A DNA stretch of 64,000 bases, from assembly GCF_001579845.1 (NCBI RefSeq), contig NZ_CP007440.1, positions 434,001 through 498,000 on the forward strand. The letters are read 5' to 3'. Numbering within the stretch: position 1 is the first letter of the stretch; every line of letters begins with the position of its first letter. The notes beneath the pieces are model-generated. The model ran no database searches and was not told where the DNA came from. It worked only from the letters and a program-made list of their open reading frames with translations. This stretch comes from Rhodoplanes sp. Z2-YC6860. Its GTDB lineage: Bacteria > Pseudomonadota > Alphaproteobacteria > Rhizobiales > Xanthobacteraceae. Shown here piece after piece: positions 1-64,000 of this stretch. A program made the translations under genes and the position numbers.

Positions 1-272
1 TGGCTCGGCGTGAGTTCGCGCGGCACCCGCGCCGGACTGACGAACACGCGGCCTGATGCGAGCGGCGCGTAAACCACCTCGGCGCCGGGCTTGGCCGCAA
101 TTTTCGTTCCGACGATATCATCGCCGACCAGACGGTCGACGGCATCCATGACGGCGCGCGAGTCGGCGAAGCTTTTCGGTGCGATCGCGGCCGGCAGCGG
201 ATCAAGCCGCTCGCCGGTCTGCCGTGCGCGCACGAAAGTCCTGGCAACTTGGTCGATGGCCGCCTGATCCAT
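1..272 (-). CDS. 2-keto-4-pentenoate hydratase-like protein, C-terminus cut by window edge
   Basis: The frame reads from an ATG at 272 leftwards off the edge, so only about 90 N-terminal residues are visible. They include a GTKIAAKPGAEVVYAPL stretch that resembles the N-terminal half of hydratases of the MhpD / fumarylacetoacetase-like superfamily, which hydrate 2-oxo-alkenoates in aromatic meta-cleavage routes. A GAGG motif sits at a plausible distance upstream of the ATG. The catalytic half is outside the window, so substrate and activity cannot be judged. The gene is co-directional with irr but a strong terminator separates the two. Confidence 0.55.
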   Translation of the reverse strand, partial: MDQAAIDQVARTFVRARQTGERLDPLPAAIAPKSFADSRAVMDAVDRLVGDDIVGTKIAAKPGAEVVYAPLASGRVFVSPARVPRELTPS

Positions 273-325
273 ATGCACGTCGCCTCATGAGCGCTTTGAT
301 GGCAGCGCTTTGACGGCCGAAGGGT

Positions 326-360
326 ACGCAAAACAAAACGGCCGGGCGAGGCCCGGCCGT
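326..360 (-). terminator. Rho-independent terminator of irr
   Basis: A perfect 10-bp stem (338-347 with 351-360) closes a GAG loop and is followed on the minus strand by a TTTTGTTTT tract. It lies 25 bases after the irr stop codon and fits intrinsic termination of irr transcription. Confidence 0.85.
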
Positions 361-384
361 CGGAAAACGGTGATGCGTGCGGCT

Positions 385-885
385 CTAGCGGCGGCCGTCC
401 TTGCGGCGCAGGCGGACCACCACGTCGATGCGGGCGATCTCGTAGCCTTCCGGCGCGGACGGCGTCCGGCCGACGATTTCCTCGGCGCCCGGAATGTCGA
501 CCAGCGCGTTGTCGCCTTCGACGAAGAAGTGGTGATGCGCCGTGGTGTTGGTGTCGAAGTAGGTCTTTGACCCATCGACCGCGACCTGACGCAGGAGGCC
601 TGCTTCGGTGAACTGATGCAGCGTGTTGTAGACGGTCGCCAGCGACACCGGCACCTTGGCCTTGGTGGCTTCCTCGTAGAGCATTTCGGCGGTGAGATGC
701 CGGTCGCCCTTGGCGAACAGGATCCAGCCGAGCGCCATGCGCTGCCGGGTCGGCCGCAGGCCGACATCGCGCAGCATCGACTTGACGTCGTGCCACGGGC
801 AGCCGTTGAGTTCGTCCTTCCGGAGGTCCGCAGGAACCACCGGGAAGCCAGCGATCGGTAGGATTGTGGTACGCGTCTCAGCCAT
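385..885 (-). CDS. irr: Iron response regulator Irr (Fur superfamily)
   Basis: This 166-residue protein is a Fur-superfamily repressor/activator that senses iron through heme in Rhizobiales. The N-terminal heme regulatory motif GCPWH is at residues 28-32 and the second heme-binding histidine run HHH at 117-119. Between them lies the winged helix with the RPTRQRMALGW and SLATVYNTLHQF segments. As known for Bradyrhizobium Irr, heme binding triggers its degradation when iron is plentiful. The gene is divergent from fabA, has an Irr-box-like palindrome 20 bp before its ATG and a strong terminator behind it. The GCPWH motif separates it from Fur and Zur paralogues. Confidence 0.95.
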   Translation of the reverse strand: MAETRTTILPIAGFPVVPADLRKDELNGCPWHDVKSMLRDVGLRPTRQRMALGWILFAKGDRHLTAEMLYEEATKAKVPVSLATVYNTLHQFTEAGLLRQVAVDGSKTYFDTNTTAHHHFFVEGDNALVDIPGAEEIVGRTPSAPEGYEIARIDVVVRLRRKDGRR

Positions 886-1302
886 CGTTTTGTACGCCCG
901 ATAGATCAGAACAGTTCTAAAATCGTTTCATTTGCAATCATATAAGCCCGATCCCCTTGATGCAAGCTTTTCGCAACAAGTGGAGCGCACAGCGCCTCTG
1001 CGCTAGTGTCGCGGCTCGGTCGTTCGCCCGAATGCTTAGGCTTGCTCGAAGCGAAACTTTCGAGCCAAAGCGATGCTGGAAAGCCTATGATGCTGGTGTC
1101 CCCTTTGAACCTGAAGTTGCAAAAGCGCCTGCCCAGCGTGGGTGCGCACCTCGGGGGCGGGATACTGGCGTCGCGGGCTTCCAATCCGAACATTGGTGCC
1201 AAGGCGTGGATTCGGTCCTAATTTGTGGAGAACCGGCTTTGTCCCGCCGCGGTTGCCCGTGATAAAACATGACAATTCAATGGGCGGCATCACGAGACCA
1301 AG
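886..1302. other. Divergent irr-fabA intergenic region
   Basis: These 417 bases hold no convincing gene. An Irr-box-like palindrome lies next to irr at 905-921. A 7-bp inverted repeat (GCTCGAA at 1044-1050 with TTCGAGC at 1059-1065) lies in the middle. The fabA promoter should be here, but I see no clear -35/-10 pair. Short open frames in this stretch overlap one another on both strands and have no ribosome binding site or recognisable family. Confidence 0.6.
905..921 (-). promoter_or_regulatory. Irr box (ICE-like operator) upstream of irr
   Basis: On the minus strand the site reads TTTAGAA CTG TTCTGAT. It matches 12 of 14 positions of the iron control element half-sites TTTAGAA-N3-TTCTAAA as I remember them. 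The core AGAAC-A-GTTCT is a perfect palindrome. It lies 20 bp upstream of the irr ATG, which suggests autoregulation. Confidence 0.65.
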
Positions 1303-1833
1303 ATGGAAAATCGGCGCAACAGCTTTGAATTCGAAGACCTTTTGGCATGCGGTCGCGGCGAGATGTTCGTCGAGGGACCGCAACTGCCGCTGCCGCCGAT
1401 GCTGATGTTCGACCGCATCTCGGAGATCGCCGAGATCGGCGGCGAATACGGCAAGGGTCTGGTTCGGGCGGTGCTCAACGTGAAGCCCGACCTCTGGTTC
1501 TTTCCATGCCATTTCAAGGGCGATCCGGTGATGCCGGGCTGCCTGGGGCTCGATGCGCTCTGGCAGCTGCTCGGCTTTTTCCTCGGCTGGGGCGGTTCGT
1601 CGGGCAAGGGCCGCGCGCTGGGCCTAGGTGAACTGAAATTCTCGGGCCAAGTGCTGCCGACCATGAAAAACGTGATGTACGGCCTGGAAATCAAGCGCGT
1701 GATGCGTTCCAAGCTGGTGCTGGGTATTGCCGACGGCTGGCTGTCGGCGGACGGTTCGGTGATCTATCGCGCGTTCGATCTCAAGGTGGGATTGTTCCGC
1801 GACGCCGATGCGATGAAGCCCAATCCGGCTTAA
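1303..1833 (+). CDS. fabA: 3-hydroxydecanoyl-ACP dehydratase/isomerase FabA
   Basis: This bifunctional enzyme dehydrates 3-hydroxydecanoyl-ACP and isomerises trans-2 to cis-3-decenoyl-ACP, the branch point of anaerobic unsaturated fatty acid synthesis. At 176 residues it has the usual family length. The catalytic pair is visible as His70 (FFPCHFKGD) and Asp84 ([10 protein letters not shown]), the same numbering as in E. coli FabA. It is followed by fabB and fabI in the same direction, the usual Rhizobiales order behind irr. The ribosome binding site before the ATG is weak. Confidence 0.95.
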
Positions 1834-1957
1834 GTATCGAAAACATTCGGCGGTCTTGCGGGGCCGCCTGCGGCGGTCCTAGTTTGAGGGCTATTCATCA
1901 ACCCGCTGGCCCTTGGCGAGAGCTTTGGCCGATGCGGAAGATGCAGGCGAGGCAGAA

Positions 1958-3178
1958 ATGAGGCGGGTTGTCGTCACCGGGATGGGGATCGTCTCATCCA
2001 TTGGCAACAACACCCAGGAGGTGTTGGCGAGTTTGCGCGAGGCGAAGTCGGGCATCACGCATGCCGAGGAGTTCGCCAAGCACGGTTTCCGCTGTCAGGT
2101 GCAAGGCATGCCGACGCTCGATCCGGCAGGTTCGGTCGATCGTCGCGCCATGCGCTTCCTCGCCGAAGGCTCAGCCTGGAACCACGTGGCGATGGAGCAG
2201 GCGATCCGCGACTCAGGCCTCGAGGACAAGGACATCTCCAACGAGCGCACCGGCATCGTGATGGGCTCGGGTGGTCCGTCCACCAGCACCATCGTCGAGG
2301 CCGCCGATATCACCCGCGAGAAGGGGTCGCCGAAGCGGATCGGTCCGTTCGCGGTGCCGAAGGCGATGTCGTCGACGGCGTCGGCGACGCTCGCCACCTG
2401 GTTCAAGATCAAGGGCATCAACTATTCGATCTCGTCGGCCTGCGCGACCTCCAATCACTGCATCGGCAATGCGGCCGAGGCGATCCAGTGGGGCAAGCAG
2501 GACCTGATGTTCGCCGGCGGCTCCGAGGAGTTGCACTGGACCATGTCGAATCTGTTCGACGCCATGGGCGCGATGTCGACCAAGTACAACGCCACGCCGG
2601 ACAAAGCCTCGCGCGCCTACGACGTCGACCGCGACGGCTTCGTGATCGCGGGTGGCGCGGGCGTGCTGGTGCTGGAAGAGCTCGAGCACGCCAAGGCGCG
2701 CGGCGCGAAGATTTATGCGGAGCTCGCCGGCTATGGCGCGACCTCGGACGGCCACGACATGGTGGCGCCGTCGGGTGAGGGCGCGATGCGTTGCATGAGA
2801 CTCGCGCTTGCCGATCTCAAGGCGCCGGTCGACTACATCAACCCGCACGCGACCTCGACTCCGGTCGGCGATGTCAGGGAAATCGAGGCGATCCGCGAGG
2901 TGTTCGGTTCCAAGTGTCCGCCGATCTCGGCGACCAAGTCGCTGACCGGTCACTCGCTCGGTGCGGCGGGCGTGCAGGAGGCGATCTATTCGCTGCTGAT
3001 GATGCAGAACGGCTTCATCTGCGAGAGCGCCAATATCGAAAATCTCGATCCTGCGATGGCCGATATGCCGATCGTCCGCGAGCGCAAGGACAATGCGAAG
3101 CTCGGTGCGGTGCTGTCCAATTCGTTCGGCTTCGGCGGCACCAACGCGTCGCTCGTGTTCAAGCGTCTGGATGTGTGA
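1958..3178 (+). CDS. fabB: Beta-ketoacyl-ACP synthase I FabB
   Basis: This condensing enzyme elongates the cis-3-decenoyl-ACP made by FabA and so commits it to unsaturated fatty acids. From the ATG at 1958 the protein has 406 residues, the length of E. coli FabB, and begins with the family-typical [10 protein letters not shown]. An in-frame start at 1913 would add 15 residues that do not fit the fold. The catalytic triad is Cys162 (SSACATSNH), His297 ([11 protein letters not shown]) and His332 ([10 protein letters not shown]). The pairing with fabA supports FabB over FabF. It is likely cotranscribed with fabA and fabI. Confidence 0.94.
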
Positions 3179-3244
3179 GTTCGTTTGAGTTTGGTTTTTT
3201 GCCGGACAGGGGCTGGTCCGGCGCAAAGTGGAGTAGATCGTTCG

Positions 3245-4069
3245 ATGCCGGGGCTGATGCAAGGTAAGCGCGGATTGGTGATGGGCGTTGCCAACGATCA
3301 TTCGATCGCCTGGGGCATCGCCAAAGCTTTGTCCGAGCACGGCGCCGAGATGGCCTTCACGTATCAAGGCGATGCGCTGGGCCGCAGGGTCAAGCCGCTC
3401 GCCGAGCAGGTCGGCAGCAAGATCATCCTGCCCTGCGATGTCGAGGACATCGCCTCCGTCGACAGCGTGTTTGCCGAGCTGAAGAAGCAATGGGGCAACA
3501 TGGACTTCCTGGTCCATGCCATCGGCTTCTCCGACAAGAACGAGCTGAAGGGCCGCTACGCCGACACCACACGCGCCAACTTCCAGCGCACCATGGTGAT
3601 TTCCTGCTTTTCGTTCACCGAGGCCGCCAAGCGTGCTGCGGCGATGATGCCGAACGGCGGCGCCATGATCACGCTGACCTACAACGGCGGCGACAAGGCG
3701 ATGCCAAACTACAACGTCATGGGCGTGGCCAAGGCGGGCCTCGAAGCCTCGGTGCGTTATCTCGCTGTCGACTACGGCCTGCAGAAAATTCGCGTCAACG
3801 CCATCTCGGCGGGCCCGATCCGGACGCTGGCTGGCGCCGGCATCAACGACGCCCGCTATATGTTCGCGTTCCAGCAACGCCATTCGCCGCTCGGCCGCGG
3901 CGTGTCGCTGGAGGATCTTGGTGGCGCAGGGCTTTATCTGCTGTCGGACCTCTCGGGCGGCGTGACCGGCGAAATCCACTTCGTCGATTCCGGCTACAAC
4001 ATCATCGCCATGCCGCAGCCCGATGCGCTGCGCAGCGAAGCCGACGAGAACAAGGACGCGGCGCAGTAA
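3245..4069 (+). CDS. fabI: Enoyl-ACP reductase (NADH) FabI
   Basis: This classical FabI carries out the last reduction of each fatty acid elongation cycle. From the ATG at 3245 it has 274 residues and starts MPGLMQGKRG as rhizobial FabI proteins do. A frame-open start at 3185 would add 20 residues outside the fold. The active-site residues Tyr146, Tyr156 and Lys163 fall at the same numbers as in E. coli FabI. The stretch GVANDHSIAWGIA is the NADH-binding segment. It closes the fabA-fabB-fabI cluster and is followed by a palindromic repeat. Confidence 0.95.
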   Translation: MPGLMQGKRGLVMGVANDHSIAWGIAKALSEHGAEMAFTYQGDALGRRVKPLAEQVGSKIILPCDVEDIASVDSVFAELKKQWGNMDFLVHAIGFSDKNELKGRYADTTRANFQRTMVISCFSFTEAAKRAAAMMPNGGAMITLTYNGGDKAMPNYNVMGVAKAGLEASVRYLAVDYGLQKIRVNAISAGPIRTLAGAGINDARYMFAFQQRHSPLGRGVSLEDLGGAGLYLLSDLSGGVTGEIHFVDSGYNIIAMPQPDALRSEADENKDAAQ

Positions 4070-4115
4070 TGCCGCAGACGACTATCTCGTCACGTTGAAC
4101 CACTGATCTCAATCC

Positions 4116-4255
4116 GTCATCCTGAGGTGCCCGCGCGAAGCGCGGGCCTCGAAGGATGAGCGGCCCGGGCTGTGGCTGTCACCCTTCGAGGCTCGGCCCA
4201 TAGCGAGTCGAAGACGCGCGTAAACGCGCTTATGGGCCGAGCACCTCAGGGTGAC
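4116..4255. repeat. Composite palindromic intergenic repeat
   Basis: Two modules are joined. The first (4116-4159) starts GTCATCCTGAGGTGC, ends CTCGAAGGATGA and carries a CCCGCGC-GAA-GCGCGGG hairpin. The second (4178-4255) starts GTCACCCTTCGAGGC and ends CACCTCAGGGTGAC around the inverted arms CTCGGCCCATA and TATGGGCCGAG. Such REP-like elements with a 'cctgaggtgc / cttcgaggc' signature are common between genes in Bradyrhizobium relatives. No open frame of note is present. Confidence 0.8.
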
Positions 4256-4266
4256 GGAGTGAAACG

Positions 4267-5907
4267 ATGCCGGGCGCACTGGAGCGAAGCTACGACGGGA
4301 TCATCGTCGGCGCGGGCCATCACGGCCTGGTGCTCGGCTCTTATCTCGCCAAAAGCGGTCTCGACATTCTGCTGGTCGATCGCAGGCTGAAATACGGTGG
4401 CGGGCTTTCGACCGAGGAGGTCACGGCGCCGGGCTTCTATCACAACCTGCATTCCATCAATCACTTCCACATCAGCGAGACGCCCTGGTTCAAGGACCTG
4501 AACCTCGGCGACCGCGTCACCTACATCACGCCGCGCTACGAGCTCGGCCAGCCGCATCTCGACGGCAGCGCGCTGGTGTTCGGCCGCGACCTCGAAGAGA
4601 CGCTGGCGAATGTCGCGCGCTTTTCCAAGCGTGACGCGGCGACCTTCCGTGACTGGAATCGTCGCGCCGAAGAGATCACGCGCTCGATCTTCCTGCCGGA
4701 GCGCTATTCCGAGCCGCTGCCGCAGGCCGAGCGCGAGGCGCTGCTGTCGCAAAGCGCCATCGGCCGGGATTTTCTGGCGATCACGCGGCGGCAGCCGTTC
4801 GAAGTGGTGAAAGAGCTGTTCGAAAACGAGCACGTCCAGCTCCTGTTTCTGTTCAAGGTGTCGCTGTTCGGCACCTGGCTGGTCGACACCATGTCGGGGA
4901 CGAGCCCGATGGGCTCCGTGATCCGCGCCTTCGATCTCGAAAGCGGCTATCAGCTTTGCCAGGGCGGCTCGTTCAATCTGGCGCGTGGTCTGATGGAGAC
5001 CTTCATCGCGGCGGGCGGGCGCTACCAGCCGCAGGTGAACATCGACAATATCCTGATCGAAGGCGGCAAGGCCAGCGGCATCGTGCTGCGGGATGGCCGC
5101 ACGGTGCGGGCCAAGCAGTTCGTGGCTTCCACGCTCGATGTGCACCAGACTTTCGAGACGCTGATCGGCCGCGAACAGATGCCCACGGCGTTTCTCAAGA
5201 AGCTCGACGGCTTCCAGTACACCAAGTGGTCGCTCTATGGATTGCATCTGGCGATGCACGAGCCGGCACGGCTGACGTCTGAGGCATTCGATCCGAACAT
5301 CGGGCGCACGCTGAAATGGAGCCTCGGCGCGGAATCGATGGAAGACCTGATGGCGGCGCACAAAGATGTGGTCGCCGGCAAGGTGCCCTCGCTGGTGCAG
5401 TTCGGTTGCGGGCCTCTGAGCGTGATCGATCCGACCCAGGCGCCGTCCGGCAAGCACACGCAATATGCCTGGCACGTGATGCCGCTCGATCCGGACCTCG
5501 GTGAGCAGGACTACGAAGACTTCAAGGAAGAGTTTGCCGAGAAGATCATCGAGGTGTTTGCGCGCTACGCGCCGAACATGACGCGCAAGAACATCATCGG
5601 CCAGCATGTCTACACCGGCCGCGAGTACGTCGCCGAGTTTCCGCAGATGCGCGGCGGCGACATCTTCATGGGCGCGTTCAACGCCGAGCAGGTGATGTAC
5701 AACCATTTCGGCTATCGCACGCCGATCGAGCGCCTCTACATGGCGGGCTCGGCAGCGCATCCCGGCGGGGCGATCTCCGGCGGGTCTGGCTACATCAGCG
5801 CCGGCATCATCGCGCGCGAGCTTGGCCTGAAGCCTTGGTGGAAGCCCTGGGACGCCCGCGAAGCGCTGAGCAAGGTGCCGGTCTCGGCAGCCGCGAAATC
5901 TGCTTGA
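4267..5907 (+). CDS. NAD(P)/FAD-dependent oxidoreductase, phytoene-dehydrogenase-like
   Basis: This 546-residue flavoprotein has an N-terminal dinucleotide-binding GAGHHGLVLGSYL motif (about residues 16-28) and a C-terminal FAD segment ending SGGSGYISAGIIAREL. That layout is the COG1233 / CrtI-like amine-oxidase fold. It is not placed with carotenoid genes, so a role as carotene desaturase is unlikely. It is followed by a RidA-family gene and an M24-family gene in the same direction. RidA partners often clear reactive enamines, so oxidation of an amine substrate is a reasonable inference. The substrate is unknown. Confidence 0.8.
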   Translation: MPGALERSYDGIIVGAGHHGLVLGSYLAKSGLDILLVDRRLKYGGGLSTEEVTAPGFYHNLHSINHFHISETPWFKDLNLGDRVTYITPRYELGQPHLDGSALVFGRDLEETLANVARFSKRDAATFRDWNRRAEEITRSIFLPERYSEPLPQAEREALLSQSAIGRDFLAITRRQPFEVVKELFENEHVQLLFLFKVSLFGTWLVDTMSGTSPMGSVIRAFDLESGYQLCQGGSFNLARGLMETFIAAGGRYQPQVNIDNILIEGGKASGIVLRDGRTVRAKQFVASTLDVHQTFETLIGREQMPTAFLKKLDGFQYTKWSLYGLHLAMHEPARLTSEAFDPNIGRTLKWSLGAESMEDLMAAHKDVVAGKVPSLVQFGCGPLSVIDPTQAPSGKHTQYAWHVMPLDPDLGEQDYEDFKEEFAEKIIEVFARYAPNMTRKNIIGQHVYTGREYVAEFPQMRGGDIFMGAFNAEQVMYNHFGYRTPIERLYMAGSAAHPGGAISGGSGYISAGIIARELGLKPWWKPWDAREALSKVPVSAAAKSA

Positions 5908-5943
5908 CATTAAGATAATTCAAATCAAGCTAGTTAGGCCGTA
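5906..5943 (+). promoter_or_regulatory. Possible promoter upstream of the ridA-like gene
   Basis: A TTGACA hexamer overlaps the stop codon of the flavoprotein gene. It is followed by a notably AT-rich stretch (ATTAAGATAATTCAAATC) and by weak -10 candidates near 5929-5937. This could give the ridA and M24 genes their own start. No -10 box is convincing. Confidence 0.3.
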
Positions 5944-5982
5944 CCCGGTTGCCACGCTCGCTGCAAGCCACGGAGGCGCGTC

Positions 5983-6444
5983 ATGAACGTCAGCACCAAG
6001 CCAGATTCCACCTTCAAGCTCGAAGCCGTGCACCCCGATCCCTCACAGGCGCACAAGATGCCCTATGCGCCGGCGATCAAGATCGTCGGCGCCTGCGACC
6101 TGATGTTCCTCTCGGGCGCCACCGCTTCGCCGCTGTATCACAACCATCCGCATCAGGATCACGAGCACATTCATCCGCATTCCATCGAGGATCAGACCCG
6201 GAATGCGATGGACGCCATCAAGTCGATCCTCGACTCGGTCGGAGCGAGCTGGAAGGACGTCATCAAGGTGACGAAGTATCTCACCGACTTCCGGGAGGCT
6301 GACGCCATGCACAAAACCATGCATGCCTATTTCGGCGACTGGCTGCCGGCCTCGACGACGGTGTGCATCAACCAGCTGTCATCGCCCGGCGCACGCATCG
6401 AACTCGATATGATCGTCGCGCTGCCGAAATCGGCTTCGAAGTAG
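5983..6444 (+). CDS. RidA/YjgF-family protein with His-rich loop
   Basis: This 153-residue Rid-superfamily protein has the typical core: DLMFLSGATA, a mid segment VGASWKDVIKVTKYLTD and the C-terminal ARIELDMIVAL. Canonical RidA uses an arginine in a PARTxV-type motif to hydrolyse enamine/imine intermediates. Here the motif reads PASTTVC (Ser124), so the catalytic Arg seems absent and the protein may belong to a non-RidA subgroup. Residues 53-66 form a loop with seven histidines (HNHPHQDHEHIHPH), possibly metal binding. A clear relation to the neighbouring flavoprotein and M24 protein is likely from their order and spacing. Confidence 0.85.
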   Translation: MNVSTKPDSTFKLEAVHPDPSQAHKMPYAPAIKIVGACDLMFLSGATASPLYHNHPHQDHEHIHPHSIEDQTRNAMDAIKSILDSVGASWKDVIKVTKYLTDFREADAMHKTMHAYFGDWLPASTTVCINQLSSPGARIELDMIVALPKSASK

Positions 6445-6503
6445 TCCATTTCATCTCGGTCTCCGTAAGGGTCCCGGACGTGTGTTCGGGGCACGAGGAT
6501 TTC

Positions 6504-7682
6504 ATGCTCGATCTTGCTCCGCATCTCCGCCCTCTGCTCGACGCCGATATCCCGCGTTTCTCGACGGGTGAAATGAAGCGCCGCCGCGATCTGGTTGCGG
6601 CCGCCATGACTGAGGCGGGCGCCGATCATCTGGTGTTCTGCGGTTACAACCGTGCGGGCTCCGCGGTGCAATGGCTGACGCATTGGCCGGTCACCAACGA
6701 GGCGCTGGGTGTGTTTACCCCGGGTCTGCCGGACGCGCTGTTTGTGCAATACGTCAACCATGCGCCGCTCGCGCGGCGATTTGCCGAAGCTGCCGAGACC
6801 GTCGAATGGGGCGGCGACGCATCGATCCGCAAGGTGATCGAGGTGTTGGAGAAACGCGGCGCGAAGTCCGGTCGCGTGGCGGTCATCGGGCAGATGCCTT
6901 TCGAGCAGCATGGCGCGCTCGTGGAAAAGTTCGGCAGGATCATCAGCCTCAACCGCGTCTACCAGCGGCTTCGCGCCGTGAAGTCCGCGGAAGAGCTCGA
7001 CTGGTTGCGTATCGGTGCGGCGATGAGCGACGCCGGTATGGCGGCGCTGCGCGACGCGATCAAGCCCGGCGTCACCGAACGGCAGCTGGGCGACGCCATC
7101 GAGCGCGCCTATGTGCCCCACGGCGGCACCACAAACATCCATTATATCGGCACGACCTCGATGCACGATTCTCAGATCGGCGTGCCGCGGCAACATGCGT
7201 CGAATCGCAAGGTGCAGAGAGGCGACGTGGTGGTGTCCGAGATCACCGCGTTGTTTTTGGACCACGGCGGCCAGGTGCTGCGAAGCTTCGCGGTCGGCGA
7301 GGAGCCGACGCCGCTTTATCGCGAGCTGCACGCTGCGGCTGACGCGGCGCTCGATGCGATCTTCGCGGTGCTGAAGGCCGGCACCACACCCGCCCAGGTG
7401 ATCGCGGCCTCAAACGTCATCGAGAACGCGGGCTTCACCATCATCGACGATCTGGTGCACGGTTATGGCGGCGGCTATCTGCGGCCGATCCTCGGCTCGA
7501 AGAGCCGTCCCGCAGGGCCTGTTCCCGAGGAGCCGTTCCAGGCTGGCCAGACCATCGTGGTGCAGCCCAACGTGGTGACGCCCGACCGAAAGGCCGGCGT
7601 GCAGACCGGTCAGCTCATCGTTATCACCGAGACGGGCGTCGAAAGCCTGCAGAAATTCCCGCGCGGGTTTGCCAAGGTCTAG
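6504..7682 (+). CDS. M24-family (creatinase/Xaa-Pro peptidase-like) protein lacking metal ligands
   Basis: From the ATG at 6504 this is a 392-residue pita-bread protein with an N-terminal creatinase-like domain and a C-terminal M24 domain. Starting earlier (6363) would overlap the ridA-like gene. The two metal-binding aspartates expected as D-x10-D are Glu246 and Gln257 (VVVSEITALF, HGGQVLRSF). The C-terminal acidic ligands are also missing (VVQPNVV, GVQTGQLIV). The HGYGGGY histidine is kept. It therefore resembles metal-independent creatinase more than a peptidase, and an amidino- or amide-hydrolase role is possible. The TAG stop codon lies at the IS630 junction. Confidence 0.8.
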   Translation: MLDLAPHLRPLLDADIPRFSTGEMKRRRDLVAAAMTEAGADHLVFCGYNRAGSAVQWLTHWPVTNEALGVFTPGLPDALFVQYVNHAPLARRFAEAAETVEWGGDASIRKVIEVLEKRGAKSGRVAVIGQMPFEQHGALVEKFGRIISLNRVYQRLRAVKSAEELDWLRIGAAMSDAGMAALRDAIKPGVTERQLGDAIERAYVPHGGTTNIHYIGTTSMHDSQIGVPRQHASNRKVQRGDVVVSEITALFLDHGGQVLRSFAVGEEPTPLYRELHAAADAALDAIFAVLKAGTTPAQVIAASNVIENAGFTIIDDLVHGYGGGYLRPILGSKSRPAGPVPEEPFQAGQTIVVQPNVVTPDRKAGVQTGQLIVITETGVESLQKFPRGFAKV

Positions 7683-7772
7683 AGCGGTTCACTTCTTTTC
7701 TGAATCGCTGGGGATTCCGCTGGGCTTCGAATTGTGATTCAAGCTGCTGGCTGGGTTGGAGGCCAGCAGCTC

Positions 7773-8132
7773 ATGACCCGACCTCTGTCCAATGATCTGC
7801 GTGAGCGTGTCGTTGCGGCGGTGCGGAACGGTGAGAGCTGCCGGACGGTGGCTTCGCGGTTCGGCGTGGCGGTGTCGTCGGTGGTGAAGTGGTCTCAGCG
7901 CTATCGGACGACTGGCTCAGTGTCGCCGAGCAAGATGGGTGGATATCGCAAGCCGGTGCTCGATCCGCATCGGGCCTTCATCCTGGAGCGCATCAGACAG
8001 ACCCCGCATCTGACCCTGCATGGGCTGAAGGACGAACTTGCCGCGCGTGGGGTAAAGGTCTCGCACAATGCCGTGTGGCTGTTCCTGCGGCGCGAAGACC
8101 TGCGGTTCAAAAAAAACACTGTTCGCGCTTGA
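7773..8132 (+). CDS. IS630-family transposase, first frame (helix-turn-helix part)
   Basis: From the ATG at 7773 this 119-residue frame starts MTRPLSNDLRERVV and carries the paired helix-turn-helix typical of IS630 transposases (SCRTVASRFGVAVSSVVKWSQRY). It binds the inverted repeats. The frame runs into TGA at 8130-8132, just after the A8 run at 8109-8116. A shift to the next frame at that run joins it to the catalytic part. The upstream hairpin may hold the GGAG in its loop and so limit translation from outside transcripts. Confidence 0.88.
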   Translation: MTRPLSNDLRERVVAAVRNGESCRTVASRFGVAVSSVVKWSQRYRTTGSVSPSKMGGYRKPVLDPHRAFILERIRQTPHLTLHGLKDELAARGVKVSHNAVWLFLRREDLRFKKNTVRA

Positions 8133-8721
8133 ACAGGCCCGGGCCGACATCGCCCGCAGACGAAAGCGCTGGCGATCCTGGCAGGCCGGTCTCGATCCAC
8201 GGCGTTTGGTCTTCATCGACGAAACCTGGATCAAGACCAGCATGGCCCCACTGCGCGGATGGGGACGCAAGGGCGATCGCCTGCGAGCTTACGCGCCGCA
8301 TGGTCATTGGCGGACGCTGACCTTCCTCGGCGCGCTCCGCCACGACGGCCTCACAGCCCCTTGCGTGTTCGATGGCCCGATCAACGGCGAGTGCTTCCGA
8401 GCCTATGTCCAGCAGCAACTCGTTCCCGCACTGAAGGCCGGCGATATTGTCGTCATGGACAACCTCGGAAGCCACAAGGCTGCCGTGCTGCGACAGATCA
8501 TAAGAGCAGCCGGAGCCAGGCTCTGGTACCTGCCGCCCTACTCGCCGGACCTCAATCCGATCGAGCAGGCCTTCGCCAAGATCAAACATTGGATGCGCAT
8601 GGCTCAAAGGCGCACCATCGACGATGTCTGGCGCCAAATCGGCAGCCTCGTCACAACCATAGGCCCCCGCGAATGCAGCAACTACTTCGCAAACGCCGGA
8701 TACGCTTCCGTCAAATTGTGA
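8110..8721 (+). CDS. IS630-family transposase, second frame (DDE catalytic part)
   Basis: This frame continues after the A8 run as KKTLFALEQARADIARRR and contains the DDE triad: Asp in FIDETW, Asp in VMDNLGSHK and Glu in PDLNPIEQAF. The shift needed is +1, or equivalently loss of one A (or gain of two) in an A8 homopolymer, so transcript slippage or programmed frameshifting are both possible. The TGA stop lies inside the right inverted repeat. An independent start at 8068 is possible but would lack a ribosome binding site. Confidence 0.88.
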   Translation, partial: KKTLFALEQARADIARRRKRWRSWQAGLDPRRLVFIDETWIKTSMAPLRGWGRKGDRLRAYAPHGHWRTLTFLGALRHDGLTAPCVFDGPINGECFRAYVQQQLVPALKAGDIVVMDNLGSHKAAVLRQIIRAAGARLWYLPPYSPDLNPIEQAFAKIKHWMRMAQRRTIDDVWRQIGSLVTTIGPRECSNYFANAGYASVKL

Positions 8722-8737
8722 ACCGCTCTAGCACCCG

Positions 8738-8841
8738 GTCATTCCGGGGCCGCACGAAGTGCGGAACCCGGAATCCAGAAACATCGGGGCTTCCTCTTTG
8801 TCTGGATTCCGGGTTCGCGCTGACGCGCGCCCCGGAATGAC
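8738..8841. repeat. Palindromic repeat, copy 1 (GTCATTCCGGGGC family)
   Basis: The outer arms are GTCATTCCGGGGC and GCCCCGGAATGAC. Inner arms AACCCGGAATCCAG and CTGGATTCCGGGTT surround a variable loop. A second copy of the same architecture is at 44284-44389. It sits between the IS right end and the 3' end of the leftward CMD gene, where it could form a long stem in RNA of either strand. Confidence 0.88.
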
Positions 8842-8854
8842 GGAGGCTGACGGC

Positions 8855-9517
8855 CTACTCCGCCGCTGCGGTTTGCGGCTTCGGCGTGCTCTTGGCCCAG
8901 TAGTCCGGCTGCGCCTTGGACTTCTTCAACGCATCTTCGGTTTCGAAACCAGGCGCCATCGAGCCATCGAGGCCAGCCAGGATCTGATGATGCTCGATGT
9001 TGAGGGTGCGCAGCCAACGCTGCTGCCCCATCGTCAGCGCGATGAAGTAGCCGATCTCGACCAGCTCCGGTTCGCTGAAGTGCTTGTGCAGCCGGGCCCA
9101 GAATTTGTCGTCGACCGGCAGGTCCCAGGTGATGGCCTCGGCGTACGACAGCGCGGCCTTCTGCTTGTCATCGTAGCGTGTCGAGGTCTCGAAGTTGATC
9201 AGGTCCTTGACGTGATCCTCGATCACCTCGCCGGCATTGGCGGCCTTGATCGAGCGCTGGTTGCCGCAGAATTCGCACAGCACCGAACGCGACACGTAGA
9301 GCCGGCAAAGCTCTTTAACGCCGTGATCGGCGACGCCGGTGTGGAATACGTCGCGCCAGGAATTCGCGAACGACCAGAACACCGCGGGCACATGGGCGCG
9401 GATCGCCTGGCTTTCGGGCCGCGGCGTGCCGTAGGTGCGGCAGCGCTCCAGCTCCGCAAGCATCGCGGCGTCTTTCATGGTCTTGGGATCGATATAGCTG
9501 ATGTATGGCTTGCTCAT
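8855..9517 (-). CDS. Carboxymuconolactone decarboxylase (CMD/AhpD-like) family protein
   Basis: This 220-residue all-helical protein has an AhpD-like CxxC pair at Cys81 and Cys84 (SVLCEFCGNQRS), inside a conserved helix after VKELCRLYVS. AhpD-type proteins use such a pair for thiol redox or peroxide reduction. The histidine usually following the second cysteine is not obvious here, so peroxidase activity is uncertain. The C-terminal tail is Ala/Pro/Lys-rich and probably disordered. It is a stand-alone gene with a repeat behind it. Confidence 0.75.
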   Translation of the reverse strand: MSKPYISYIDPKTMKDAAMLAELERCRTYGTPRPESQAIRAHVPAVFWSFANSWRDVFHTGVADHGVKELCRLYVSRSVLCEFCGNQRSIKAANAGEVIEDHVKDLINFETSTRYDDKQKAALSYAEAITWDLPVDDKFWARLHKHFSEPELVEIGYFIALTMGQQRWLRTLNIEHHQILAGLDGSMAPGFETEDALKKSKAQPDYWAKSTPKPQTAAAE

Positions 9518-9904
9518 GAGACCGGCCTTTTGTTTTTGCCCGGCGGGGCATGCTTAATCGCCGTTAGGCATAGTGCCGCAACGGGCAGGTCCATTCAACA
9601 ATATGCATTGCCGCGCCCGATATGGGCGTGAGCCCAACGGTCACGATGGTTACGATTGGCTTGCGGGGCTCGATGAGAGCAGCCCGAAAACATCCGGCTG
9701 CGATTAAGGTTTCTCGTTTCTTTGCGAGTTGCGCATTCAATTCAAATGCAAATTCGCGCTCTCAGCTTTCATAAAGAATATCGCTTCAAGCAATCTTCAT
9801 CATAGCGGGATTTGCGGAATTCACTTCACCAATCCGATACCTCCGACTTCGATATTGCCTCTGAAGAGAACGCAAGAACTCAGGCGTCAATCAGGGGAAC
9901 TGCT
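9518..9904. other. Leader region of the tad/cpa locus
   Basis: No gene is convincing in these 387 bases. The part from about 9700 to 9850 is clearly more AT-rich than its surroundings and probably holds the cpaB promoter. An open frame in phase with cpaB extends back to 9812, but an AGGGGA ribosome binding site favours the GTG at 9905. I see no clear sigma-70 pair and no full CtrA site. Confidence 0.5.
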
Positions 9905-10783
9905 GTGCGGAAAAGCACAATCGTCATGATCGCCTTCGCCGTGATGTTCGGCCTGCTGGCGGTGTTCGTGGCGCAGACTTGGCTCAACAGTGCTGCTGAG
10001 CAGCGCATGCGGAGCCTTGAGGCCGCCAACAGCAAGAAGCCCGTCGCGACGCGCACCATTGTAGTGGCGGCGAAGCCACTGCGCTTCGGCAACGAGGTGA
10101 CGGCGGACGCCCTGCGCGAAGTGTCGTGGCCGGAGGGTTCGCTGACCAGCGGCACCTTCGCCAAGATCAATGACATTGTCGGCGGCGGCAAGCGCGTGGC
10201 GCTCAGCGCCATCGAGCCGGATGAGCCGGTGCTGAGCAGCAAAATCACCGGCCCGGGCCAGCGCGCGACGCTGTCAGCGATGATCCGCGACGGACTGAAA
10301 GCCGTGACCATTCGCGTCAACGATGTCGACGGCGTCGGCGGTTTCGTGCTCCCCGGCGATCATGTTGATGTGTCGCTGACCCGGCAGATCGACAAAGGCA
10401 ACGCCACATCGGAGGTCGTGCTTCAGAACGTGCGTGTGCTGGGCATCGATCAGATGGCCGACGAGCGCATGGACAAGCCCGCGGTGGTCAAGTCGGTGAC
10501 GCTCGAGGTCGATGTGACGGGCGCGCAGAAGCTCTCGCTCGCGGCCTCGGTCGGCAGTCTGTCGCTCATGCTGCGCAGGGCCGGCGAGGCTGAAAGCCAG
10601 TTTTCGCGGCGCATCACGCTGAACGATCTCAGTGGCGCGAGCACGCCGGTCGCAAAGGAGCGCAAGGGCGGTTCCGGGCTTGCGACCGTCGCGGTGCGTC
10701 GCGCATCGACGCGAGAGGAATACAGCGTACCGATCGAAGGAATGACTGTGAATCTGCACGCCACTGCTGATGGGGATCAGTAG
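9905..10783 (+). CDS. cpaB: Tad pilus assembly protein CpaB
   Basis: CpaB/RcpC is an inner-membrane-anchored periplasmic protein that works with the secretin of the Flp (tad) pilus. The 292-residue frame from the GTG at 9905 begins VRKSTIVMIAFAVMFGLLAV, a single membrane anchor, followed by a SAF-type domain (TIVVAAKPLRFGNEVTADALREVSWPEG) and the CpaB C-terminal domain (AVTIRVNDVDGVGGFVLPGDHVDV). AGGGGA sits about 8 bases before the GTG, and starting at 9812 would add an unlikely N-terminal tail. It leads a co-directional row of tad genes. Confidence 0.9.
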   Translation: MRKSTIVMIAFAVMFGLLAVFVAQTWLNSAAEQRMRSLEAANSKKPVATRTIVVAAKPLRFGNEVTADALREVSWPEGSLTSGTFAKINDIVGGGKRVALSAIEPDEPVLSSKITGPGQRATLSAMIRDGLKAVTIRVNDVDGVGGFVLPGDHVDVSLTRQIDKGNATSEVVLQNVRVLGIDQMADERMDKPAVVKSVTLEVDVTGAQKLSLAASVGSLSLMLRRAGEAESQFSRRITLNDLSGASTPVAKERKGGSGLATVAVRRASTREEYSVPIEGMTVNLHATADGDQ

Positions 10784-10820
10784 CGGAGTGAAACCGGACG
10801 ACGGGGAAGGCCAAAACAAA

Positions 10821-12395
10821 ATGGGTGGGGTTATGGGTGTCAAATCGAGAAAGGTCCTGCGCACACTGTTCGCCGCAGCAATCCTGGCGGCCTTCGGTGC
10901 GATGAGCGCCAACGAGGCGATGGCCGAGCGGTCGATCCAGATCGGCCAGGCCAAGCGCACCGCGACCGTGACGGTCTACATCGGCAAGACCGAGGACGTG
11001 CGCACGGATACGAGCTTCGTCGAGTTGCAGGTCGGCGATCCTGAGGTGGCCGACGTCAATCCGTTGACTGACCGCTCGCTGTCCATTCTCGGCAAAAAGA
11101 ACGGCACGACACGCGTTTCCGCCTATGCGGAAGGCAAGAAGCTGATCGGCGTGTTCGACGTCGAGGTGGCCTACGACACCTCGCTGGTCAACTCCGAGAT
11201 TCAGCGCCGCTTTCCGAATGCGCGGCTCCGCGTCACGTCCGTCAACGGTCGGCTGATGCTGTCCGGCACCTCGCCCGACGGCCCGACGGTCGACAAGGCG
11301 ATGAATATCGCCAAGCAGTTCGGCTCGGACATCATCAACACGGTCGATGTGATGTCGCCGCAGCAGGTGATGCTCGAGGTGCGCTTTGTCGAGGCGAATC
11401 GGACCGCGGGCCGCGATCTCGGCGTCCAGTGGAATGTGTTCGGCTCGCGCAACCTGATGAATATCGGCAATCGTACGCCGACCAACCAGCTTCCTATCAC
11501 GAACACCGGCAACGACCTGTTTCATCAGCCCGGCGTCACAGCCGGCGGTACAAACGTTGGAAGCTCTGGGATCTCCATCTCGCCGGTTACGGTCGCTGGC
11601 GTGCTGTCGGGCACTGCGCCCTTCGGCGTGATGGTCAGCAAGATGCTGGCCGGCGGCCTGGAGATCGACGCTATCGTCAATGCGCTGGAGCAGAAGGGCG
11701 TGGCCCGCTCGCTCGCCGAGCCCAACCTCGTCGCATTGTCGGGCGACACCGCGAGCTTCCTCGCCGGTGGCGAATATCCGGTTCCGGTGCCGGGCGCGCT
11801 CGGCCAGGTCACCATCGACTACAAGCGCTACGGCGTTGGTCTGGCTTTCACGCCGACCGTGCTCGGCGGCGGTCTGATCAACCTCAAGATCGAACCTGAG
11901 GTCAGCCAGCTCGACATCACCCATCCGGTGACCGTCGCAGGCATCTCGGTGCCGCCGCTGATCGTGCGCCGCGCCTCGACCACGGTAGAGCTGCGCGACG
12001 GCCAGAGCTTCGTGATCGGCGGCCTGCTCCAGAGCAACGGGCAGAACGCGATCGAGCAGCTTCCCTGGCTCGGCGATGTGCCGGTGCTGGGCGCGTTGTT
12101 CCGCAGCACGTCATATCAGAAGAACGAGACCGACCTGGCGATCATCGTTACGCCGCGCTTGGTGCGTGCGGCGCGTCCTGGCGATGTGATCAAGACGCCT
12201 CTCGATTCGACGCTGCCGCCGAACGATGTCGATCTGTTCCTGATGGGCAAGACCGAGATCCCGCGGTCGACGGCGCGCCTGGCCGAAGGCGTGGCGGTGC
12301 GCGAATTCGCGGGCCACGTGCTCGATCTGCCCAAATATTCCTCGAAAGAGAATTCTTCGACAGGAGGCGCCCGTGTGCTCTCGGTCCGCAACTAA
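10821..12395 (+). CDS. cpaC: Tad pilus outer-membrane secretin CpaC
   Basis: CpaC/RcpA forms the outer-membrane channel for the Flp pilus. The frame from ATG 10821 has 524 residues. A signal peptide ends near SANEAMA, followed by the pilus-formation N-terminal domain (RTDTSFVELQVGDPEVADVN) and the secretin core (VMLEVRFVEANR, SLAEPNLVALSG, LRDGQSFVIGGLL, LPWLGDVPVLG). A second ATG at 10833 is possible; both keep the signal peptide. The 3' end overlaps the next gene by 23 bases, which suggests coupled translation. Confidence 0.93.
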   Translation: MGGVMGVKSRKVLRTLFAAAILAAFGAMSANEAMAERSIQIGQAKRTATVTVYIGKTEDVRTDTSFVELQVGDPEVADVNPLTDRSLSILGKKNGTTRVSAYAEGKKLIGVFDVEVAYDTSLVNSEIQRRFPNARLRVTSVNGRLMLSGTSPDGPTVDKAMNIAKQFGSDIINTVDVMSPQQVMLEVRFVEANRTAGRDLGVQWNVFGSRNLMNIGNRTPTNQLPITNTGNDLFHQPGVTAGGTNVGSSGISISPVTVAGVLSGTAPFGVMVSKMLAGGLEIDAIVNALEQKGVARSLAEPNLVALSGDTASFLAGGEYPVPVPGALGQVTIDYKRYGVGLAFTPTVLGGGLINLKIEPEVSQLDITHPVTVAGISVPPLIVRRASTTVELRDGQSFVIGGLLQSNGQNAIEQLPWLGDVPVLGALFRSTSYQKNETDLAIIVTPRLVRAARPGDVIKTPLDSTLPPNDVDLFLMGKTEIPRSTARLAEGVAVREFAGHVLDLPKYSSKENSSTGGARVLSVRN

Positions 12396-12753
12396 GGCGC
12401 TGATGCGAGGCCTGCTGCTCGGCACGACGCTGGGCCTAACGCTTGGCGGCTGCTCCGACCTCTACTTCGACCGCCGCGACACCATCTCGCTCGTGTCGGG
12501 CGAGGCGATGGCGTCCAACCGGGCGACGATGGCGATCGATCCGTGGCCTGTGGCGAGCGGCCGTAACAACGTCGCTTACAACGGCGAGAAAGCGCAGGTC
12601 GCATCCGAACGTTATCGCACCGGCCGCGTGATCCCACCGGTCAACGCCACGACCAGTTCGGCGGTCTACAGCCACGCAGCGCAGCAGGCGCAGTCCACGG
12701 CCAACAGCCAGGCTTCATCGGCGCCGAACAGCAGCACCAACGGAACCAAGTAA
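12373..12753 (+). CDS. Small tad-locus lipoprotein in the cpaD position
   Basis: The GTG start at 12373 has a strong AGGAGG 6 bases upstream. The 126-residue product has a lipoprotein signal with lipobox LGGC (Cys27). The mature part starts SDLYFDRRDTISLVSGEAMASNRATMAIDPWP and ends in a Ser/Ala/Asn/Gln-rich tail. It occupies the place of CpaD between secretin and CpaE but is much shorter than typical CpaD. A pilotin or secretin-assembly role is an inference from its position only. Confidence 0.8.
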   Translation: MCSRSATKALMRGLLLGTTLGLTLGGCSDLYFDRRDTISLVSGEAMASNRATMAIDPWPVASGRNNVAYNGEKAQVASERYRTGRVIPPVNATTSSAVYSHAAQQAQSTANSQASSAPNSSTNGTK

Positions 12754-12791
12754 CTGCCCGGCGGGCAAAAAACTAAGAAACGGATTAACCA

Positions 12792-14003
12792 ATGAACAGG
12801 GTGTCGAGCGGCGCGAGCAGAACCTGCGTGGCGGTGTTGACCGCGGACGCCGCGTTCGAGCAGTCGCTGCGTGCAACCTTCGGTACCGGCGGACAGATCG
12901 AGCTGCGCGTCATCTCCGGCTCGATTTCGACCGCCGCGGATTTAGTCACCGACGATCTCACCGTCGTCATCGTTGATCTCGATGCCGGCCGGCCCGAGGA
13001 GATGCAAGCGCTGGAGCGGCTGATGCTGCGCGCCAGCCTGCCGCCCGTGGTGGTGGTTGCGCAGAACTTCGATGCCGACGTCGCGCGCAGTCTGCTGCAG
13101 ATACGGGTCGCAGACTTTCTGGTTAAACCGGTTCAGCCGGTGGAGCTGGTACGGACTTGCGCCCGTGTGGCGCGTTCCAAGGGCGCCGAAACGACAGAGG
13201 CGCAGATCTACACCTTCATTCCGGCAGTGGGCGGCGCGGGCGTCACCACCCTGGCGATTCAGACGGCGCTCTTGCTCCTCAACAGCGGCCAGCGTTCGCG
13301 GCCGAGCACCTGCCTGGTCGATCTCGATTTTCAGCACGGCGCTTGTGCCGACTATCTCGATCTCGAGCCGCGCCTCGAGCTGAAGGAGATCGAGCATAGG
13401 CCGGAGCGGCTCGACCGCCAGCTTCTCGAAATCATGCTGTCGCATCATTCCTCCGGCCTGGAGGTGATCGCCGCGCCGAACCGGCCGGCCGAGATGCGCT
13501 CGTTCGATCCCGACATGGTGACGCGGCTGCTTGATCTCGTGTCATCGCATTTCGACTACGTCGTCATCGACATGCCGCGCACATGGTTCTCCTGGACCGA
13601 CAGCGTACTGCTCGGAACCAACAAGCTGTTCATCGTCAGCGAAATGACGGTGCCGAGCCTCAAGCAGGCGAGAGGGCTGGTCGGCGCAATCCGCGAGCGG
13701 CTCGGCGACGGCCCGCAGCCGCAGGTGATCGTAAACCGCTTCGAGCAGCGCATGTTCGAAGCTGGATTGAAGAAATCGGATGTCGAACAGGCGCTCGGCG
13801 ATGACTTCGCCGGCACCGTGCCGAACAACTATCGGCTGGTGCGCGAGGCCATCGATCGCGGCGTGCCGATCGACGAGGTCAAGCCGGGCAACAACATCTC
13901 GGTTCAGCTCAAGAAGCTGATGATTCCGCAGCAGGCCGCGAAGGCGGCTTCTGCTGACGCGCAAGGGTTGATGAAAAGACTGTCGCTGTCGATTGCGAAA
14001 TAA
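12792..14003 (+). CDS. cpaE: Tad pilus localisation protein CpaE (MinD/ParA-like)
   Basis: CpaE/TadZ marks the cell pole where the Flp apparatus assembles. The 403-residue protein has an N-terminal receiver-like domain (residues about 10-125, VVIVDLDAG, ADFLVKPV) and a C-terminal ParA/MinD-like domain. The deviant Walker A loop reads VGGAGVTT at 146-153, so neither of the lysines of the KGGxGKT motif is present. The Walker B-type region is FDYVVIDMPRTW. Weak or absent ATP hydrolysis is therefore possible. It lies between the cpaD-position lipoprotein and cpaF. Confidence 0.9.
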   Translation: MNRVSSGASRTCVAVLTADAAFEQSLRATFGTGGQIELRVISGSISTAADLVTDDLTVVIVDLDAGRPEEMQALERLMLRASLPPVVVVAQNFDADVARSLLQIRVADFLVKPVQPVELVRTCARVARSKGAETTEAQIYTFIPAVGGAGVTTLAIQTALLLLNSGQRSRPSTCLVDLDFQHGACADYLDLEPRLELKEIEHRPERLDRQLLEIMLSHHSSGLEVIAAPNRPAEMRSFDPDMVTRLLDLVSSHFDYVVIDMPRTWFSWTDSVLLGTNKLFIVSEMTVPSLKQARGLVGAIRERLGDGPQPQVIVNRFEQRMFEAGLKKSDVEQALGDDFAGTVPNNYRLVREAIDRGVPIDEVKPGNNISVQLKKLMIPQQAAKAASADAQGLMKRLSLSIAK

Positions 14004-14048
14004 GCGCCGTTGAAGGCGCGGCACTTCTGACCACGGATAGATGTCATC

Positions 14049-15490
<1,442 letters not shown>

Positions 15491-15494
<4 letters not shown>

Positions 15495-16465
15495 GCATGC
15501 TGACGGATATCAGCCCGGTCTACATGGTCTACCTGCTCGTGGCGCTGGCCGCGGGCCTGTTCGTCGAGGGTCTCTATCTGCTGGTCGTCCCGGCGCGGTC
15601 GTATCGCAAGAACGTCAACCGGCGTCTCAAGCTGATGGACAACCAGCCGAACCGCGAGACGATCCTGGTGCAGCTTCGTCGCGAGCGTGGACTGACCAGC
15701 GGCGGCGATTATCGTTTGCCGCTCGTGTCGCTCAATCGGTTGATCCTTCAGTCGGGGCTCTCCATTGGTATCGGAAAGTTCGCGATCTACAGCGGCGTGT
15801 TCGCGTTGATCGTGTTCGCTGCGCTGATGGTGATTCGCGGCGATCTTGTTGAGGCATGGGGCGGCGGCTTGTTCTGCTGCACCTTGTTGCCGCTGTTGGT
15901 GTTGAAGTTCAAGCGTGGCCGCCGCCAGAAACGGTTCGGCGCGCAGTTCCCGGACGCGCTCGATATCATCGTGCGAAGCCTGAGAGCCGGCCATCCGGTT
16001 CCGATCGCCATCAACATGGTGGCGCGCGAAATGGCCGATCCGATCGGCAGCGAGTTCGGCACCGTGGCCGACGAGATCACCTATGGAGCCGATCTCGAGA
16101 CCGCGATGCGCAACCTTTATTTCCGCATCGGACAGGAAGATCTGCCGCTGTTCGTGACCGCAGTAGCGATCCAGAGCTCGACCGGCGGCAATCTCGGCGA
16201 AATTCTTGAAAACCTGTCGGGCGTGATCCGGCAGCGGTTCAAGATGCGGCGAAAAATCCGCGCGCTCGCCTCGGAAGGTCGCGCGTCAGCGATGATTCTG
16301 TCGTCGCTGCCGATCGTCATATTCCTGCTGGTTCAACTGGTCACGCCGGATTTCTATGCGAGCGTCTGGCACGAAAGCCTGACCAAACTCGCGCTTGCCG
16401 GAGCTGGAGCCTGGATGGGCATCGGGAACCTGATCATGTTCCGCATGGTCAACTTCAAGATCTGA
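15491..16465 (+). CDS. tadB: Tad inner-membrane platform protein TadB
   Basis: TadB forms the membrane platform with TadC for pilin extrusion. The ATG at 15491 overlaps the cpaF stop and gives 324 residues; an upstream extension of the open frame runs antilogous through cpaF and is not real. N-terminal membrane segments (VYMVYLLVALAAGLFVEGLYLLVV and further pairs) precede a cytoplasmic GspF/T2SF domain (FPDALDIIVRSLRAGHPVPIAI, SSTGGNLGEILENLSGVIRQR). C-terminal membrane segments follow. Confidence 0.92.
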
Positions 16466-16480
16466 CCGGGACGTCGATTC

Positions 16481-17431
16481 ATGGACGCAGTGGACCTCTT
16501 CCTGGCAGACGGCAACTCCACCCTGGTGGCGGTTCTGGTGTTTCTGGCCGCCGGCACTTTGGCCTTCAGCGTGATGGCTGTGATCCGCGTCCAGGGTGCG
16601 GTGAGGCGGCGCGCCGCCACCATCAGCCGCGGCGATTTCAATGCGCCGCCCGGCGCACGCTCGCTGCGCCACTCCAGCGCGAAGGCTGCGCAACGCGTCA
16701 TCGATTACACCAGCAAGCACTATTCGACCGGCAACAGCGAGGAGGCCAAGGTGCTTCGCCGCCGGCTGATCCAGGCCGGCATCTACGATCAGCAGGCCGT
16801 GGCCTATTTCTTCCTTGGCCGGACCGGGCTCGCCGTTGGACTTGCGATACTCGCGTTCTTCTTCCTGCCGATCGAGCAAGGCACGACGCCGTACTGGCTG
16901 CTCATCGTCGCTGCCGGCGTCGCCGGCTATCTCGCGCCAAGCCTCTATATCGACAATCGCATCAAGAAGCGGAAGGCCGAACACCAGTCCGGCTTCCCGG
17001 ATTTCATGGATCTCCTGGTGGTCTGCGCCGATGCGGGGCTGAGCATGGAGGCCTCACTCGATCGCGTCGGGCGAGAGCTTGGCGATTCCTATCCGTCACT
17101 CACCGCCAACATCCACATGGCCTGTCTCGAAATCCGCGCCGGCCGCACCATGAGCGAGGCACTGGAGCATCTTGGCGATCGGCTCGGAATCGAGGAGGCG
17201 CGATCGTTCTCGACGCTGATCCAGCAGTCGGAGGAACTCGGCTCAAGCATCACCGACGCACTGCGGGTCTATTCCGACGACATGCGTCACAAGCGGCTCT
17301 CGCGCGCCGAGGAGAAGGCTTACAGCCTTCCCGCCAAGCTCGCGGTGCCGATGATGCTCTGCATTTTTCCGGTGCTGTTTGTGGTCATCCTCTTGCCGGT
17401 GTTCGTGAAGCTGTACCTCGGCAACTATTAG
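16481..17431 (+). CDS. tadC: Tad inner-membrane platform protein TadC
   Basis: TadC is the partner of TadB. The 316-residue protein has an N-terminal membrane segment (about 14-35), two central ones (about 107-150), a GspF domain (GFPDFMDLLVVCADAGLSMEASLDRV, QQSEELGSSITDALRVYSDDMR) and a C-terminal membrane helix. It starts 15 bases after tadB in the same operon. Confidence 0.93.
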   Translation: MDAVDLFLADGNSTLVAVLVFLAAGTLAFSVMAVIRVQGAVRRRAATISRGDFNAPPGARSLRHSSAKAAQRVIDYTSKHYSTGNSEEAKVLRRRLIQAGIYDQQAVAYFFLGRTGLAVGLAILAFFFLPIEQGTTPYWLLIVAAGVAGYLAPSLYIDNRIKKRKAEHQSGFPDFMDLLVVCADAGLSMEASLDRVGRELGDSYPSLTANIHMACLEIRAGRTMSEALEHLGDRLGIEEARSFSTLIQQSEELGSSITDALRVYSDDMRHKRLSRAEEKAYSLPAKLAVPMMLCIFPVLFVVILLPVFVKLYLGNY

Positions 17432-17556
17432 GGACGCCGTTGCAGTTCGCTTATTCCGAAGCGATTTCAAATATTTAATAAAAGACTTAGGGCCGCGTTC
17501 AGCACAGCGAAATCTTAACCATCCTGCCCTAGCTTCGGTCCATCCGGAGCGTGTTG

Positions 17557-18177
17557 ATGCGTATCAGAGTGGGTCGGGTTGCGTGCGCGGCCGCGTGTCT
17601 GTTGTGGCTCGCGGGCTGCGAGACCACATCCACGACCAATCCCCTGACCAAGCTCTCCGACAGTCTACCGTCACTGTCCGGCTCAAAGGCCGCCGCCGAC
17701 AACGACACCACCGGCTCGGTCGACAAGCCGCCGGGCGAGCAAAGCGGCGGGTTCAGCAATCTCGGCACACCGCCGCCGCTCACGCCCGAGCTGTTGGGTT
17801 CGGACCCGAATGACGATCTGGCGATTGGCAAGAAATACTATCGTCAGGGCAGCTACGGGCTCGCCGAGCGGCACTTCCGCAAGGCAGTGGAACTCCATCC
17901 CCGCGACGCCGAATCCTGGGTCGGCCTGGCCGCGGCCTACGATCAGTTGCGCCGTTTCGATCTCGCTGACCGCGCTTATGCGCAAGTGATCAAGCTGATC
18001 GGCGAGACGCCCGAGGTCATGAACAATCTCGGCTATTCCTACATGCTGCGCAGCGACTATCGCCGTGCCCGCGCCACCCTGCTCGCCGCACGCGCCAAAG
18101 CACCGAACGATCCGCATGTCTCGGCCAACCTGAAGATGCTCGATCAGGCCGAGCGCAAGACCAAGGGCATCAATTAA
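17557..18177 (+). CDS. tadD: TPR lipoprotein TadD
   Basis: TadD is a pilotin-like lipoprotein for secretin assembly. GGAG at 17546-17549 has the right spacing for the ATG at 17557 rather than the in-frame GTG at 17551. The 206-residue product has a lipobox LAGC (Cys21), a Ser/Thr/Asp-rich linker and then about three TPR units (IGKKYYRQGSYGLAERHFRKA, WVGLAAAYDQLRRFDLADRAY, NNLGYSYMLRSDYRRARATL). It is separated from tadC by 125 bases, so it may have its own promoter. Confidence 0.87.
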   Translation: MRIRVGRVACAAACLLWLAGCETTSTTNPLTKLSDSLPSLSGSKAAADNDTTGSVDKPPGEQSGGFSNLGTPPPLTPELLGSDPNDDLAIGKKYYRQGSYGLAERHFRKAVELHPRDAESWVGLAAAYDQLRRFDLADRAYAQVIKLIGETPEVMNNLGYSYMLRSDYRRARATLLAARAKAPNDPHVSANLKMLDQAERKTKGIN

Positions 18178-18268
18178 ATTCCGTCCATCTGGACGGCTGG
18201 TGGATGCGGGGTCGATTGCGACTCGCGGACTGGGCCCCCAATATTGTCGGGAGAGGCCGGAGTTCAAG

Positions 18269-18736
18269 ATGTTCGACGCGATCAGGAATTTTGTCGCTGA
18301 GCTTGCAAACGGCGACGGACAGTCCGGTGTTCTCGGTGATGACGAATTCCGCGTCGCCTATGCGGCGCTGCTGGTCCATGCCGCGGCGATTGATGGTGCG
18401 ATTTCGGACCGTGAGCGCATCAAGCTCAAAGGTCTTTTGATGCAACGCTTCGAGCTCGATGACGGGGCTGCAGCCGATCTGATCGCGCGCGCGACTGCGG
18501 CTGACGAGCGTGCGGTTGACCTCTATCACTTCACCCGGCTCCTCAACGAACGCCTCGACGAGGCCGGCAGATTGCGCATGATCGAGACGATGTGGACCGT
18601 GGCCTATGCGGACGGCGCGTTATCCGACTACGAGAGCAATCTGATTTGGCGCGTCGCCGACCTCCTTGGCGTGTCCCAAGAAGAACGCGTGGCGTTGCGT
18701 CAGCGTGCGGCTGCCGAGCAGGGCAGCCCGGCATGA
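18269..18736 (+). CDS. TerB-like protein
   Basis: This 155-residue all-helical protein carries a TerB fold: AALLVHAAAIDGAISDRERIKLKGLL and a second acidic half MIETMWTVAYADGALSDYESNLIWRVADLLG. TerB-family proteins bind divalent metals through such acidic residues; the name comes from tellurite resistance, but stand-alone copies are widespread and of unclear role. GGAG lies 8 bases before the ATG. Its TGA overlaps the start of the following SDR gene (ATGA), so the two are coupled. Confidence 0.85.
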   Translation: MFDAIRNFVAELANGDGQSGVLGDDEFRVAYAALLVHAAAIDGAISDRERIKLKGLLMQRFELDDGAAADLIARATAADERAVDLYHFTRLLNERLDEAGRLRMIETMWTVAYADGALSDYESNLIWRVADLLGVSQEERVALRQRAAAEQGSPA

Positions 18737-19521
18737 CGCCGGTTGCGATCGTCACGGGTGCCTCGGCCGGCATCGGCGCCGAGCTGGCGCGGGTGTTCGC
18801 CGCCAACGGCCATGCGGTGATGCTGGTGGCGCGCCGCGAGGAGCGGTTGCGGCAGCTCGCCGATGAGATCGCGGTGCCGGGCAAACCGAAGCCCCTCGTT
18901 CTGGCTCTCGATCTTGCGGACCGCAACGCGGCGGAGGCCATCAAGTCGGCGCTTCGACAGAACGATTGCGAGGCGCAGTACGTCGTCAACAATGCCGGCT
19001 TCAGCGTCATTGGTCCTGCGACTGAGCTCGATCGCGCCGAGCAGCTCGCCATGATCGACGTCAACATGCGGGCGCTGCTCGATCTGTCGCTCGCCTTCAC
19101 CGACGATCTCGTCAAACACCGTGGCGGCATCCTCAATGTCGGCTCGCTCGCCGGCGTCATGCCTGGCCCGTGCGCGGCGGTCTATTACGCCAGCAAGGCT
19201 TTCGTGGTGTCGTTCAGCGAGGCGCTGCACCAGGAGCTGAAGCCGCTCGGGGTGCGGGTGACCTGCCTGTGCCCGGGTCCGGTCCTGACCGAATTCCAGG
19301 CCCGTGCCGGCGTCGCGGCCGCAAAGTCCATCACGCCGTTCGACGTGCCGGCGGATCGCGTGGCCGCCGAGGGCTATCGCGGCCTGATGAAAGGCAAACG
19401 CGTCGTCGTGCCGGGACTGGTGTCGAAGCTCGTCTTCGCCCTGGTGCCGCGGGTCGTGCCGCGAAATTTTCTGCTGAAGCAACTCGAAGAGCGGCAGCTC
19501 AAGCGGCGCGCATCGCACTGA
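18733..19521 (+). CDS. Short-chain dehydrogenase/reductase
   Basis: A classical SDR of 262 residues. The NAD(P)-binding motif TGASAGIG is at 8-15, NNAG at 86-89, the catalytic Ser138 (VGSLAG) and Tyr151-x3-Lys155 (YYASK). The C-terminal extension (LVSKLVFALVPRVVPRNFLLKQLEERQ) is amphipathic and of the kind seen in the DltE-like COG0300 group. Arg residues after the first strand (ARREER) suggest NADPH. The substrate cannot be told. It is translationally coupled to the TerB-like gene. Confidence 0.88.
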   Translation: MTPVAIVTGASAGIGAELARVFAANGHAVMLVARREERLRQLADEIAVPGKPKPLVLALDLADRNAAEAIKSALRQNDCEAQYVVNNAGFSVIGPATELDRAEQLAMIDVNMRALLDLSLAFTDDLVKHRGGILNVGSLAGVMPGPCAAVYYASKAFVVSFSEALHQELKPLGVRVTCLCPGPVLTEFQARAGVAAAKSITPFDVPADRVAAEGYRGLMKGKRVVVPGLVSKLVFALVPRVVPRNFLLKQLEERQLKRRASH

Positions 19522-19602
19522 GCTGTGATGGGACGGCATACGAGTTACCCGGCGCCGTGCTTGCAGTTGCGGGTCAACCGGTTAGAAATTGTTGGCAAGC
19601 GC

Positions 19603-19646
19603 CCCCACCCTACCCTCCCTCGCATGCGGGGGAGGGTAGGGTGGGG
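19603..19646. repeat. Perfect 17-bp palindrome
   Basis: CCCCACCCTACCCTCCC at 19603-19619 pairs exactly with GGGAGGGTAGGGTGGGG at 19630-19646 around a 10-base loop. It stands between the SDR and amidotransferase genes, 43 bases before the amidotransferase ATG. Similar C/G-tract palindromes are scattered in Rhizobiales genomes. No U-run follows, so it is not a standard terminator. Confidence 0.75.
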
Positions 19647-19688
19647 ATATGCGGCAATGTCCATCCGCGCCGTGAGACCTTCTGGAAT

Positions 19689-20450
19689 ATGCGCCCGCCG
19701 GTCCTGATCGTTCTGCACGGCGAACTTTCAACCCCCGGCCGGGTGGCCATCCAACTACGAAATCGCGGCTTATCGTTAGACGTGCGGCGGCCACGTTTCG
19801 GCGACGACCTGCCCGAAACGCTCGACAAGCACAGCGGCGCGGTGATTTTCGGCGGGCCGCAAAGCGCCAATGACGAGGATGAGGTCGTCAAGCGCGAGAT
19901 CGAATGGATCGGGATTCCGCTGAAGGAGAAGAAGCCGTTTCTCGGCATTTGCCTCGGCGCGCAGATGCTGGCCAAGCATCTTGGCGCGCGGGTCTACAAG
20001 CATCCCGACAGCCATGCTGAGATCGGCTACTACCCGATCAAGCCCACTGCGGCGGGCCGCGAGCTGTGCCGCGACTGGCCCGACCACGTCTACCAGTGGC
20101 ATCGCGAGGGCTTCGACCTGCCGGGCAAGGCTGTGCTGTTGGCCGAAGGCGACTGCTTTCCCAATCAAGCCTTCAGCTACGACAATCTCGCCTATGCGAT
20201 GCAATTCCACATGGACGTCACCCATCACACCATGTGCCGTTGGACCACGCGCGGGCACGAACGCATGCTGCTGCCCAACGCCAAGCCGCGCGAGGCGCAT
20301 TTTGCGGACCGCTTGCAGCACGATCCCGCCTGTCGTGCCTGGTTCAGCGAATTCATCGACCACTGGCTGAAGCCGTGCGAGGCGCCCGAGGCCTCGATCG
20401 GCAGCCACAAGCAGCCTCAGCGGCGCGTCTCGAAGGTTTCCCTGTTATAG
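19689..20450 (+). CDS. Class I glutamine amidotransferase (GMP synthase-like)
   Basis: From the ATG at 19689 the protein has 253 residues. The nucleophile elbow is GICLGAQ with Cys88, and the downstream catalytic His is His174 (MQFHMDVTHH). Stand-alone proteins of this type (COG0518) resemble GuaA N-termini and often act on small gamma-glutamyl compounds. The open frame continues upstream to 19170 but crosses the SDR gene and the 17-bp palindrome. The 3' end overlaps the convergent MFS gene by 34 bases. Confidence 0.85.
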   Translation: MRPPVLIVLHGELSTPGRVAIQLRNRGLSLDVRRPRFGDDLPETLDKHSGAVIFGGPQSANDEDEVVKREIEWIGIPLKEKKPFLGICLGAQMLAKHLGARVYKHPDSHAEIGYYPIKPTAAGRELCRDWPDHVYQWHREGFDLPGKAVLLAEGDCFPNQAFSYDNLAYAMQFHMDVTHHTMCRWTTRGHERMLLPNAKPREAHFADRLQHDPACRAWFSEFIDHWLKPCEAPEASIGSHKQPQRRVSKVSLL

Positions 20451-21646
20451 AGCGGCGCGAACACCTTTCGCCCGACCAGCACCACGATCAGCGCGCCGAC
20501 GCCGCCAACCAGCACGGCGGTTTGGGCGCCGAACCATGACGCCATCAGGCCGGCCCGGAAGTCGCCAAGCTGGTTCGATGCGGTGACGAACAGCGAATTC
20601 ACCGCGCTGACGCGCCCGCGCATGTCGTCCGGGGTCTCGAGCTGGATCAGCGTCATCCGGATCACCACGCTCAGCATGTCGGCGACGCCGAGGATCGCGA
20701 GCAGCAGCATCGACAGAATGAACGATCGCGAGAACGCGAACACGATGAGAGCCGTGCCGTAAGTGGCGACCGCGATGAACATGATGCGGCCGACGTGCTG
20801 ACGCAGCGGCCGATGCGCCAGGGTGAGCGCGGTCAGCAAGGCGCCCACACCAGGGGCGGCGCGGAGCAGGCCAAACCCCCAGGAGCTGGTGCCGAACACA
20901 TCGTGGGCAAACACCGGCAACAATGCGAATGCGCCGCCGAGAACCACGGCGCACAGATCGAGTGTGATCACGCCGAGCACGATCCGGTTGTACCGCATGT
21001 AGGAGAAGCCGGCGAACAGCATGCCAAGGCTCAGCGGCTGGCGCGTGGTCGCGGTGCGCTCCGCGGTCACCAGGCGGATCAGGATGCTCGACGTCAGATA
21101 GAGCGTGGCGCAGAGCCCGTAGACCAGAATCGGGCTGACTGCGTACAGCAGTCCGCTGGCAGCAGGCCCGGCGATCACCGCGAGCTGGCTTGCGGATGCG
21201 CCCGCCGCCGTTGCGCGCGCCAGCATCGGCAGCGGCACGATGCCGGGGAGGAGCGTTGTCAGTGTCGTCTGTTCGAAGGCACGGCAGGAGCCGGTCACGA
21301 ACACCACCGCGAGCAGCGAGCCCCGGGTCATCCAGCCGCCCGCAGCGCCGATGGCCAGCGTGATCCCCGCGAGACCTGCGACCATCTGACAGATGCTGAC
21401 GATGCGGCGGCGGTCGTAGCGGTCGGCAACGTGGCCTGCCACCAGCACCAAAAGCGCCGCCGGGATGAATTGGGTCAGCCCGACGAGGCCCAGATCGAAG
21501 GGCTGGTGGGTGAGATCGTACATCTGCCAGGCCACCGCGACGTTCTGCATTTGCATAGCGACGGTGCTGGAAACCCGGGATACCCAATATTGGGCAAAGG
21601 ACCTGTGACGCCAAAGCTGCGGGACGGGAGTCGCGTCTGCACTCAT
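20417..21646 (-). CDS. MFS transporter (DHA3/EntS-like)
   Basis: This is a 409-residue, 12-helix major facilitator protein from ATG 21646; an in-frame TTG at 21667 is less likely. The cytoplasmic loop motif GHVADRYDRRRIVSICQ after helix 2 is the MFS signature. The MRGRVSAVNSLFVTASNQLGDFRAGL segment is typical of the EntS-like exporters (siderophore or drug export). There are no siderophore synthesis genes in the window. Its 3' end overlaps the amidotransferase gene tail-to-tail. Confidence 0.85.
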   Translation of the reverse strand: MSADATPVPQLWRHRSFAQYWVSRVSSTVAMQMQNVAVAWQMYDLTHQPFDLGLVGLTQFIPAALLVLVAGHVADRYDRRRIVSICQMVAGLAGITLAIGAAGGWMTRGSLLAVVFVTGSCRAFEQTTLTTLLPGIVPLPMLARATAAGASASQLAVIAGPAASGLLYAVSPILVYGLCATLYLTSSILIRLVTAERTATTRQPLSLGMLFAGFSYMRYNRIVLGVITLDLCAVVLGGAFALLPVFAHDVFGTSSWGFGLLRAAPGVGALLTALTLAHRPLRQHVGRIMFIAVATYGTALIVFAFSRSFILSMLLLAILGVADMLSVVIRMTLIQLETPDDMRGRVSAVNSLFVTASNQLGDFRAGLMASWFGAQTAVLVGGVGALIVVLVGRKVFAPLYNRETFETRR

Positions 21647-21875
21647 GAGAGGGGGAACTGCCTGCAAACACTTTTGAAAATTGATGAAATCACGACTGAT
21701 CGAGAGAGACCGCAGGTCTAGGCGAAGGAAGATGACGTGCTATCTTTAGAACATATTCTTGCGGGGACAATCAGGCGAGGCAGGGGCGCCGCTTTGTTGG
21801 GCGCCTGTGTCCTGCGGCAGGCTCGATCGAAAAATGATCAACCTGCGGCTTCGCCGGGGTCGGCCGGAGTGTTGA

Positions 21876-23330
21876 ATGCTGCGTAAGTCAGGGCGGCCGC
21901 CAGATTCGGCATCTTCATTGGACCAGGAGCTGAAGGCATCAGGCGAGATCCTGGACCTTCTGCCGATCGCGACCTGCATCTGCGATGCGTCCGGGCGGAT
22001 CGTGCAGTACAACCGCCGGGCTGTGGAATTGTGGGGGCGCACACCCGAGCCGGGCCAGACCCACGACGATTTCACAGCGGAAAATCGCTTTCTCACTCTC
22101 GACGGCGATCTCCTGCCGCGCTCCCGGATCGCCGAGGTATTACGCACCAGCCGGCCGATCCGGAACGACGAGATCACCGTTCAGCGGGTCAACAGGCCGA
22201 GCCTCGTGGTTCTTTTGAACATCGAGCCGCTGCTCGATGCGGAGGGCCGGCTGATTGGCGTGATCAACTGCTTTCAGGACATCACCGAACGCCAGCGCAT
22301 GGTCGAGGCGCTGGCCAGGAGCCAGCAGGAACTGCGCGAGCAGGAGGAGCGCTGGCGCGCCAGCTACGAGCACGCGGCCATCGGCATCGTCGAGATTGAC
22401 GCGGAAGGCCGATTCCTGCGGGTCAATGAAGCGATCCTCTCGATCGTCGGCGGCACCCGCGAGGAGCTCCTGGGCTGGAGATTGTTCGGGCGCACCCATC
22501 AGGACGACCGCGATGTCGATGGTGAGCTTTACCGGAAGCAAGTTGCCGGCGAGATCGGCTTCTACTCGATCGAGAAGCGATTCATCCGCCGCGACGGAAG
22601 GATGATCTGGATGGGTGTGCGCTCATCAAGCGTGCGCGACCCGTCCGGCAAGTTCCTTTATGGCGTGCGGGTGGTGCAGGACATCACCGAGCGCAAAGAG
22701 GCCGAGACGCGCCAGAAGCTTCTGATCGACGAGCTCAATCATCGGGTCAAGAACACGCTCGCCACCGTGCAGTCGCTTGCTGCGCAGACCGCGCGCGGCA
22801 CGGCTTCGACGGAAGCGTTCCACCAGGCCTTCGAGGGCCGCCTGATTGCGCTGAGCCACGCCCATGATCAGTTGACCCGGCAGCGCTGGCAAAGCGCGGA
22901 CCTCCGCGACATCGTCAAGGGCGCCACCGCGCCGCATCTGTCGCGGCCCGATGAGCAGATCTCAATCGAAGGCGCGACCATTACGGTGTCGCCCCGGACG
23001 GCGCTCACCATGGCACTGGTGCTGCATGAGATGACCACCAATGCGGCCAAGTATGGTGCGCTGTCAGCGCCCGAGGGACGCATCGAGATCGCCTGGCGTG
23101 TCGAGCCGCGGCCGCCGAAGTCGCCGCTCCTGCATATCGAATGGCGTGAGCGCAACGGCCCGCCGGTCGAGGCACCGGCGAAGCCTGGTTTCGGCTCGCG
23201 TTTCATTCAGGGCAGCGTGACCGTTGAGCTGCGGGGCTCGGTGCGGATGGACTTCAATCCTGACGGCTTGCATTGCACGATCGACGTCCCGCTTGATCCG
23301 GCCGCTGACGACCAGCCGCACACGGCCTAG
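21876..23330 (+). CDS. PAS-PAS sensor histidine kinase of the HWE/HisKA_2 type
   Basis: This 484-residue cytoplasmic kinase lacks membrane segments. PAS domain 1 spans about 25-138 (LPIATCICDASGRIVQYNRRAVELWG) and PAS domain 2 about 160-275 (AAIGIVEIDAEGRFLRVNEAIL), each ending with a PAC-like FQDITERQ / VQDITERKEAE. The phosphoacceptor is His289 in LNHRVKNTLATVQSLA. The ATPase part has HEMTTNAAKYGALS and a WRERNG motif in place of the usual G box. GGAG lies 6 bases before the ATG. No response regulator is adjacent, so it is an orphan. Confidence 0.9.
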   Translation: MLRKSGRPPDSASSLDQELKASGEILDLLPIATCICDASGRIVQYNRRAVELWGRTPEPGQTHDDFTAENRFLTLDGDLLPRSRIAEVLRTSRPIRNDEITVQRVNRPSLVVLLNIEPLLDAEGRLIGVINCFQDITERQRMVEALARSQQELREQEERWRASYEHAAIGIVEIDAEGRFLRVNEAILSIVGGTREELLGWRLFGRTHQDDRDVDGELYRKQVAGEIGFYSIEKRFIRRDGRMIWMGVRSSSVRDPSGKFLYGVRVVQDITERKEAETRQKLLIDELNHRVKNTLATVQSLAAQTARGTASTEAFHQAFEGRLIALSHAHDQLTRQRWQSADLRDIVKGATAPHLSRPDEQISIEGATITVSPRTALTMALVLHEMTTNAAKYGALSAPEGRIEIAWRVEPRPPKSPLLHIEWRERNGPPVEAPAKPGFGSRFIQGSVTVELRGSVRMDFNPDGLHCTIDVPLDPAADDQPHTA

Positions 23331-23340
23331 CCAGGCGCCC

Positions 23341-23411
23341 GCGCATGTCCCGGACAAAGCCTGCCCGGACTTGATCCGGGGTGGACATCGGTTTCCGAAC
23401 AGGACATGCGC
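23341..23411. repeat. Inverted repeat between convergent genes
   Basis: GCGCATGTCC at 23341-23350 pairs perfectly with GGACATGCGC at 23402-23411. The 51-base interior includes the palindrome CCGGACTTGATCCGG. It sits in the 89 bases between the 3' ends of the histidine kinase gene and soeC, so it may help end transcription from both sides. No U-tract is seen. Confidence 0.75.
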
Positions 23412-23419
23412 AAAATGCC

Positions 23420-24373
23420 CTACGCCGCACCGCCGCGGTAGAACACCATCACGACGTGCTCGGCCTCGGCGAAGAACAGCCAGCGCTCGGTGAGCACGCC
23501 GGCCGCAGCGCTGGCAACCGACAAAGCCGCGATCATGATGTTCAAGGCTTGGGGGAGGCTGAGCAGCAGCAGGATCGCGGCGCAGGCAAGCGGCACCACG
23601 AAAAGAGATACAAGGACGAGTTTGCGGAGCTTGCGGGCATGACGGCGCGCCACCTGATAGCCCATCTCGCGCATCACGTAATTCGGCTGGGTGTGCGGCG
23701 GGTCGAGCGGCCGCACCGTGCCAAATCGGCCGAGGCCGGTCGCCGACTCCGCCGTGTAGGCCCGCTCAGCGGAATCGATCTTTGACCAGTAGCGCATCTT
23801 CAGATCACAGCCGAGCGCGAGCAGCATCGCTGTGGTCGCAGCCGCCCACCAGAACGGGTAGCCGAACACGATGAGGAACAGGTCGAGCAGCAGGCTTCCA
23901 GTGACGAAGGCCAGCATCAGATAAATCGGCGCGACGAGACCCATGTGCCAGGCGCGGATGGTCGGTAGCGACGAATAGATGCGGCCGGTGCACCACACCG
24001 TGATGAGCGCACAGACAATCGACAGCGCCGCGCCGATCGTGATCTGGTTGGGCCGATATTCACCGAACACCCAGCCGAGCCCGAGCGCTGCAACCGGCAG
24101 ATAGGTGATCAGAGCGGCAGCGCCCTCGCGGGACAACCACGACGATCCCACCTGCGAGATCGCGCGCCATGATCGGCCTGGACGGCCGAGATGGAAGGTT
24201 GAGGTCAAAAGCCCAATCGTGATCAGCGCTACGGCAGTGCCGAGCGCAAAGAATCCAAACATCGGATCGTGCGGCACGATACCGAGCAGGACCGCGACCG
24301 ACAGCCCGATCAGCAGGCCGTAGCCTGCGCCCGAGGCGGTGGTGAAGATGATGACCGAATAGGCGGGATGCAT
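23420..24373 (-). CDS. soeC: Membrane anchor subunit of molybdenum oxidoreductase (SoeC/DmsC-like)
   Basis: This 317-residue protein has about eight hydrophobic helices and the DmsC-family signature STFHLGRPGRSWRAISQVGSSWLSREG. It would anchor the Fe-S and Mo subunits to the cytoplasmic face of the membrane and pass electrons to quinone. It follows soeB by 12 bases in the same operon. Symbol assignment depends on the soeA call. Confidence 0.8.
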   Translation of the reverse strand: MHPAYSVIIFTTASGAGYGLLIGLSVAVLLGIVPHDPMFGFFALGTAVALITIGLLTSTFHLGRPGRSWRAISQVGSSWLSREGAAALITYLPVAALGLGWVFGEYRPNQITIGAALSIVCALITVWCTGRIYSSLPTIRAWHMGLVAPIYLMLAFVTGSLLLDLFLIVFGYPFWWAAATTAMLLALGCDLKMRYWSKIDSAERAYTAESATGLGRFGTVRPLDPPHTQPNYVMREMGYQVARRHARKLRKLVLVSLFVVPLACAAILLLLSLPQALNIMIAALSVASAAAGVLTERWLFFAEAEHVVMVFYRGGAA

Positions 24374-24385
24374 CGTGTATCGTGT

Positions 24386-25135
24386 TCAGCGCGACAGCGT
24401 TCGGTCAGCCCAGGCGAAGAAACGGTCGGCGAGCGAACCGGAGCTCGTGACGGGTTGCTCGGCGGGAGCCTGCGGCAATGCCGCGGTTTGATCGCGGCGC
24501 GGCCGCGGCGGCAGATATTTATTCACTGGCTTGAAGCCCATCTCAGGCAGCAGGTCGAAGCCTTGGCGCTCTTTCACGAGCTCCGACACCGCGCTCGATG
24601 GGTCGCCCAGATCGCCGAAGTGCCGTGCTCCGGTCGGACAGGCGCGCACGCAGGCCGGGATGCGGTCTTCCGGTGCGAAGGTCTCGTTGTAGATACGGTC
24701 GACGCATAGCGTGCACTTCTTCATCGTGCCATCGTCGTAGTCGTATTCGCGCGCGCCATAGGGGCAGGCCCAGGAGCACAGCTTGCAGCCGATGCAGGTG
24801 TCGGGATTGACCAGCACGATGCCGTCCGACGCGCGCTTGTAGGATGCGCCGGTCGGACAGACCGTGACGCAGGCCGGTGTCTCGCAGTGCAGGCAGGAGC
24901 GTGGAAAGTGCACGGTGCGGCTTTGCGCGCCGGTGCCGACCTCATAGGAGTGCACGCGGTTGAGCCAGGAGCCGTGCGGATCGGCGCCGTGGGCGTCCTG
25001 GTCGGTGAGCGGCTTTGGATAGCCGCTGGCATTCCATTCCTTGCAACTCGTCGCACAGGCGTGACAGCCGACGCATGTGTCGAGGTCGATCACCAGCCCA
25101 AGTTTCTTGGTGGTCTGCTCCGGCAGCGAAGTCAT
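24386..25135 (-). CDS. soeB: Four-cluster ferredoxin subunit of molybdenum oxidoreductase (SoeB-like)
   Basis: The 249-residue protein carries four [4Fe-4S] motifs: CVGCHACATSCKEWN at the N-terminus, CLHCETPACVTVCPTG, CIGCKLCSWACPYG and CTLCVDR with CVRACPTG. It passes electrons from the Mo subunit to the membrane anchor. No TAT signal is present, so the complex faces the cytoplasm. The ATG overlaps the soeA stop (ATGA). The Ala/Pro-rich tail after about residue 200 is likely flexible. Confidence 0.85.
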   Translation of the reverse strand: MTSLPEQTTKKLGLVIDLDTCVGCHACATSCKEWNASGYPKPLTDQDAHGADPHGSWLNRVHSYEVGTGAQSRTVHFPRSCLHCETPACVTVCPTGASYKRASDGIVLVNPDTCIGCKLCSWACPYGAREYDYDDGTMKKCTLCVDRIYNETFAPEDRIPACVRACPTGARHFGDLGDPSSAVSELVKERQGFDLLPEMGFKPVNKYLPPRPRRDQTAALPQAPAEQPVTSSGSLADRFFAWADRTLSR

Positions 25136-27972
25136 GAAGCGGTCTCGAGTTTGGTTTTGGCGGCGAACGGCGGCTTGGTTGGCTCGAAACGCGGCGAAGT
25201 CTCACCGGCTTCGTCGGGCGCGGCCTTCTCGATGCTGACGCGAAGGTCGTACCACGCCGCCTGACCCGTGACTGGGTCGCTGTTGGAGAAGCGATAGCCA
25301 CCTTCGCGCTCGGGAAGAAGCTCCGTGATGAGATGGTTGAGCAGGAAGCCGCGCGTCGTCTCCGGCGCGTCGGGCGCCAGTGCCGCTGAGCCGCCGCGGC
25401 GGCCGACCGCGTTCCAGGTCCAGACCGTGTCAGGATTGACGCCTTCCATCAGCCGCACCCGGCCTTTGACGCGGCCGATGGCACTCTTGATCCAGACCCA
25501 GTCGCCATCCTCGATGCCGAGCGATGCCGCGCGCTCGCTGCTCATGTAGAGGCAGTTTTCTGCCGTGATCTGGCGGATCCAACCGTTGTGCGTGCCCCAC
25601 GAGTGATAGATGTGCATTGGCCGCTGCGTGATGGCCGACATTGTAAATCCGTCGCTGTCGGCGACATCGTTGTCGAATGGCGGATACCAGAACGGGATCG
25701 GATCGAAATATTTCTCGATGCGATCCTTGTGGGTCTGCGGCGGCTTGATCGGGCCGTGACCGCGCGCCGCCAGCCGGAACTTCTGCAGTGGCTCGAGATA
25801 GAGCTGGAACACGATCGGCGCCACGCCGCCGATGAAGCCCACGTCCTTGGCCCATTCCAGGTAGGCCTTGTTGGCGTGCTTGTAGTAGCGCTGCTCGGGT
25901 TGGAGATGGTGCTCGTAGAAGCTGCCATTGCCGATATAGGCCTCGAGCTGCGCCGGGTTCGGCGCGCCGCGGCCGTAGCTCCGGCCGTCTTCGCCGCGGA
26001 AGGCCGCGAGCGAGCCCACGCCCGGCGCGCGCTCATGATGGATGATGTAGTCCGGATAGCCGTTGGGGAAGCGCGGCTTGCCGTCCTCGGTGACAAAGCC
26101 CGGCAGCTGCAGCCGCGACGCGATATCGATCAGCACGCTCTGGAAGGGGCGCACGTCGCGGTCGGGCCGTACCACCGGGTGACGGATCGCGTCGGCGGGG
26201 CCGTCGGGCCCGGAGATCGGCCGGTCGAGCAGCGAAATGCAGTCCCAACGTTCGAGATAGGTGGTGTCGGGCAGGATCAGGTCCGCATAAGCGACCATCT
26301 CGGACGAATAGGCGTCCGAATAGATGATCTTCGGAATCTTGTATTCGCCGGTTTCCGGGTTCTTCGCGGTCAGATGCTTCAGCACCGCTGGAATATTCAT
26401 CGACGAATTCCAGCTCATGTTGGCCATATACATGAACAGAACGTCGACGGGATAAGGATCGCCCAATGCCGCATTGGTGATGACCATGTGCATCAGGCCA
26501 TGGGCGGCGAGCGGCGCATCCCATGAGTAGGCCTTGTCGATGCGCTGGGCGCGGCCTTTCGAGCCGATCAGCAAGTCTTCCGGCCCCTGTGGGAAGCCGA
26601 GCGGCGCGCCTTTCAGCGGCGCGTTCGGCTCGGTGGCGCGTGCTGGGCGATTGGGCGGCGGCGTCGGCCGCGGGAACGGCGCCTTGTAGCGGAAGCCGCC
26701 CGGGCAATCGATCGAGCCGAGCACGATCTGCAGCAGATGCAGCATCCGGCAGGTCTGGAAACCGTTGGAATGCGCCGAGATGCCACGCATCGCGTGCATC
26801 GACACCGGGCGGCCCACGGTCTTCTCGTGACGGCGTCCGGCCCAGTCGGTCCAGGGCTGATCGAGCGTGATCTGCTCCTCGAACGCAGCATGCGCCAGCT
26901 CTTGCGCAATGCGCCGGATGGTATCGGCGGGCACGCCGGTCTGCTTGGCGACATTGTCTGGTGTGTATTCGTCTGAGAGAAACCGCTCGGCGATCAGCGC
27001 AAAGCTTGGCCGTGCGATATTGCCGTCCGGCATCATGAAGCTGCCGACCAGCGCCGGCGTGATGTCGGTGCGCGTTGCATCGACCATCTTGCCGGTGGCC
27101 TTGTCGAAGGCGAGCGGCTTGCCGTCGGCGTCGCGGGCAAACATTCCGTCGTTGGCCGCCATGGCGGGCCGCGCCGCCTGGATCACCAGCCAATGCGCGT
27201 TGGTGAAGCGCGCCAGATAATCGAGATCGATCTTCTGCGCGCGCATCAATTCGTGAATCAGCGCACCGACGAACAATCCGTCGGTGCCGGGCCTGATGCC
27301 GACCCATTCGTCGGCGATGGCGCCATAGCCGGTGCGGATCGGATTGACGGCGACGACCTTCACGCCCCTGGCCTTAAGCTTGCCGAGCGCGGTCTTGATC
27401 GGATTCGACGCATGATCCTCGGCGACGCCGAACAGCATGAAATAGCGGGTGTGGTCCCAGTCCGGTTCGCCGAATTCCCAGAACGAACCGCCGAAGGTGT
27501 AGAGGCCCGCGACCGCCATGTTGACCGAGCAGAAGCCGCCATGAGCGGCGAAGTTCGGCGTGCCGTATTGCTGCGCGAACCAGCCGGTGAGCGCCTGGCT
27601 CTGGTCACGGCCGGTGAAGAAGGCGAACCGCGTCGGATCGCGGCCACGCACCTCCTTGAGCCAGCCGGTGGCGGTCTGCAGCGCCTCTTCCCAGGTGATC
27701 TCTTCGAATTCGCCCGAGCCGCGCGGGCCGACGCGCTTCATCGGTGCGCGCAGGCGCGACGGCGAATAGTGCGTCATGATGCCGGCGGAGCCCTTGCCGC
27801 ACAGAACGCCCTTGTTGACCGGGTGATCGCGATTGCCGTCGATGTAGCGGACCCGACCGTCCTTCAGATGCACCCGGATGCCGCAACGGCAGGCGCACAT
27901 GTAACAGGTGGTGGTCTTGATCTGGTCTGCCGAAGGCTCGGACAGGGCAATGTCCGGATCGCGCCGAGCCAT
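25132..27972 (-). CDS. soeA: Molybdopterin oxidoreductase catalytic subunit, SoeA-like sulfite dehydrogenase
   Basis: From the ATG at 27972 (GGAG 10 bases upstream) this is a 946-residue DMSO-reductase-family enzyme. Cys23, Cys26, Cys30 and Cys58 (CYMCACRCG, GVLCGKGSAG) bind one [4Fe-4S] cluster. The stretch GGFCSVNMA offers a candidate Cys ligand to molybdenum. Length, the TTTCYMCACRCGIRVHL start, the lack of a TAT signal and the soeA-soeB-soeC order match the cytoplasmic sulfite dehydrogenase SoeABC described in Allochromatium, which oxidises sulfite to sulfate. Other members of this branch cannot be excluded. An Irr-box-like site lies 59 bases upstream. Confidence 0.78.
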   Translation of the reverse strand: MARRDPDIALSEPSADQIKTTTCYMCACRCGIRVHLKDGRVRYIDGNRDHPVNKGVLCGKGSAGIMTHYSPSRLRAPMKRVGPRGSGEFEEITWEEALQTATGWLKEVRGRDPTRFAFFTGRDQSQALTGWFAQQYGTPNFAAHGGFCSVNMAVAGLYTFGGSFWEFGEPDWDHTRYFMLFGVAEDHASNPIKTALGKLKARGVKVVAVNPIRTGYGAIADEWVGIRPGTDGLFVGALIHELMRAQKIDLDYLARFTNAHWLVIQAARPAMAANDGMFARDADGKPLAFDKATGKMVDATRTDITPALVGSFMMPDGNIARPSFALIAERFLSDEYTPDNVAKQTGVPADTIRRIAQELAHAAFEEQITLDQPWTDWAGRRHEKTVGRPVSMHAMRGISAHSNGFQTCRMLHLLQIVLGSIDCPGGFRYKAPFPRPTPPPNRPARATEPNAPLKGAPLGFPQGPEDLLIGSKGRAQRIDKAYSWDAPLAAHGLMHMVITNAALGDPYPVDVLFMYMANMSWNSSMNIPAVLKHLTAKNPETGEYKIPKIIYSDAYSSEMVAYADLILPDTTYLERWDCISLLDRPISGPDGPADAIRHPVVRPDRDVRPFQSVLIDIASRLQLPGFVTEDGKPRFPNGYPDYIIHHERAPGVGSLAAFRGEDGRSYGRGAPNPAQLEAYIGNGSFYEHHLQPEQRYYKHANKAYLEWAKDVGFIGGVAPIVFQLYLEPLQKFRLAARGHGPIKPPQTHKDRIEKYFDPIPFWYPPFDNDVADSDGFTMSAITQRPMHIYHSWGTHNGWIRQITAENCLYMSSERAASLGIEDGDWVWIKSAIGRVKGRVRLMEGVNPDTVWTWNAVGRRGGSAALAPDAPETTRGFLLNHLITELLPEREGGYRFSNSDPVTGQAAWYDLRVSIEKAAPDEAGETSPRFEPTKPPFAAKTKLETAS

Positions 27973-28030
27973 TGGGTTCATTCTCCACACCGGCTGTCGG
28001 CGAGAAGGAACGAATCGCCGCAAGCATCAT

Positions 28031-28047
28031 TTTAGAATTTTTCTCAC
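28031..28047 (-). promoter_or_regulatory. Irr-box-like site upstream of the soe operon
   Basis: The plus strand reads TTTAGAA TTT TTCTCAC, matching 12 of 14 half-site positions of TTTAGAA-N3-TTCTAAA. It lies between the tRNA-Ala gene and soeA, 59 bases before the soeA ATG. Local AT content is high, which is compatible with a promoter. Confidence 0.5.
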
Positions 28048-28190
28048 GTCACACTGCCACCACGGCCGCCGCTGGACAACGGCGTTGCCGTTCGGGGCAG
28101 CAGCGAATTGACGCGGAGCTTGTTGCAACCAGAGGTGGCTCTGGGCCAGCTCAGGGGATTTGCGAGGGCAGGTTTCGGAACAATCGAGGT

Positions 28191-28266
28191 TGGTGGAGCC
28201 GGGCGGGATCGAACCGCCGACCTCCTCATTGCGAACGAGGCGCTCTCCCAGCTGAGCTACGGCCCC
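28191..28266 (-). tRNA. tRNA-Ala (anticodon CGC)
   Basis: The 76-base minus-strand sequence folds as a full cloverleaf: acceptor GGGGCCG with CGGCTCC, D-arm GCTCAGCTGGGAGAGC, anticodon stem CCTCG/TGAGG around loop TTCGCAA (anticodon CGC, reads GCG), T-arm GGCGG-TTCGATC-CCGCC, and an encoded ACCA end. GCG is a frequent alanine codon in this GC-rich genome. Confidence 0.97.
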
Positions 28267-28440
28267 AACCCCGGACGCGCGTCAAATCAGGCGTCCGGCA
28301 ACGATTGGGCGCCATTTACGGCTCGCAATGGTGAGAGTCAAGAATAGGCTGGATAGGACCACAGTCGGTGCCTGTTGGCTTGTTTGGCGGCAGCCGACCC
28401 GCTACATGTTCCACTCGCTGGACTTTTGACGGTTTTCTGG

Positions 28441-28731
28441 ATGCGCGCCCTACTCGACGTCATTTTGTTGGCCCTGAGGCTCTATCTTTATCTGGTTATC
28501 GCGCAGGCCATCCTGTCGTGGCTGGTCGCCTTCAATGTGGTCAACACGCGAAACCCGTTCGTCGCCCGGATCGGTGAGTTTCTCTATCGGATTACCGAGC
28601 CGGTGTTGCGGCCGATCCGCAACATGTTGCCCAATCTGGGTGGGATCGATCTCTCGCCGGTGGTGCTGTTCCTGATCGTCATCCTGATCCAGCAGATCAT
28701 CATCTATTACATCTACCCGTACGTGTTCTGA
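28441..28731 (+). CDS. YggT-family membrane protein
   Basis: This 96-residue integral membrane protein has two hydrophobic segments ([20 protein letters not shown] and [17 protein letters not shown]) flanking the conserved [25 protein letters not shown]. YggT proteins are implicated in osmotic shock tolerance and cell division site functions in other bacteria. The ATG at 28441 is chosen because the upstream part of the frame is not family-like. It is followed by the DUF167 gene after 4 bases, the common yggT-yggU order. Confidence 0.9.
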
Positions 28732-28735
28732 GCCG

Positions 28736-29059
28736 ATGGCAGCACTGCGTCCCTGGGCGGTCACGCCTGGCGGGCTTTCCGTGGTGGTGCGACTCACGCC
28801 GCGGGGCGGCCGCGACGCGATCGAGGACGTGGAACAGCGCGCCGATGGCCAGGTCGTCCTGAAAGCGCGGGTGCGCGCTGCCGCCACTGAAGGCGAAGCC
28901 AACGCGGCACTCGTCGCGCTGCTGGCGCGGACCACTGGCGTTCCGCCGTGTGATGTCGTGCTGGCGGGTGGTGCCGCAGCACGCATCAAGCGCCTCACCA
29001 TTGCCGGACACGGCCCGCTGCTTGCAGCCGCGCTGGAGAAGGCCACGCAGGGTTCCTGA
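28736..29059 (+). CDS. DUF167 (YggU) family protein
   Basis: The 107-residue product matches the YggU fold with [41 protein letters not shown] and the closing [14 protein letters not shown]. Function is not known. It is next to yggT as in many proteobacteria and is followed by folD. Confidence 0.9.
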
Positions 29060-29141
29060 GCGGCATTTTATGGTTGTCACGGCCTGCGAAAGCGGGGCAT
29101 CCAGTGGGCCGTTGCCCAGGGCCGCCCACGACAAGGATGCC

Positions 29142-30026
29142 ATGACCGCACGCATCATCGACGGCAAAGCCATCGCTGCAGACGTTCGCCACAAGGTCGC
29201 GGGCGAGGTGAGGCGCCTCGCCACGCAGCATGGCGTGACGCCGGGGCTCGCTGTCGTGGTGGTCGGCCACAATCCGGCAAGCGAATCGTATGTCCGCAGC
29301 AAGGCCGCGGCCACGGTCGAGACCGGGATGCGATCGTTCGATCATCGCTTGCCGGAAACCGCCAGCCAGGACGAATTGCTGGCGCTGGTGAAGAAGCTCA
29401 ATGCCGATCCGACCGTGCACGGCATCCTGGTACAGCTGCCGCTGCCGAAGCAGATCGATGCGCAACTCGTGCTCGACGCCATCGAGCCGGCCAAGGACGT
29501 TGACGGCTTTCATCCGGTCAATGCCGGGCGGTTTGTCTCGGGTCTGCCGGCGCTGGCGCCGTGCACGCCGCTTGGCTGCATCATTCTGGCCAAGACCGTG
29601 CACGCATCGCTGGCAGGCCTGGAGGCGGTCGTGATCGGCCGCTCCAACATCGTCGGCAAGCCTTTGGCGCAACTGCTGCTCGTCGAAGACGCCACCGTCA
29701 CCATCACGCACTCAAAGACCCGCGATCTGCCTGCGGTGTGCCGCAGAGCCGATTTGCTGGTCGCGGCGCTCGGCCAGCCCGAGGTGGTTCGCAAAGACTG
29801 GATCAAGCCGGGCGCAACGGTGATCGATGTCGGGATCAACCGGGTGCCGGCGGCGGACGGAAAATCGAAGCTCGTTGGCGATGTGAATTTCGCCGAGGCC
29901 TCGCAGGTCGCGGGCGCGATCACGCCCGTGCCCGGCGGCGTCGGGCCGATGACCATCGCCTGCCTGATGGTGAATACGGTCCGGGCGGCGTGCGCCATTC
30001 ACGGGCTGCCCGCTCCGGCCGTTTGA
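29142..30026 (+). CDS. folD: Methylenetetrahydrofolate dehydrogenase / cyclohydrolase FolD
   Basis: FolD interconverts 5,10-methylene-, methenyl- and 10-formyl-THF. The 294-residue protein begins [12 protein letters not shown]. The catalytic Tyr50 and Lys54 ([11 protein letters not shown]) match E. coli numbering. [26 protein letters not shown] (NADP site) and [13 protein letters not shown] complete the family motifs. The frame is open upstream to 28950 but overlaps the DUF167 gene there. Confidence 0.95.
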
Positions 30027-30065
30027 ACCGGCTCGCTGTCGCATCCGACCAATCCGGGAGGTTCG

Positions 30066-30695
30066 ATGGCCGTGCGAAATATCGCGATACCCGCGCCGGT
30101 TTTGGTTACGATGCTGGCGCTTGCCGGCAACGGCATTGTGCCGTTGGCAAATGCCCAGGCCGGCACCGTCGAGCGCGTCTACACGGCGCTCGATCTGAAG
30201 AAATGCAGGCACAAGCCCGGTCGTGAGGTCGAGGACTACGGCTCTTGGCGCTGTGCGGGCTATGGCGGCATCGATGTGCATGTCACGGCCGGTGATCAGC
30301 GCAGCACCATCAGTTATGGCCCCAATGCTGCGAACGAGCGTGCTGCCGAGCAGACACTTGCGTCGTTCAACAGCGCAGGCAAAACCATCGAATGGCGGAT
30401 CGAGCGTTTGCCGAACGGCAAGACACGTCCCTTCGCCACCATCCTGCGCTGGAACACGACCACGCTCGATCAAGATTCCAACAGCGTCGCGGGCCAGGTG
30501 CTGGTCGTGACACGGTTGGGGCCCGGTGGCGTTTGCCATGTCGGCTATGTCGATGGCCGCGCCAACCCTCAGGCCAACGAGCTTGCGGTTCAAATCGCGG
30601 ATCAGTATGCGCGCACGTTCAAGTGCGGCAAGGACAAGGCTATCGAGCTCGGTGCCAAGGGCCCGGGCTTCAGCGGACCTTACGGCGAAGATTAG
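30066..30695 (+). CDS. Secreted protein of unknown function
   Basis: The 209-residue product has an N-terminal signal peptide ending near PLANAQA. The mature part has YTALDLKKCRHKPGREVEDYGSWRCAGYGG, a pattern seen in small periplasmic proteins of Rhizobiales with paired cysteines (about 47, 62, 159, 186). No enzyme motif is visible. GGGAGG at 30056-30061 is a good ribosome binding site. I do not recognise the family beyond this. Confidence 0.75.
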   Translation: MAVRNIAIPAPVLVTMLALAGNGIVPLANAQAGTVERVYTALDLKKCRHKPGREVEDYGSWRCAGYGGIDVHVTAGDQRSTISYGPNAANERAAEQTLASFNSAGKTIEWRIERLPNGKTRPFATILRWNTTTLDQDSNSVAGQVLVVTRLGPGGVCHVGYVDGRANPQANELAVQIADQYARTFKCGKDKAIELGAKGPGFSGPYGED

Positions 30696-30763
30696 ATTTT
30701 TGATTTTGTCGCGTTTTCTGCGGCGAAACCAATATTCACTTCGCCGGAAAACGCTGCACAGTT

Positions 30764-30792
30764 CAAATAAAAAGCCCGGCAGAGCCGGGCTT
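30764..30792 (-). terminator. Rho-independent terminator of the GNAT gene
   Basis: A 9-bp perfect stem AAGCCCGGC / GCCGGGCTT (30772-30780 with 30784-30792) closes a 3-base loop and is followed on the minus strand by TTTATTTG. It lies 24 bases beyond the GNAT stop codon. Confidence 0.85.
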
Positions 30793-30815
30793 CGCCGCGT
30801 CGCGTTCAACTCAAT

Positions 30816-31325
30816 TCAGTTGTTCCAGGCAAACGCGACCTTTTCCAAGCTGCGCCCGCCGAAGCGCTCCGACGATCGCGCCACCGCCTTGCCGCCGAGT
30901 GCGCGATAGAACTCCACCGCGGGCTCGTTGTCGGCGAGCGCCCAGATCACCAGGCTCTTCAGCCCGCTTTGCGCGAGATCGCGGCGCGCCGAGGTGAACA
31001 GCCGGCGGCCGAAGCCCAGGCCTTGATACTCCGGACGCAAATACAGTTCGTAGATCTCGCCTTCGTAGAACAGGCTGCGCGCGCGGTTGCGGCCGTAGTT
31101 GGCGTAGCCGGCAACATTGTCGCCAAAGGCGAGAATGGAGATGCGGCTGCCTTTGCGGATCGCGCTATCCCACCACTCGGGGCCACGACGCATGATCAGC
31201 TTGTCGAGTTCGACTCCCGGGATGACACCTTGATAGGCGCAACGCCACGCCTCGTCATGGGCATCGGCCACCGAACGCGCGTCCGACGACTTGGCCCGGC
31301 GAATCTCTATGAGGACTGTGCTCAT
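30816..31325 (-). CDS. GNAT-family N-acetyltransferase
   Basis: From the ATG at 31325 the protein has 169 residues with a complete GNAT fold. Motif A is YLRPEYQGLGFGRRLF (acetyl-CoA binding Q-x-x-G-x-G/A), preceded by EIYELYL and followed by VIWALADNEPAVEFYRALGG. An in-frame start 36 bases upstream adds a non-conserved tail. The substrate is unknown. It is monocistronic with its own terminator. Confidence 0.87.
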   Translation of the reverse strand: MSTVLIEIRRAKSSDARSVADAHDEAWRCAYQGVIPGVELDKLIMRRGPEWWDSAIRKGSRISILAFGDNVAGYANYGRNRARSLFYEGEIYELYLRPEYQGLGFGRRLFTSARRDLAQSGLKSLVIWALADNEPAVEFYRALGGKAVARSSERFGGRSLEKVAFAWNN

Positions 31326-31478
31326 GGCTGAGATATGAGCAAGCGATTCTGTCGCCTTCAAGTCCCGTATTTAATAATCCGGAAACGATGTGGATTACTG
31401 GACGCACTGTGAATGCCGGTGGATTGTTCGTTCCGCGCAAAACGGCATGGCGTCTGGATTCGCTGTGATGTGGCTCTG

Positions 31479-32363
31479 ATGGCACGCAACGGATTGAAAT
31501 CGCTGCTTTCGTTGGTGCTAGCGCTGGCGTGCAGCGCCGCAATGGCACAGACGCCCGCGTTGATCGGTCCACAAGGACCGGAAGAGGGGGTGATTCGTCA
31601 GCAAAGCTGGCTCATTCCGGCACAAGACCGCGCGACGCTGATGCACACGACGGTGTTTCGACCGCCGGGCTCCGGTCCGTTTCCTCTTGCGGTAATCAAC
31701 CACGGCACAACGCAGAACGAACTGCGCCGAGCCGGCTACCGCTTGCCGCAATACGCGGCGTTGACCGAGTGGCTGGTGGCGCGCGGCTATGCGGTTGCGG
31801 TGCCGCAACGGCCGGGACACGGCGAGACCAGCGGGCCTTACTACGAAGCGCAGGGCGGCTGCGCCAATGCCGACTTTGCCAAGGCAGGTCTGGGCGCGGC
31901 GGCGAACATAGCGGCCACGATCGATTATCTCAGCCGGCAGGCGTTTGTGCGCAAGACCGGCACGGTCGCGTTCGGTCATTCGGCCGGCGGCTGGGGCGTG
32001 CTGGCGCTCGCCACACAGGTGCTGCGGCCGCTTTCGGGTGTTGTGGCGTTTGCGCCAGGATTGGGCGGCCGCGCCGATGATATTGCTGGAAAGAACTGCG
32101 CGCCGGATCGGTTGGTCGCCGCTGCGCGAGCTTACGGTGAGAGGGCGCGCGTGCCGTCGCTTTGGCTCTACGCCAGCAACGACAGCTATTTCTCGCCGGA
32201 GCTGTCGATGCGAATGGTCAATGCATTTCGCGGCGCTGGCGGCCGCGCCGACTATCAACTGCTGCCGGCAATCGGCAGCGACGGCCACGACTTCATCCAG
32301 TCGCCCGATGCGATGGCGCTCTGGGCGCCACCGGTCGAGAGATTTTTGAAGACGGCGCGATAG
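31479..32363 (+). CDS. Secreted alpha/beta hydrolase (dienelactone hydrolase-like)
   Basis: The 294-residue product has a signal peptide ending at SAAMAQ. The alpha/beta hydrolase core follows: oxyanion-region VINHGTTQ, nucleophile elbow GHSAGGWG with Ser168, an Asp in YASNDSYF and the final His in GSDGHDF. A periplasmic esterase or peptidase-like role is probable. It ends 3 bases before the convergent typA stop. Confidence 0.85.
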   Translation: MARNGLKSLLSLVLALACSAAMAQTPALIGPQGPEEGVIRQQSWLIPAQDRATLMHTTVFRPPGSGPFPLAVINHGTTQNELRRAGYRLPQYAALTEWLVARGYAVAVPQRPGHGETSGPYYEAQGGCANADFAKAGLGAAANIAATIDYLSRQAFVRKTGTVAFGHSAGGWGVLALATQVLRPLSGVVAFAPGLGGRADDIAGKNCAPDRLVAAARAYGERARVPSLWLYASNDSYFSPELSMRMVNAFRGAGGRADYQLLPAIGSDGHDFIQSPDAMALWAPPVERFLKTAR

Positions 32364-32366
32364 CCG

Positions 32367-34193
32367 TCAGACCGCCACAGCTTCCTTGGCGCGGTCGGCG
32401 CGCTTGCGGTCGTTGGGGTCGAGCAGCTGCTTGCGCAGCCGGATCGACTTCGGCGTGACCTCGACCAGCTCGTCGTCCTGGATATAGGCCAGCGCCTTTT
32501 CCAGCGACATGCGGATCGGCGGCGTCAGCCGCACCGCCTCGTCCTTCGACGTCGTGCGGATGTTGGTGAGCTGCTTGCCCTTGAGCACGTTGATCTCGAG
32601 ATCGTTGTCGCGGGTGTGCTCGCCGACGATCATGCCGCGATAGACCTTCCAGCCCGGCTCGATCATCATCGGGCCGCGGTCTTCGAGCTTCCACATCGCA
32701 TAGGCGACGGCCTCGCCCTGCTCATTGGAAATAAGCACGCCGTTGCGGCGGCCAGGGATATCGCCCTTGTAGGGCGCGTAGGCATGGAACAGGCGGTTCA
32801 TGATGGCGGTGCCGCGGGTGTCGGTCAGCAGTTCGCCCTGATAGCCGATCAAACCACGGGTGGGTGCGTAGAACACCAGCCGCACGCGGCCGCCGCCCGA
32901 CGGCTTCAGCTCGATCATGTCGGCTTTGCGCTCCGACATCTTCTGCACGACGACGCCCGAATGAATCTCGTCGACGTCGATCACGACCTCTTCGATCGGC
33001 TCTTCCATTTCGCCTTTTTCGTTGCGGCGGATGAGCACCTTGGGCCGCGACACCGAGAGCTCGTAGCCCTCGCGGCGCATGGTCTCGATCAGGATGCCGA
33101 GCTGCAACTCGCCGCGGCCGGCGACTTCCATCGAATCGCGCTCGTCGGATTCCTTTACGCGCAGCGCCACGTTGCCCTCGGCCTCGCGCAGCAGACGGTC
33201 GCGGATCATGCGGCCGGTGACCTTGCTGCCCTCGGTGCCGGCGAGCGGCGAGTCGTTGACGCGGAACATCATGGCGAGCGTCGGCGGGTCGATCGGCTGC
33301 GCCTTCAAAGGCTGCTCGACTTCGGGATCGCAGATCGTATTTGCGACAGTTGCCTCCGGCAGGCCCGCGATGGCGACAATGTCGCCGGCCTCGGCCTCGT
33401 CGACCGGCACGCGCTCGAGGCCGCGGAACGCCAGCACCTTGGTGACCCGGCCGCTCTCGATCAGCTTGCCGGTGTGGTCCAGCACTTTCACGGCCTGGTT
33501 CGGCTTCACGGTGCCGGATGTGATGCGCCCCGTGATCAGCCGACCGAGATACGGATTGGCCTCCATGATGGTGCCGAGCAGCCGGAACGGTCCGTTCTCG
33601 ATCTTCGGCGCGCCCACGTGGCGGAGCACCAGCTCGAACAGCGGCGTCATCCCCTGGTCTTTCGGACCTTCCAGCGCCGGCGCCATCCAGCCCTCTTTCG
33701 CCGACCCATAGAGGATCGGGAAGTCGAGCTGCTCGTCGGTGGCATCGAGCGCCGCGAACAGATCGAACACCTCGTTGATCACCTCGGTGGGACGAGCGTC
33801 GGGGCGGTCGACCTTGTTGATCACCACGATGGGCTTGAGCCCCATCTTCAGCGCCTTGGACACCACGAATTTGGTCTGCGGCAGCGGGCCCTCGGCGGCG
33901 TCGACCAGCACCAGCGCGCCGTCCACCATGTTGAGGATGCGCTCGACTTCGCCGCCGAAGTCGGCGTGGCCCGGCGTGTCGACGATGTTGATGCGGGTGT
34001 CATGCCAAAGGATGGACGTCGCCTTGGCCAGAATGGTGATGCCGCGCTCTTTCTCCAAATCGTTGGAGTCCATGGCGCGCTCGGCGACCTTCTGGTTCTC
34101 GCGGAATGAGCCGGATTGCTGCAGGAGCCGGTCGACCAGGGTGGTCTTGCCGTGGTCGACGTGGGCAATGATGGCGACGTTGCGAAGGTCCAT
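32367..34193 (-). CDS. typA: Ribosome-associated GTPase TypA/BipA
   Basis: TypA is a translational GTPase of the EF-G class that helps ribosome assembly at low temperature or under stress. From the ATG at 34193 it has 608 residues beginning MDLRNVAIIAHVDHGKTTLV. The G motifs are HVDHGKTT (G1), RGITI (G2), DTPGHADFGGEVER (G3) and NKVDRPDARP (G4). The C-terminal TypA-specific domain has YAPTRGLIGYQGELLTDTRGTA. The earlier in-frame start at 34310 is not conserved. Confidence 0.96.
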   Translation of the reverse strand: MDLRNVAIIAHVDHGKTTLVDRLLQQSGSFRENQKVAERAMDSNDLEKERGITILAKATSILWHDTRINIVDTPGHADFGGEVERILNMVDGALVLVDAAEGPLPQTKFVVSKALKMGLKPIVVINKVDRPDARPTEVINEVFDLFAALDATDEQLDFPILYGSAKEGWMAPALEGPKDQGMTPLFELVLRHVGAPKIENGPFRLLGTIMEANPYLGRLITGRITSGTVKPNQAVKVLDHTGKLIESGRVTKVLAFRGLERVPVDEAEAGDIVAIAGLPEATVANTICDPEVEQPLKAQPIDPPTLAMMFRVNDSPLAGTEGSKVTGRMIRDRLLREAEGNVALRVKESDERDSMEVAGRGELQLGILIETMRREGYELSVSRPKVLIRRNEKGEMEEPIEEVVIDVDEIHSGVVVQKMSERKADMIELKPSGGGRVRLVFYAPTRGLIGYQGELLTDTRGTAIMNRLFHAYAPYKGDIPGRRNGVLISNEQGEAVAYAMWKLEDRGPMMIEPGWKVYRGMIVGEHTRDNDLEINVLKGKQLTNIRTTSKDEAVRLTPPIRMSLEKALAYIQDDELVEVTPKSIRLRKQLLDPNDRKRADRAKEAVAV

Positions 34194-34399
34194 GGGGGCC
34201 GTTTCTATGGGTGTCCAAAAGCCATCGCGGGCCCAAATGGCCCGCGCAAGGGTAGCGCCGAATCCAGTGCTTATTGCGGCGCAATATAGCCACGATCGGC
34301 CCCGAAGCAATGGCGATTCGGGTCCGAAAGGGCGGCGCGGCCGGCGTGGTTACCGCCCTGAATTCCTGTCTCAGAGGGGCAATAGCGCCGTTCCGTCGT

Positions 34400-34642
34400 C
34401 TAGTTAGCGGCTTTGACGAGAAGCGCAATGCCGCCGGCCGAGATTGCAAAGCAGATCAGCCAGAGTGCGCCCAAGGGACCGGCCGATCCGCTGCCCATGG
34501 CGCTCATGAAGAACAGCGAGCACACGCCCGGCAGCAGCAGGATGATCCCAACGATCACCATCACAATGGTCGTCACCACGTCCCGTCGTCGTCGCGGGGG
34601 TGCCTGGTCTGTGGGTTCAGATGGCCGTTGATCGTTGGTCAT
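34400..34642 (-). CDS. Small two-helix membrane protein
   Basis: The 80-residue frame from the ATG at 34642 starts MTNDQRPSEPTDQAP, then has a basic run PPRRRRD and two hydrophobic helices (VVTTIVMVIVGIILLLPGVC and LGALWLICFAISAGGIALLV). The positive run before helix 1 suggests N-in topology. It is a paralogue of the decayed gene at 34710-34891 and lies behind it in the radical SAM operon. I do not recognise the family. Confidence 0.6.
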   Translation of the reverse strand: MTNDQRPSEPTDQAPPRRRRDVVTTIVMVIVGIILLLPGVCSLFFMSAMGSGSAGPLGALWLICFAISAGGIALLVKAAN

Positions 34643-34709
34643 AAGCGGGTCCTTCGATGGGAGTGAGTTCCGCTTCCATTTTTTTCGGAGCAAGCCGTGC
34701 AACGGGTGC

Positions 34710-34891
34710 CTACCGGAACGCTTTCACAACCAAACCGACGCCCGAGGCCGAGATCGCAAGACAGACGCCCCACAGCCCGATCCAAAAGATGGCGTCGGCC
34801 TTACTACCGAGACTCCCAGAAGCCACGGTGATGAAATACAGCGCGCACCCGCCGGGTCTGTCGGTCCGGATGGTCCTCGATCGTCGGTCAT
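34710..34891 (-). pseudogene. Decayed copy of the small two-helix membrane protein
   Basis: The ATG at 34891 overlaps the radical SAM stop codon (ATGA). The start MTDDRGPSGPTDPAG parallels MTNDQRPSEPTDQAP of the intact paralogue downstream. After that the similarity jumps to another frame, where PGGCALYF and GLWGVCLAISASGVGLVVKAF parallel PGVCSLFF and ALWLICFAISAGGIALLVKAA. The basic run and helix 1 are missing. A deletion not divisible by three explains the pattern. Confidence 0.7.
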
Positions 34892-36324
34892 GAGAATGGC
34901 CCCCCGCGGGCATCGGCCCTGGTCGCCTTCAATCGCTTTCTGATCTGATCGATCTGTCCGTTGCGATAGAACAGGTTGTAGGTGTCGAATGGGATGATCT
35001 GCCCGTTCGGCGTGACGAAATGAATGCACGAGCGCTTCACGCCGCCGACGCAGAAATTGAAGCGGTCCATGAACTGCACGATAGCGACGCGAAACACGTT
35101 CTCATAGGTGATGCCTTCCGGCACCACGGCCTTGGGCAGGCAGCACAGGAACTCGGCCACGCGCTCCGCCGCGTTGTTGGCGCCGGATGACAGCGAGAAC
35201 AACTCGATGAACTTGTCCTTCAGCACGGGTTGCTTCTCGAAGCTGATGGTGTTCGGCGTGATCGCGACGAACTCCTCGCGCGGGATGAGCGAGGTGACCG
35301 GCATCACGCTGCGGCCGTTGCGCAGCCCATAGCCGATCGAAATCGATTCGGCATTGCACGGCAGCGGCACCATATCGTCGGCGCCGAACACGCCGGAATC
35401 CTCGATCACGCGCCGCCGGATGTCCGACAGAACGATGCGCTGAGATTTGTCGAAATTCTCGTTGCGGCCGGCGTCTTGCACCGGCTGGAACGTGATGCCG
35501 CGCACGCAGCGCCATTCGAGTGCATGGCGCACGATGTCGCCGATCTCGTCGTCGTTGACGCCGCGCTTCACGGTGACGACCAGTGTGGTCGAGATGTTGT
35601 GACGTTCGAGATTCTTCAGCGCCTCGCGGCGAACCCGGCGCAGATCGGCGCCGCGCAACTCCATCAGAGCGTCGCGGCGCAGCGAATCGAACTGCAGGTA
35701 GATCTCGAAGCCGCGCTTCTGCTCGGCGAGCCGGGCGACGAAGTCGGGTTCGCGCGCAATCCGCAGACCGTTGGTGTTGACCATGACGTGACGCACTGGC
35801 CGCGCCCGCACCGCATCGAGAATCGCGAAGAAATCCGGATGCAGCGTCGGCTCGCCGCCTGAAATCTGAATGAGGTCGGGCTCGGCCTCGCTCGCCACCA
35901 GCGTGTCGACCATGCGCTCAATGGTCGCGAGCGGCAGGTGCTTGCTGCGCTCGGGCGATGATTCGGCAAAACACACCGGGCAGGTCAGGTTGCAGTGCTC
36001 GTTGATCTCGATCAGCGCCAAACACGAGTGCTGCTCATGGTCGGGGCAAAGCCCGCAATCATAGGGGCAGCCGAACTCGGTGTGGCTTTGCAGCGCGAGC
36101 GGCCGGTCGCCGGGCTTGATGTAGTCCCTGCAGAGCTTCCAATAGGCCGCGTCGGTCGAGATCAGAGTTGACTGCACGCCGTGCTGCTCACAGCGCTTCT
36201 CGTACCATACCTCGTTGTCCTTGATCTGAATCTTGGCTGGCACCAGCGAAAGACAGGTCTCGCACAGCGAGGTGGTCTGGCCCCAGAACACGTAAGGCCG
36301 TGATCTACGCAAAGGCGCGGTCAT
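34888..36324 (-). CDS. Radical SAM protein resembling tetraether lipid synthase (Tes/MJ0619 group)
   Basis: The 478-residue protein has several cysteine groups before and at the radical SAM site: Cys21/Cys24/Cys45 (rubredoxin-like), Cys86/Cys90/Cys93 and Cys101 (GCPYDCGLCPDHEQHSC), and the SAM cluster Cys111-x3-Cys115-x2-Cys118 (CNLTCPVC). QISGGEPTLHPDF is the SAM-binding GGE motif. A further Cys pair is near the C-terminus (FNFCVGGVKRSCIHF). This layout is that of the archaeal Tes family, which joins lipid tails by C-C bonds. The start overlaps the Lgt-like gene, and a small membrane protein gene overlaps the stop. A lipid substrate is an inference. Confidence 0.8.
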   Translation of the reverse strand: MTAPLRRSRPYVFWGQTTSLCETCLSLVPAKIQIKDNEVWYEKRCEQHGVQSTLISTDAAYWKLCRDYIKPGDRPLALQSHTEFGCPYDCGLCPDHEQHSCLALIEINEHCNLTCPVCFAESSPERSKHLPLATIERMVDTLVASEAEPDLIQISGGEPTLHPDFFAILDAVRARPVRHVMVNTNGLRIAREPDFVARLAEQKRGFEIYLQFDSLRRDALMELRGADLRRVRREALKNLERHNISTTLVVTVKRGVNDDEIGDIVRHALEWRCVRGITFQPVQDAGRNENFDKSQRIVLSDIRRRVIEDSGVFGADDMVPLPCNAESISIGYGLRNGRSVMPVTSLIPREEFVAITPNTISFEKQPVLKDKFIELFSLSSGANNAAERVAEFLCCLPKAVVPEGITYENVFRVAIVQFMDRFNFCVGGVKRSCIHFVTPNGQIIPFDTYNLFYRNGQIDQIRKRLKATRADARGGPFS

Positions 36325-37027
36325 GGACAGCTCCCCGATCGGGCGCAGTGGCGATCATGACGATCGCATAGATGGCAAGCAGCGCGGACAGGATGTGAAA
36401 CAGCGTCAGCGGACCGATCACGCCGCCATAAGGCTTGACGAATTCCCACAGAAAGCGCTGCACGCCGTAGTATCCGACAGCGAGGTAGAATCCGTTTTCG
36501 ATGACGAAACGATTGCCGCGGCGCAGGCACGCGACATAGGCAGCGGCAAACAGCAGCATGGCGGCGCTCTCGTAGAGCTGCACCGGATGGCGCGGGATAC
36601 CGTCCCCGAAATCGTGGCCCCAAGGCAGCGCGGTCGGCATGCCATAGGTGAAATCGTCGAGGCCCGCGAGGTAGCAGCCGATGCGGCCGACCGCGACGCC
36701 GGCCGCAAGGGGCAAAGCGAAGCGCGCGCCGGTGCGTTCGCGGATGCCGGCGATCTTCTTGTAAAGCTCGATGGCGATGATGCCGCCAGCGATACCGCCT
36801 TCGACCGATCGCGCGATACCGGTTTGGTTGGAGAGCCAGAGATTCGCCGTGCCGAACAGCACGGCGCCGATGCCTGCGCCAAACAGCAGCGCTGCAATGT
36901 AGTTCAGGCTGCGCGTCGTTGACGTGGGAAATTGCACGCCAGTGAGCCGCTTGAGCCAAAGCAGCGAAAGCCCGGCTGCGATCCAGGCGACAACGTCGAA
37001 AGTGAAATGAACGAGCGTGCCATCCAT
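36305..37027 (-). CDS. Lgt-like (prolipoprotein diacylglyceryl transferase family) membrane protein
   Basis: This 240-residue polytopic protein keeps two Lgt landmarks: GRIGCYLAGLDD at 114-125 (canonical GRxGNFxNxE) and RHPVQLYES at 146-154. The HGGLIGG motif of Lgt reads VEGGIAGG at 75-82, so its histidine is replaced by glutamate, and the asparagines of the GRxGNF motif are lost. It is therefore a diverged member, unlikely to be the housekeeping Lgt. It overlaps the radical SAM gene by 20 bases. A role in handling a diacylglycerol or phospholipid for that enzyme is possible. Confidence 0.75.
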   Translation of the reverse strand: MDGTLVHFTFDVVAWIAAGLSLLWLKRLTGVQFPTSTTRSLNYIAALLFGAGIGAVLFGTANLWLSNQTGIARSVEGGIAGGIIAIELYKKIAGIRERTGARFALPLAAGVAVGRIGCYLAGLDDFTYGMPTALPWGHDFGDGIPRHPVQLYESAAMLLFAAAYVACLRRGNRFVIENGFYLAVGYYGVQRFLWEFVKPYGGVIGPLTLFHILSALLAIYAIVMIATAPDRGAVHDRAFA

Positions 37028-37079
37028 CGGTCAGCCGAGACGGCAGCCTAGGGCGGCAAATTTTCGTGTGCAACCACGG

Positions 37080-38612
37080 CTAGAGCGCGGCCACGGCGGC
37101 GAGGGGCCGCGGCGCCTGTCCGCTTAGTGCGCTCCGGCGTTCGGAGATCGCCGTTTGTGCCCGGTCGATCGAGAGCGAATAGGCCGCGATGGCTGTGTCA
37201 TCGAGCGTGCTGGCTTCGACGGCCCGGATCATTTCGTCCTGGATCGCGTCGATCTCGTCCTGGAGTTCGTCCAGCGTCTGGTTCGTTTCGGCGGTCCGAG
37301 CGGCCTTGGCGATTTCGAGGAGCCGTTCGAGGCTGCGTAGCCGCCGCACCCGGTCGTCGGCTTTGTTGTAGCTGAGAAGTCCTGCGAAGCCTGAACCCAG
37401 GAACGACACCACCATCAGCCCGAGATAGATCCAGTCGTTGTAGCGATCGAAGAAGCTTTTCAACTCGCCGTCGAGATAGGCCGCGGCGCCCGGATGCACC
37501 GGCACCGAAGCGTCCTTGTCGGTGTCGGGCTTCTCGATCTTGGCGGCCGCGGGAATTTCTGCGGCGATTGCCTGGCGCGAAGCAAGCAGATTCTTGGTGA
37601 GGTCGGCGGCAACCTGTTCGCTCAACAGCTTTCGCGCCACGATGAAATACTGCACCTCGATGGTGTCGACGCTTTCCTCAGGCCGCGGCGGCGAGCCGCC
37701 GAAGGCGCCGGCTTTGATCTCGCTCGATTCGTAGACCGGATTGCGCTCAGCGATGGCTTCGGCAGCGCTGATCGCCAGGAATGTCGGAGGCTCCTTGCCT
37801 CGTGTGGCGGCCGAAATCGCATCGGCGGTGATCTTGCTGCCGACCGGGCCGACCGACATGATCACGTCGACGGCGCTATCGCGGATCGATTGCGCGACGT
37901 TGCTCGGATCAAATTGAATGACGCTGACTCGATCGGGCGCGTTTGGCTTTCCGAGATCGTCACTGCCGAGCATCACGACCTTGTCAGGGTTGATGTTGTA
38001 TTGGTGCAGAATCGCCTTGAGCAGATCGAGATTGCGCGGCGAGCGGCCGACGATGCCGATGCGCCGGCCGACGAACTGCTCGATCTTCTCGACCGGTTTT
38101 ATCTTTGCAGCGGACTTGCCAGCGGATTTGCCCTTGGCGCCCTTCGCGGGGTCCGGCGCGCTCGGCACGATGAACGCCACGACATTCTTCCGCAGGATCG
38201 CGATCGCCTGGCCGTTCTTCGGCATGGCGACGTCGCGGCGCACCACGGCGAGATCGGCTTGGCCTTTATCGAGTGCGTTCGCGGCCTCCAGCGGTCCGCC
38301 TGGCACGACGGTGACATTCAGGCGGGTGTTGAGGCGGTCGCGCGCGAATTGCGCGGCGAATGCCTGGATGATGCGAGCGTCATCGCTGTTCGGCGGCCCG
38401 ACTGCGATCTTCAGCTCCGTCGGCTGCATGGAATGGTGATAGGCGAATGCTGCAACGCCGCCGCACAGCAACACGAAGGCCATAATGATGAGCCCGGTGT
38501 GCTGCATCATCAGCCGGAAGTGGCGGCCCCATCCGTCGCGCGCGTCCCCGGAGGCGGGCACTGCGGTCGGCGGATTGGCGGCTCTGAACAGGCGGCGCAG
38601 TCGGACCTGCAT
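37080..38612 (-). CDS. Membrane-anchored TAXI-family solute-binding protein
   Basis: The 510-residue protein has an N-terminal anchor (about 36-58), a TAXI/NMT1-like binding domain (ELKIAVGPPNSDDARIIQAFAAQFA, RRIGIVGRSPRNLDLLKAIL, VHPGAAAYLDGE), a second membrane helix (WIYLGLMVVSFLGSGFAGLL) and a C-terminal coiled coil (about 420-490, SLERLLEIAKAARTAETNQTLDEL). No TRAP permease gene is adjacent. Its end is 52 bases before the Lgt-like ATG in the same direction, so cotranscription is possible. A sensing or scaffolding role is as likely as transport. Confidence 0.8.
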   Translation of the reverse strand: MQVRLRRLFRAANPPTAVPASGDARDGWGRHFRLMMQHTGLIIMAFVLLCGGVAAFAYHHSMQPTELKIAVGPPNSDDARIIQAFAAQFARDRLNTRLNVTVVPGGPLEAANALDKGQADLAVVRRDVAMPKNGQAIAILRKNVVAFIVPSAPDPAKGAKGKSAGKSAAKIKPVEKIEQFVGRRIGIVGRSPRNLDLLKAILHQYNINPDKVVMLGSDDLGKPNAPDRVSVIQFDPSNVAQSIRDSAVDVIMSVGPVGSKITADAISAATRGKEPPTFLAISAAEAIAERNPVYESSEIKAGAFGGSPPRPEESVDTIEVQYFIVARKLLSEQVAADLTKNLLASRQAIAAEIPAAAKIEKPDTDKDASVPVHPGAAAYLDGELKSFFDRYNDWIYLGLMVVSFLGSGFAGLLSYNKADDRVRRLRSLERLLEIAKAARTAETNQTLDELQDEIDAIQDEMIRAVEASTLDDTAIAAYSLSIDRAQTAISERRSALSGQAPRPLAAVAAL

Positions 38613-38762
38613 GTTGCGAATCTATCACGTTCCGGGCCCTTCCGGTTCCAACGAACCAGCCCTGGATTCTGCAGTTGACGTCAGATGTTGGGTCGCGCCA
38701 TGGGCGTCAAGGTTCGAACAGAACCGCCGGGATTGGCGCTATTATGCCCGAAACGGGCAAAA

Positions 38763-38796
38763 CAAGGGATCAAGCCAAAACCAAGGGATCAAGCCA
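38763..38796. repeat. 15-bp direct repeat in a gene leader
   Basis: CAAGGGATCAAGCCA occurs at 38763-38777 and 38782-38796, a 19-base period. The second copy provides the AAGGGA ribosome binding site and ends in the A of the pterin dehydratase ATG. The first copy duplicates the ribosome binding site without a start codon. Confidence 0.85.
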
Positions 38797-39089
38797 TGGC
38801 ACAGAAACTCACGGGACAGGCCAGGACCGATGCGCTGCGCAAGCTTGCAGGCTGGACCGAGGTCGCCGGCCGCGACGCTATCGGCAAGAAATTCGTGTTC
38901 AAGGATTTCAACCAGGCCTTCGGGTTCATGACCCGGGCTGCGCTGGTCGCCGAGAAGATGGATCACCATCCGGAGTGGTTCAACGTCTACAAGACCGTGG
39001 AAGTGACGCTCGCGACCCATGACGCCGGCGGCGTCACGGAGCTTGACGTCAAGCTCGCCACGGAGATGGACCGGTTGGCCGGGCTGTAA
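38796..39089 (+). CDS. 4a-hydroxytetrahydrobiopterin dehydratase (PCD/DCoH)
   Basis: This 97-residue enzyme recycles 4a-hydroxypterin cofactor. The active-site motif is [18 protein letters not shown] with His57, His58 and Pro59, and the third histidine is His75 ([13 protein letters not shown]). Length is normal. No aromatic amino acid hydroxylase gene is nearby; in bacteria this protein also occurs apart from phenylalanine hydroxylase. Confidence 0.93.
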
Positions 39090-39160
39090 ACGGCACTTGC
39101 CGTCGCCCTGGAGAATAACCATCTTTCGCGCGACGGTTTATCGTCTGGTGGGATAGGGCA

Positions 39161-39541
39161 ATGCGTTTCGCGGGTGCTGCGTCGGTGAAAGACGAAGAAC
39201 GCTTCAAGCGCGATGAGGCGACGGTGATCCGCGACTTCTGGGGCAAGTTCACCCGGCTCGCCGCACATATCCCGTTCGCCGAGGATTTGTTGACCGCTTA
39301 CTACTGCGCCTTCGACCGCGGAACGCCGAGCCATGTCCGCTTCGCACTGATCGCCGCGCTTGCCTATTTCATCTCACCGCTCGACATCCTTCCCGATTTC
39401 CTGCCGCTGATCGGCCTGACCGACGATGCCGCCGTGCTTGCAGGCGCGGTGCGGCTCGTGTGGGGGAGCATCAAGCCCGAACATCGCGACGCGGCGCGCC
39501 AGACGCTGGAGCGTCTGAAAACGGAAAAGCCTAGCGTTTAA
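39161..39541 (+). CDS. DUF1232 (YkvA-family) membrane protein
   Basis: The 126-residue protein has the family core ALAYFISPLDILPDFLPLIGLTDDAAVLAGAV, a short hydrophobic hairpin. The N-terminal part is charged and cytoplasmic. Function of the family is not established. It ends 4 bases before the convergent quinone reductase stop. Confidence 0.88.
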   Translation: MRFAGAASVKDEERFKRDEATVIRDFWGKFTRLAAHIPFAEDLLTAYYCAFDRGTPSHVRFALIAALAYFISPLDILPDFLPLIGLTDDAAVLAGAVRLVWGSIKPEHRDAARQTLERLKTEKPSV

Positions 39542-39545
39542 GCCC

Positions 39546-40520
39546 TCAGGGCTTCAGCACCACCTTGCCCATCACCTTGCGCCCGGCGATGTCGCCGAGC
39601 GCCTGAGCTGCCTCGCTGAGCGGGTAGGCCGCGTGGACATGGGCGCTGAGCTTGCCCTCGGCACACCAATCTAACAACTCGGCGGTGTTGGAGCGATGGC
39701 CCTCCGGATCGCGCTCGGTCCACGAACCCCAGAACACGCCGCGCACGTCGCAGCCTTTCAAGAGCATCAGGTTGAGAGGCAGCCGCGGGATTTCGCCTGC
39801 CGCGAAGCCGACCACGAGATAGCGCCCAAGCCAGGCCAGCGAGCGCAGCGCAGGCTCTGCATAGCGGTCGCCGATCGGGTCGTAGACCACGTCGATGCCG
39901 TGCTCGCCGCCGAGCGCGCGAAGCCCTTCGCGCAGATCACCCGTCGCATAGTTCACGCCCGCCGCGGCGCCGTGCTCCTTCGCGAAGGCGATCTTGTCGT
40001 CCGACGACGCGCAGGCGACGACATGCGCACCCATCAGGTGGCCGAGCTCGACGGCGGCGAGGCCGGTGCCGCCCGAGGCGCCGAGCACCGCGAGCGTCTC
40101 GCCGCGCTTGAGCTCGCCACGGTTTTTCAGTGCGTAGTAGGACGTGCCATAGGTGACGATGATCCCCGAGGCTCGATCAGGGTCCAGACCCGCGGGCATC
40201 CTGACCAGCCGCTTGGCGGCAATCGCGATCTTCTGCCGCGCCGCGCCCCAGCCCGCATAGCCGATGACGCGGTCGCCCACGGTAAAGCCGGTCACGCCCG
40301 GGCCGAGGCTTTCGACGATGCCCGCGAATTCCGCGCCGGGCGAGAATGGATAGGCCGGCTTGTACTGATACTTGCCGGCGATGATCAGCAGGTCGAAGAA
40401 ATTCAGCGCGGCGGACTCGATCCGAACCACGGCTTCTCCCGGCCCGGCCTCCGGGTCCGGAAGGTCGGCCACCGTCAGGTCCTCGGGCTTGCCCGGGCGG
40501 GTGCAGAGCAGGGCTTTCAT
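39546..40520 (-). CDS. Quinone oxidoreductase-like MDR-family protein (NADPH)
   Basis: The 324-residue protein is a zinc-free medium-chain reductase of the QOR type. The GroES-like domain includes AALNFFDLLIIAGKYQYKPAYPFSPGAEFAG and the nucleotide-binding part has LAVLGASGGTGLAAVELGHLMGA. The zinc-ligand pattern is missing. NADPH use is expected from the family. It is a single gene. Confidence 0.9.
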   Translation of the reverse strand: MKALLCTRPGKPEDLTVADLPDPEAGPGEAVVRIESAALNFFDLLIIAGKYQYKPAYPFSPGAEFAGIVESLGPGVTGFTVGDRVIGYAGWGAARQKIAIAAKRLVRMPAGLDPDRASGIIVTYGTSYYALKNRGELKRGETLAVLGASGGTGLAAVELGHLMGAHVVACASSDDKIAFAKEHGAAAGVNYATGDLREGLRALGGEHGIDVVYDPIGDRYAEPALRSLAWLGRYLVVGFAAGEIPRLPLNLMLLKGCDVRGVFWGSWTERDPEGHRSNTAELLDWCAEGKLSAHVHAAYPLSEAAQALGDIAGRKVMGKVVLKP

Positions 40521-40691
40521 GGTCAGCTATTCCAGGTTCTATGCGGGTTCCCGCCGAATTGGGCCATCGGCGGATCGGACGATCGCGGCGGGCTGCGACG
40601 CCATGGCCTTTCCACTCCCGATTTTGCCCATTATTCGGTTATAGTTACACCGATCCGCCACATTCTAACTTCCGGTCATGCGAGAGGCCCA

Positions 40692-41252
40692 ATGAGAGTG
40701 AATAAACCGAGTTCCCTCGTTCTGATGGTCGTGGCCGCAGCCGCGATGGCGCCGGCTGCGGCGCATGCGCAGCCCAAGCCCCCGGCCAACCCGACCGCCC
40801 AGGCGACGCTGCTCGGCCAGTACGGCGACTGGGGCGCCTATACGGCGAGCCCCGGTGGCCGCAAGGTCTGCTTTGCGCTGTCGAAACCCACCGCGCAGCA
40901 GGACAACCCGCCGAACCGCCGCACGGCGGCCAATGCGGTCTACATGTTCGTGTCGACCCGGCCGGACGAGAAGGTCAGCAACGAAATCTCGCTGCTGGTC
41001 AGCGGTTACGCGTTCAAGCCCAATTCCGAGGCCACCATGACGATCGCCAATGGCGGCTTCCCGATGTACACCCAGAACGACGGTGCCTGGGTCAAGAACG
41101 CCGCCGAAGAGGCGCGGCTGGTCGATGCCATGCGCAAAGCGCCCGACGCGGTGATCAAGGCCCAGACCTCCAAGGGCACCCAGACCACCGATACCTTCTC
41201 GCTCAAGGGGATTTCCCAGGCGCTCGACCGCGTGTCGCAGGAGTGCCGTTAG
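40692..41252 (+). CDS. Invasion-associated locus B (IalB) family periplasmic protein
   Basis: From the ATG at 40692 (GAGAGG upstream) the 186-residue product has a signal peptide ending at AAAHAQ, then LLGQYGDWGAYTASPGGRKVCFALSKP, the IalB-family opening. It ends SQECR with a second cysteine that could pair with that in KVCFAL. IalB was first described in Bartonella entry into erythrocytes, but the family is common in free-living Rhizobiales. The frame upstream of 40692 is an antisense shadow of the reductase gene. Confidence 0.87.
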   Translation: MRVNKPSSLVLMVVAAAAMAPAAAHAQPKPPANPTAQATLLGQYGDWGAYTASPGGRKVCFALSKPTAQQDNPPNRRTAANAVYMFVSTRPDEKVSNEISLLVSGYAFKPNSEATMTIANGGFPMYTQNDGAWVKNAAEEARLVDAMRKAPDAVIKAQTSKGTQTTDTFSLKGISQALDRVSQECR

Positions 41253-41323
41253 CCGCCGCTGGCGATTCTGCGGCTTTGCCCCATTTATGTTAGACACGCG
41301 CGAAACTCGCGCCGCGATGACGC

Positions 41324-42547
41324 ATGACCGCAATTCTTGAGACCGATATTCCGCTGGAGAAGATGCCGCTGGAGCGCTACGTGCCGCCGGCGAAGCCTTC
41401 GCTTGTCGGCATGTCGCGAACTGCGCTGGCTGAGGCGCTCGGCGCTGTCGGCGTCGCGCCGGGCCAGCAGAAGATGCGGGTGCAGCAGCTCTGGCACTGG
41501 ATCTACGTGCGCGGCGCCCAGGACTTCGATCAGATGTCCAGCGTGTCCAAGGACCTGCGCGCGGTGCTCGACACGCATTACACGCTGGCGCGGCCGGAGG
41601 TCGTGGCCGAGCAGATCTCGGTCGACGGCACCCGGAAGTGGCTCCTGCGCCTGCCGGGCGAGGTCGCGGGCGAGCGGGCGCACGAGGTCGAGTGCGTCTA
41701 CATCCCGGAAAGCGATCGCGGCACGCTGTGCGTATCGAGCCAGGTCGGCTGCACGCTGAACTGCTCATTCTGTCACACCGGCACACAGCGCCTCGTGCGC
41801 AACCTCACGCCCGAGGAGATCGTCGGCCAGGTGATGGTGGCGCGCGACCGCCTCGGTGATTTTATCGGCATGGCGCGCGCGCAAGGACCCGGGCTGCCGA
41901 CCGAAGGCGAGCGCTGCGTCTCCAACATCGTGATGATGGGCATGGGCGAGCCGCTGTACAATTTCGAGGCGGTGCGCGACGCCCTCGGCGTGGTGCAGGA
42001 CGGCGATGGCCTGGCGATTTCGCGGCGGCGGATCACGCTGTCGACCTCGGGCGTGGTGCCGATGATCGAGCGTGCCGGTGCCGAGATCGGCGTGATGCTC
42101 GCGATCTCGCTGCATGCGGTGCGCAACGATTTGCGCGACAAGCTCGTGCCGCTCAATCGCAAATATCCGATCGAGGAGCTGCTGGCGGCCTGCCGCAACT
42201 ATCCGGGTCTGTCGAACGCACGCCGCATCACCTTCGAATACGTGATGCTGAAGGGCGTCAACGACTCGCTCGCCGATGCCAAGGCGCTGGTGCGGCTCCT
42301 CTCGGGTATTCCGGCGAAGATCAATCTCATCCCGTTCAATCCGTGGCCGGGCAGCCAGTACGAGTGCTCGGACTGGGAGCAGATCGAGAAGTTCTCCGAA
42401 ATCGTGTTCAACGCCGGCTATGCGTCGCCGGTGCGCACGCCGCGCGGCCGCGATATTCTGGCGGCCTGCGGTCAGCTCAAGAGCGAGACCGAAAAGCTCA
42501 CCGCGCGCGAGCGCATGGCGCTGCGCGCGATGGCGATGACGGATTGA
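41324..42547 (+). CDS. rlmN: 23S rRNA / tRNA adenine C2-methyltransferase RlmN
   Basis: RlmN is a radical SAM enzyme that methylates A2503 of 23S rRNA and A37 of some tRNAs. The 407-residue protein has the SAM cluster Cys143-x3-Cys147-x2-Cys150 ([14 protein letters not shown]), [14 protein letters not shown] and, near the C-terminus, the catalytic cysteine in [23 protein letters not shown] is the N-terminal HhH-like segment. It is followed after 6 bases by a small membrane protein gene. Confidence 0.96.
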
Positions 42548-42553
42548 GCAGCC

Positions 42554-43063
42554 ATGGCTCTTGGACGCCTGCTGCTCCGTTTCCTGATTGTGCCGTTCGG
42601 ATTTTGCCTGGCGACCATGGCTGCGGTGCTGTTCGTGATCGCGGCGCACTGGAGCCGGTTCATGGCCATTGTTGCTGCCAATCGCGGAGGCGATGAGGAC
42701 GTCGCGCTGTTCGTCGCGGGATCTTTCATCGTGCTCATTGCGGCCATTTCGGCGGCCAAGATGTTGTGGCCGTTCATCCTGGCGGCGGCGCTGGCGGAGG
42801 CTTTTGCATTCCGCTCCTGGGTGTTCCACGTTTGCAGCGGAGCGGTCGCGGCGCTGATCGGTCTCAACACCCTGAGCGACTCCGGCGCCTACGATCTCTA
42901 CAACGCGCCCGTGATTGTCGTTGGCGCAGGCTTCGCGGCAGGGTTTGTGTATTGGCTGATCGCGGGCTGGAGTGCCGGCTTTTGGAAGCCGGTGTTCGCG
43001 CCGCCGCGTCAGCCATTGCCGCAGGCACAATCGTTGCCGGGCGCGCCACCGCCGGCACCCTAG
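42554..43063 (+). CDS. Conserved membrane protein of unknown function
   Basis: The 169-residue protein has four hydrophobic segments (LLLRFLIVPFGFCLATMAAVLFVIA, VALFVAGSFIVLIAAISAA, WPFILAAALAEAFAF, APVIVVGAGFAAGFVYWLIAG) and a Pro/Gln-rich tail. It follows rlmN by 6 bases, so it is likely cotranscribed. I do not recognise a family. Confidence 0.75.
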   Translation: MALGRLLLRFLIVPFGFCLATMAAVLFVIAAHWSRFMAIVAANRGGDEDVALFVAGSFIVLIAAISAAKMLWPFILAAALAEAFAFRSWVFHVCSGAVAALIGLNTLSDSGAYDLYNAPVIVVGAGFAAGFVYWLIAGWSAGFWKPVFAPPRQPLPQAQSLPGAPPPAP

Positions 43064-43245
43064 CTGCGGCACGGCGCCGCAAGACGGGACAGCCCCAACG
43101 CCCCTAGGCCCCTTTCCCGATCTGTCCTAGGCTCAACGCGCCAAAACTTGGCATATCAAGGCTTTGGCACACCAAGACAAGACGGGCCTTTCAAAGCCTG
43201 CCCCGAGCAATGGACTGCGCGATTTCTCAACGGGAGTGGACGTCC

Positions 43246-44262
43246 ATGCAATGGCTTCGGTCGATCGTTCAGATATCCGTGGCGCTCGCTGTCGCGACGC
43301 TGTCGTTCGCCGGCGCTGCATCGGCGCAAACCAAGATCACGATCGGCAAGGTGGTCGGCGGCAACGGCCTGCACATTTCGAGTTATGTCGCCGACGTGGC
43401 CGGCATCTTCAAGGAAGAAGGCCTCGAAGCCCGCTTCGTTTCGTTGAACGGCAAGGCGCAGGTGACAGCGGGATTGTCCGGCAGCCTCGATTTTGTGCCG
43501 ATCCCCTCGGGTGGCGCGCAGGCGGCGCTCAACGGCGCCGAGATCCGTTACATCGTCGGCCAGTCGATGTCGTCGCAATGGGTGTTCGTCACGCGCGGTG
43601 ACATCACCAAGGTCGAGGACCTGAAGGGCAAGACCATAGGCTATGGCCGGCTTGGCTCGGCCGACTACGACGAGGGCGCGACGTATCTGTCGCGGTTCTT
43701 CAATCTGCAGGTTGGCAGGGACTACAAGGTGATCGCCTTCCAGGGGGAGCCCGAGCGTATTCCGGCGCTGCTCAACAAGGACATCGATGCGACGATGGTC
43801 TCCGCCGCATTTGCGGCTCAGGCGGTGAGCATGGGCATGAAGGTGATCGGGCGCACCTCGGACAAGATGCCACGCGTCGGCGGCACCTTCTGGGCGCCGA
43901 AGGCCTATGTCGACAAGAATCCCGAGACGGTGGCGAAGTTCACCCGCTCCATCGCCAAGGCCGTGATGCTTCTGCGCACCAACAAGGAGATCTCGGTAAA
44001 GGCCATCAAGGAGCATCTTGGTCTCACCGACGACAAGGTGGTATCCGCGATCTGGGACGAACTGCACAACGTGTTTGGCGCGGAATTGCCGAAGGATCTG
44101 TTCCGGGAAATCTTCGAGTCGCGCCGGCTCGATATGATCGCCGAAAACCAGTGGCCCAAGGACAAGCCGCTGCCCGATCCGGAGCAGTTCTTGTTGCGGG
44201 CGCAGCTTGAGACCGCGTTGAAGGCGGTCAACTACGTGCCGACCAAGCTCGGGACGAATTGA
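43246..44262 (+). CDS. ABC transporter substrate-binding protein (NitT/TauT, NMT1-like)
   Basis: The ATG at 43246 has GGGAG about 9 bases upstream. The 338-residue protein has a signal peptide ending GAASAQ, then TKITIGKVVGGNGLHISSYVADVAGIFKEEGLEARFV, the NMT1/SsuA-like periplasmic fold. It would deliver a small anion or pyrimidine-like ligand to the permease pair encoded convergently at 44.4-46.8 kb. The ligand cannot be told. Confidence 0.87.
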   Translation: MQWLRSIVQISVALAVATLSFAGAASAQTKITIGKVVGGNGLHISSYVADVAGIFKEEGLEARFVSLNGKAQVTAGLSGSLDFVPIPSGGAQAALNGAEIRYIVGQSMSSQWVFVTRGDITKVEDLKGKTIGYGRLGSADYDEGATYLSRFFNLQVGRDYKVIAFQGEPERIPALLNKDIDATMVSAAFAAQAVSMGMKVIGRTSDKMPRVGGTFWAPKAYVDKNPETVAKFTRSIAKAVMLLRTNKEISVKAIKEHLGLTDDKVVSAIWDELHNVFGAELPKDLFREIFESRRLDMIAENQWPKDKPLPDPEQFLLRAQLETALKAVNYVPTKLGTN

Positions 44263-44283
44263 TTTCACCGTCATCGCAACGTG

Positions 44284-44389
44284 GTCATTCCGGGGCGCGC
44301 CGAAAGGCGCGAACCCGGAATCCAGTTAAGACAGCGGTGTTTGCTTCTGGATTCCGGGTTCGCTCGCTACGCGAGCACCCCGGAATGAC
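44284..44389. repeat. Palindromic repeat, copy 2 (GTCATTCCGGGGC family)
   Basis: Outer arms GTCATTCCGGGG and CCCCGGAATGAC enclose inner arms AACCCGGAATCCAG and CTGGATTCCGGGTT, as in the copy at 8738-8841. The loop and side hairpins differ (GCGCGCCGAAAGGCGC; CTCGCTACGCGAG). It fills the gap between the convergent 3' ends of the substrate-binding protein and permease genes. Confidence 0.9.
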
Positions 44390-44398
44390 GCCGGTGGC

Positions 44399-45238
44399 TC
44401 ATTCACCCAGCCGCTGGGGCCGCCAGCGGCTGAGGCGGTTTTCGAGAAGCCGCACCAGTCCGGTCATCAGGAGCGACAGCACGGCAAATACGACCAGGCC
44501 GGCAAATACGATATCGACCTGATATCGGCTCGCCGCCTGCACCATCACGACGCCGAGGCCCTGCTCGGCGCCGAAGAACTCCGCCACCACCACGCCGAGA
44601 ACGGCGCGGCCGATCGCCAGCCGCAGGCCCGCGATGATGTAGGGCAACGCGTTGGGCACCACGACCAGCCGGGCCACGTCCCATTCGCTTGCGCCGAACG
44701 AACGCACCACATTGATGAGGAGTTTGTCGGCGTTGCGCACACCTTCGTAGGTGTTGATCAGAATCGGAAACAGCGCGCCGATGAACACGATCACCACCTT
44801 CGACCAGACGCCGAGTCCGAACCACAGCATAAGCAGGGGCAGGAAAACCAGCCGCGGCGTGGCGTTGAATGCGGTGATGAACGGGTCGAACATCGCGTTC
44901 AGCGTGCGCGAGCGGCCGAGCAGCACGCCGAGCGGCAGGCCGACCACGATCGCGAGCAGCAATCCGATACCAAAGCCCGCGGCGCTGACGCCGAGCGGTG
45001 CCCAGAGCGTGCCGGTGACCATCATGTTCCAGAGCGTCACGCCGACACGGCTGGGCGTCGTAAAGAACATCTTGGTGCCGGCCGACAGCGCCACGAGGTG
45101 CGGCAGTGCTTCCCAGACGATCAACAGCAGCACGATGCTGCCGGTGCCGAGCGCCGCAGGCTCGATCTGCCGCCAAAGGCTCTTTGTCGGAGCTGTGAAA
45201 CTCTCGGCCGGGGCGTCGGTGCGAAGCGTGTCGGCCAT
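44399..45238 (-). CDS. ABC transporter permease (NitT/TauT type), second permease
   Basis: From the ATG at 45238 (AGGTGG upstream) the protein has 279 residues, about six membrane helices and the permease EAA-like loop around VVRSFGASEWDVARLVVVPNALPYIIAGLRLAIGRA. It is similar to the other permease in the operon, so the two probably form a heterodimer. A GTG at 45247 is an alternative start. Confidence 0.88.
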   Translation of the reverse strand: MADTLRTDAPAESFTAPTKSLWRQIEPAALGTGSIVLLLIVWEALPHLVALSAGTKMFFTTPSRVGVTLWNMMVTGTLWAPLGVSAAGFGIGLLLAIVVGLPLGVLLGRSRTLNAMFDPFITAFNATPRLVFLPLLMLWFGLGVWSKVVIVFIGALFPILINTYEGVRNADKLLINVVRSFGASEWDVARLVVVPNALPYIIAGLRLAIGRAVLGVVVAEFFGAEQGLGVVMVQAASRYQVDIVFAGLVVFAVLSLLMTGLVRLLENRLSRWRPQRLGE

Positions 45239-45247
45239 GGCTTCCAC

Positions 45248-46057
45248 CTATTGTCCGGCACGCCACGGAAACGCGGCGCGCTCGGCCCAGCGGATGCCTT
45301 CGGTCAGTGCCACCGCGATGACCATGATGACGATGATGCAGGCGAACATCTTGTCGAGTGCAAAGAGATCGCCGAAGCGCGCGATGGCATAGCCGATGCC
45401 CTCGGAGGCGGCGAAGAACTCGCCGACCAGCACGCCGATCAAAGCGCGTCCGACCGCGATCCTGGCGCCGGCCACCACGTAAGGCAGAACGCTTGGCACG
45501 ATGACCTTCAGATAAAGATCGATCTCCCGGCCGCCGAGCGAGCGCACGACGTTGATCAGGAGCGGATCGACCGCGCGCACGCCCGCATAGGCGTTGAACA
45601 CGAACGGAAACACCGAAAGGAAGAAGATGATCAGCGTCTTGGCCGCAAGTCCCACGCCGAAGAAGATCACGATCAGTGGCGACAGCGCGACCAGGGGGCT
45701 CGCGTAGAACACCGTCATCAGCGGATCGAGCGCCCAGCCGACGCGTGTGCGCCAGCCCATCACCACGCCCAGGGCCACGCCGACCACCGTGGCGGCGGTG
45801 AGGCCATAGAAGAACGGCACAGCGCTTGCCATGAGATCGCGAAAGAGTGCGCCGCTGCGGATGAGATCGAGCAGGCCCGCTGCGATCAGGTCCGGCTTGC
45901 TGATGAACAGCTTGTTGAACGGCACGAACAGGAAGATCGCCTGCCAGGCGGCGAAAAACAGCACGACCGATGTGAGGCCCAGCAGCAGATTGCGGTGGCG
46001 CGCGGCAAAGCTTTGGCGCGGCGCATCCTCGGCTGCGGTGTCTTGCGCCATGCTCAC
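45248..46057 (-). CDS. ABC transporter permease (NitT/TauT type), first permease
   Basis: This 269-residue protein has about six membrane helices and the EAA-like loop VVRSLGGREIDLYLKVIVPSVLPYVVAGARIAVGRALIG. The GTG at 46057 overlaps the stop of the ATPase gene (GTGA); an ATG two codons further is an equal choice. It pairs with the permease encoded after it. Confidence 0.88.
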   Translation of the reverse strand: MSMAQDTAAEDAPRQSFAARHRNLLLGLTSVVLFFAAWQAIFLFVPFNKLFISKPDLIAAGLLDLIRSGALFRDLMASAVPFFYGLTAATVVGVALGVVMGWRTRVGWALDPLMTVFYASPLVALSPLIVIFFGVGLAAKTLIIFFLSVFPFVFNAYAGVRAVDPLLINVVRSLGGREIDLYLKVIVPSVLPYVVAGARIAVGRALIGVLVGEFFAASEGIGYAIARFGDLFALDKMFACIIVIMVIAVALTEGIRWAERAAFPWRAGQ

Positions 46058-46824
46058 ACCGTGATCTCGTCCTTCAGCGCATTCCAGATCTCGAGCTTCA
46101 GCTCGTTGAATTCCGGCGTGACGCGCATCTCGTAGTCGCGAGGCCTCGGCAGCGCGATCGGAAAGATTTTCTTGGCGCGGCCCGGCCGCTTGGTCATCAC
46201 CATCACCCTGTCGGAGAGATAGATCGCCTCGTCGATCTGGTGGGTGACGAACAGCACGGTCTTCTTTGCGGTCTGCCAGACGCGAAGGAGTTCGACCTGC
46301 ATCAGGTCGCGGGTCTGCGCATCGAGCGCCGCGAAAGGCTCATCCATCAGCAGCACGTTCGGATCGGTGGCGAGCGCCCGGGCGAGGCCAACGCGCTGCT
46401 TCATGCCGCCGGACAGCTCATGTGGGAAATGGCCCTCGAAGCCTGCGAGCCCGATCATCTCGATCAAGGGCTGCGAGACGTCCCGCCGGGCGCTGGCGGC
46501 TATGCCCTTCAACTCGAGACCGAGCTCGACATTGGCCTGGACGGTACGCCAGGGCAGCAGCCCAAACTCCTGAAACACCATGGCGCGGTCGCCACCCGGC
46601 CCGGCGATCGGCTTGCCTCCCATCCGGATGTCGCCGGAGTCCGGCTTGATCAGGCCGAGCAGGACGTTGAGGAACGTGCTCTTGCCGCAGCCGGAGGGGC
46701 CGACAATGGACAGAAACTCGCCTTCACCAATGTCGATATCGAAGTTGGAGAGCGCGCGGACCGGACCGCGGTTCGGAGGCCGAAAGGTAAGATTGACGTT
46801 GCGGCCCTCAATGTACGCCTGCAT
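46054..46824 (-). CDS. ABC transporter ATP-binding protein (NitT/TauT type)
   Basis: The 256-residue ATPase has Walker A GPSGCGKST at 42-50, Q-loop FQEFGLLPW, signature LSGGMKQRVGLARALA, Walker B VLLMDEPFAALD and switch FVTHQIDEA. It is the first gene of the ATPase-permease-permease operon. The substrate-binding protein gene lies beyond the operon in the opposite direction. Confidence 0.93.
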   Translation of the reverse strand: MQAYIEGRNVNLTFRPPNRGPVRALSNFDIDIGEGEFLSIVGPSGCGKSTFLNVLLGLIKPDSGDIRMGGKPIAGPGGDRAMVFQEFGLLPWRTVQANVELGLELKGIAASARRDVSQPLIEMIGLAGFEGHFPHELSGGMKQRVGLARALATDPNVLLMDEPFAALDAQTRDLMQVELLRVWQTAKKTVLFVTHQIDEAIYLSDRVMVMTKRPGRAKKIFPIALPRPRDYEMRVTPEFNELKLEIWNALKDEITV

Positions 46825-47084
46825 GCGACTCCACCCGGTTCAACGGAGCGTGCGCCCATAACCAAAGCTTAACCACATTGGCGTCGGAGCGGCAGCCATT
46901 CTGCCGCAGTCGAACCGGAGGCGCATCGCCGCATCGCGGCGGCAGATGGGTCTTTTGGCCGCGCTGCCGTTGCAATCTGAACGGAGCGCGCCGTCTCCGT
47001 TCATGAATTGGTAAGCATCGACATGCTTCCGTTGTCCCAACTTTGTGCGGCCGAGTCGGCCGCCCAACCCGGGGTCAATCGATC

Positions 47085-47393
47085 ATGCGCAAGGCTTTGA
47101 TTGTTGCTGCGGCGGCCGCCATCGCGGTTGCCGGAACGGTGTCCCAGCCGGCCCACGCCGGCGATCGTGGCGGTGCAATCGCCGCTGGTGTGCTCGGCGG
47201 CCTCGCTGTCGGCGCCATGGTCGGTGCGGCCGCGTCCCAGCCGCGCTATTACGCGCCGCCGCCGGCCTATGTGGCCGAAGAGCCGGTCTATGCCGCCCCG
47301 CCGCCGCCGCGCTGCTACTGGACCCGCGGCGAGCCGGCCTGGGATGGCTATCGCGGAGTCTGGGTGCGCCCGCGCGTCCAGGTTTGCGACTAA
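47085..47393 (+). CDS. Small secreted Gly/Pro-rich protein
   Basis: The 102-residue product has a signal peptide ending PAHAG, a glycine-zipper-like helix (GGAIAAGVLGGLAVGAMVGAA), a Pro/Tyr/Ala-rich stretch and a C-terminal CYWTRGEPAWDGYRGVWVRPRVQVCD motif with paired cysteines. Similar envelope proteins are common in Bradyrhizobium relatives; function is unknown. The earlier in-frame start at 47043 is less likely. Confidence 0.8.
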   Translation: MRKALIVAAAAAIAVAGTVSQPAHAGDRGGAIAAGVLGGLAVGAMVGAAASQPRYYAPPPAYVAEEPVYAAPPPPRCYWTRGEPAWDGYRGVWVRPRVQVCD

Positions 47394-47428
47394 CCAGGTC
47401 TGCGACTAACCAAGCCTGCGACCAAGCC
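47381..47428 (+). repeat. Three imperfect 16-bp tandem units at a gene end
   Basis: GGTTTGCGACTAACCA, GGTCTGCGACTAACCA and AGCCTGCGACCAAGCC follow one another. The first unit contains the TAA stop of the small secreted protein gene, and the second repeats the same 'TGCGAC TAA' end. This looks like a recent slippage duplication. Confidence 0.8.
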
Positions 47429-47461
47429 GGTCCTCAGCTCAGCGGAACTTGCAACGGCCGA

Positions 47462-49393
47462 TCAGAGGCAGCGCGCGTCGCGTTGCCCACTGCGGCAGCT
47501 GTCGCGCTCGAGTTCCTTGATCTTGGCCTTGGCGGCGGTCTGGGCCAGCACCTCGAACATGTCGCGTGGCTTTGCATCGGCGATCCGGTTGAGGTCGTCG
47601 AGCGCCGCATTCTGATTGTGCCGCGCCAGCTGGATTTCCGCGCGCGCCAGCCGGCTTTGGACGTTGCGCTCGTCGAGCGTGATGGCTTTGTCGAAATCCG
47701 CCATCGCCTTGTCGTCGTCGCCTTTCTTGTGCCATGCGCGCCCGCGGCCGGCGAGCGCCGGCGCGTAGCTCGGGCTTAAAGTCAGCGCGCGTTCGAAATC
47801 CGCCATCGCGAGATCGATATTCGATTTCAGGAAGTGCGCATTGCCGCGGGCAGTGAGGATCGGGGCGGTGGCCTGGCCCGCTGATATGACTCGGTCGAGA
47901 GCCACGATCGCACGGTCGGGCTGACCGCTTGCCAGCATCGAAAGGCCGCGACCCAGCGTCGCCATGGCGTTATTGGGGTTGGCTTCCAAGGCCCGGTCGA
48001 AGTCGGCGGTGGCTTCGGCAACGCGGCCTTTTACCATGAGGCTCAAACCGCGGTGCGCCAGCGCGTCGCTGAATCTCGGGTTGATGGCGAGTGCGCGATC
48101 GAATTCAGCCAGCGCCTGATCGTGCTCGCCTTGTGCCGCGAACACCATGCCTTTGCCAACGAACGCCGCGGCTTGCTTGGGATCGAGCTCGATGGCCCGG
48201 TCATAACTGCTGCGCGCCTTGTCGTAGTCCTTCTTGATCAAATAGAGCGCGCCGCGGGCGACATACACAAGGACAGCCTTGCCATCGAGTTGGATGGCGC
48301 GGTCGTAGTCGGCCAGCGCCTGGTCGAGCTTGTTCATCCGGACCAGATTGTCAGCCCGGAACGCATAGACCTTGCTGTCGTTCGGAGCGATCCGTACGGC
48401 CCGGTCGAAGTCGGCGGCGGCTTCGCTCCTTTGATTCTTCGCGATGCGCACCATGCCGCGCATCAGAACAGCATCCTTGGATTGCGGCGAACGGGCCACT
48501 TCGGTATCGAGCAGCGCCAGCGCCTCATCGAACTTTCGCTGGTTGAGGAGCGCGATTGCCTGCGCGACCGGGGTGCGTTGGGCGCCCACCGCAGGCGGCG
48601 TGACCGGAACAGCAGGCGCAGCCGTCGGCGCGGCGGGCTGCGGCTGCGAGCCGCCGAGCTGTTCGCGCGTCGCTGCAGCGATGCGCCGGCGCTCCTGGAG
48701 AAACTTGTCGTTCGGCGCCATCGCCAGCGCGCGGTCGTAGTCCGCAATGGCGCGGTCGAACTCGCCCTTGGCGTTGTAAACATCACCGCGCGCGGCGAGG
48801 TAGTTGATCCGGTTTGGATCGATCGCGACGGCGCGGCTGATGTCGTTCAGCGCCAAGTCGATCTCGCCGCGCATGCGGTGGACTTCGCCGCGGCGGAAAT
48901 AGGGCTCGGCGTAGTTCGGGCTCAGCGCGATGGCGCGGTCGTAATCGGACACCGCCTGGTCGAGCTTGCCGGTCTGGGCCAGCAGGGTGCCGCGAAAAGC
49001 CAGCGCCGTGGTGTTGACCTGGTTCAGCTCCAGCGCCCGATTGTAATCCTTCAGCGCATCGTCGAAGTCGCGTCGTGCCGCGTGGATGTTGCCGCGCCAC
49101 GTATAGGCCATTGAATTGTTGGGAGTGAGCTCCAGCGACTTGTTGAGGTCGGCGAGCGCATTATCGATCTGGTTGCGCTGCCGCAGCGCGACGCCCCGGC
49201 GGATATGAGCTTCACCCAATTGCGCATCGCTCAAGCCCCCGCGGTCGATCAGGGCCCCGCAGCCGGCGATCGTCTTGACGGGATCGTTGGAACGGCAGTC
49301 CTCAGCGTCACCGGCCCACGCAGCCGCGACCGGCAGCGCCAAAAGCAGCGCCGCCATGCCCAACCCAAGGGTGATTCTGTTGACTCTTGGCAC
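47462..49393 (-). CDS. Periplasmic TPR-repeat protein
   Basis: The 643-residue product has a signal peptide (ALPVAAAWAG) and then two solenoids of TPR units separated by a Pro/Ala/Val-rich linker (about 245-280, QPQPAAPTAAPAVPVTPP). About five units come before the linker and eight or nine after. Most have the form 'A-x-x-D-F/Y-D-R-A-I/L-x-L-x-P-N'. Cysteines sit at both ends (DCRSND, GCGAL; DSCRSG, RCL). It would act as a binding scaffold in the periplasm. Partners are unknown. Confidence 0.88.
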   Translation of the reverse strand: MPRVNRITLGLGMAALLLALPVAAAWAGDAEDCRSNDPVKTIAGCGALIDRGGLSDAQLGEAHIRRGVALRQRNQIDNALADLNKSLELTPNNSMAYTWRGNIHAARRDFDDALKDYNRALELNQVNTTALAFRGTLLAQTGKLDQAVSDYDRAIALSPNYAEPYFRRGEVHRMRGEIDLALNDISRAVAIDPNRINYLAARGDVYNAKGEFDRAIADYDRALAMAPNDKFLQERRRIAAATREQLGGSQPQPAAPTAAPAVPVTPPAVGAQRTPVAQAIALLNQRKFDEALALLDTEVARSPQSKDAVLMRGMVRIAKNQRSEAAADFDRAVRIAPNDSKVYAFRADNLVRMNKLDQALADYDRAIQLDGKAVLVYVARGALYLIKKDYDKARSSYDRAIELDPKQAAAFVGKGMVFAAQGEHDQALAEFDRALAINPRFSDALAHRGLSLMVKGRVAEATADFDRALEANPNNAMATLGRGLSMLASGQPDRAIVALDRVISAGQATAPILTARGNAHFLKSNIDLAMADFERALTLSPSYAPALAGRGRAWHKKGDDDKAMADFDKAITLDERNVQSRLARAEIQLARHNQNAALDDLNRIADAKPRDMFEVLAQTAAKAKIKELERDSCRSGQRDARCL

Positions 49394-49546
49394 GGCTGTC
49401 CTGATAGCAATGCGCAGAGGATAACCGGCCGCAATGCAACAAGGTTCAAGCGCGGCGGCGGAAACAAGACGGATTGTATTCTCTTTTCAGCCCCAACTCT
49501 ACGGTGTAGTTGGGCGCGGAGCGTGAAGGAGCGAGCGGGTTAGATC

Positions 49547-50791
49547 ATGCCGGACGGCGGGTTGGGTAAGGGCGTCAAGAAGGTTGTGCTGGCCTATTCG
49601 GGCGGGCTCGACACTTCGATCATTTTGAAGTGGTTGCAGACCACCTATGGCTGCGAGGTCGTGACCTTCACGGCCGATCTGGGCCAGGGCGGCGAGCTTG
49701 CGCCGGCGCGCGAGAAGGCGCTGCTGCTCGGTATCAAGGAGCAGAACATCTTCATCGAGGACCTGCGCGAGGAGTTCGTCCGCGATTACGTCTTCCCGAT
49801 GTTCCGCGCCAACGCCCAGTACGAAGGGCTTTATCTGCTCGGCACCTCGATCGCGCGGCCGCTGATCGCCAAGAAGCAGATCGAGATCGCGCACAAGGTC
49901 GGCGGCGATGCGGTGGCGCATGGCGCGACCGGCAAGGGCAACGATCAGGTCCGCTTCGAGCTGTCGTATTATTCGCTCGATCCGTCGATCAAGATCATCG
50001 CGCCGTGGCGCGAGTGGAGCTTCAAGGGCCGCGAGGAGCTGCTCGCCTTCGCGCGCGAGAACCAGATCCCGGTCGCAAAGGACAAGGAGGGCGAGTCGCC
50101 GTTCTCGGTCGATGCCAACCTTCTGCACTCGTCGTCCGAAGGCAAGGTGCTGGAGGATCCGGCGAAGGAAGCACCCTCGATCGTCTATCAACGCACCATC
50201 TCGCCGATGGAAGCGCCCGACACGGTCACCGAAATTCGCATCGGTTTCGAGAAAGGCGATGCTGTCAGCATCGACGGCAAGAAGCTTTCGCCCGATGCGG
50301 TGTTGACGAAGCTCAATGAGCTCGGTCACGACAACGGCATCGGCCGGCTCGATCTCGTGGAAAACCGTTTCGTCGGCATGAAGTCGCGCGGCGTCTACGA
50401 GACGCCGGGCGGCACCATCCTGCTCGCCGCCCATCGGGCGATCGAGTCGATCACGCTCGACCGCGGCGCGGCGCATCTCAAGGACGAGCTGATGCCGCGT
50501 TACGCGGAGCTCATCTATAACGGTTTCTGGTTCACGCCGGAGCGCGAGATGATCCAGGCGCTGATCGACAAGAGCCAGGAGCATGTCGAAGGTGAGGTGC
50601 GGCTCAAGCTCTACAAGGGCAATGTGATGATGGCGGGCCGCGAGAGCCAGAAGTCGCTCTACTCGTCGACGCTGGTCACCTTCGAAGACGACAAGGGCGC
50701 CTACGATCAGAAGGATGCCGAGGGCTTCATCCGGTTGAACGCCTTGCGGCTTCGAACGTTGGGAATGCGGCGGAAGAAGTTCAATCGATAG
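49547..50791 (+). CDS. argG: Argininosuccinate synthase ArgG
   Basis: ArgG condenses citrulline and aspartate with ATP in arginine synthesis. The 414-residue protein has the N-type ATP pyrophosphatase motif [10 protein letters not shown] at 15-24, [41 protein letters not shown] and [19 protein letters not shown]. Length matches the family. The 5' leader has a hairpin with arms CCCAACT and AGTTGGG just before it. Confidence 0.97.
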
Positions 50792-50825
50792 ACGCGCGTT
50801 CGGCCTGCGCGTCAGGAAGGCAAGC

Positions 50826-51128
50826 ATGCCCAACGTGCTCGGCAAGATCGCGGTTGCCACCGGCTCGGCGCTCGTCGCCGGCGGGCTGCTGATCATCGCT
50901 TATCTTGCGGCCGGCACCTCCATCCTGGCGGGCTTCCTGTCGGCGATATTTCTGGTCGGTGAGCGCACCGACGTGGTGCAATACGTCTTCGCGCCGATCG
51001 CGTTCTCGGCGCTGCTGATTTTTGCAGCCGCGTCCTGGGGCCTGACGGCGTTGGGCGTCGGCGCCTGGTGGCTCTGGAAGCAGAAGCGCGAGCAGGAACC
51101 GCCCGCGCCGCCTCCACCGGCGCCTTAG
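50826..51128 (+). CDS. Small membrane protein of unknown function
   Basis: The 100-residue protein has two to three hydrophobic segments (ALVAGGLLIIAYLAAG, APIAFSALLIFAAASWGLTALGVGAWWLW) and a Pro-rich tail. It starts 34 bases after argG and overlaps the convergent PPOX-family gene by 4 bases. AGGAAGG precedes the ATG. Confidence 0.7.
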   Translation: MPNVLGKIAVATGSALVAGGLLIIAYLAAGTSILAGFLSAIFLVGERTDVVQYVFAPIAFSALLIFAAASWGLTALGVGAWWLWKQKREQEPPAPPPPAP

Positions 51129-51634
51129 CTCATCGCCACAGTCTTCTTCCGGTTTTCGCCCACGAACGGCTTTTCGCCGGTGATCTTGGCTTTGGCGAAT
51201 TCGAATGCCGCGACAAGTTTGCTCGACGGTCCGTCCCAGAGTTCCGCCAGCACAGGTTCGATCGTCAACACCCGGCCGTTCGGATCGTCCGGGCCTTCTT
51301 TCCACCAGACGCTGTCGATGCTTTTCCAGATCTTGCGCGCGCGTTGCGGGTCTTTCGCCACCGAGGCGCGGCCCGTGATGGAAAGATAGGCGTTGTCGCC
51401 CGGTACCGTGACGATCCAACAGACGTCAGGATGAGCCGCGATCTCGTCATCCTTGTAGCCGCGCACGTCGGTGAGAAAGAAGATCGCGCCGGCATCACGG
51501 TCGGGCCGCGCGTCGAGCGGGCGTGACCGCAATCCGTCCGAAAACCGCGTGGTCAGCATGCCGATGCTATTCTTCTCCAGAATGTCCCAGACACGGGTAA
51601 CGTCGTCGGCCTTGGCGGAAGCTTGGTCAGGCAT
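51125..51634 (-). CDS. Pyridoxamine 5'-phosphate oxidase-family protein (general stress protein 26-like)
   Basis: The ATG at 51634 has AAGGAGA upstream and gives 169 residues. The split-barrel flavin-binding core includes NSIGMLTTRFSDGLRSRPLD, AIFFLTDVRGYKDDEIAAHPDVCWIV and AYLSITGRASVAKD. Such COG3871 proteins bind FMN or FAD; the physiological role is often unknown. The frame upstream of 51634 is noise. Confidence 0.87.
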   Translation of the reverse strand: MPDQASAKADDVTRVWDILEKNSIGMLTTRFSDGLRSRPLDARPDRDAGAIFFLTDVRGYKDDEIAAHPDVCWIVTVPGDNAYLSITGRASVAKDPQRARKIWKSIDSVWWKEGPDDPNGRVLTIEPVLAELWDGPSSKLVAAFEFAKAKITGEKPFVGENRKKTVAMS

Positions 51635-51763
51635 CAGGGCTCTCCTTGGTTGAAGAGCCAACGACGCCGTTTGGGCTAGGTTCCAGCATCTGGCGAAGGG
51701 CTGGAAGGTTCCTATATGCTCAGCGCCGATCGCGCACCCGCGCGATCTCAGGGGATCGGACAG

Positions 51764-52012
51764 ATGATCTACGTCCTCGCCGTCTTCATTCCGCCGTTGG
51801 GCTTGCTGCTCAACGGGCAGATATTCTCGGCGATCATCAACGCCGTCTTGATCGTGCCGTGCCTGCTGCTCGGCTTCATCATTCCGATGCTGTGGCTGGT
51901 GCCGTCGGCTCACGCCGTGATCGCGATTTATATGTCGCGCGAAGACCGCAAGCATCGTGAGATCGTCGACGCCATCGAGCGCCACGGGCCGCCGCCCGGC
52001 TGGCGTGGCTGA
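51764..52012 (+). CDS. Small membrane protein, YqaE/Pmp3-like
   Basis: From the ATG at 51764 the 82-residue product has two hydrophobic segments (VLAVFIPPLGLLLNGQ, LIVPCLLLGFIIPMLWLV) and a charged C-terminus (REDRKHREIVDAIERHG). The FIPPLGLLL start and the two-helix layout resemble the UPF0057 stress-induced proteins. An in-frame ATG 48 bases upstream would give 98 residues. Confidence 0.6.
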   Translation: MIYVLAVFIPPLGLLLNGQIFSAIINAVLIVPCLLLGFIIPMLWLVPSAHAVIAIYMSREDRKHREIVDAIERHGPPPGWRG

Positions 52013-52018
52013 TCCACC

Positions 52019-52407
52019 TCAGCCCGGGGCGTGGCAGACGGCCTCGATGTTGTGGCCGTCGGGATCGAACACGAACGCCGCATAATAGTTCGGGTGATAG
52101 TGCGGCCGCAGCCCGGCGCCCCGTTGTCCTTGCCGCCAGCGGTGAGCGCCGCCTTGTGGAACGCATCGACGCTGGCGCGGTCCTTGGTCTGAAACGCGAC
52201 ATGCAGCGGCTTGTCGATGCCGCCTTCAGCCCCGATCCAGAAATCCGGCTTGCCGCCTTCGCCGAAGCCCGCCGCGGGCGCGCCACTCGGATTGCCCTCC
52301 GCCGGGACTTCCATGATCAGCGCGTAACCGAGCGGAGCCAGAGCCTTCGCATAGAACGTCTTGGCGCGCTCGTAGTCGGACACCGCAAAACCGATATGGT
52401 CGATCAT
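52019..52407 (-). pseudogene. Glyoxalase/VOC-family gene with a single-base frameshift
   Basis: From the ATG at 52407 (GAGGAGAG upstream) the frame starts MIDHIGFAVSDYERAKTFYAKAL, a VOC-family N-terminus, and is good until GGKDNGAPG. Near 52111-52115 one base is missing. One frame over the protein continues LRPHYHPNYYAAFVFDPDGHNIEAVCHAPG and stops at 52019-52021. With one base restored the protein would be about 129 residues. Either the gene is newly broken or the base call is wrong. Confidence 0.85.
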
Positions 52408-52515
52408 GCCGCTCTCCTCGCCGTTGCTCCGATGCAATAACGCACGGGAGCGCGACCGGAATGCGTCAAAAAGGCTGCCACTGGCGAGGTGCCCAAGGCT
52501 CGCGCCGGCCGGACG

Positions 52516-53319
52516 TCAGTCGTTGTGCGTCTCGTGAATGCTGACCGCGCCACGCTTCCAGTAGCCCGCAGCCTTGACCCACGCCTTGTCGAATCCGCGC
52601 TCGGCGACGAAGTGCTGCCGGATCAGCTTCGCGGTCTGCGACTCGCCGGCTGCCCAGCAATAGCCGTCGCCAGTTTGCGGCAGCTTGAGCGCCCGCACCG
52701 CGTCGAGCAGCGGGGCCGGGTCCTCGGCGCGCGATAGCGGTCGATGCACCCAGACGGTTTCGACCGTAGCGCGGCTTTCGAAAGTCTGCTGCTCTGCGGC
52801 ATCGGTCACCGCGGCGACAACGATCGCGCGAGTGCCCCGGCGCAACTCTTCGAGCCGTCGGCCGATCGCGGGCAATGCGGTTTCGTCGCCCACGAAAAGA
52901 TACCAGTCGAAGTCGTCAGGCACGACAAACGAGCCGCGCGGCCCACCGATGGCAAGCTGCTGGCCTGGCGCGGCCTGCGAGGCCCAGCTCGTGGCCGGTC
53001 CCGCCTCGTGCAGCGCGAAATCGATGATGAGCTCCTGACGCCCCGAGTCGAAGCGCCGCGGCGTGTAGTCGCGCCCGGGCGAGCGGGCAGCGCCGTTGGC
53101 TTCTCCATTTGCACCGGCTTCGGGCAATGTCGGCTTCGTGTCTCCCGGCAGCGGAAAGAACACCTTCACGTGGTCGTCGTAGGACGCGCTGTTGAATCCC
53201 TCGAGATCGCCGCCGAGCGTGATGCGGGCCATTCCGGGCGTGATGCGTTCAACCTGCTGCACGGTCAGCAGGCGGCGGCGCGGTTCGTGACGGACGCGGG
53301 TGATGGCGTGCTTGGACAT
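52516..53319 (-). CDS. Siderophore-interacting flavoprotein (ViuB/SIP family)
   Basis: Proteins of this family reduce ferric siderophores in the cytoplasm with NAD(P)H and FAD. The ATG at 53319 has AGAGGA upstream; the 267-residue product has the FAD-binding RDYTPRRFD (about 83-91), PGQQLAIGGPRGSF, and the NAD(P) side VGDETALPAIGRRLEEL. GYCWAAGES near the C-terminus is also typical. The Ala/Gly/Asn-rich insert at about 66-82 is unusual. No siderophore receptor genes are close. Confidence 0.88.
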   Translation of the reverse strand: MSKHAITRVRHEPRRRLLTVQQVERITPGMARITLGGDLEGFNSASYDDHVKVFFPLPGDTKPTLPEAGANGEANGAARSPGRDYTPRRFDSGRQELIIDFALHEAGPATSWASQAAPGQQLAIGGPRGSFVVPDDFDWYLFVGDETALPAIGRRLEELRRGTRAIVVAAVTDAAEQQTFESRATVETVWVHRPLSRAEDPAPLLDAVRALKLPQTGDGYCWAAGESQTAKLIRQHFVAERGFDKAWVKAAGYWKRGAVSIHETHND

Positions 53320-53480
53320 TGGCAATCCTCTCGGAGGTCGGCATGCGGATTTGTGCGCAATTCGCGACCGCAGGGCAGCGAAAAACTTCGCATCGACCAA
53401 TGTAGGACTGTCCGGGCGGCGTTAAAGCGCCGCCCGCGATGTGCCGTCTGGAATACGTCTAGCTAACGCGGCGTCGACGG

Positions 53481-54260
53481 CTAAACCTGCCGCTCGACCA
53501 TCTTCTTCTTGATCTCGGCGATTGACTTCGCCGGATTGAGGCCCTTCGGGCAGGCCTTGGAGCAGTTCATGATGGTGTGGCAGCGGTAAAGCCGGAACGG
53601 ATCCTCGAGGTTGTCGAGGCGCTCGCCGGTTGCCTCGTCGCGGCTGTCGCTGATCCAGCGGTTGGCCTGCAGCAGCGCGGCCGGGCCGAGATAGCGGTCC
53701 TGATTCCACCAGTAGCTCGGGCACGAGGTCGAGCAGCAGGCGCACAGGATGCACTCGTAGTGATTGTCGAGCTTCTGCCGGTCCTCGTGGCTCTGCTTCC
53801 ATTCCTTCTCGGGCGGCGGCGACTTGGTCTGCAGCCACGGCTCGATCGAGGCATACTGGGCGTAGAAGTTGGTGAGGTCGGGAACGAGGTCCTTCACCAC
53901 CTCCATGTGCGGCAGCGGATAGACCTTGATGGTGCCCTTCACCTCGTCCATGCCCTTGGTGCAGGCGAGCGTGTTGGTGCCGTCGATGTTCATCGCGCAG
54001 GAGCCGCACACGCCTTCGCGGCAGGAGCGGCGGAAGGTCAGCGTCGGATCGATCTTGTTCTTGATCCAGATCAGCGCGTCGAGAATCATCGGCGCGCAGT
54101 CGTCGCGGTCAACGAAGTAGGTGTCCATCCGCGGATTGGCACCGTCCTCCGGATTCCAGCGGTAGACGCGGAACGCGGTGACGTGGCGCGCGCCGCTCGG
54201 GCGCTGCCAAGTCTTGCCCTCGGTGATCTTGGAGTTCTGCGGCAGGTTGAGCTGAACCAT
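53481..54260 (-). CDS. sdhB: Succinate dehydrogenase iron-sulfur subunit SdhB
   Basis: The 259-residue subunit carries the [2Fe-2S] cysteines 80, 85, 88 and 100 ([18 protein letters not shown]), then the [4Fe-4S]/[3Fe-4S] groups in [15 protein letters not shown] and [17 protein letters not shown]. It moves electrons from SdhA to the membrane quinone site. It is the last gene of sdhCDAB. The open frame upstream of 54260 overlaps sdhA and is not used. Confidence 0.96.
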
Positions 54261-54310
54261 TTCAAGTGTCTCGCAATCGGATCGTCGAGGAGTGTCAGTA
54301 CACGCGAGCC

Positions 54311-56143
54311 TTAGTACACGCGTGCTTTGGGCTCGATGTAGCTGACGTCGTTGGTGAGCGTGTAGGTGTGGACGGGGCGGTAGTCGATCTTCACGTTGCC
54401 CTTCTCGTCCATCCACGACAGCGTGTGCTTCATCCAGTTCTTGTCGTCGCGGTCCGGGAAATCCTCGCGCGCGTGCGCGCCGCGGCTTTCGGTGCGGTTC
54501 ACCGCCGAGTCCATCGTCACGACGGCCTGAACGATCAGGTTGTCGAACTCCAGCGATTCGACGAGGTCGGAGTTCCAGACCAGCGAGCGATCGGTAACGC
54601 GGATGTCGCCGGCGGCGTCATAGGCCTCGTGGATGAGCTTGCTGCCCTCCTGCAGAACCTCGCCGGTGCGGAACACCGCGCAGTTGTTCTGCATCACCTT
54701 CTGCATGCGGCCGCGGAGCTCCGCGGTCGGCGTGCTGCCGTTGGCGTTGCGGATGCGGTCGAGGCGGGAAAGCGCCCGCTCGGCGGAGTCCTTCGGCAGC
54801 TCCGGCTGCTTGTCGTTGGCGGTCAGCGTGTCGGCGAGATGCAGCGCCGCGGCGCGGCCGAACACCACCAAGTCGATCAGCGAGTTGGAGCCGAGGCGGT
54901 TGGCGCCGTGGACGGACACGCAGCCCGCTTCGCCGATCGCCATCAGGCCCGGCACCACCACGTCATCGACGCCGTTCTTCTTGGTCAGCGCTTCGCCCTT
55001 CCAGTTCGTGGCGATGCCGCCCATGTTGTAGTGCACGGTCGGGATCACCGGGATCGGCTCGCGGGTGAGATCGACGCCGGCAAAGATGCGAGCGCTCTCG
55101 GTGATGCCGGGCAGACGCTCGTGCAGCACCTCCGGCGCGAGATGGTCGAGGTGCAGGAAAATGTGGTCCTTCTGCTTGCCGACGCCGCGGCCTTCCCGGA
55201 TTTCGATGGTCATCGAGCGGGAGACGACGTCGCGCGAGGCCAGGTCCTTCGCCGACGGCGCGTAGCGTTCCATGAAGCGCTCGCCCTCGGAGTTGACGAG
55301 GTAGGCACCTTCGCCACGCGCGCCCTCGGTGATCAGGCAGCCCGAGCCGTAGATGCCGGTCGGGTGGAACTGGACAAACTCCATGTCCTGGAGCGGCACG
55401 CCGGCGCGCAGCGCCATCGCGTTGCCGTCGCCGGTCTGGGTGTGCGCGCCGGTGCACGACATGTAGGCGCGGCCGTAACCGCCAGTGGCCAGGATGGTTT
55501 GCTGGGCGCGGAAGCGGTGGATCGAGCCGTCGTCGAGGTTCAGTGCAATCACGCCGCGGCAGCGGCCTTCGTCATCCATGATCAGGTCGATGGCGAAGTA
55601 CTCGACGTAGAACTCCGCCGCGTGCCTGAGTGCCTGGCCGTACATGGTGTGCAGCATGGCGTGACCGGTGCGGTCTTGCGCCGCGCAGGTGCGCTGCGCC
55701 GTGCCCTTGCCGAAATGCGTGGTCATGCCGCCGAACGGCCGCTGATAGATCTTGCCGTCTTCCTCGCGACGCGAGAACGGCATGCCCCAGTGCTCGAGCT
55801 CATAGACCGCGGCCGGCGCCTCGCGGACCATGTATTCGATGGCGTCCTGGTCGCCGAGCCAGTCGGCGCCCTTGACGGTGTCGTACATATGCCAGCGCCA
55901 GTCGTCCTCGCCCATGTTGCCGAGCGAAGCCGCGATGCCGCCCTGCGCCGCAACGGTGTGCGAGCGGGTCGGAAACACCTTGGTGATGCAGGCGGTCTTG
56001 AGGCCTGCTTCCGAGCAGCCCACCACGGCGCGCAGGCCGGAGCCGCCGGCGCCGACGACAACGACGTCGTAGCTGTGATCCTCGATCGGGTAGGCCCGAC
56101 CATTGGTTTTCGGCGCAGCGCCGTTCGTGCCGTTTCCAGCCAT
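54311..56143 (-). CDS. sdhA: Succinate dehydrogenase flavoprotein subunit SdhA
   Basis: The 610-residue flavoprotein oxidises succinate to fumarate. The FAD motif [13 protein letters not shown] is near residue 27, the covalent flavin histidine is His62 ([11 protein letters not shown]) and the active-site stretch is [25 protein letters not shown]. The C-terminal region [22 protein letters not shown] is also typical. It lies between sdhD and sdhB. Confidence 0.97.
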
Positions 56144-56146
56144 GGC

Positions 56147-56545
56147 TTAAAGTCCGAATGAGAGCTTCAGGATCGCGAACACCGCGGCGAGACCCACGGC
56201 GAACGAGAAGAATGTGTTGGCCATCAGCGAGACGAGCTTGGCGATCTCGTCGTGGACGTAATCCTCGATGATCACCTGCATGCCGAGCCACATATGATAG
56301 ACGCAGCTGACAATGAACAGCAGCAGCGTAATGGCGACCAGCGTCGAGCCGAGGATCTGCACCACGGCGGCGTGATTGCGGCCGAGGATCGACATGATGA
56401 TCACGATCGCCGCGATGGTCAGCGGAACGTTCGCGACCGCGGTCAGCCGCTGGCGCCAGAAATGGCCGGTCCCGTGATGCGCCGACCCGAGAGCGCGGAC
56501 GCGGCCGAGCGGCGTGCGGATGGATTTCTGCGCGTGGTCGCTCAC
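56147..56545 (-). CDS. sdhD: Succinate dehydrogenase membrane anchor SdhD
   Basis: The GTG start at 56545 overlaps the sdhC stop (GTGA) and has GGAGG upstream. The 132-residue subunit has three membrane helices and the quinone/heme-side stretch VSCVYHMWLGMQVIIEDYVHDE. GSAHHGTGHFWRQRLTAVANVPL is its usual N-terminal segment. With SdhC it binds heme b and ubiquinone. Confidence 0.92.
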   Translation of the reverse strand: MSDHAQKSIRTPLGRVRALGSAHHGTGHFWRQRLTAVANVPLTIAAIVIIMSILGRNHAAVVQILGSTLVAITLLLFIVSCVYHMWLGMQVIIEDYVHDEIAKLVSLMANTFFSFAVGLAAVFAILKLSFGL

Positions 56546-56961
56546 CGGATGCCTCCCATCACGAGGTAGCCCACAATCCAGAGCATGATCGTGCAGACGA
56601 TCGATCCCACCAAAGTGGCGGCCGTCATCCATTCGCGCTCGGCGGGGCCGAAGCCGTAGCCCAGGTCCCAGACGAAGTGCTTGATGCCGCCCAGCAAGTG
56701 GTGGATCAGCGCCCAGGTGTAGCCGAACAGGATCAGCCGCCCGATCAGCGTTTCCATGAACCATTGCACCGACGCATAGGCATTCGGTCCGGTGGCTGCC
56801 GCGACCAGCCACCACACCAGCAACAAGGTGCCCACGTAGAGCGCGCCACCCGTGATGCGATGGACGATGGACATCATCATCGTCAGCATCGGCTTGTAGA
56901 TTTGCAGGTGCGGAGAGAGCGGGCGGTTCTTCAAGTGCGTTGCTTTGGCCTCAGCCATCAT
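56542..56961 (-). CDS. sdhC: Succinate dehydrogenase cytochrome b556 subunit SdhC
   Basis: From the ATG at 56961 (GGAG upstream; the next codon is also ATG) the subunit has 139 residues. It shows RPLSPHLQIYKPMLTMMMSIVHRITG, the family signature, and HHLLGGIKHFVWDLGYGF, with the heme-ligand histidine. Three membrane helices are visible. It leads the sdhCDAB operon. An Irr-box-like site is 27 bases upstream. Confidence 0.94.
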   Translation of the reverse strand: MMAEAKATHLKNRPLSPHLQIYKPMLTMMMSIVHRITGGALYVGTLLLVWWLVAAATGPNAYASVQWFMETLIGRLILFGYTWALIHHLLGGIKHFVWDLGYGFGPAEREWMTAATLVGSIVCTIMLWIVGYLVMGGIR

Positions 56962-56988
56962 TCTCACTCCGGCGGTAACTCTGTCCGC

Positions 56989-57005
56989 TTTAGAATTGTT
57001 CGTAG
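56989..57005 (-). promoter_or_regulatory. Irr-box-like site upstream of sdhC
   Basis: The plus strand reads TTTAGAA TTG TTCGTAG, matching 11 of 14 half-site positions of TTTAGAA-N3-TTCTAAA with one perfect half-site. It is 27 bases before the sdhC ATG, nearly the same spacing as the irr site before irr. It lies in the region shared with the divergent lysR gene. Confidence 0.5.
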
Positions 57006-57192
57006 CCGAAGGTGGCGGGTGCTGCAACGCCGCGAGCACGCGTTTCGGCGCGATTCTGAGGCTCCGGACGCGCAACGGTGGCCCAGTGCCTATTTCGTTT
57101 CAGACGAAAGATATGGTATTGAGAATGCCTCCAAAATGCGCGTTTTTAAAAGCCAGGCTTCGTGAAATGCGAAGGATAGTTCAAGGGCCGCC

Positions 57193-58128
57193 ATGCGCTT
57201 CGACTTGACCGATCTCAGCCTGTTTCGCCATGTGGTGGAGGCAGGCAGCATCACGCGCGGCGCCGACCGCGCGCATCTCGCGCTGGCCGCTGCATCCACC
57301 CGGATTCGCAACATGGAGGAGGCGCTGGGTGCGCCGTTGCTGGTACGTGCTCGCCAGGGCGTGACGCCGACGCCCGCCGGTCGAACGCTGGTCCAGCACG
57401 CCCGGACCATGTTGGGACAGGCCGAGCGGCTGCGCGAGGATCTGGCGACCTATGCGGGTGGACTGGCCGGCCAGGTGCGGGTGCTCTCCAACACCAACGC
57501 GCTCACCGAATTTCTGCCCGAGGCGCTGAGCACGTTCCTCACCGCGCATCCGAACGTCAACGTCGATCTCGAGGAGCGGTTGAGCGACGAGATCGTGGGG
57601 CTCATCGCAGAGGGTGTCGGCGACATCGGTATCATTGCCGGCACGGTCGATCCGGGCCGGCTCACCACTTATCCATTTCGCAGCGATCGTTTCGTGTTGG
57701 TGGTGGCGCGCGATCATCCGCTGGCTAAGCGTGACAAGGTGGAGTTCGCCGAGGTGCTCGATCTGGACTTTGTCGGGCTTGATCGCGCCAGTGCGCTGCA
57801 ACGCTTTCTGTCGAGCAAGGCCACCCAGGTCGGCAGGCCGTTGCGGCTGCGCGTGCAACTGCGCAGCTTCGAGGGCGTGTGCCGCCTGGTGGAGCGCCAT
57901 GTCGGCGTCGGTATCGTGCCGGCCACGACGGCAAGCAGCGCCATCAAATCCATGGCGATCAAGGCCGTGGACCTGGCCGATCCTTGGGCGCTGCGCGAGC
58001 TGACGATTTGCGTGCGCGATTTCAAAGCGCTGCCGCCTTATGCGCAGCAACTCGTCGAGCACATGCGTGCCGAGGCGCGCCCCGCAGAAGCGCGCCAGGC
58101 CAAAACACGCCACGCCGGAACACATTAG
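57193..58128 (+). CDS. LysR-family transcriptional regulator
   Basis: The 311-residue protein has the N-terminal winged helix (MRFDLTDLSLFRHVVEAGSITRGADRAHLALAAASTRIRNMEEALGAPLL) and a LysR effector domain (GQVRVLSNTNALTEFLP, EERLSDEIVGLIAEGVGDIGII). The C-terminal tail is Arg/Ala/Lys-rich. It is divergent from sdhCDAB, so control of sdh is possible but not shown. The effector is unknown. Confidence 0.92.
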   Translation: MRFDLTDLSLFRHVVEAGSITRGADRAHLALAAASTRIRNMEEALGAPLLVRARQGVTPTPAGRTLVQHARTMLGQAERLREDLATYAGGLAGQVRVLSNTNALTEFLPEALSTFLTAHPNVNVDLEERLSDEIVGLIAEGVGDIGIIAGTVDPGRLTTYPFRSDRFVLVVARDHPLAKRDKVEFAEVLDLDFVGLDRASALQRFLSSKATQVGRPLRLRVQLRSFEGVCRLVERHVGVGIVPATTASSAIKSMAIKAVDLADPWALRELTICVRDFKALPPYAQQLVEHMRAEARPAEARQAKTRHAGTH

Positions 58129-58208
58129 TTTGATGGGTGTTTACCGGCGTGGAACTTCGACCATGCGCTAGAGTTTCCTCCGGGGGCAGCCTGAGGGAGA
58201 TATTTTTC

Positions 58209-58811
58209 ATGCGTAGGTTCAGTTTGCTTGTCGCGGCCGCGCTCCTTTCGACCGTTGCGGTGCTGCCTGCTTCGGCCGAAAACCTCGCCAACGCGCAGCT
58301 CAAAGATGGAAGCGGCAAGGCGGTGGGTGACGTCGATCTGGTGCAGACCCAGGACGGAGTGCTGATCAAGCTTCAGCTCAAAGGCATTCCGGCCGGCGAG
58401 CATGCCTTCCATATCCACGCGGTCGGCAAGTGCGAGGCGCCCTTCAACTCTGCCGGCCCGCATTTCAATCCCGCCAATCACAAGCATGGCATGATGTCCG
58501 GCGAGGGCCATGCCGGCGACATGCCGAACCTGCATGTGCCCCAAAGCGGCGAGCTGAGCGTCGAGGTGCTCAATACGGCAGTCACACTGGACAAGAACAA
58601 GCCAAACTCGTTGCTTGACGCGGACGGTTCGGCGCTCGTCATCCACGCCAAGGCTGACGACTACAAGAGCGACCCGGCTGGCAATGCCGGCGACCGCATC
58701 GCTTGCGGCGTGATCCAGGCAAGCGGTGCCTCGGGGGCGACGGTCGGCAGTTCGCCTCCCAAGAACGTGCCTGCCATAAGAGAAAAAGGCGATGCGCCCG
58801 CCAAGCCATAG
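58209..58811 (+). CDS. sodC: Periplasmic Cu/Zn superoxide dismutase SodC
   Basis: The 200-residue product has a signal peptide ending PASAE. Metal ligands are visible as His68, His70, His85, His93, His101, Asp104 and His146, with the spacing of known SodC proteins (AFHIHAVGKC, GPHFNPANHKHG, GHAGDMPNLHV, LVIHAKADDY). Cys75 and Cys166 form the usual disulfide. A 20-30 residue C-terminal tail after the barrel is Ser/Pro/Lys-rich. It removes superoxide in the periplasm. Confidence 0.95.
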   Translation: MRRFSLLVAAALLSTVAVLPASAENLANAQLKDGSGKAVGDVDLVQTQDGVLIKLQLKGIPAGEHAFHIHAVGKCEAPFNSAGPHFNPANHKHGMMSGEGHAGDMPNLHVPQSGELSVEVLNTAVTLDKNKPNSLLDADGSALVIHAKADDYKSDPAGNAGDRIACGVIQASGASGATVGSSPPKNVPAIREKGDAPAKP

Positions 58812-58820
58812 CTCGGCGCG

Positions 58821-59870
58821 TCAGCGTGGGATGAGCACCCAATAATCCAGATCGAGCAGAACGGCGGGGTCGTAGTCCTCGCCGTTCTTGTAGGGAAAGT
58901 CGGCGCAGGGCTTGTCGCTCGTCGCCACCGTCCGCAACCGCAGCGCGCCGACATCGTCACGGCCCGGCAACTCGCTTTTCGCCAGCACCTCCGACCATGC
59001 AAACACCGTGCGGCCGGCAAACAGCGGCGAGACGTGCCGGCCGCCGTTGACGGCGGCGATGTGAAACGCATTGCCGAGACCGTTAAAGGAGATGGCGCGC
59101 GCGAGTGAAATCACGTGGCCACCATAGATCAGCCGGCGGCCGAAGCGGCTCTGCGCCGCCGAGAACTGATCGAAGTGAATCCGTGCGGTGTTCTGATAGA
59201 GCCGCGTCGCGGTCTGGTGTTCAGCCTCTTCGACCGTGATGCCGTCGACGTGGTCGATCTTCTCGCCAATCTCGTAGTCGCCATATCGATAGGGGCTGCC
59301 GGCCAGTTCCAGATCGTAAGCCTCACGTTTGATTGGCGGACATGCGCTACCCAGAAGCCGCGCCTCCACGAATGTGGGCAGCCGCGGCACATGGTCGCCG
59401 GGCGCCGGCGCCGACTCGTCGCGCTTTCGCACCATCACCCAGCGGACATATTCGAGCACGGCCGTGCCGTCCTGCTTCATGCCGCGGGTGCGCACATAGA
59501 CGATGCCGGTCTTGCGATTGGAGTTTTCCTTGAGTCCGATCACCTCGGAGGTCGCGCTGAGCGTATCGCCAGGGAAAACCGGCGCGAGAAACTGCATGCC
59601 CGCGTACCCGAGATTGGCCACCGCATTCAGCGACACGTCCGGCACGGTCTTGCCGAACACCACATGGAACACCAGAAGATCGTCCAGCGGCGCGCGATCA
59701 TAGCCAATGGCTATGGCGAAGGCGTCCGACGACTGCACCGCGAAACGAGGCCCGAACAGGCCCGTATAGAGCGCCACGTCGCCAACGGTCATGGTTCGCG
59801 GCGTGGCGTGGCGGATGATCTGGCCGAGGCGGAAATCCTCGAAGAAATTGCCGGTGCTGGTCTTGGTCAT
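58821..59870 (-). CDS. mch: Mesaconyl-CoA hydratase (MaoC-like)
   Basis: This double hot-dog (MaoC-type) protein of 349 residues starts with GNFFEDFRLGQIIRHATPRTMTVGDVALYTGL and includes FAVQSSDAFAIAIGYDRAPLDDLLVFHVVFGKTVPDVSLNAVANLGYAG. I recognise this as mesaconyl-CoA hydratase (beta-methylmalyl-CoA dehydratase) of the ethylmalonyl-CoA pathway, which assimilates acetyl-CoA without isocitrate lyase. No other gene of that pathway is in the window. Other MaoC-type hydratases are the alternative. Confidence 0.8.
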   Translation of the reverse strand: MTKTSTGNFFEDFRLGQIIRHATPRTMTVGDVALYTGLFGPRFAVQSSDAFAIAIGYDRAPLDDLLVFHVVFGKTVPDVSLNAVANLGYAGMQFLAPVFPGDTLSATSEVIGLKENSNRKTGIVYVRTRGMKQDGTAVLEYVRWVMVRKRDESAPAPGDHVPRLPTFVEARLLGSACPPIKREAYDLELAGSPYRYGDYEIGEKIDHVDGITVEEAEHQTATRLYQNTARIHFDQFSAAQSRFGRRLIYGGHVISLARAISFNGLGNAFHIAAVNGGRHVSPLFAGRTVFAWSEVLAKSELPGRDDVGALRLRTVATSDKPCADFPYKNGEDYDPAVLLDLDYWVLIPR

Positions 59871-60007
59871 GATGACACTCTTCGACGTCGGGCTCCGGCT
59901 TGCTCTGTATAGCGCGTTTCGCTGGTGTCACGAAACCGTGAGTTTTTCGCCACAAACACATACGGAAACCTGAGACGCATGTGTTCGGAACGCCTGATAG
60001 CAAATGA

Positions 60008-60026
60008 GTGCTGCGTTAGGCAGCAC
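60008..60026. promoter_or_regulatory. Hairpin next to the MXKDX gene ribosome binding site
   Basis: GTGCTGC at 60008-60014 pairs with GCAGCAC at 60020-60026 around a 5-base loop. It ends 1 base before the AAGGAGGG ribosome binding site of the small protein gene. It may stabilise the mRNA 5' end or present the site. Confidence 0.5.
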
Positions 60027-60040
60027 CAAGGAGGGTGATC

Positions 60041-60274
60041 ATGATCAAGCGTTTGATTGTTGCTTCGACCGTTGCGGCCGGCCTCGCTCTCGCGCCTGCG
60101 GCCTTCGCCGAGGATGCCATGAGCAAGCCCGGGATGGCGAAGGACTCCAAGATGGACAGCAAAATGGACAAGAAGACTGACGCGATGTCCAAGGAGTCCG
60201 GCAAGATGTCCAACACCGGCGGCATGATGGACAAGAAGGACGGCATGTCCAAAGACGGTATGAAGAAGAACTAA
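60041..60274 (+). CDS. Pentapeptide MXKDX repeat protein (small secreted)
   Basis: The 77-residue product has a signal peptide (LIVASTVAAGLALAPAAFAE) and a mature part made of Met/Lys/Asp/Ser repeats such as MAKDSKMDSKMDKK and MDKKDGMSKDGMKKN. It fits the MXKDX repeat family of unknown function. AAGGAGGG at 60028-60035 lies 5 bases before the ATG at 60041. A GTG at 60035 is unlikely. The Met/charge-rich composition is consistent with metal or oxidant binding, which is only a guess. Confidence 0.88.
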   Translation: MIKRLIVASTVAAGLALAPAAFAEDAMSKPGMAKDSKMDSKMDKKTDAMSKESGKMSNTGGMMDKKDGMSKDGMKKN

Positions 60275-60282
60275 TTTTCTGG

Positions 60283-60316
60283 GCGCCGGGCCCGCGCTTG
60301 CGAGTCCGGCGCTTTT
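60283..60316 (+). terminator. Rho-independent terminator of the MXKDX gene
   Basis: GCGCCGG at 60283-60289 pairs with CCGGCGC at 60306-60312, followed directly by TTTT. It lies 9 bases after the small protein stop codon and separates it from the cytochrome b561 gene. Confidence 0.75.
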
Positions 60317-60355
60317 CCCCCAGATTCAAGGGATGCCAGCGAACAGGCGGCAGCC

Positions 60356-60979
60356 ATGACCAGCATCGGTCTCACGACGACTTCGGAGCGCACACGGCTT
60401 GTGATCCATCCGGCCTGGGTGCGGGTCACTCACTGGATCAACGCGCTCGCGATGCTGGTGATGATCGGCTCGGGCTGGGAGATCTACAACGCCTCGCCGC
60501 TGTTCGGCTTTACGTTTCCCGGCTCGGTCACGCTCGGCGGCTGGCTTGCCGGCGCGCTGCTTTGGCACTTCGCCGCGATGTGGGTGCTGGCGGTCAATGG
60601 CCTGATCTACATCATCTTGGGATTCATCAGCGGCCGTTTCCGAAAGAAGTTCCTGCCGATCCGGCCGGGCGACGTGATCGCCGACGCCAAGGCGGCGCTC
60701 ACGTTCAAGCTCTCGCACGACGACATCTCGGTCTACAACGCGGTGCAGCGGCTGTTGTACGTCGGCGTGATCCTGGCCGGCGTGGTGATTGTGCTGTCGG
60801 GACTTTCGATCTGGAAGCCGGTGCAGCTGCAGGAACTCACAGCAGTGTTCGGCGGCTATGACACCGCCCGCTTCGTGCACTTTTTTGCCATGGCGGCGAT
60901 CGTGGGCTTTCTGGCGGTCCATGTGCTGCTCGCGCTGATCGTGCCGAAGAGCCTCAAGGCCATGGTGACGGGACGGTAG
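60356..60979 (+). CDS. Cytochrome b561-like membrane protein
   Basis: The 207-residue protein has four membrane helices and the Ni,Fe-hydrogenase-type b561 pattern. Candidate heme histidines are in VIHPAWVRVTHWINALAM (helix 1), LLWHFAAMWVLAVNGLIYI (helix 2) and FVHFFAMAAIVGFLAVHVLLALIVP (helix 4). It is followed after 9 bases by the molybdopterin protein gene, so it probably links that enzyme to the quinone pool. Confidence 0.88.
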   Translation: MTSIGLTTTSERTRLVIHPAWVRVTHWINALAMLVMIGSGWEIYNASPLFGFTFPGSVTLGGWLAGALLWHFAAMWVLAVNGLIYIILGFISGRFRKKFLPIRPGDVIADAKAALTFKLSHDDISVYNAVQRLLYVGVILAGVVIVLSGLSIWKPVQLQELTAVFGGYDTARFVHFFAMAAIVGFLAVHVLLALIVPKSLKAMVTGR

Positions 60980-60988
60980 GAGGCAGCG

Positions 60989-61762
60989 ATGCCACGCAAA
61001 CGCATCATTCCGGGCGTCGACCAGAAGCTGCTGATCAAGGACGCGGCCAAGCTGATGCCGGAGCCGTCGCGACGGCTGTTTCTGCGCGGCGGCTTGAGCG
61101 TCGGTGCGCTGGCCTTGCTCACCGGCTGCGCCATCATCGATGACGACACGGCGGAGGGTGCGCTGCGCCAGATCTCGAAGTTCAACGACCGCATCCAGGC
61201 CTGGCTGTTCAACCCGAACAAGCTCGCGCCGGAATTTCCCGAAAGCGCCATCAAGCGACCGTTCCCCTTCAACGGCTACTACCCCGAGGATGAGGCCCCC
61301 GAAGTCGACGGCGATACCTGGAAGCTCGAGGTCGGCGGGCTGATCGAGAACAAGGAGCCGTGGACACTCGAGCAGCTCAATGCATTGCCGCAGGTGTCGC
61401 AGATCACCCGCCACATCTGCGTCGAGGGCTGGAGTGCGATCGGCTCCTGGCAAGGTGTGCGGCTTTCGGATTTCCTGAAGCACATCGGCGCCGACACGCG
61501 CGCCAAATACGTCTGGTTCCAATGTGCCGAGGGCTATTCCAACACGATCGATATGGCGACCGCACTGCATCCACAGACGCAGCTGTCGCTGAAGTTCGAC
61601 AATCAAACGTTGCCGCGCAAGTACGGCTTCCCGATGAAGTGTCGCATCCCGACCAAGCTCGGCTTCAAGAATCCGAAATACATCACGGCGCTCTACGTGC
61701 AGAACAACGACGCCGGCGGCTATTGGGAGAACCAGGGCTACAACTGGTTCAGCGGGTCGTAG
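60989..61762 (+). CDS. Molybdopterin-dependent oxidoreductase (sulfite-oxidase fold), TAT lipoprotein
   Basis: The 257-residue protein has a twin-arginine SRRLFLRG motif (28-34) and a lipobox LLTGC (Cys47), so the mature protein is likely exported folded and lipid-anchored. The sulfite-oxidase-like core starts PFPFNGYYPEDEAPEVDGDTWKLEVGGLIE, with the molybdenum ligand Cys144 in RHICVEGWSAIGSWQG. It forms a pair with the preceding cytochrome b561 gene. MsrP-like or sulfite-oxidase-like activity is possible; the substrate is unknown. Confidence 0.87.
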   Translation: MPRKRIIPGVDQKLLIKDAAKLMPEPSRRLFLRGGLSVGALALLTGCAIIDDDTAEGALRQISKFNDRIQAWLFNPNKLAPEFPESAIKRPFPFNGYYPEDEAPEVDGDTWKLEVGGLIENKEPWTLEQLNALPQVSQITRHICVEGWSAIGSWQGVRLSDFLKHIGADTRAKYVWFQCAEGYSNTIDMATALHPQTQLSLKFDNQTLPRKYGFPMKCRIPTKLGFKNPKYITALYVQNNDAGGYWENQGYNWFSGS

Positions 61763-61830
61763 AGTATTTTCCGGCGAAGCGTGAAGCGGTTCGCCGCAAA
61801 AAAATGCGACCAACTGATAAAGCTTCGGGT

Positions 61831-62574
61831 TCAAGTCCTTCGTCGGCTGTCCTGCATGATCTCCAATTGGATCTGCTGAATCTCGGCGAGCCTTTGCCAC
61901 TGCTTGGTGATCAGGTGATCGAGCTTCTCGTGCAGGTGCCGGATTTCCAGCTCGGCCTTGAGGTTCACCTGATAGTCGTTGTGTGAGCGCAGGCGATCTT
62001 TCGCCTCCTGCCGTTTCTGGCTCATCATGATGATCGGCGCCTGAACTGCGGCGAGGCACGACAGAACGAGATTGAGCAGGATAAACGGGTAGGGGTCGAA
62101 CGATTTTTGCTCACCCATGGCGACACTGATCGCCATCCAGACCAGCAGGAACGCGCCGAACGAGATCAGGAATGGCCACGAGCCGCCGAAGCTCGCCAGC
62201 CGGTCCGACAGCCGCTGGCCGAGCGTGCGGTGCTCGAGGAAGTCATCCTCGGTGTTTTCCGCGATGGTGTCCTGGTTGGCGATGCTCTCGGCGACCTGCC
62301 GGTCGAGCTCGCTGAACTCGCCGTGCTCCTCGCGCAGCATCTCTTCGACATAGCGGTTGCGGTAACGGTTGACCTCGGTGCGGTCGATCAGCGCGTCCTC
62401 GGCGAGGCCGGCATGGTCGGCGCGGATGCGGTCGGCGAGCGTCGGCCGCAGATCGTCGAGCCGCACCAAATTCTTCTTCAGCAGCTGCCGCCCAGTGACG
62501 GCACAAGCGTACCGCTTCGCCTCGGGCTTGGAGCCGGGCGGCGTGCTGCCCGTGGGGATATTGGTCTGGTCCAT
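61831..62574 (-). CDS. DUF1003 membrane protein
   Basis: From the ATG at 62574 (GGAGG 5 bases upstream) the protein has 247 residues. A charged N-terminal part (CAVTGRQLLKKNLVRLDDLRPTLADRI) precedes the DUF1003 core of two membrane helices (FLISFGAFLLVWMAISVAMG, FILLNLVLSCLAAVQAPIIMMSQKRQEAKDRLRSHNDYQVNLKAELEI). A C-terminal helix follows. Function is unknown. Confidence 0.9.
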   Translation of the reverse strand: MDQTNIPTGSTPPGSKPEAKRYACAVTGRQLLKKNLVRLDDLRPTLADRIRADHAGLAEDALIDRTEVNRYRNRYVEEMLREEHGEFSELDRQVAESIANQDTIAENTEDDFLEHRTLGQRLSDRLASFGGSWPFLISFGAFLLVWMAISVAMGEQKSFDPYPFILLNLVLSCLAAVQAPIIMMSQKRQEAKDRLRSHNDYQVNLKAELEIRHLHEKLDHLITKQWQRLAEIQQIQLEIMQDSRRRT

Positions 62575-62655
62575 GCGGGCCTCCATCAGCCTCTTGCTTC
62601 GCCCGGCTCTAAAGTCGGTGGTGCCAGCGAACTTGCCAAGGGGGTCAGCAGCGCT

Positions 62656-64000
62656 TCACGCCGCGCAGGCCTTGTCGTCATTGAACGATGCGATCGAGCG
62701 CTCCTTCTGCTTTGACGCCATCGCTTCCTCTTCGGCGTCCTGCGGCGCGCCCCAGAACTCTGCGACCGTCGGGCCGATCGCAACGCGGCGGTCGCGAAAC
62801 AGGAAACCGAAAACCTCGCGCGGCCAGACCCGACGGCCCATCTTGGTGTACCAGCGCATGGCGTGACGGATTTTACGGTCGGGGTGAAACAGCACACGGC
62901 GCAGCGCCTTGGGGCGCAGCTGCACGATCGCCTCGATGCATTTCACCCAGAGCAGCAGCCGCCATGGCGCCATGTGCCGCGTCGCCAGCACTTGGTGCTT
63001 GTAGTCCCAGCGCCGCTGGTCGGTCTGGATCACGCGGCGGTCCTTGGCGATGCGGAAGTACGGCGTCCAGCGGTGCGGCGTCACGTAAAGCGTCTGGATC
63101 TGGTCCGGGTCGTAGGACAGAAGCTGTTTCAGACCACGCCAGAGATCGCGGTCGGTCTCCTCCTCGAAGCCAACGACCCAAGTGGCCATCGACAGCATGT
63201 CGTGCTCGCGCAGCAGCCTGATCGCCTCGCGATCCTTGTTGGTGCTGCCGCCCTTCCGAATCAGTTCAAGCGTGGCCTGGTCGGTGTTCTCCATTCCCAT
63301 CAGAAAGCGCTCGACGCCGGCCTTCTTGTAGCGATGCAGGATGTCGGCATCGCGCACGATGTCGTCGGCCCGCGTCGAGCCGACCAGCGTCAGCTTCACA
63401 TCCTCCGCGATCAGCGCCTCAAGAAACGCCTTCCACGCCTTGCGCGAGGCGGTCGGGTTCTCGTCGGCGAAGTTGATCACCTCGACGCCGTGCACGTGAT
63501 GCAGCCAGGCGATCTCGGCGGCGAGCTTTTTGGGATCGCGATGCCGCCAGCGGGTCCAGAAGCCGCGCTGGCCGCAGTAGTTGCAGAGATGCGGGCAGCC
63601 GCGTGAGAACTGGATCACCACGGCGCGCTTGTTGCCCCAGTAGCTGTAGCGCGCGTGATCGATCAGCTCCCAGCCGATGCGGAAGCTGTCGAGGTCGGCG
63701 ATCACAGGCGCGGGCGCCGTGCCGACCACCGCGCCGTTGTCGTCGCGAAACGCGATCCCGCGCAGCGCCTTTAAAGACTGCCCGCGTTCCAACGCCTGGA
63801 TCAGCCGCGGTGCGGTTTCCTCGCCTTCGCCGCGCACGATAACGTCAATTTGCGGCTCCTGGGCGAGTACCTCGCGCCAGTGGTAGGTCGGGAACACGCC
63901 GCCATAAACGATCCAGGCATCAGGCAGCGCTTTTGCCAGCAGGCGTGTCAGCTCGGCGACGATCGGGTGTCCCGAGGTCGAGCCCGAATGGCCGAGCAGC
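62656..64000 (-). CDS. bchE: BchE-like B12-binding radical SAM protein, N-terminus cut by window edge
   Basis: The frame is open from the right edge to 62656, giving 448 visible residues. The end of a cobalamin-binding domain (LLGHSGSTSGHPIVAELTRLL, DAWIVYGGVFPTYH, VIVRGEGEETAPRLI) precedes the radical SAM cluster FSRGCPHLCNYCGQRGFWTRWRHRDP (Cys-x3-Cys-x2-Cys). The ADENPTASRKAWKAFLEAL, STRADDIVRDADILH and C-terminal YFRIAKDRRVIQTDQRRWDYKHQVL segments match my memory of BchE, the oxygen-independent Mg-protoporphyrin monomethyl ester cyclase of bacteriochlorophyll synthesis. A paralogue of other function is possible. Confidence 0.75.
   Translation of the reverse strand, partial: LLGHSGSTSGHPIVAELTRLLAKALPDAWIVYGGVFPTYHWREVLAQEPQIDVIVRGEGEETAPRLIQALERGQSLKALRGIAFRDDNGAVVGTAPAPVIADLDSFRIGWELIDHARYSYWGNKRAVVIQFSRGCPHLCNYCGQRGFWTRWRHRDPKKLAAEIAWLHHVHGVEVINFADENPTASRKAWKAFLEALIAEDVKLTLVGSTRADDIVRDADILHRYKKAGVERFLMGMENTDQATLELIRKGGSTNKDREAIRLLREHDMLSMATWVVGFEEETDRDLWRGLKQLLSYDPDQIQTLYVTPHRWTPYFRIAKDRRVIQTDQRRWDYKHQVLATRHMAPWRLLLWVKCIEAIVQLRPKALRRVLFHPDRKIRHAMRWYTKMGRRVWPREVFGFLFRDRRVAIGPTVAEFWGAPQDAEEEAMASKQKERSIASFNDDKACAA

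Follow-up and report, generated by a model that had tools for sequence, protein, structure and literature searches.

A conserved Lgt-like/radical SAM gene pair with small cysteine-bearing membrane proteins: a possible lipid-modification module

Within the window, a 64,000-nucleotide stretch of DNA from the soil bacterium Rhodoplanes sp. Z2-YC6860, a gene for an Lgt paralogue is linked to one for a Tes-like radical SAM enzyme and, as in nearly all related loci, to genes for small cysteine-bearing membrane proteins. The Lgt-like/radical SAM pair is a strongly conserved unit. The small membrane protein, undervalued in an earlier sequence-only reading of the locus, is its third conserved part and not an incidental neighbour. 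We favour, with a probability of roughly 0.4, an accessory three-part module whose chemistry we infer: the Lgt paralogue would lipidate the cysteine of the small proteins and the radical SAM enzyme would modify lipid tails, a lipid being the presumed substrate of the module. With the diacylglyceryl-holding arginines retained, and with an acceptor site and an active-site cysteine that are both new, the paralogue would take a lipid from a donor resembling phosphatidylglycerol and attach it to the cysteine of the small protein at the outer face of the membrane; the product would be a lipidated, membrane-embedded peptide. More tentatively, the radical SAM enzyme may act on the alkyl tail of the lipid through a Tes-like tunnel, either coupling it to another tail or functionalising it otherwise, before or after transfer. 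A bolder version, which we consider unlikely, would make this a second lipidation system beside Lgt-LspA-Lnt: the paralogue, possibly via its own active-site cysteine, would lipidate small multi-pass membrane peptides without cleavage and the radical SAM enzyme would join or rewire the attached tail, some products being membrane-spanning lipopeptides.

The results suggest an undescribed route for modifying membrane lipids or lipid-anchored proteins, possibly including a form of protein lipidation distinct from the classical lipoprotein pathway. In the open-access PMC literature, we found no paper describing an Lgt-like partner of such a radical SAM enzyme. Bacterial Tes homologues have been proposed to act in the synthesis of branched GDGTs, an activity given as unconfirmed at publication (PMC8941075, PMC11868695); these lipids serve as palaeoclimate proxies. 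The present analysis singles out a mainly alphaproteobacterial clade of the Tes superfamily that has a constant Lgt-like partner and a family of one-cysteine peptides. This clade supplies a concrete, testable acceptor and donor, and its Lgt-linked proteins should not be counted as tetraether synthases in environmental surveys.

Layout of the locus

All five genes (Table 1) are read from the minus strand, and the tight joints described in the sequence-only reading agree with the coordinates: 52 bases (37028-37079) separate the TAXI and Lgt-like genes, the Lgt-like and radical SAM genes overlap by 20 bases (36305-36324), and the radical SAM stop TGA (34890-34888) overlaps the ATG at 34891 of the S2 frame. 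That reading had also placed a decayed small membrane protein at this stop and an intact paralogue after it, which correspond to the S2 remnant and to S1. From its ATG, the S2 frame reads MTDDRGPSGPTDPAG and then goes astray; the first helix is missing and the loop and second helix sit in a different frame, the cysteine and the second helix being still discernible.

Table 1. Features of the locus, with positions in the window
Feature	Position	Strand	Size and basis
TAXI-type substrate-binding protein	37080-38612	(-)	510 aa; 52 bases upstream of the Lgt-like gene
Lgt-like integral membrane protein	36305-37027	(-)	240 aa; Pfam LGT 64 bits, cut-off 24.9
Radical SAM enzyme, Tes/TrsS superfamily	34888-36324	(-)	478 aa; Pfam PF04055 and PF23545, NCBIfam, Foldseek, tree
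S2, decayed small membrane protein copy	34710-34891	(-)	Frame inspection and profile match (E 0.0036)
S1, intact two-helix small membrane protein with LLLPGVCS cysteine	34400-34642	(-)	Own profile match E 1.8e-21, by construction (S1 is row 1 of the small-protein alignment A6)

Pfam matched the radical SAM protein to Radical_SAM (78.7 bits, cut-off 29.5) and to the HMPTM zinc ribbon (60.9 bits, cut-off 27), and the TAXI protein to NMT1_3 (47.8 bits, cut-off 27); the NCBIfam match of the latter to TRAP_TAXI (62.9 bits) was below the cut-off of 84.35. A promoter scan found none, and the terminator-like sites (eight versus 4.0 expected) were not informative.

The two enzymes compared with Tes, TrsS and Lgt

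The radical SAM protein resembles Tes in its fold and in its N-terminal metal sites. Foldseek matched it to Tes (7tom) with E 7.6e-36 and TM 0.79, the fold extending over the full length; the next match was a peptide maturase, with TM 0.36 over 220 columns. The cysteines at 21/24/45, 86/90/93/101 and 111/115/118 lie where the earlier reading had put them and were invariant in all 31 aligned rows (window included). Across 38 rows, the CX3CX2C motif (C111/C115/C118) and a rubredoxin-type site (C21, C24, C45, H48) were present throughout, and an N-terminal cluster (C86, C90, C93, H96) in 36. In Tes, the rubredoxin-type ligands are C9, C12, C33 and H36, and the N-cluster is held by C73, C77, C80 and a His (PMC9433317), which our alignment suggests to be His83. 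Mss and the bacterial Tes homologues of the branched GDGT proposals are likewise radical SAM enzymes, tied in the literature to bacterial membrane-spanning lipids (PMC11868695, PMC8941075).

The C-terminal cluster region, in contrast, has changed. The labile Met439 and Tyr459 of Tes are reported as completely conserved in 1000 archaeal homologues, and the M439A variant as still active (PMC9433317). The Met439 position is Val in the window and Met in a single row (Persicobacter, 1/38); at the Tyr459 position, Tyr is found in 0/38 rows and Phe in 34. The Cys338 equivalent is absent from all 38 rows and the Cys470 position holds Asp or Glu in 35, Cys being kept in G261, M. branderi and Nonomuraea; the Cys456 equivalent is kept in 38/38. 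Because these Tes cluster residues are altered, the radical SAM chemistry may differ, a point against the three-part module.

The best NCBIfam score was for TrsS (NF045646; 301.7 bits, cut-off 490), with an alignment that spans nearly the whole protein; the score for Tes (NF045702) was 269.2 bits (cut-off 450). The TrsS cut-off was likewise not reached in loci L127, L131, L135, L136 and L130 (245.2, 327.6, 188.8, 197.6 and 327.3 bits, respectively). In a tree where one sequence represented Tes, the radical SAM protein fell in its own Lgt-linked clade, a third beside Tes and TrsS; the TrsS-like L025 and three methyltransferase-linked relatives stayed outside it, and no Lgt-like gene was found near these four in the 9-18 kb stretches searched. 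We therefore rejected an identity with Tes or TrsS on the grounds of cut-offs, residues and tree, the partnership with Lgt-like and small membrane proteins being a further difference from Tes. Of the Tes-like layout proposed in the earlier reading, the N-terminal ligands and the fold stand, and the protein is not Tes. To our knowledge, no member of the Lgt-linked clade has a known non-lipid substrate, a finding that would have spoken against the proposal of lipid modification. The MJ0619 protein, suggested there as a second reference for the tree, is Tes itself (PMC9433317). An anti-phage role was rejected: in PADLOC, the radical SAM core matched viperin only weakly (44.8 and 42.5 bits).

The Lgt-like protein lies above the Pfam LGT cut-off, and its profile matched 5azb with E 3.5e-6. 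The genome holds a separate canonical lgt (G000:C1:1719162-1719914, 256 bits), through which Lgt residues were mapped; 79 of 82 sequences (190-299 aa) were used in the Lgt-like alignment. The equivalents of Arg239 and Tyr235 are kept in 38/38 rows, that of Arg143 in 37 (Lys in G261) and that of Glu243 in 37 or 38, and the protein thus retains the catalytic arginines. Unlike in Lgt, however, the His103 equivalent (HGGL) is kept in 0/38 rows, with Glu in the window, the Asn146 equivalent is Cys in 38/38 (Cys118 in the window protein), the Arg246 equivalent is Lys in 35/38, and the NFINGE signature is changed. In E. coli Lgt, His103 is essential and the H103A/N/Q/R/Y variants are inactive, Glu not being among the variants described in that source (PMC4728403). 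The loss of His103 could mean that the Lgt-like protein is no transferase, which would weigh against the three-part module. So would the Foldseek result: the AF2 model (pLDDT 90.8, seven helices) had no match among solved structures at E<=0.001, and the 50 matches listed did not include E. coli Lgt.

The full-length Tes fold, the conserved rubredoxin-type and N-cluster ligands and the retained donor-lipid arginines would also suit a free membrane lipid as the product. In that case the radical SAM enzyme would act like Tes, coupling or otherwise modifying the tails of phospholipids; the Lgt-like protein would bind, present or de-head a phospholipid, and the small proteins would recruit the soluble enzyme to the membrane, with a cysteine that has a structural role or serves as a cluster or tether ligand. 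We regard this as doubtful, given the near-complete loss of Tyr459 and Met439 and the properties of the small proteins described below.

Small membrane proteins and their cysteine

Small membrane proteins, from one to six in tandem, adjoin the pair, frequently with an ATGA overlap at the radical SAM stop. In 79 of 83 loci (83 of 84 radical SAM rows, L099 having been dropped at <400 aa), the chain included one or more two-helix ORFs, and the first start was at -3 in 55 of these 79. Helix 1 has a conserved cysteine at its predicted outer end ('LLPGLCS', 'FAGGCT'). Among the 79 loci that have a chain, helix 1 of the first copy had a Cys in its second half in 76 cases versus 3/19 control ORFs, and G-x-C in 68 versus 0/19; a G-x-C helix ORF was found in 75/83 loci versus 0/72 upstream control stretches. 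A free-lipid product leaves this cysteine without explanation, and up to six diverged tandem copies fit substrates better than an adaptor. Two exceptions count against the three-part module: L070 has the pair and no small protein in 1586 downstream bases, and in the small ORF of Persicobacter the end of helix 1 lacks a clear motif.

Lys and Arg were richer in the termini than in the loop in 128/129 small proteins; therefore the cysteine should face out, where Lgt acts. This poses a difficulty for the three-part module as well, since the radical SAM enzyme presumably resides in the cytosol. It also bears on the proposal of a peptide-maturase role for this enzyme, which would act on the small proteins, near the cysteine or on a cytosolic tail, with the Lgt-like protein as an accessory membrane factor. 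Fast-changing tandem small genes beside a radical SAM gene do resemble precursor-peptide clusters, and TrsS gave the best NCBIfam score; but the cysteine is predicted on the face away from the enzyme, and Tes is by far the better fold match, so that we hold this proposal to be quite unlikely. The pN of the first copies exceeded that of both enzymes in 9/9 pairs; they are nevertheless coding, their pN/pS lying between 0.23 and 0.57 in seven pairs and reaching 0.87 and 0.99 in the other two.

In the three-part module, S1 is likely the acceptor protein. A bacterial lipobox has a small residue at -1 and a hydrophilic start after the Cys. The small proteins differ from such lipoproteins: the residue at -1 is mostly Leu (Leu 69, Gly 31, Ala 13 of 132), and positions +2 to +4 are mostly hydrophobic. 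No Pfam or NCBIfam family fits them well, and membership of a known family was rejected, the matches being weak and scattered; the commonest was Phage_holin_3_6 (10/54, best E 1.9e-5). S1 itself had no Pfam or NCBIfam match, and a longer S1 frame reached 22 bits for DUF3040, under the cut-off of 24.7. Both profile matches with E <0.01 in the window's genome fall at this locus; two weak ones (E 0.011 and 0.098) lie elsewhere, in longer frames.

Conservation and surroundings of the unit

The co-occurrence search suggested by the sequence-only reading was run, and the homologues are neighbours in related genomes: of the 80 loci fetched, 79 have the Lgt-like and radical SAM genes together, and the remaining one is truncated by its contig end. 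At the thresholds used, 12 of 398 Pseudomonadota genomes contain both genes and none contains only one; the matches in G000 and G021 (profiles A4, A5 and A6) and in G058 (A4 and A5) are partly by construction, as these profiles include rows from those genomes. Among 289 genomes of the class, all four radical SAM positives were paired with an Lgt-like gene. Because of these co-occurrence counts, the locus is far beyond chance. Bacteroidota and Actinomycetota have such pairs too, in more divergent form.

Surroundings that include TAXI and BipA are also conserved in many Bradyrhizobium and Rhodoplanes loci, as would be expected of unrelated genes brought together by chance or hitch-hiking in conserved chromosomes, but such a coincidence is scarcely credible when the unit stays intact amid different surroundings in L072-L104, changes its internal gene order in L127, L130 and L102, is found in three phyla and, in the 398 genomes at the thresholds used, never appears as one gene only. 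The TAXI gene, which the earlier reading had included in the cluster, was rejected as a part of the system, having no match in the 33 loci L072-L104; it is a lineage-specific neighbour, and the Lgt-like/radical SAM pair of that proposed cluster is the real conserved unit. Among the 80 loci, only the window and L026, L027, L030, L068 and L070 have a TAXI gene separated from the Lgt-like gene by no more than about 320 bases.

Linkage of the Lgt-like and radical SAM genes

Five minus-strand features of the window, in a single-contig genome of 8.19 Mb, had the positions and joints described in the sequence-only reading. The pairing of the Lgt-like and radical SAM genes, for which co-occurrence had been proposed as a check, held as well. 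We scanned a collection of named genomes for relatives (encoded by 570 of 588 pattern matches) and took the best 80 loci: the Lgt-like gene stood beside the radical SAM gene in 79, the sole exception being L071, a contig that begins 24 bases before the radical SAM gene. The two genes were directly adjacent in 73 of these 79 loci (contigs L095 and L096 hold only part of the Lgt-like gene); in six (L081, L083, L084, L086, L100 and L102) they are about 280-620 bases apart, with one or two small genes in the gap. The Lgt-like gene of L102 is the downstream one. In the subclade formed by L081, L083, L084 and L086, a hydrophobic protein of about 140 residues, with ADFWCRV.GWLQ near its start, is encoded between both enzyme genes.

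Features of the window
Feature	Position	Strand	Remark
TAXI-type substrate-binding protein gene	37080..38612	-	upstream of the Lgt-like gene
Lgt-like gene	36305..37027	-
Radical SAM gene	34888..36324	-
Small membrane protein gene S2	34710..34891	-	decayed
Small membrane protein gene S1	34400..34642	-	intact
Second radical SAM gene	41324-42547		looks rlmN-like from its sequence

Among 398 Pseudomonadota genomes, the same 12 were matched by the radical SAM profile (E<=1e-30) and the Lgt-like profile (E<=1e-20); their coordinates put the two genes next to each other in 11, and in the twelfth, G495, one gene intervenes. The radical SAM gene was found in 4 of 289 genomes of the class (E<=1e-30), all four with the Lgt-like gene. 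The pair is a real unit. The TAXI gene, which the sequence-only reading had counted in its possible system, does not belong to the unit: apart from the window, only 5 of the best 80 loci have it at a distance of some 320 bases or less from the Lgt-like gene. The module is patchy, being present in 5 of the 9 genomes listed for one genus (g24) in the 398-genome search, where 366 further genomes gave no match; in 10 other genomes of the window's own genus, no match was better than E 9.0e-6.

Several neighbours were observed in passing. The intervening gene of G495 (L130:6835-7653) encodes a Sel1-repeat protein whose start resembles a lipobox (GGTGC). The pair of L024 (genome G058) adjoins genes that, reading their translations, we take to resemble nitrite reductase, haem d1 synthesis and UbiA-like genes. 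A second radical SAM gene that looks rlmN-like lies within several kb both in the window and in four Reyranella/Rhodospirillales loci (L093, L098, L101 and L103), reflecting either chance or an old gene neighbourhood that they share.

Among 72,556 plasmid records, a translated search matched 10, of which six were inspected. In Persicobacter (Bacteroidota) and in Nonomuraea and Mycobacterium branderi (both Actinomycetota), an Lgt-like gene adjoined the radical SAM gene or lay close to it. In two haloarchaeal plasmids and one of Mycolicibacterium vanbaalenii (L132-L134) a methyltransferase gene lies downstream of the radical SAM relative, and the searched stretches gave no Lgt-like match; the two haloarchaeal relatives lack the N-terminal cluster cysteines.

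Small membrane proteins downstream of the pair

As a third part of the unit, the radical SAM gene is followed downstream by short genes in tandem that encode small membrane proteins. By simple hydropathy (50-140 aa, at least two helices), at least one such ORF was found in 79 of 83 loci, with one copy in 30, two in 39, three in 5, four in 4 and six in 1; the first starts at -3 in 55 of the 79. As for the other four loci, L069 ends at the gene, none was found in L070, L084 has small genes whose start the rule misjudged, and L100 has them between the enzyme genes.

Helix 1 has a cysteine in its second half in 76 of 79 first copies versus 3 of 19 other small two-helix ORFs of the same loci, and G-x-C in 68 of 79 versus 0 of 19; outside the Bradyrhizobium/Rhodoplanes block the figures for first copies are 31/33 and 26/33. 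The motif reads L-L-(P/S/G)-G-(L/G/A)-C-(A/S/T). When all three frames of the coding strand were scanned, 75 of 83 loci showed a G-x-C helix ORF; none turned up on either strand in 72 stretches on the upstream side of the Lgt-like gene. The eight misses comprise the cut L069, the empty L070 and six loci whose helix-1 cysteine has other neighbours (L023, L066, L093, L098, L101 and L103). Overall, 132 of 145 small ORFs have the cysteine; of the 13 others, some are fragments of other genes, some have it in a helix further on, and a few lack it (e.g. in L027 and L098, their first ORFs).

The pN/pS values mark these ORFs as coding genes: of nine pairs compared, seven gave 0.23 to 0.57, and the other two, in which the first copies are perhaps not orthologues, gave 0.87 and 0.99. 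Arg+Lys averages 1.7 at the N-terminus, 0.8 in the loop and 3.6 at the C-terminus, the termini exceeding the loop in 128 of 129 proteins, which suggests that the N- and C-termini face the cytoplasm, with the cysteine at the outer end of helix 1. A family profile run against 61 relatives matched three genomes (G000, the window's own, G021 and G033), all holding the pair, two of which had themselves contributed rows to the profile; the small proteins of G058, which has the pair, gave no match at E<=1e-5. Three small proteins of the Actinomycetota, all rich in proline, have G-(L/I/V)-C-T-G-(L/I)-N-P as their ending.

The two enzymes and their known relatives

The Lgt-like model, a confident one (pLDDT 90.8), has seven helices; Foldseek returned no solved-structure match at E<=0.001, and the sequence profile matches E. 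coli Lgt at E 3.5e-6. A canonical lgt lies elsewhere in the genome (Pfam LGT 256 bits, versus 63 for the window's gene). We mapped 38 aligned Lgt-like proteins to E. coli Lgt through this canonical protein, with residue functions from PMC4728403. Arg239 and Tyr235 are kept in all 38, Arg143 in 37 (Lys in genome G261) and Glu243 in 37, whereas His103, whose replacement by A, N, Q, R or Y inactivated Lgt according to that paper, is kept in none, and Cys replaces Asn146 in all. This residue pattern suggests an active site that is retained at its donor-lipid end and remodelled at its acceptor end. The name Lgt was rejected.

The AlphaFold model of the radical SAM protein (pLDDT 80.8, residues 356-403 poor) matched archaeal tetraether synthase Tes (MJ0619, 7tom) at E 7.6e-36 and TM 0.79, the next match being a peptide maturase at TM 0.36. 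The Tes layout ascribed to it earlier stood in part. Judged by the MJ0619 residues given in PMC9433317, all 38 Lgt-linked proteins retain the rubredoxin-type site and 36 of them the N-terminal cluster. In the C-terminal region Cys456 is kept in 38; in contrast, Met439 is kept in one (Persicobacter), Tyr459 in none (Phe in 34), Cys338 in none and Cys470 in the three most divergent (G261, M. branderi and Nonomuraea). Cys323, Cys394 and Cys395 do not vary among the 35 core proteins. The changed C-terminal residues suggest that a third cluster, if present, would be bound differently in the core clade. The names Tes (269.2 bits, cut-off 450) and TrsS (a related family; 301.7 bits, cut-off 490) were both rejected. 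A 43-row tree separated the 38 Lgt-linked proteins by a branch with support 98/87 from the remaining five, namely one Tes and four proteins that are methyltransferase-linked or TrsS-like; because the tree program flagged long branches that meet and this outside sample is small, a single origin is likely, not certain.

A possible lipidation system

The known acceptor of the Lgt transferase family is a cysteine like that of the small proteins. An outer-end helix cysteine, an Lgt-family neighbour and an enzyme that shares its fold with a lipid-tail coupler together suggest that the Lgt-like protein may lipidate the small proteins' cysteine with a modified or later-modified lipid. The analysis establishes the linkage, the conserved cysteine with its predicted side, and the residue changes; we infer the lipidation, as well as the donor, order of steps and product. 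Searches of the open-access literature gave no account of a unit with these three parts. In G261, an ICMT-family gene (L127:4935-5912) overlaps the end of the Lgt-like gene and continues the operon (Pfam ICMT 50.5 bits, cut-off 24; NCBIfam isopcys_mtase 79 bits, below the cut-off of 160). This isoprenylcysteine-methyltransferase-like gene is a weak hint towards lipidation, and possibly a fourth enzyme of lipid or cysteine chemistry.
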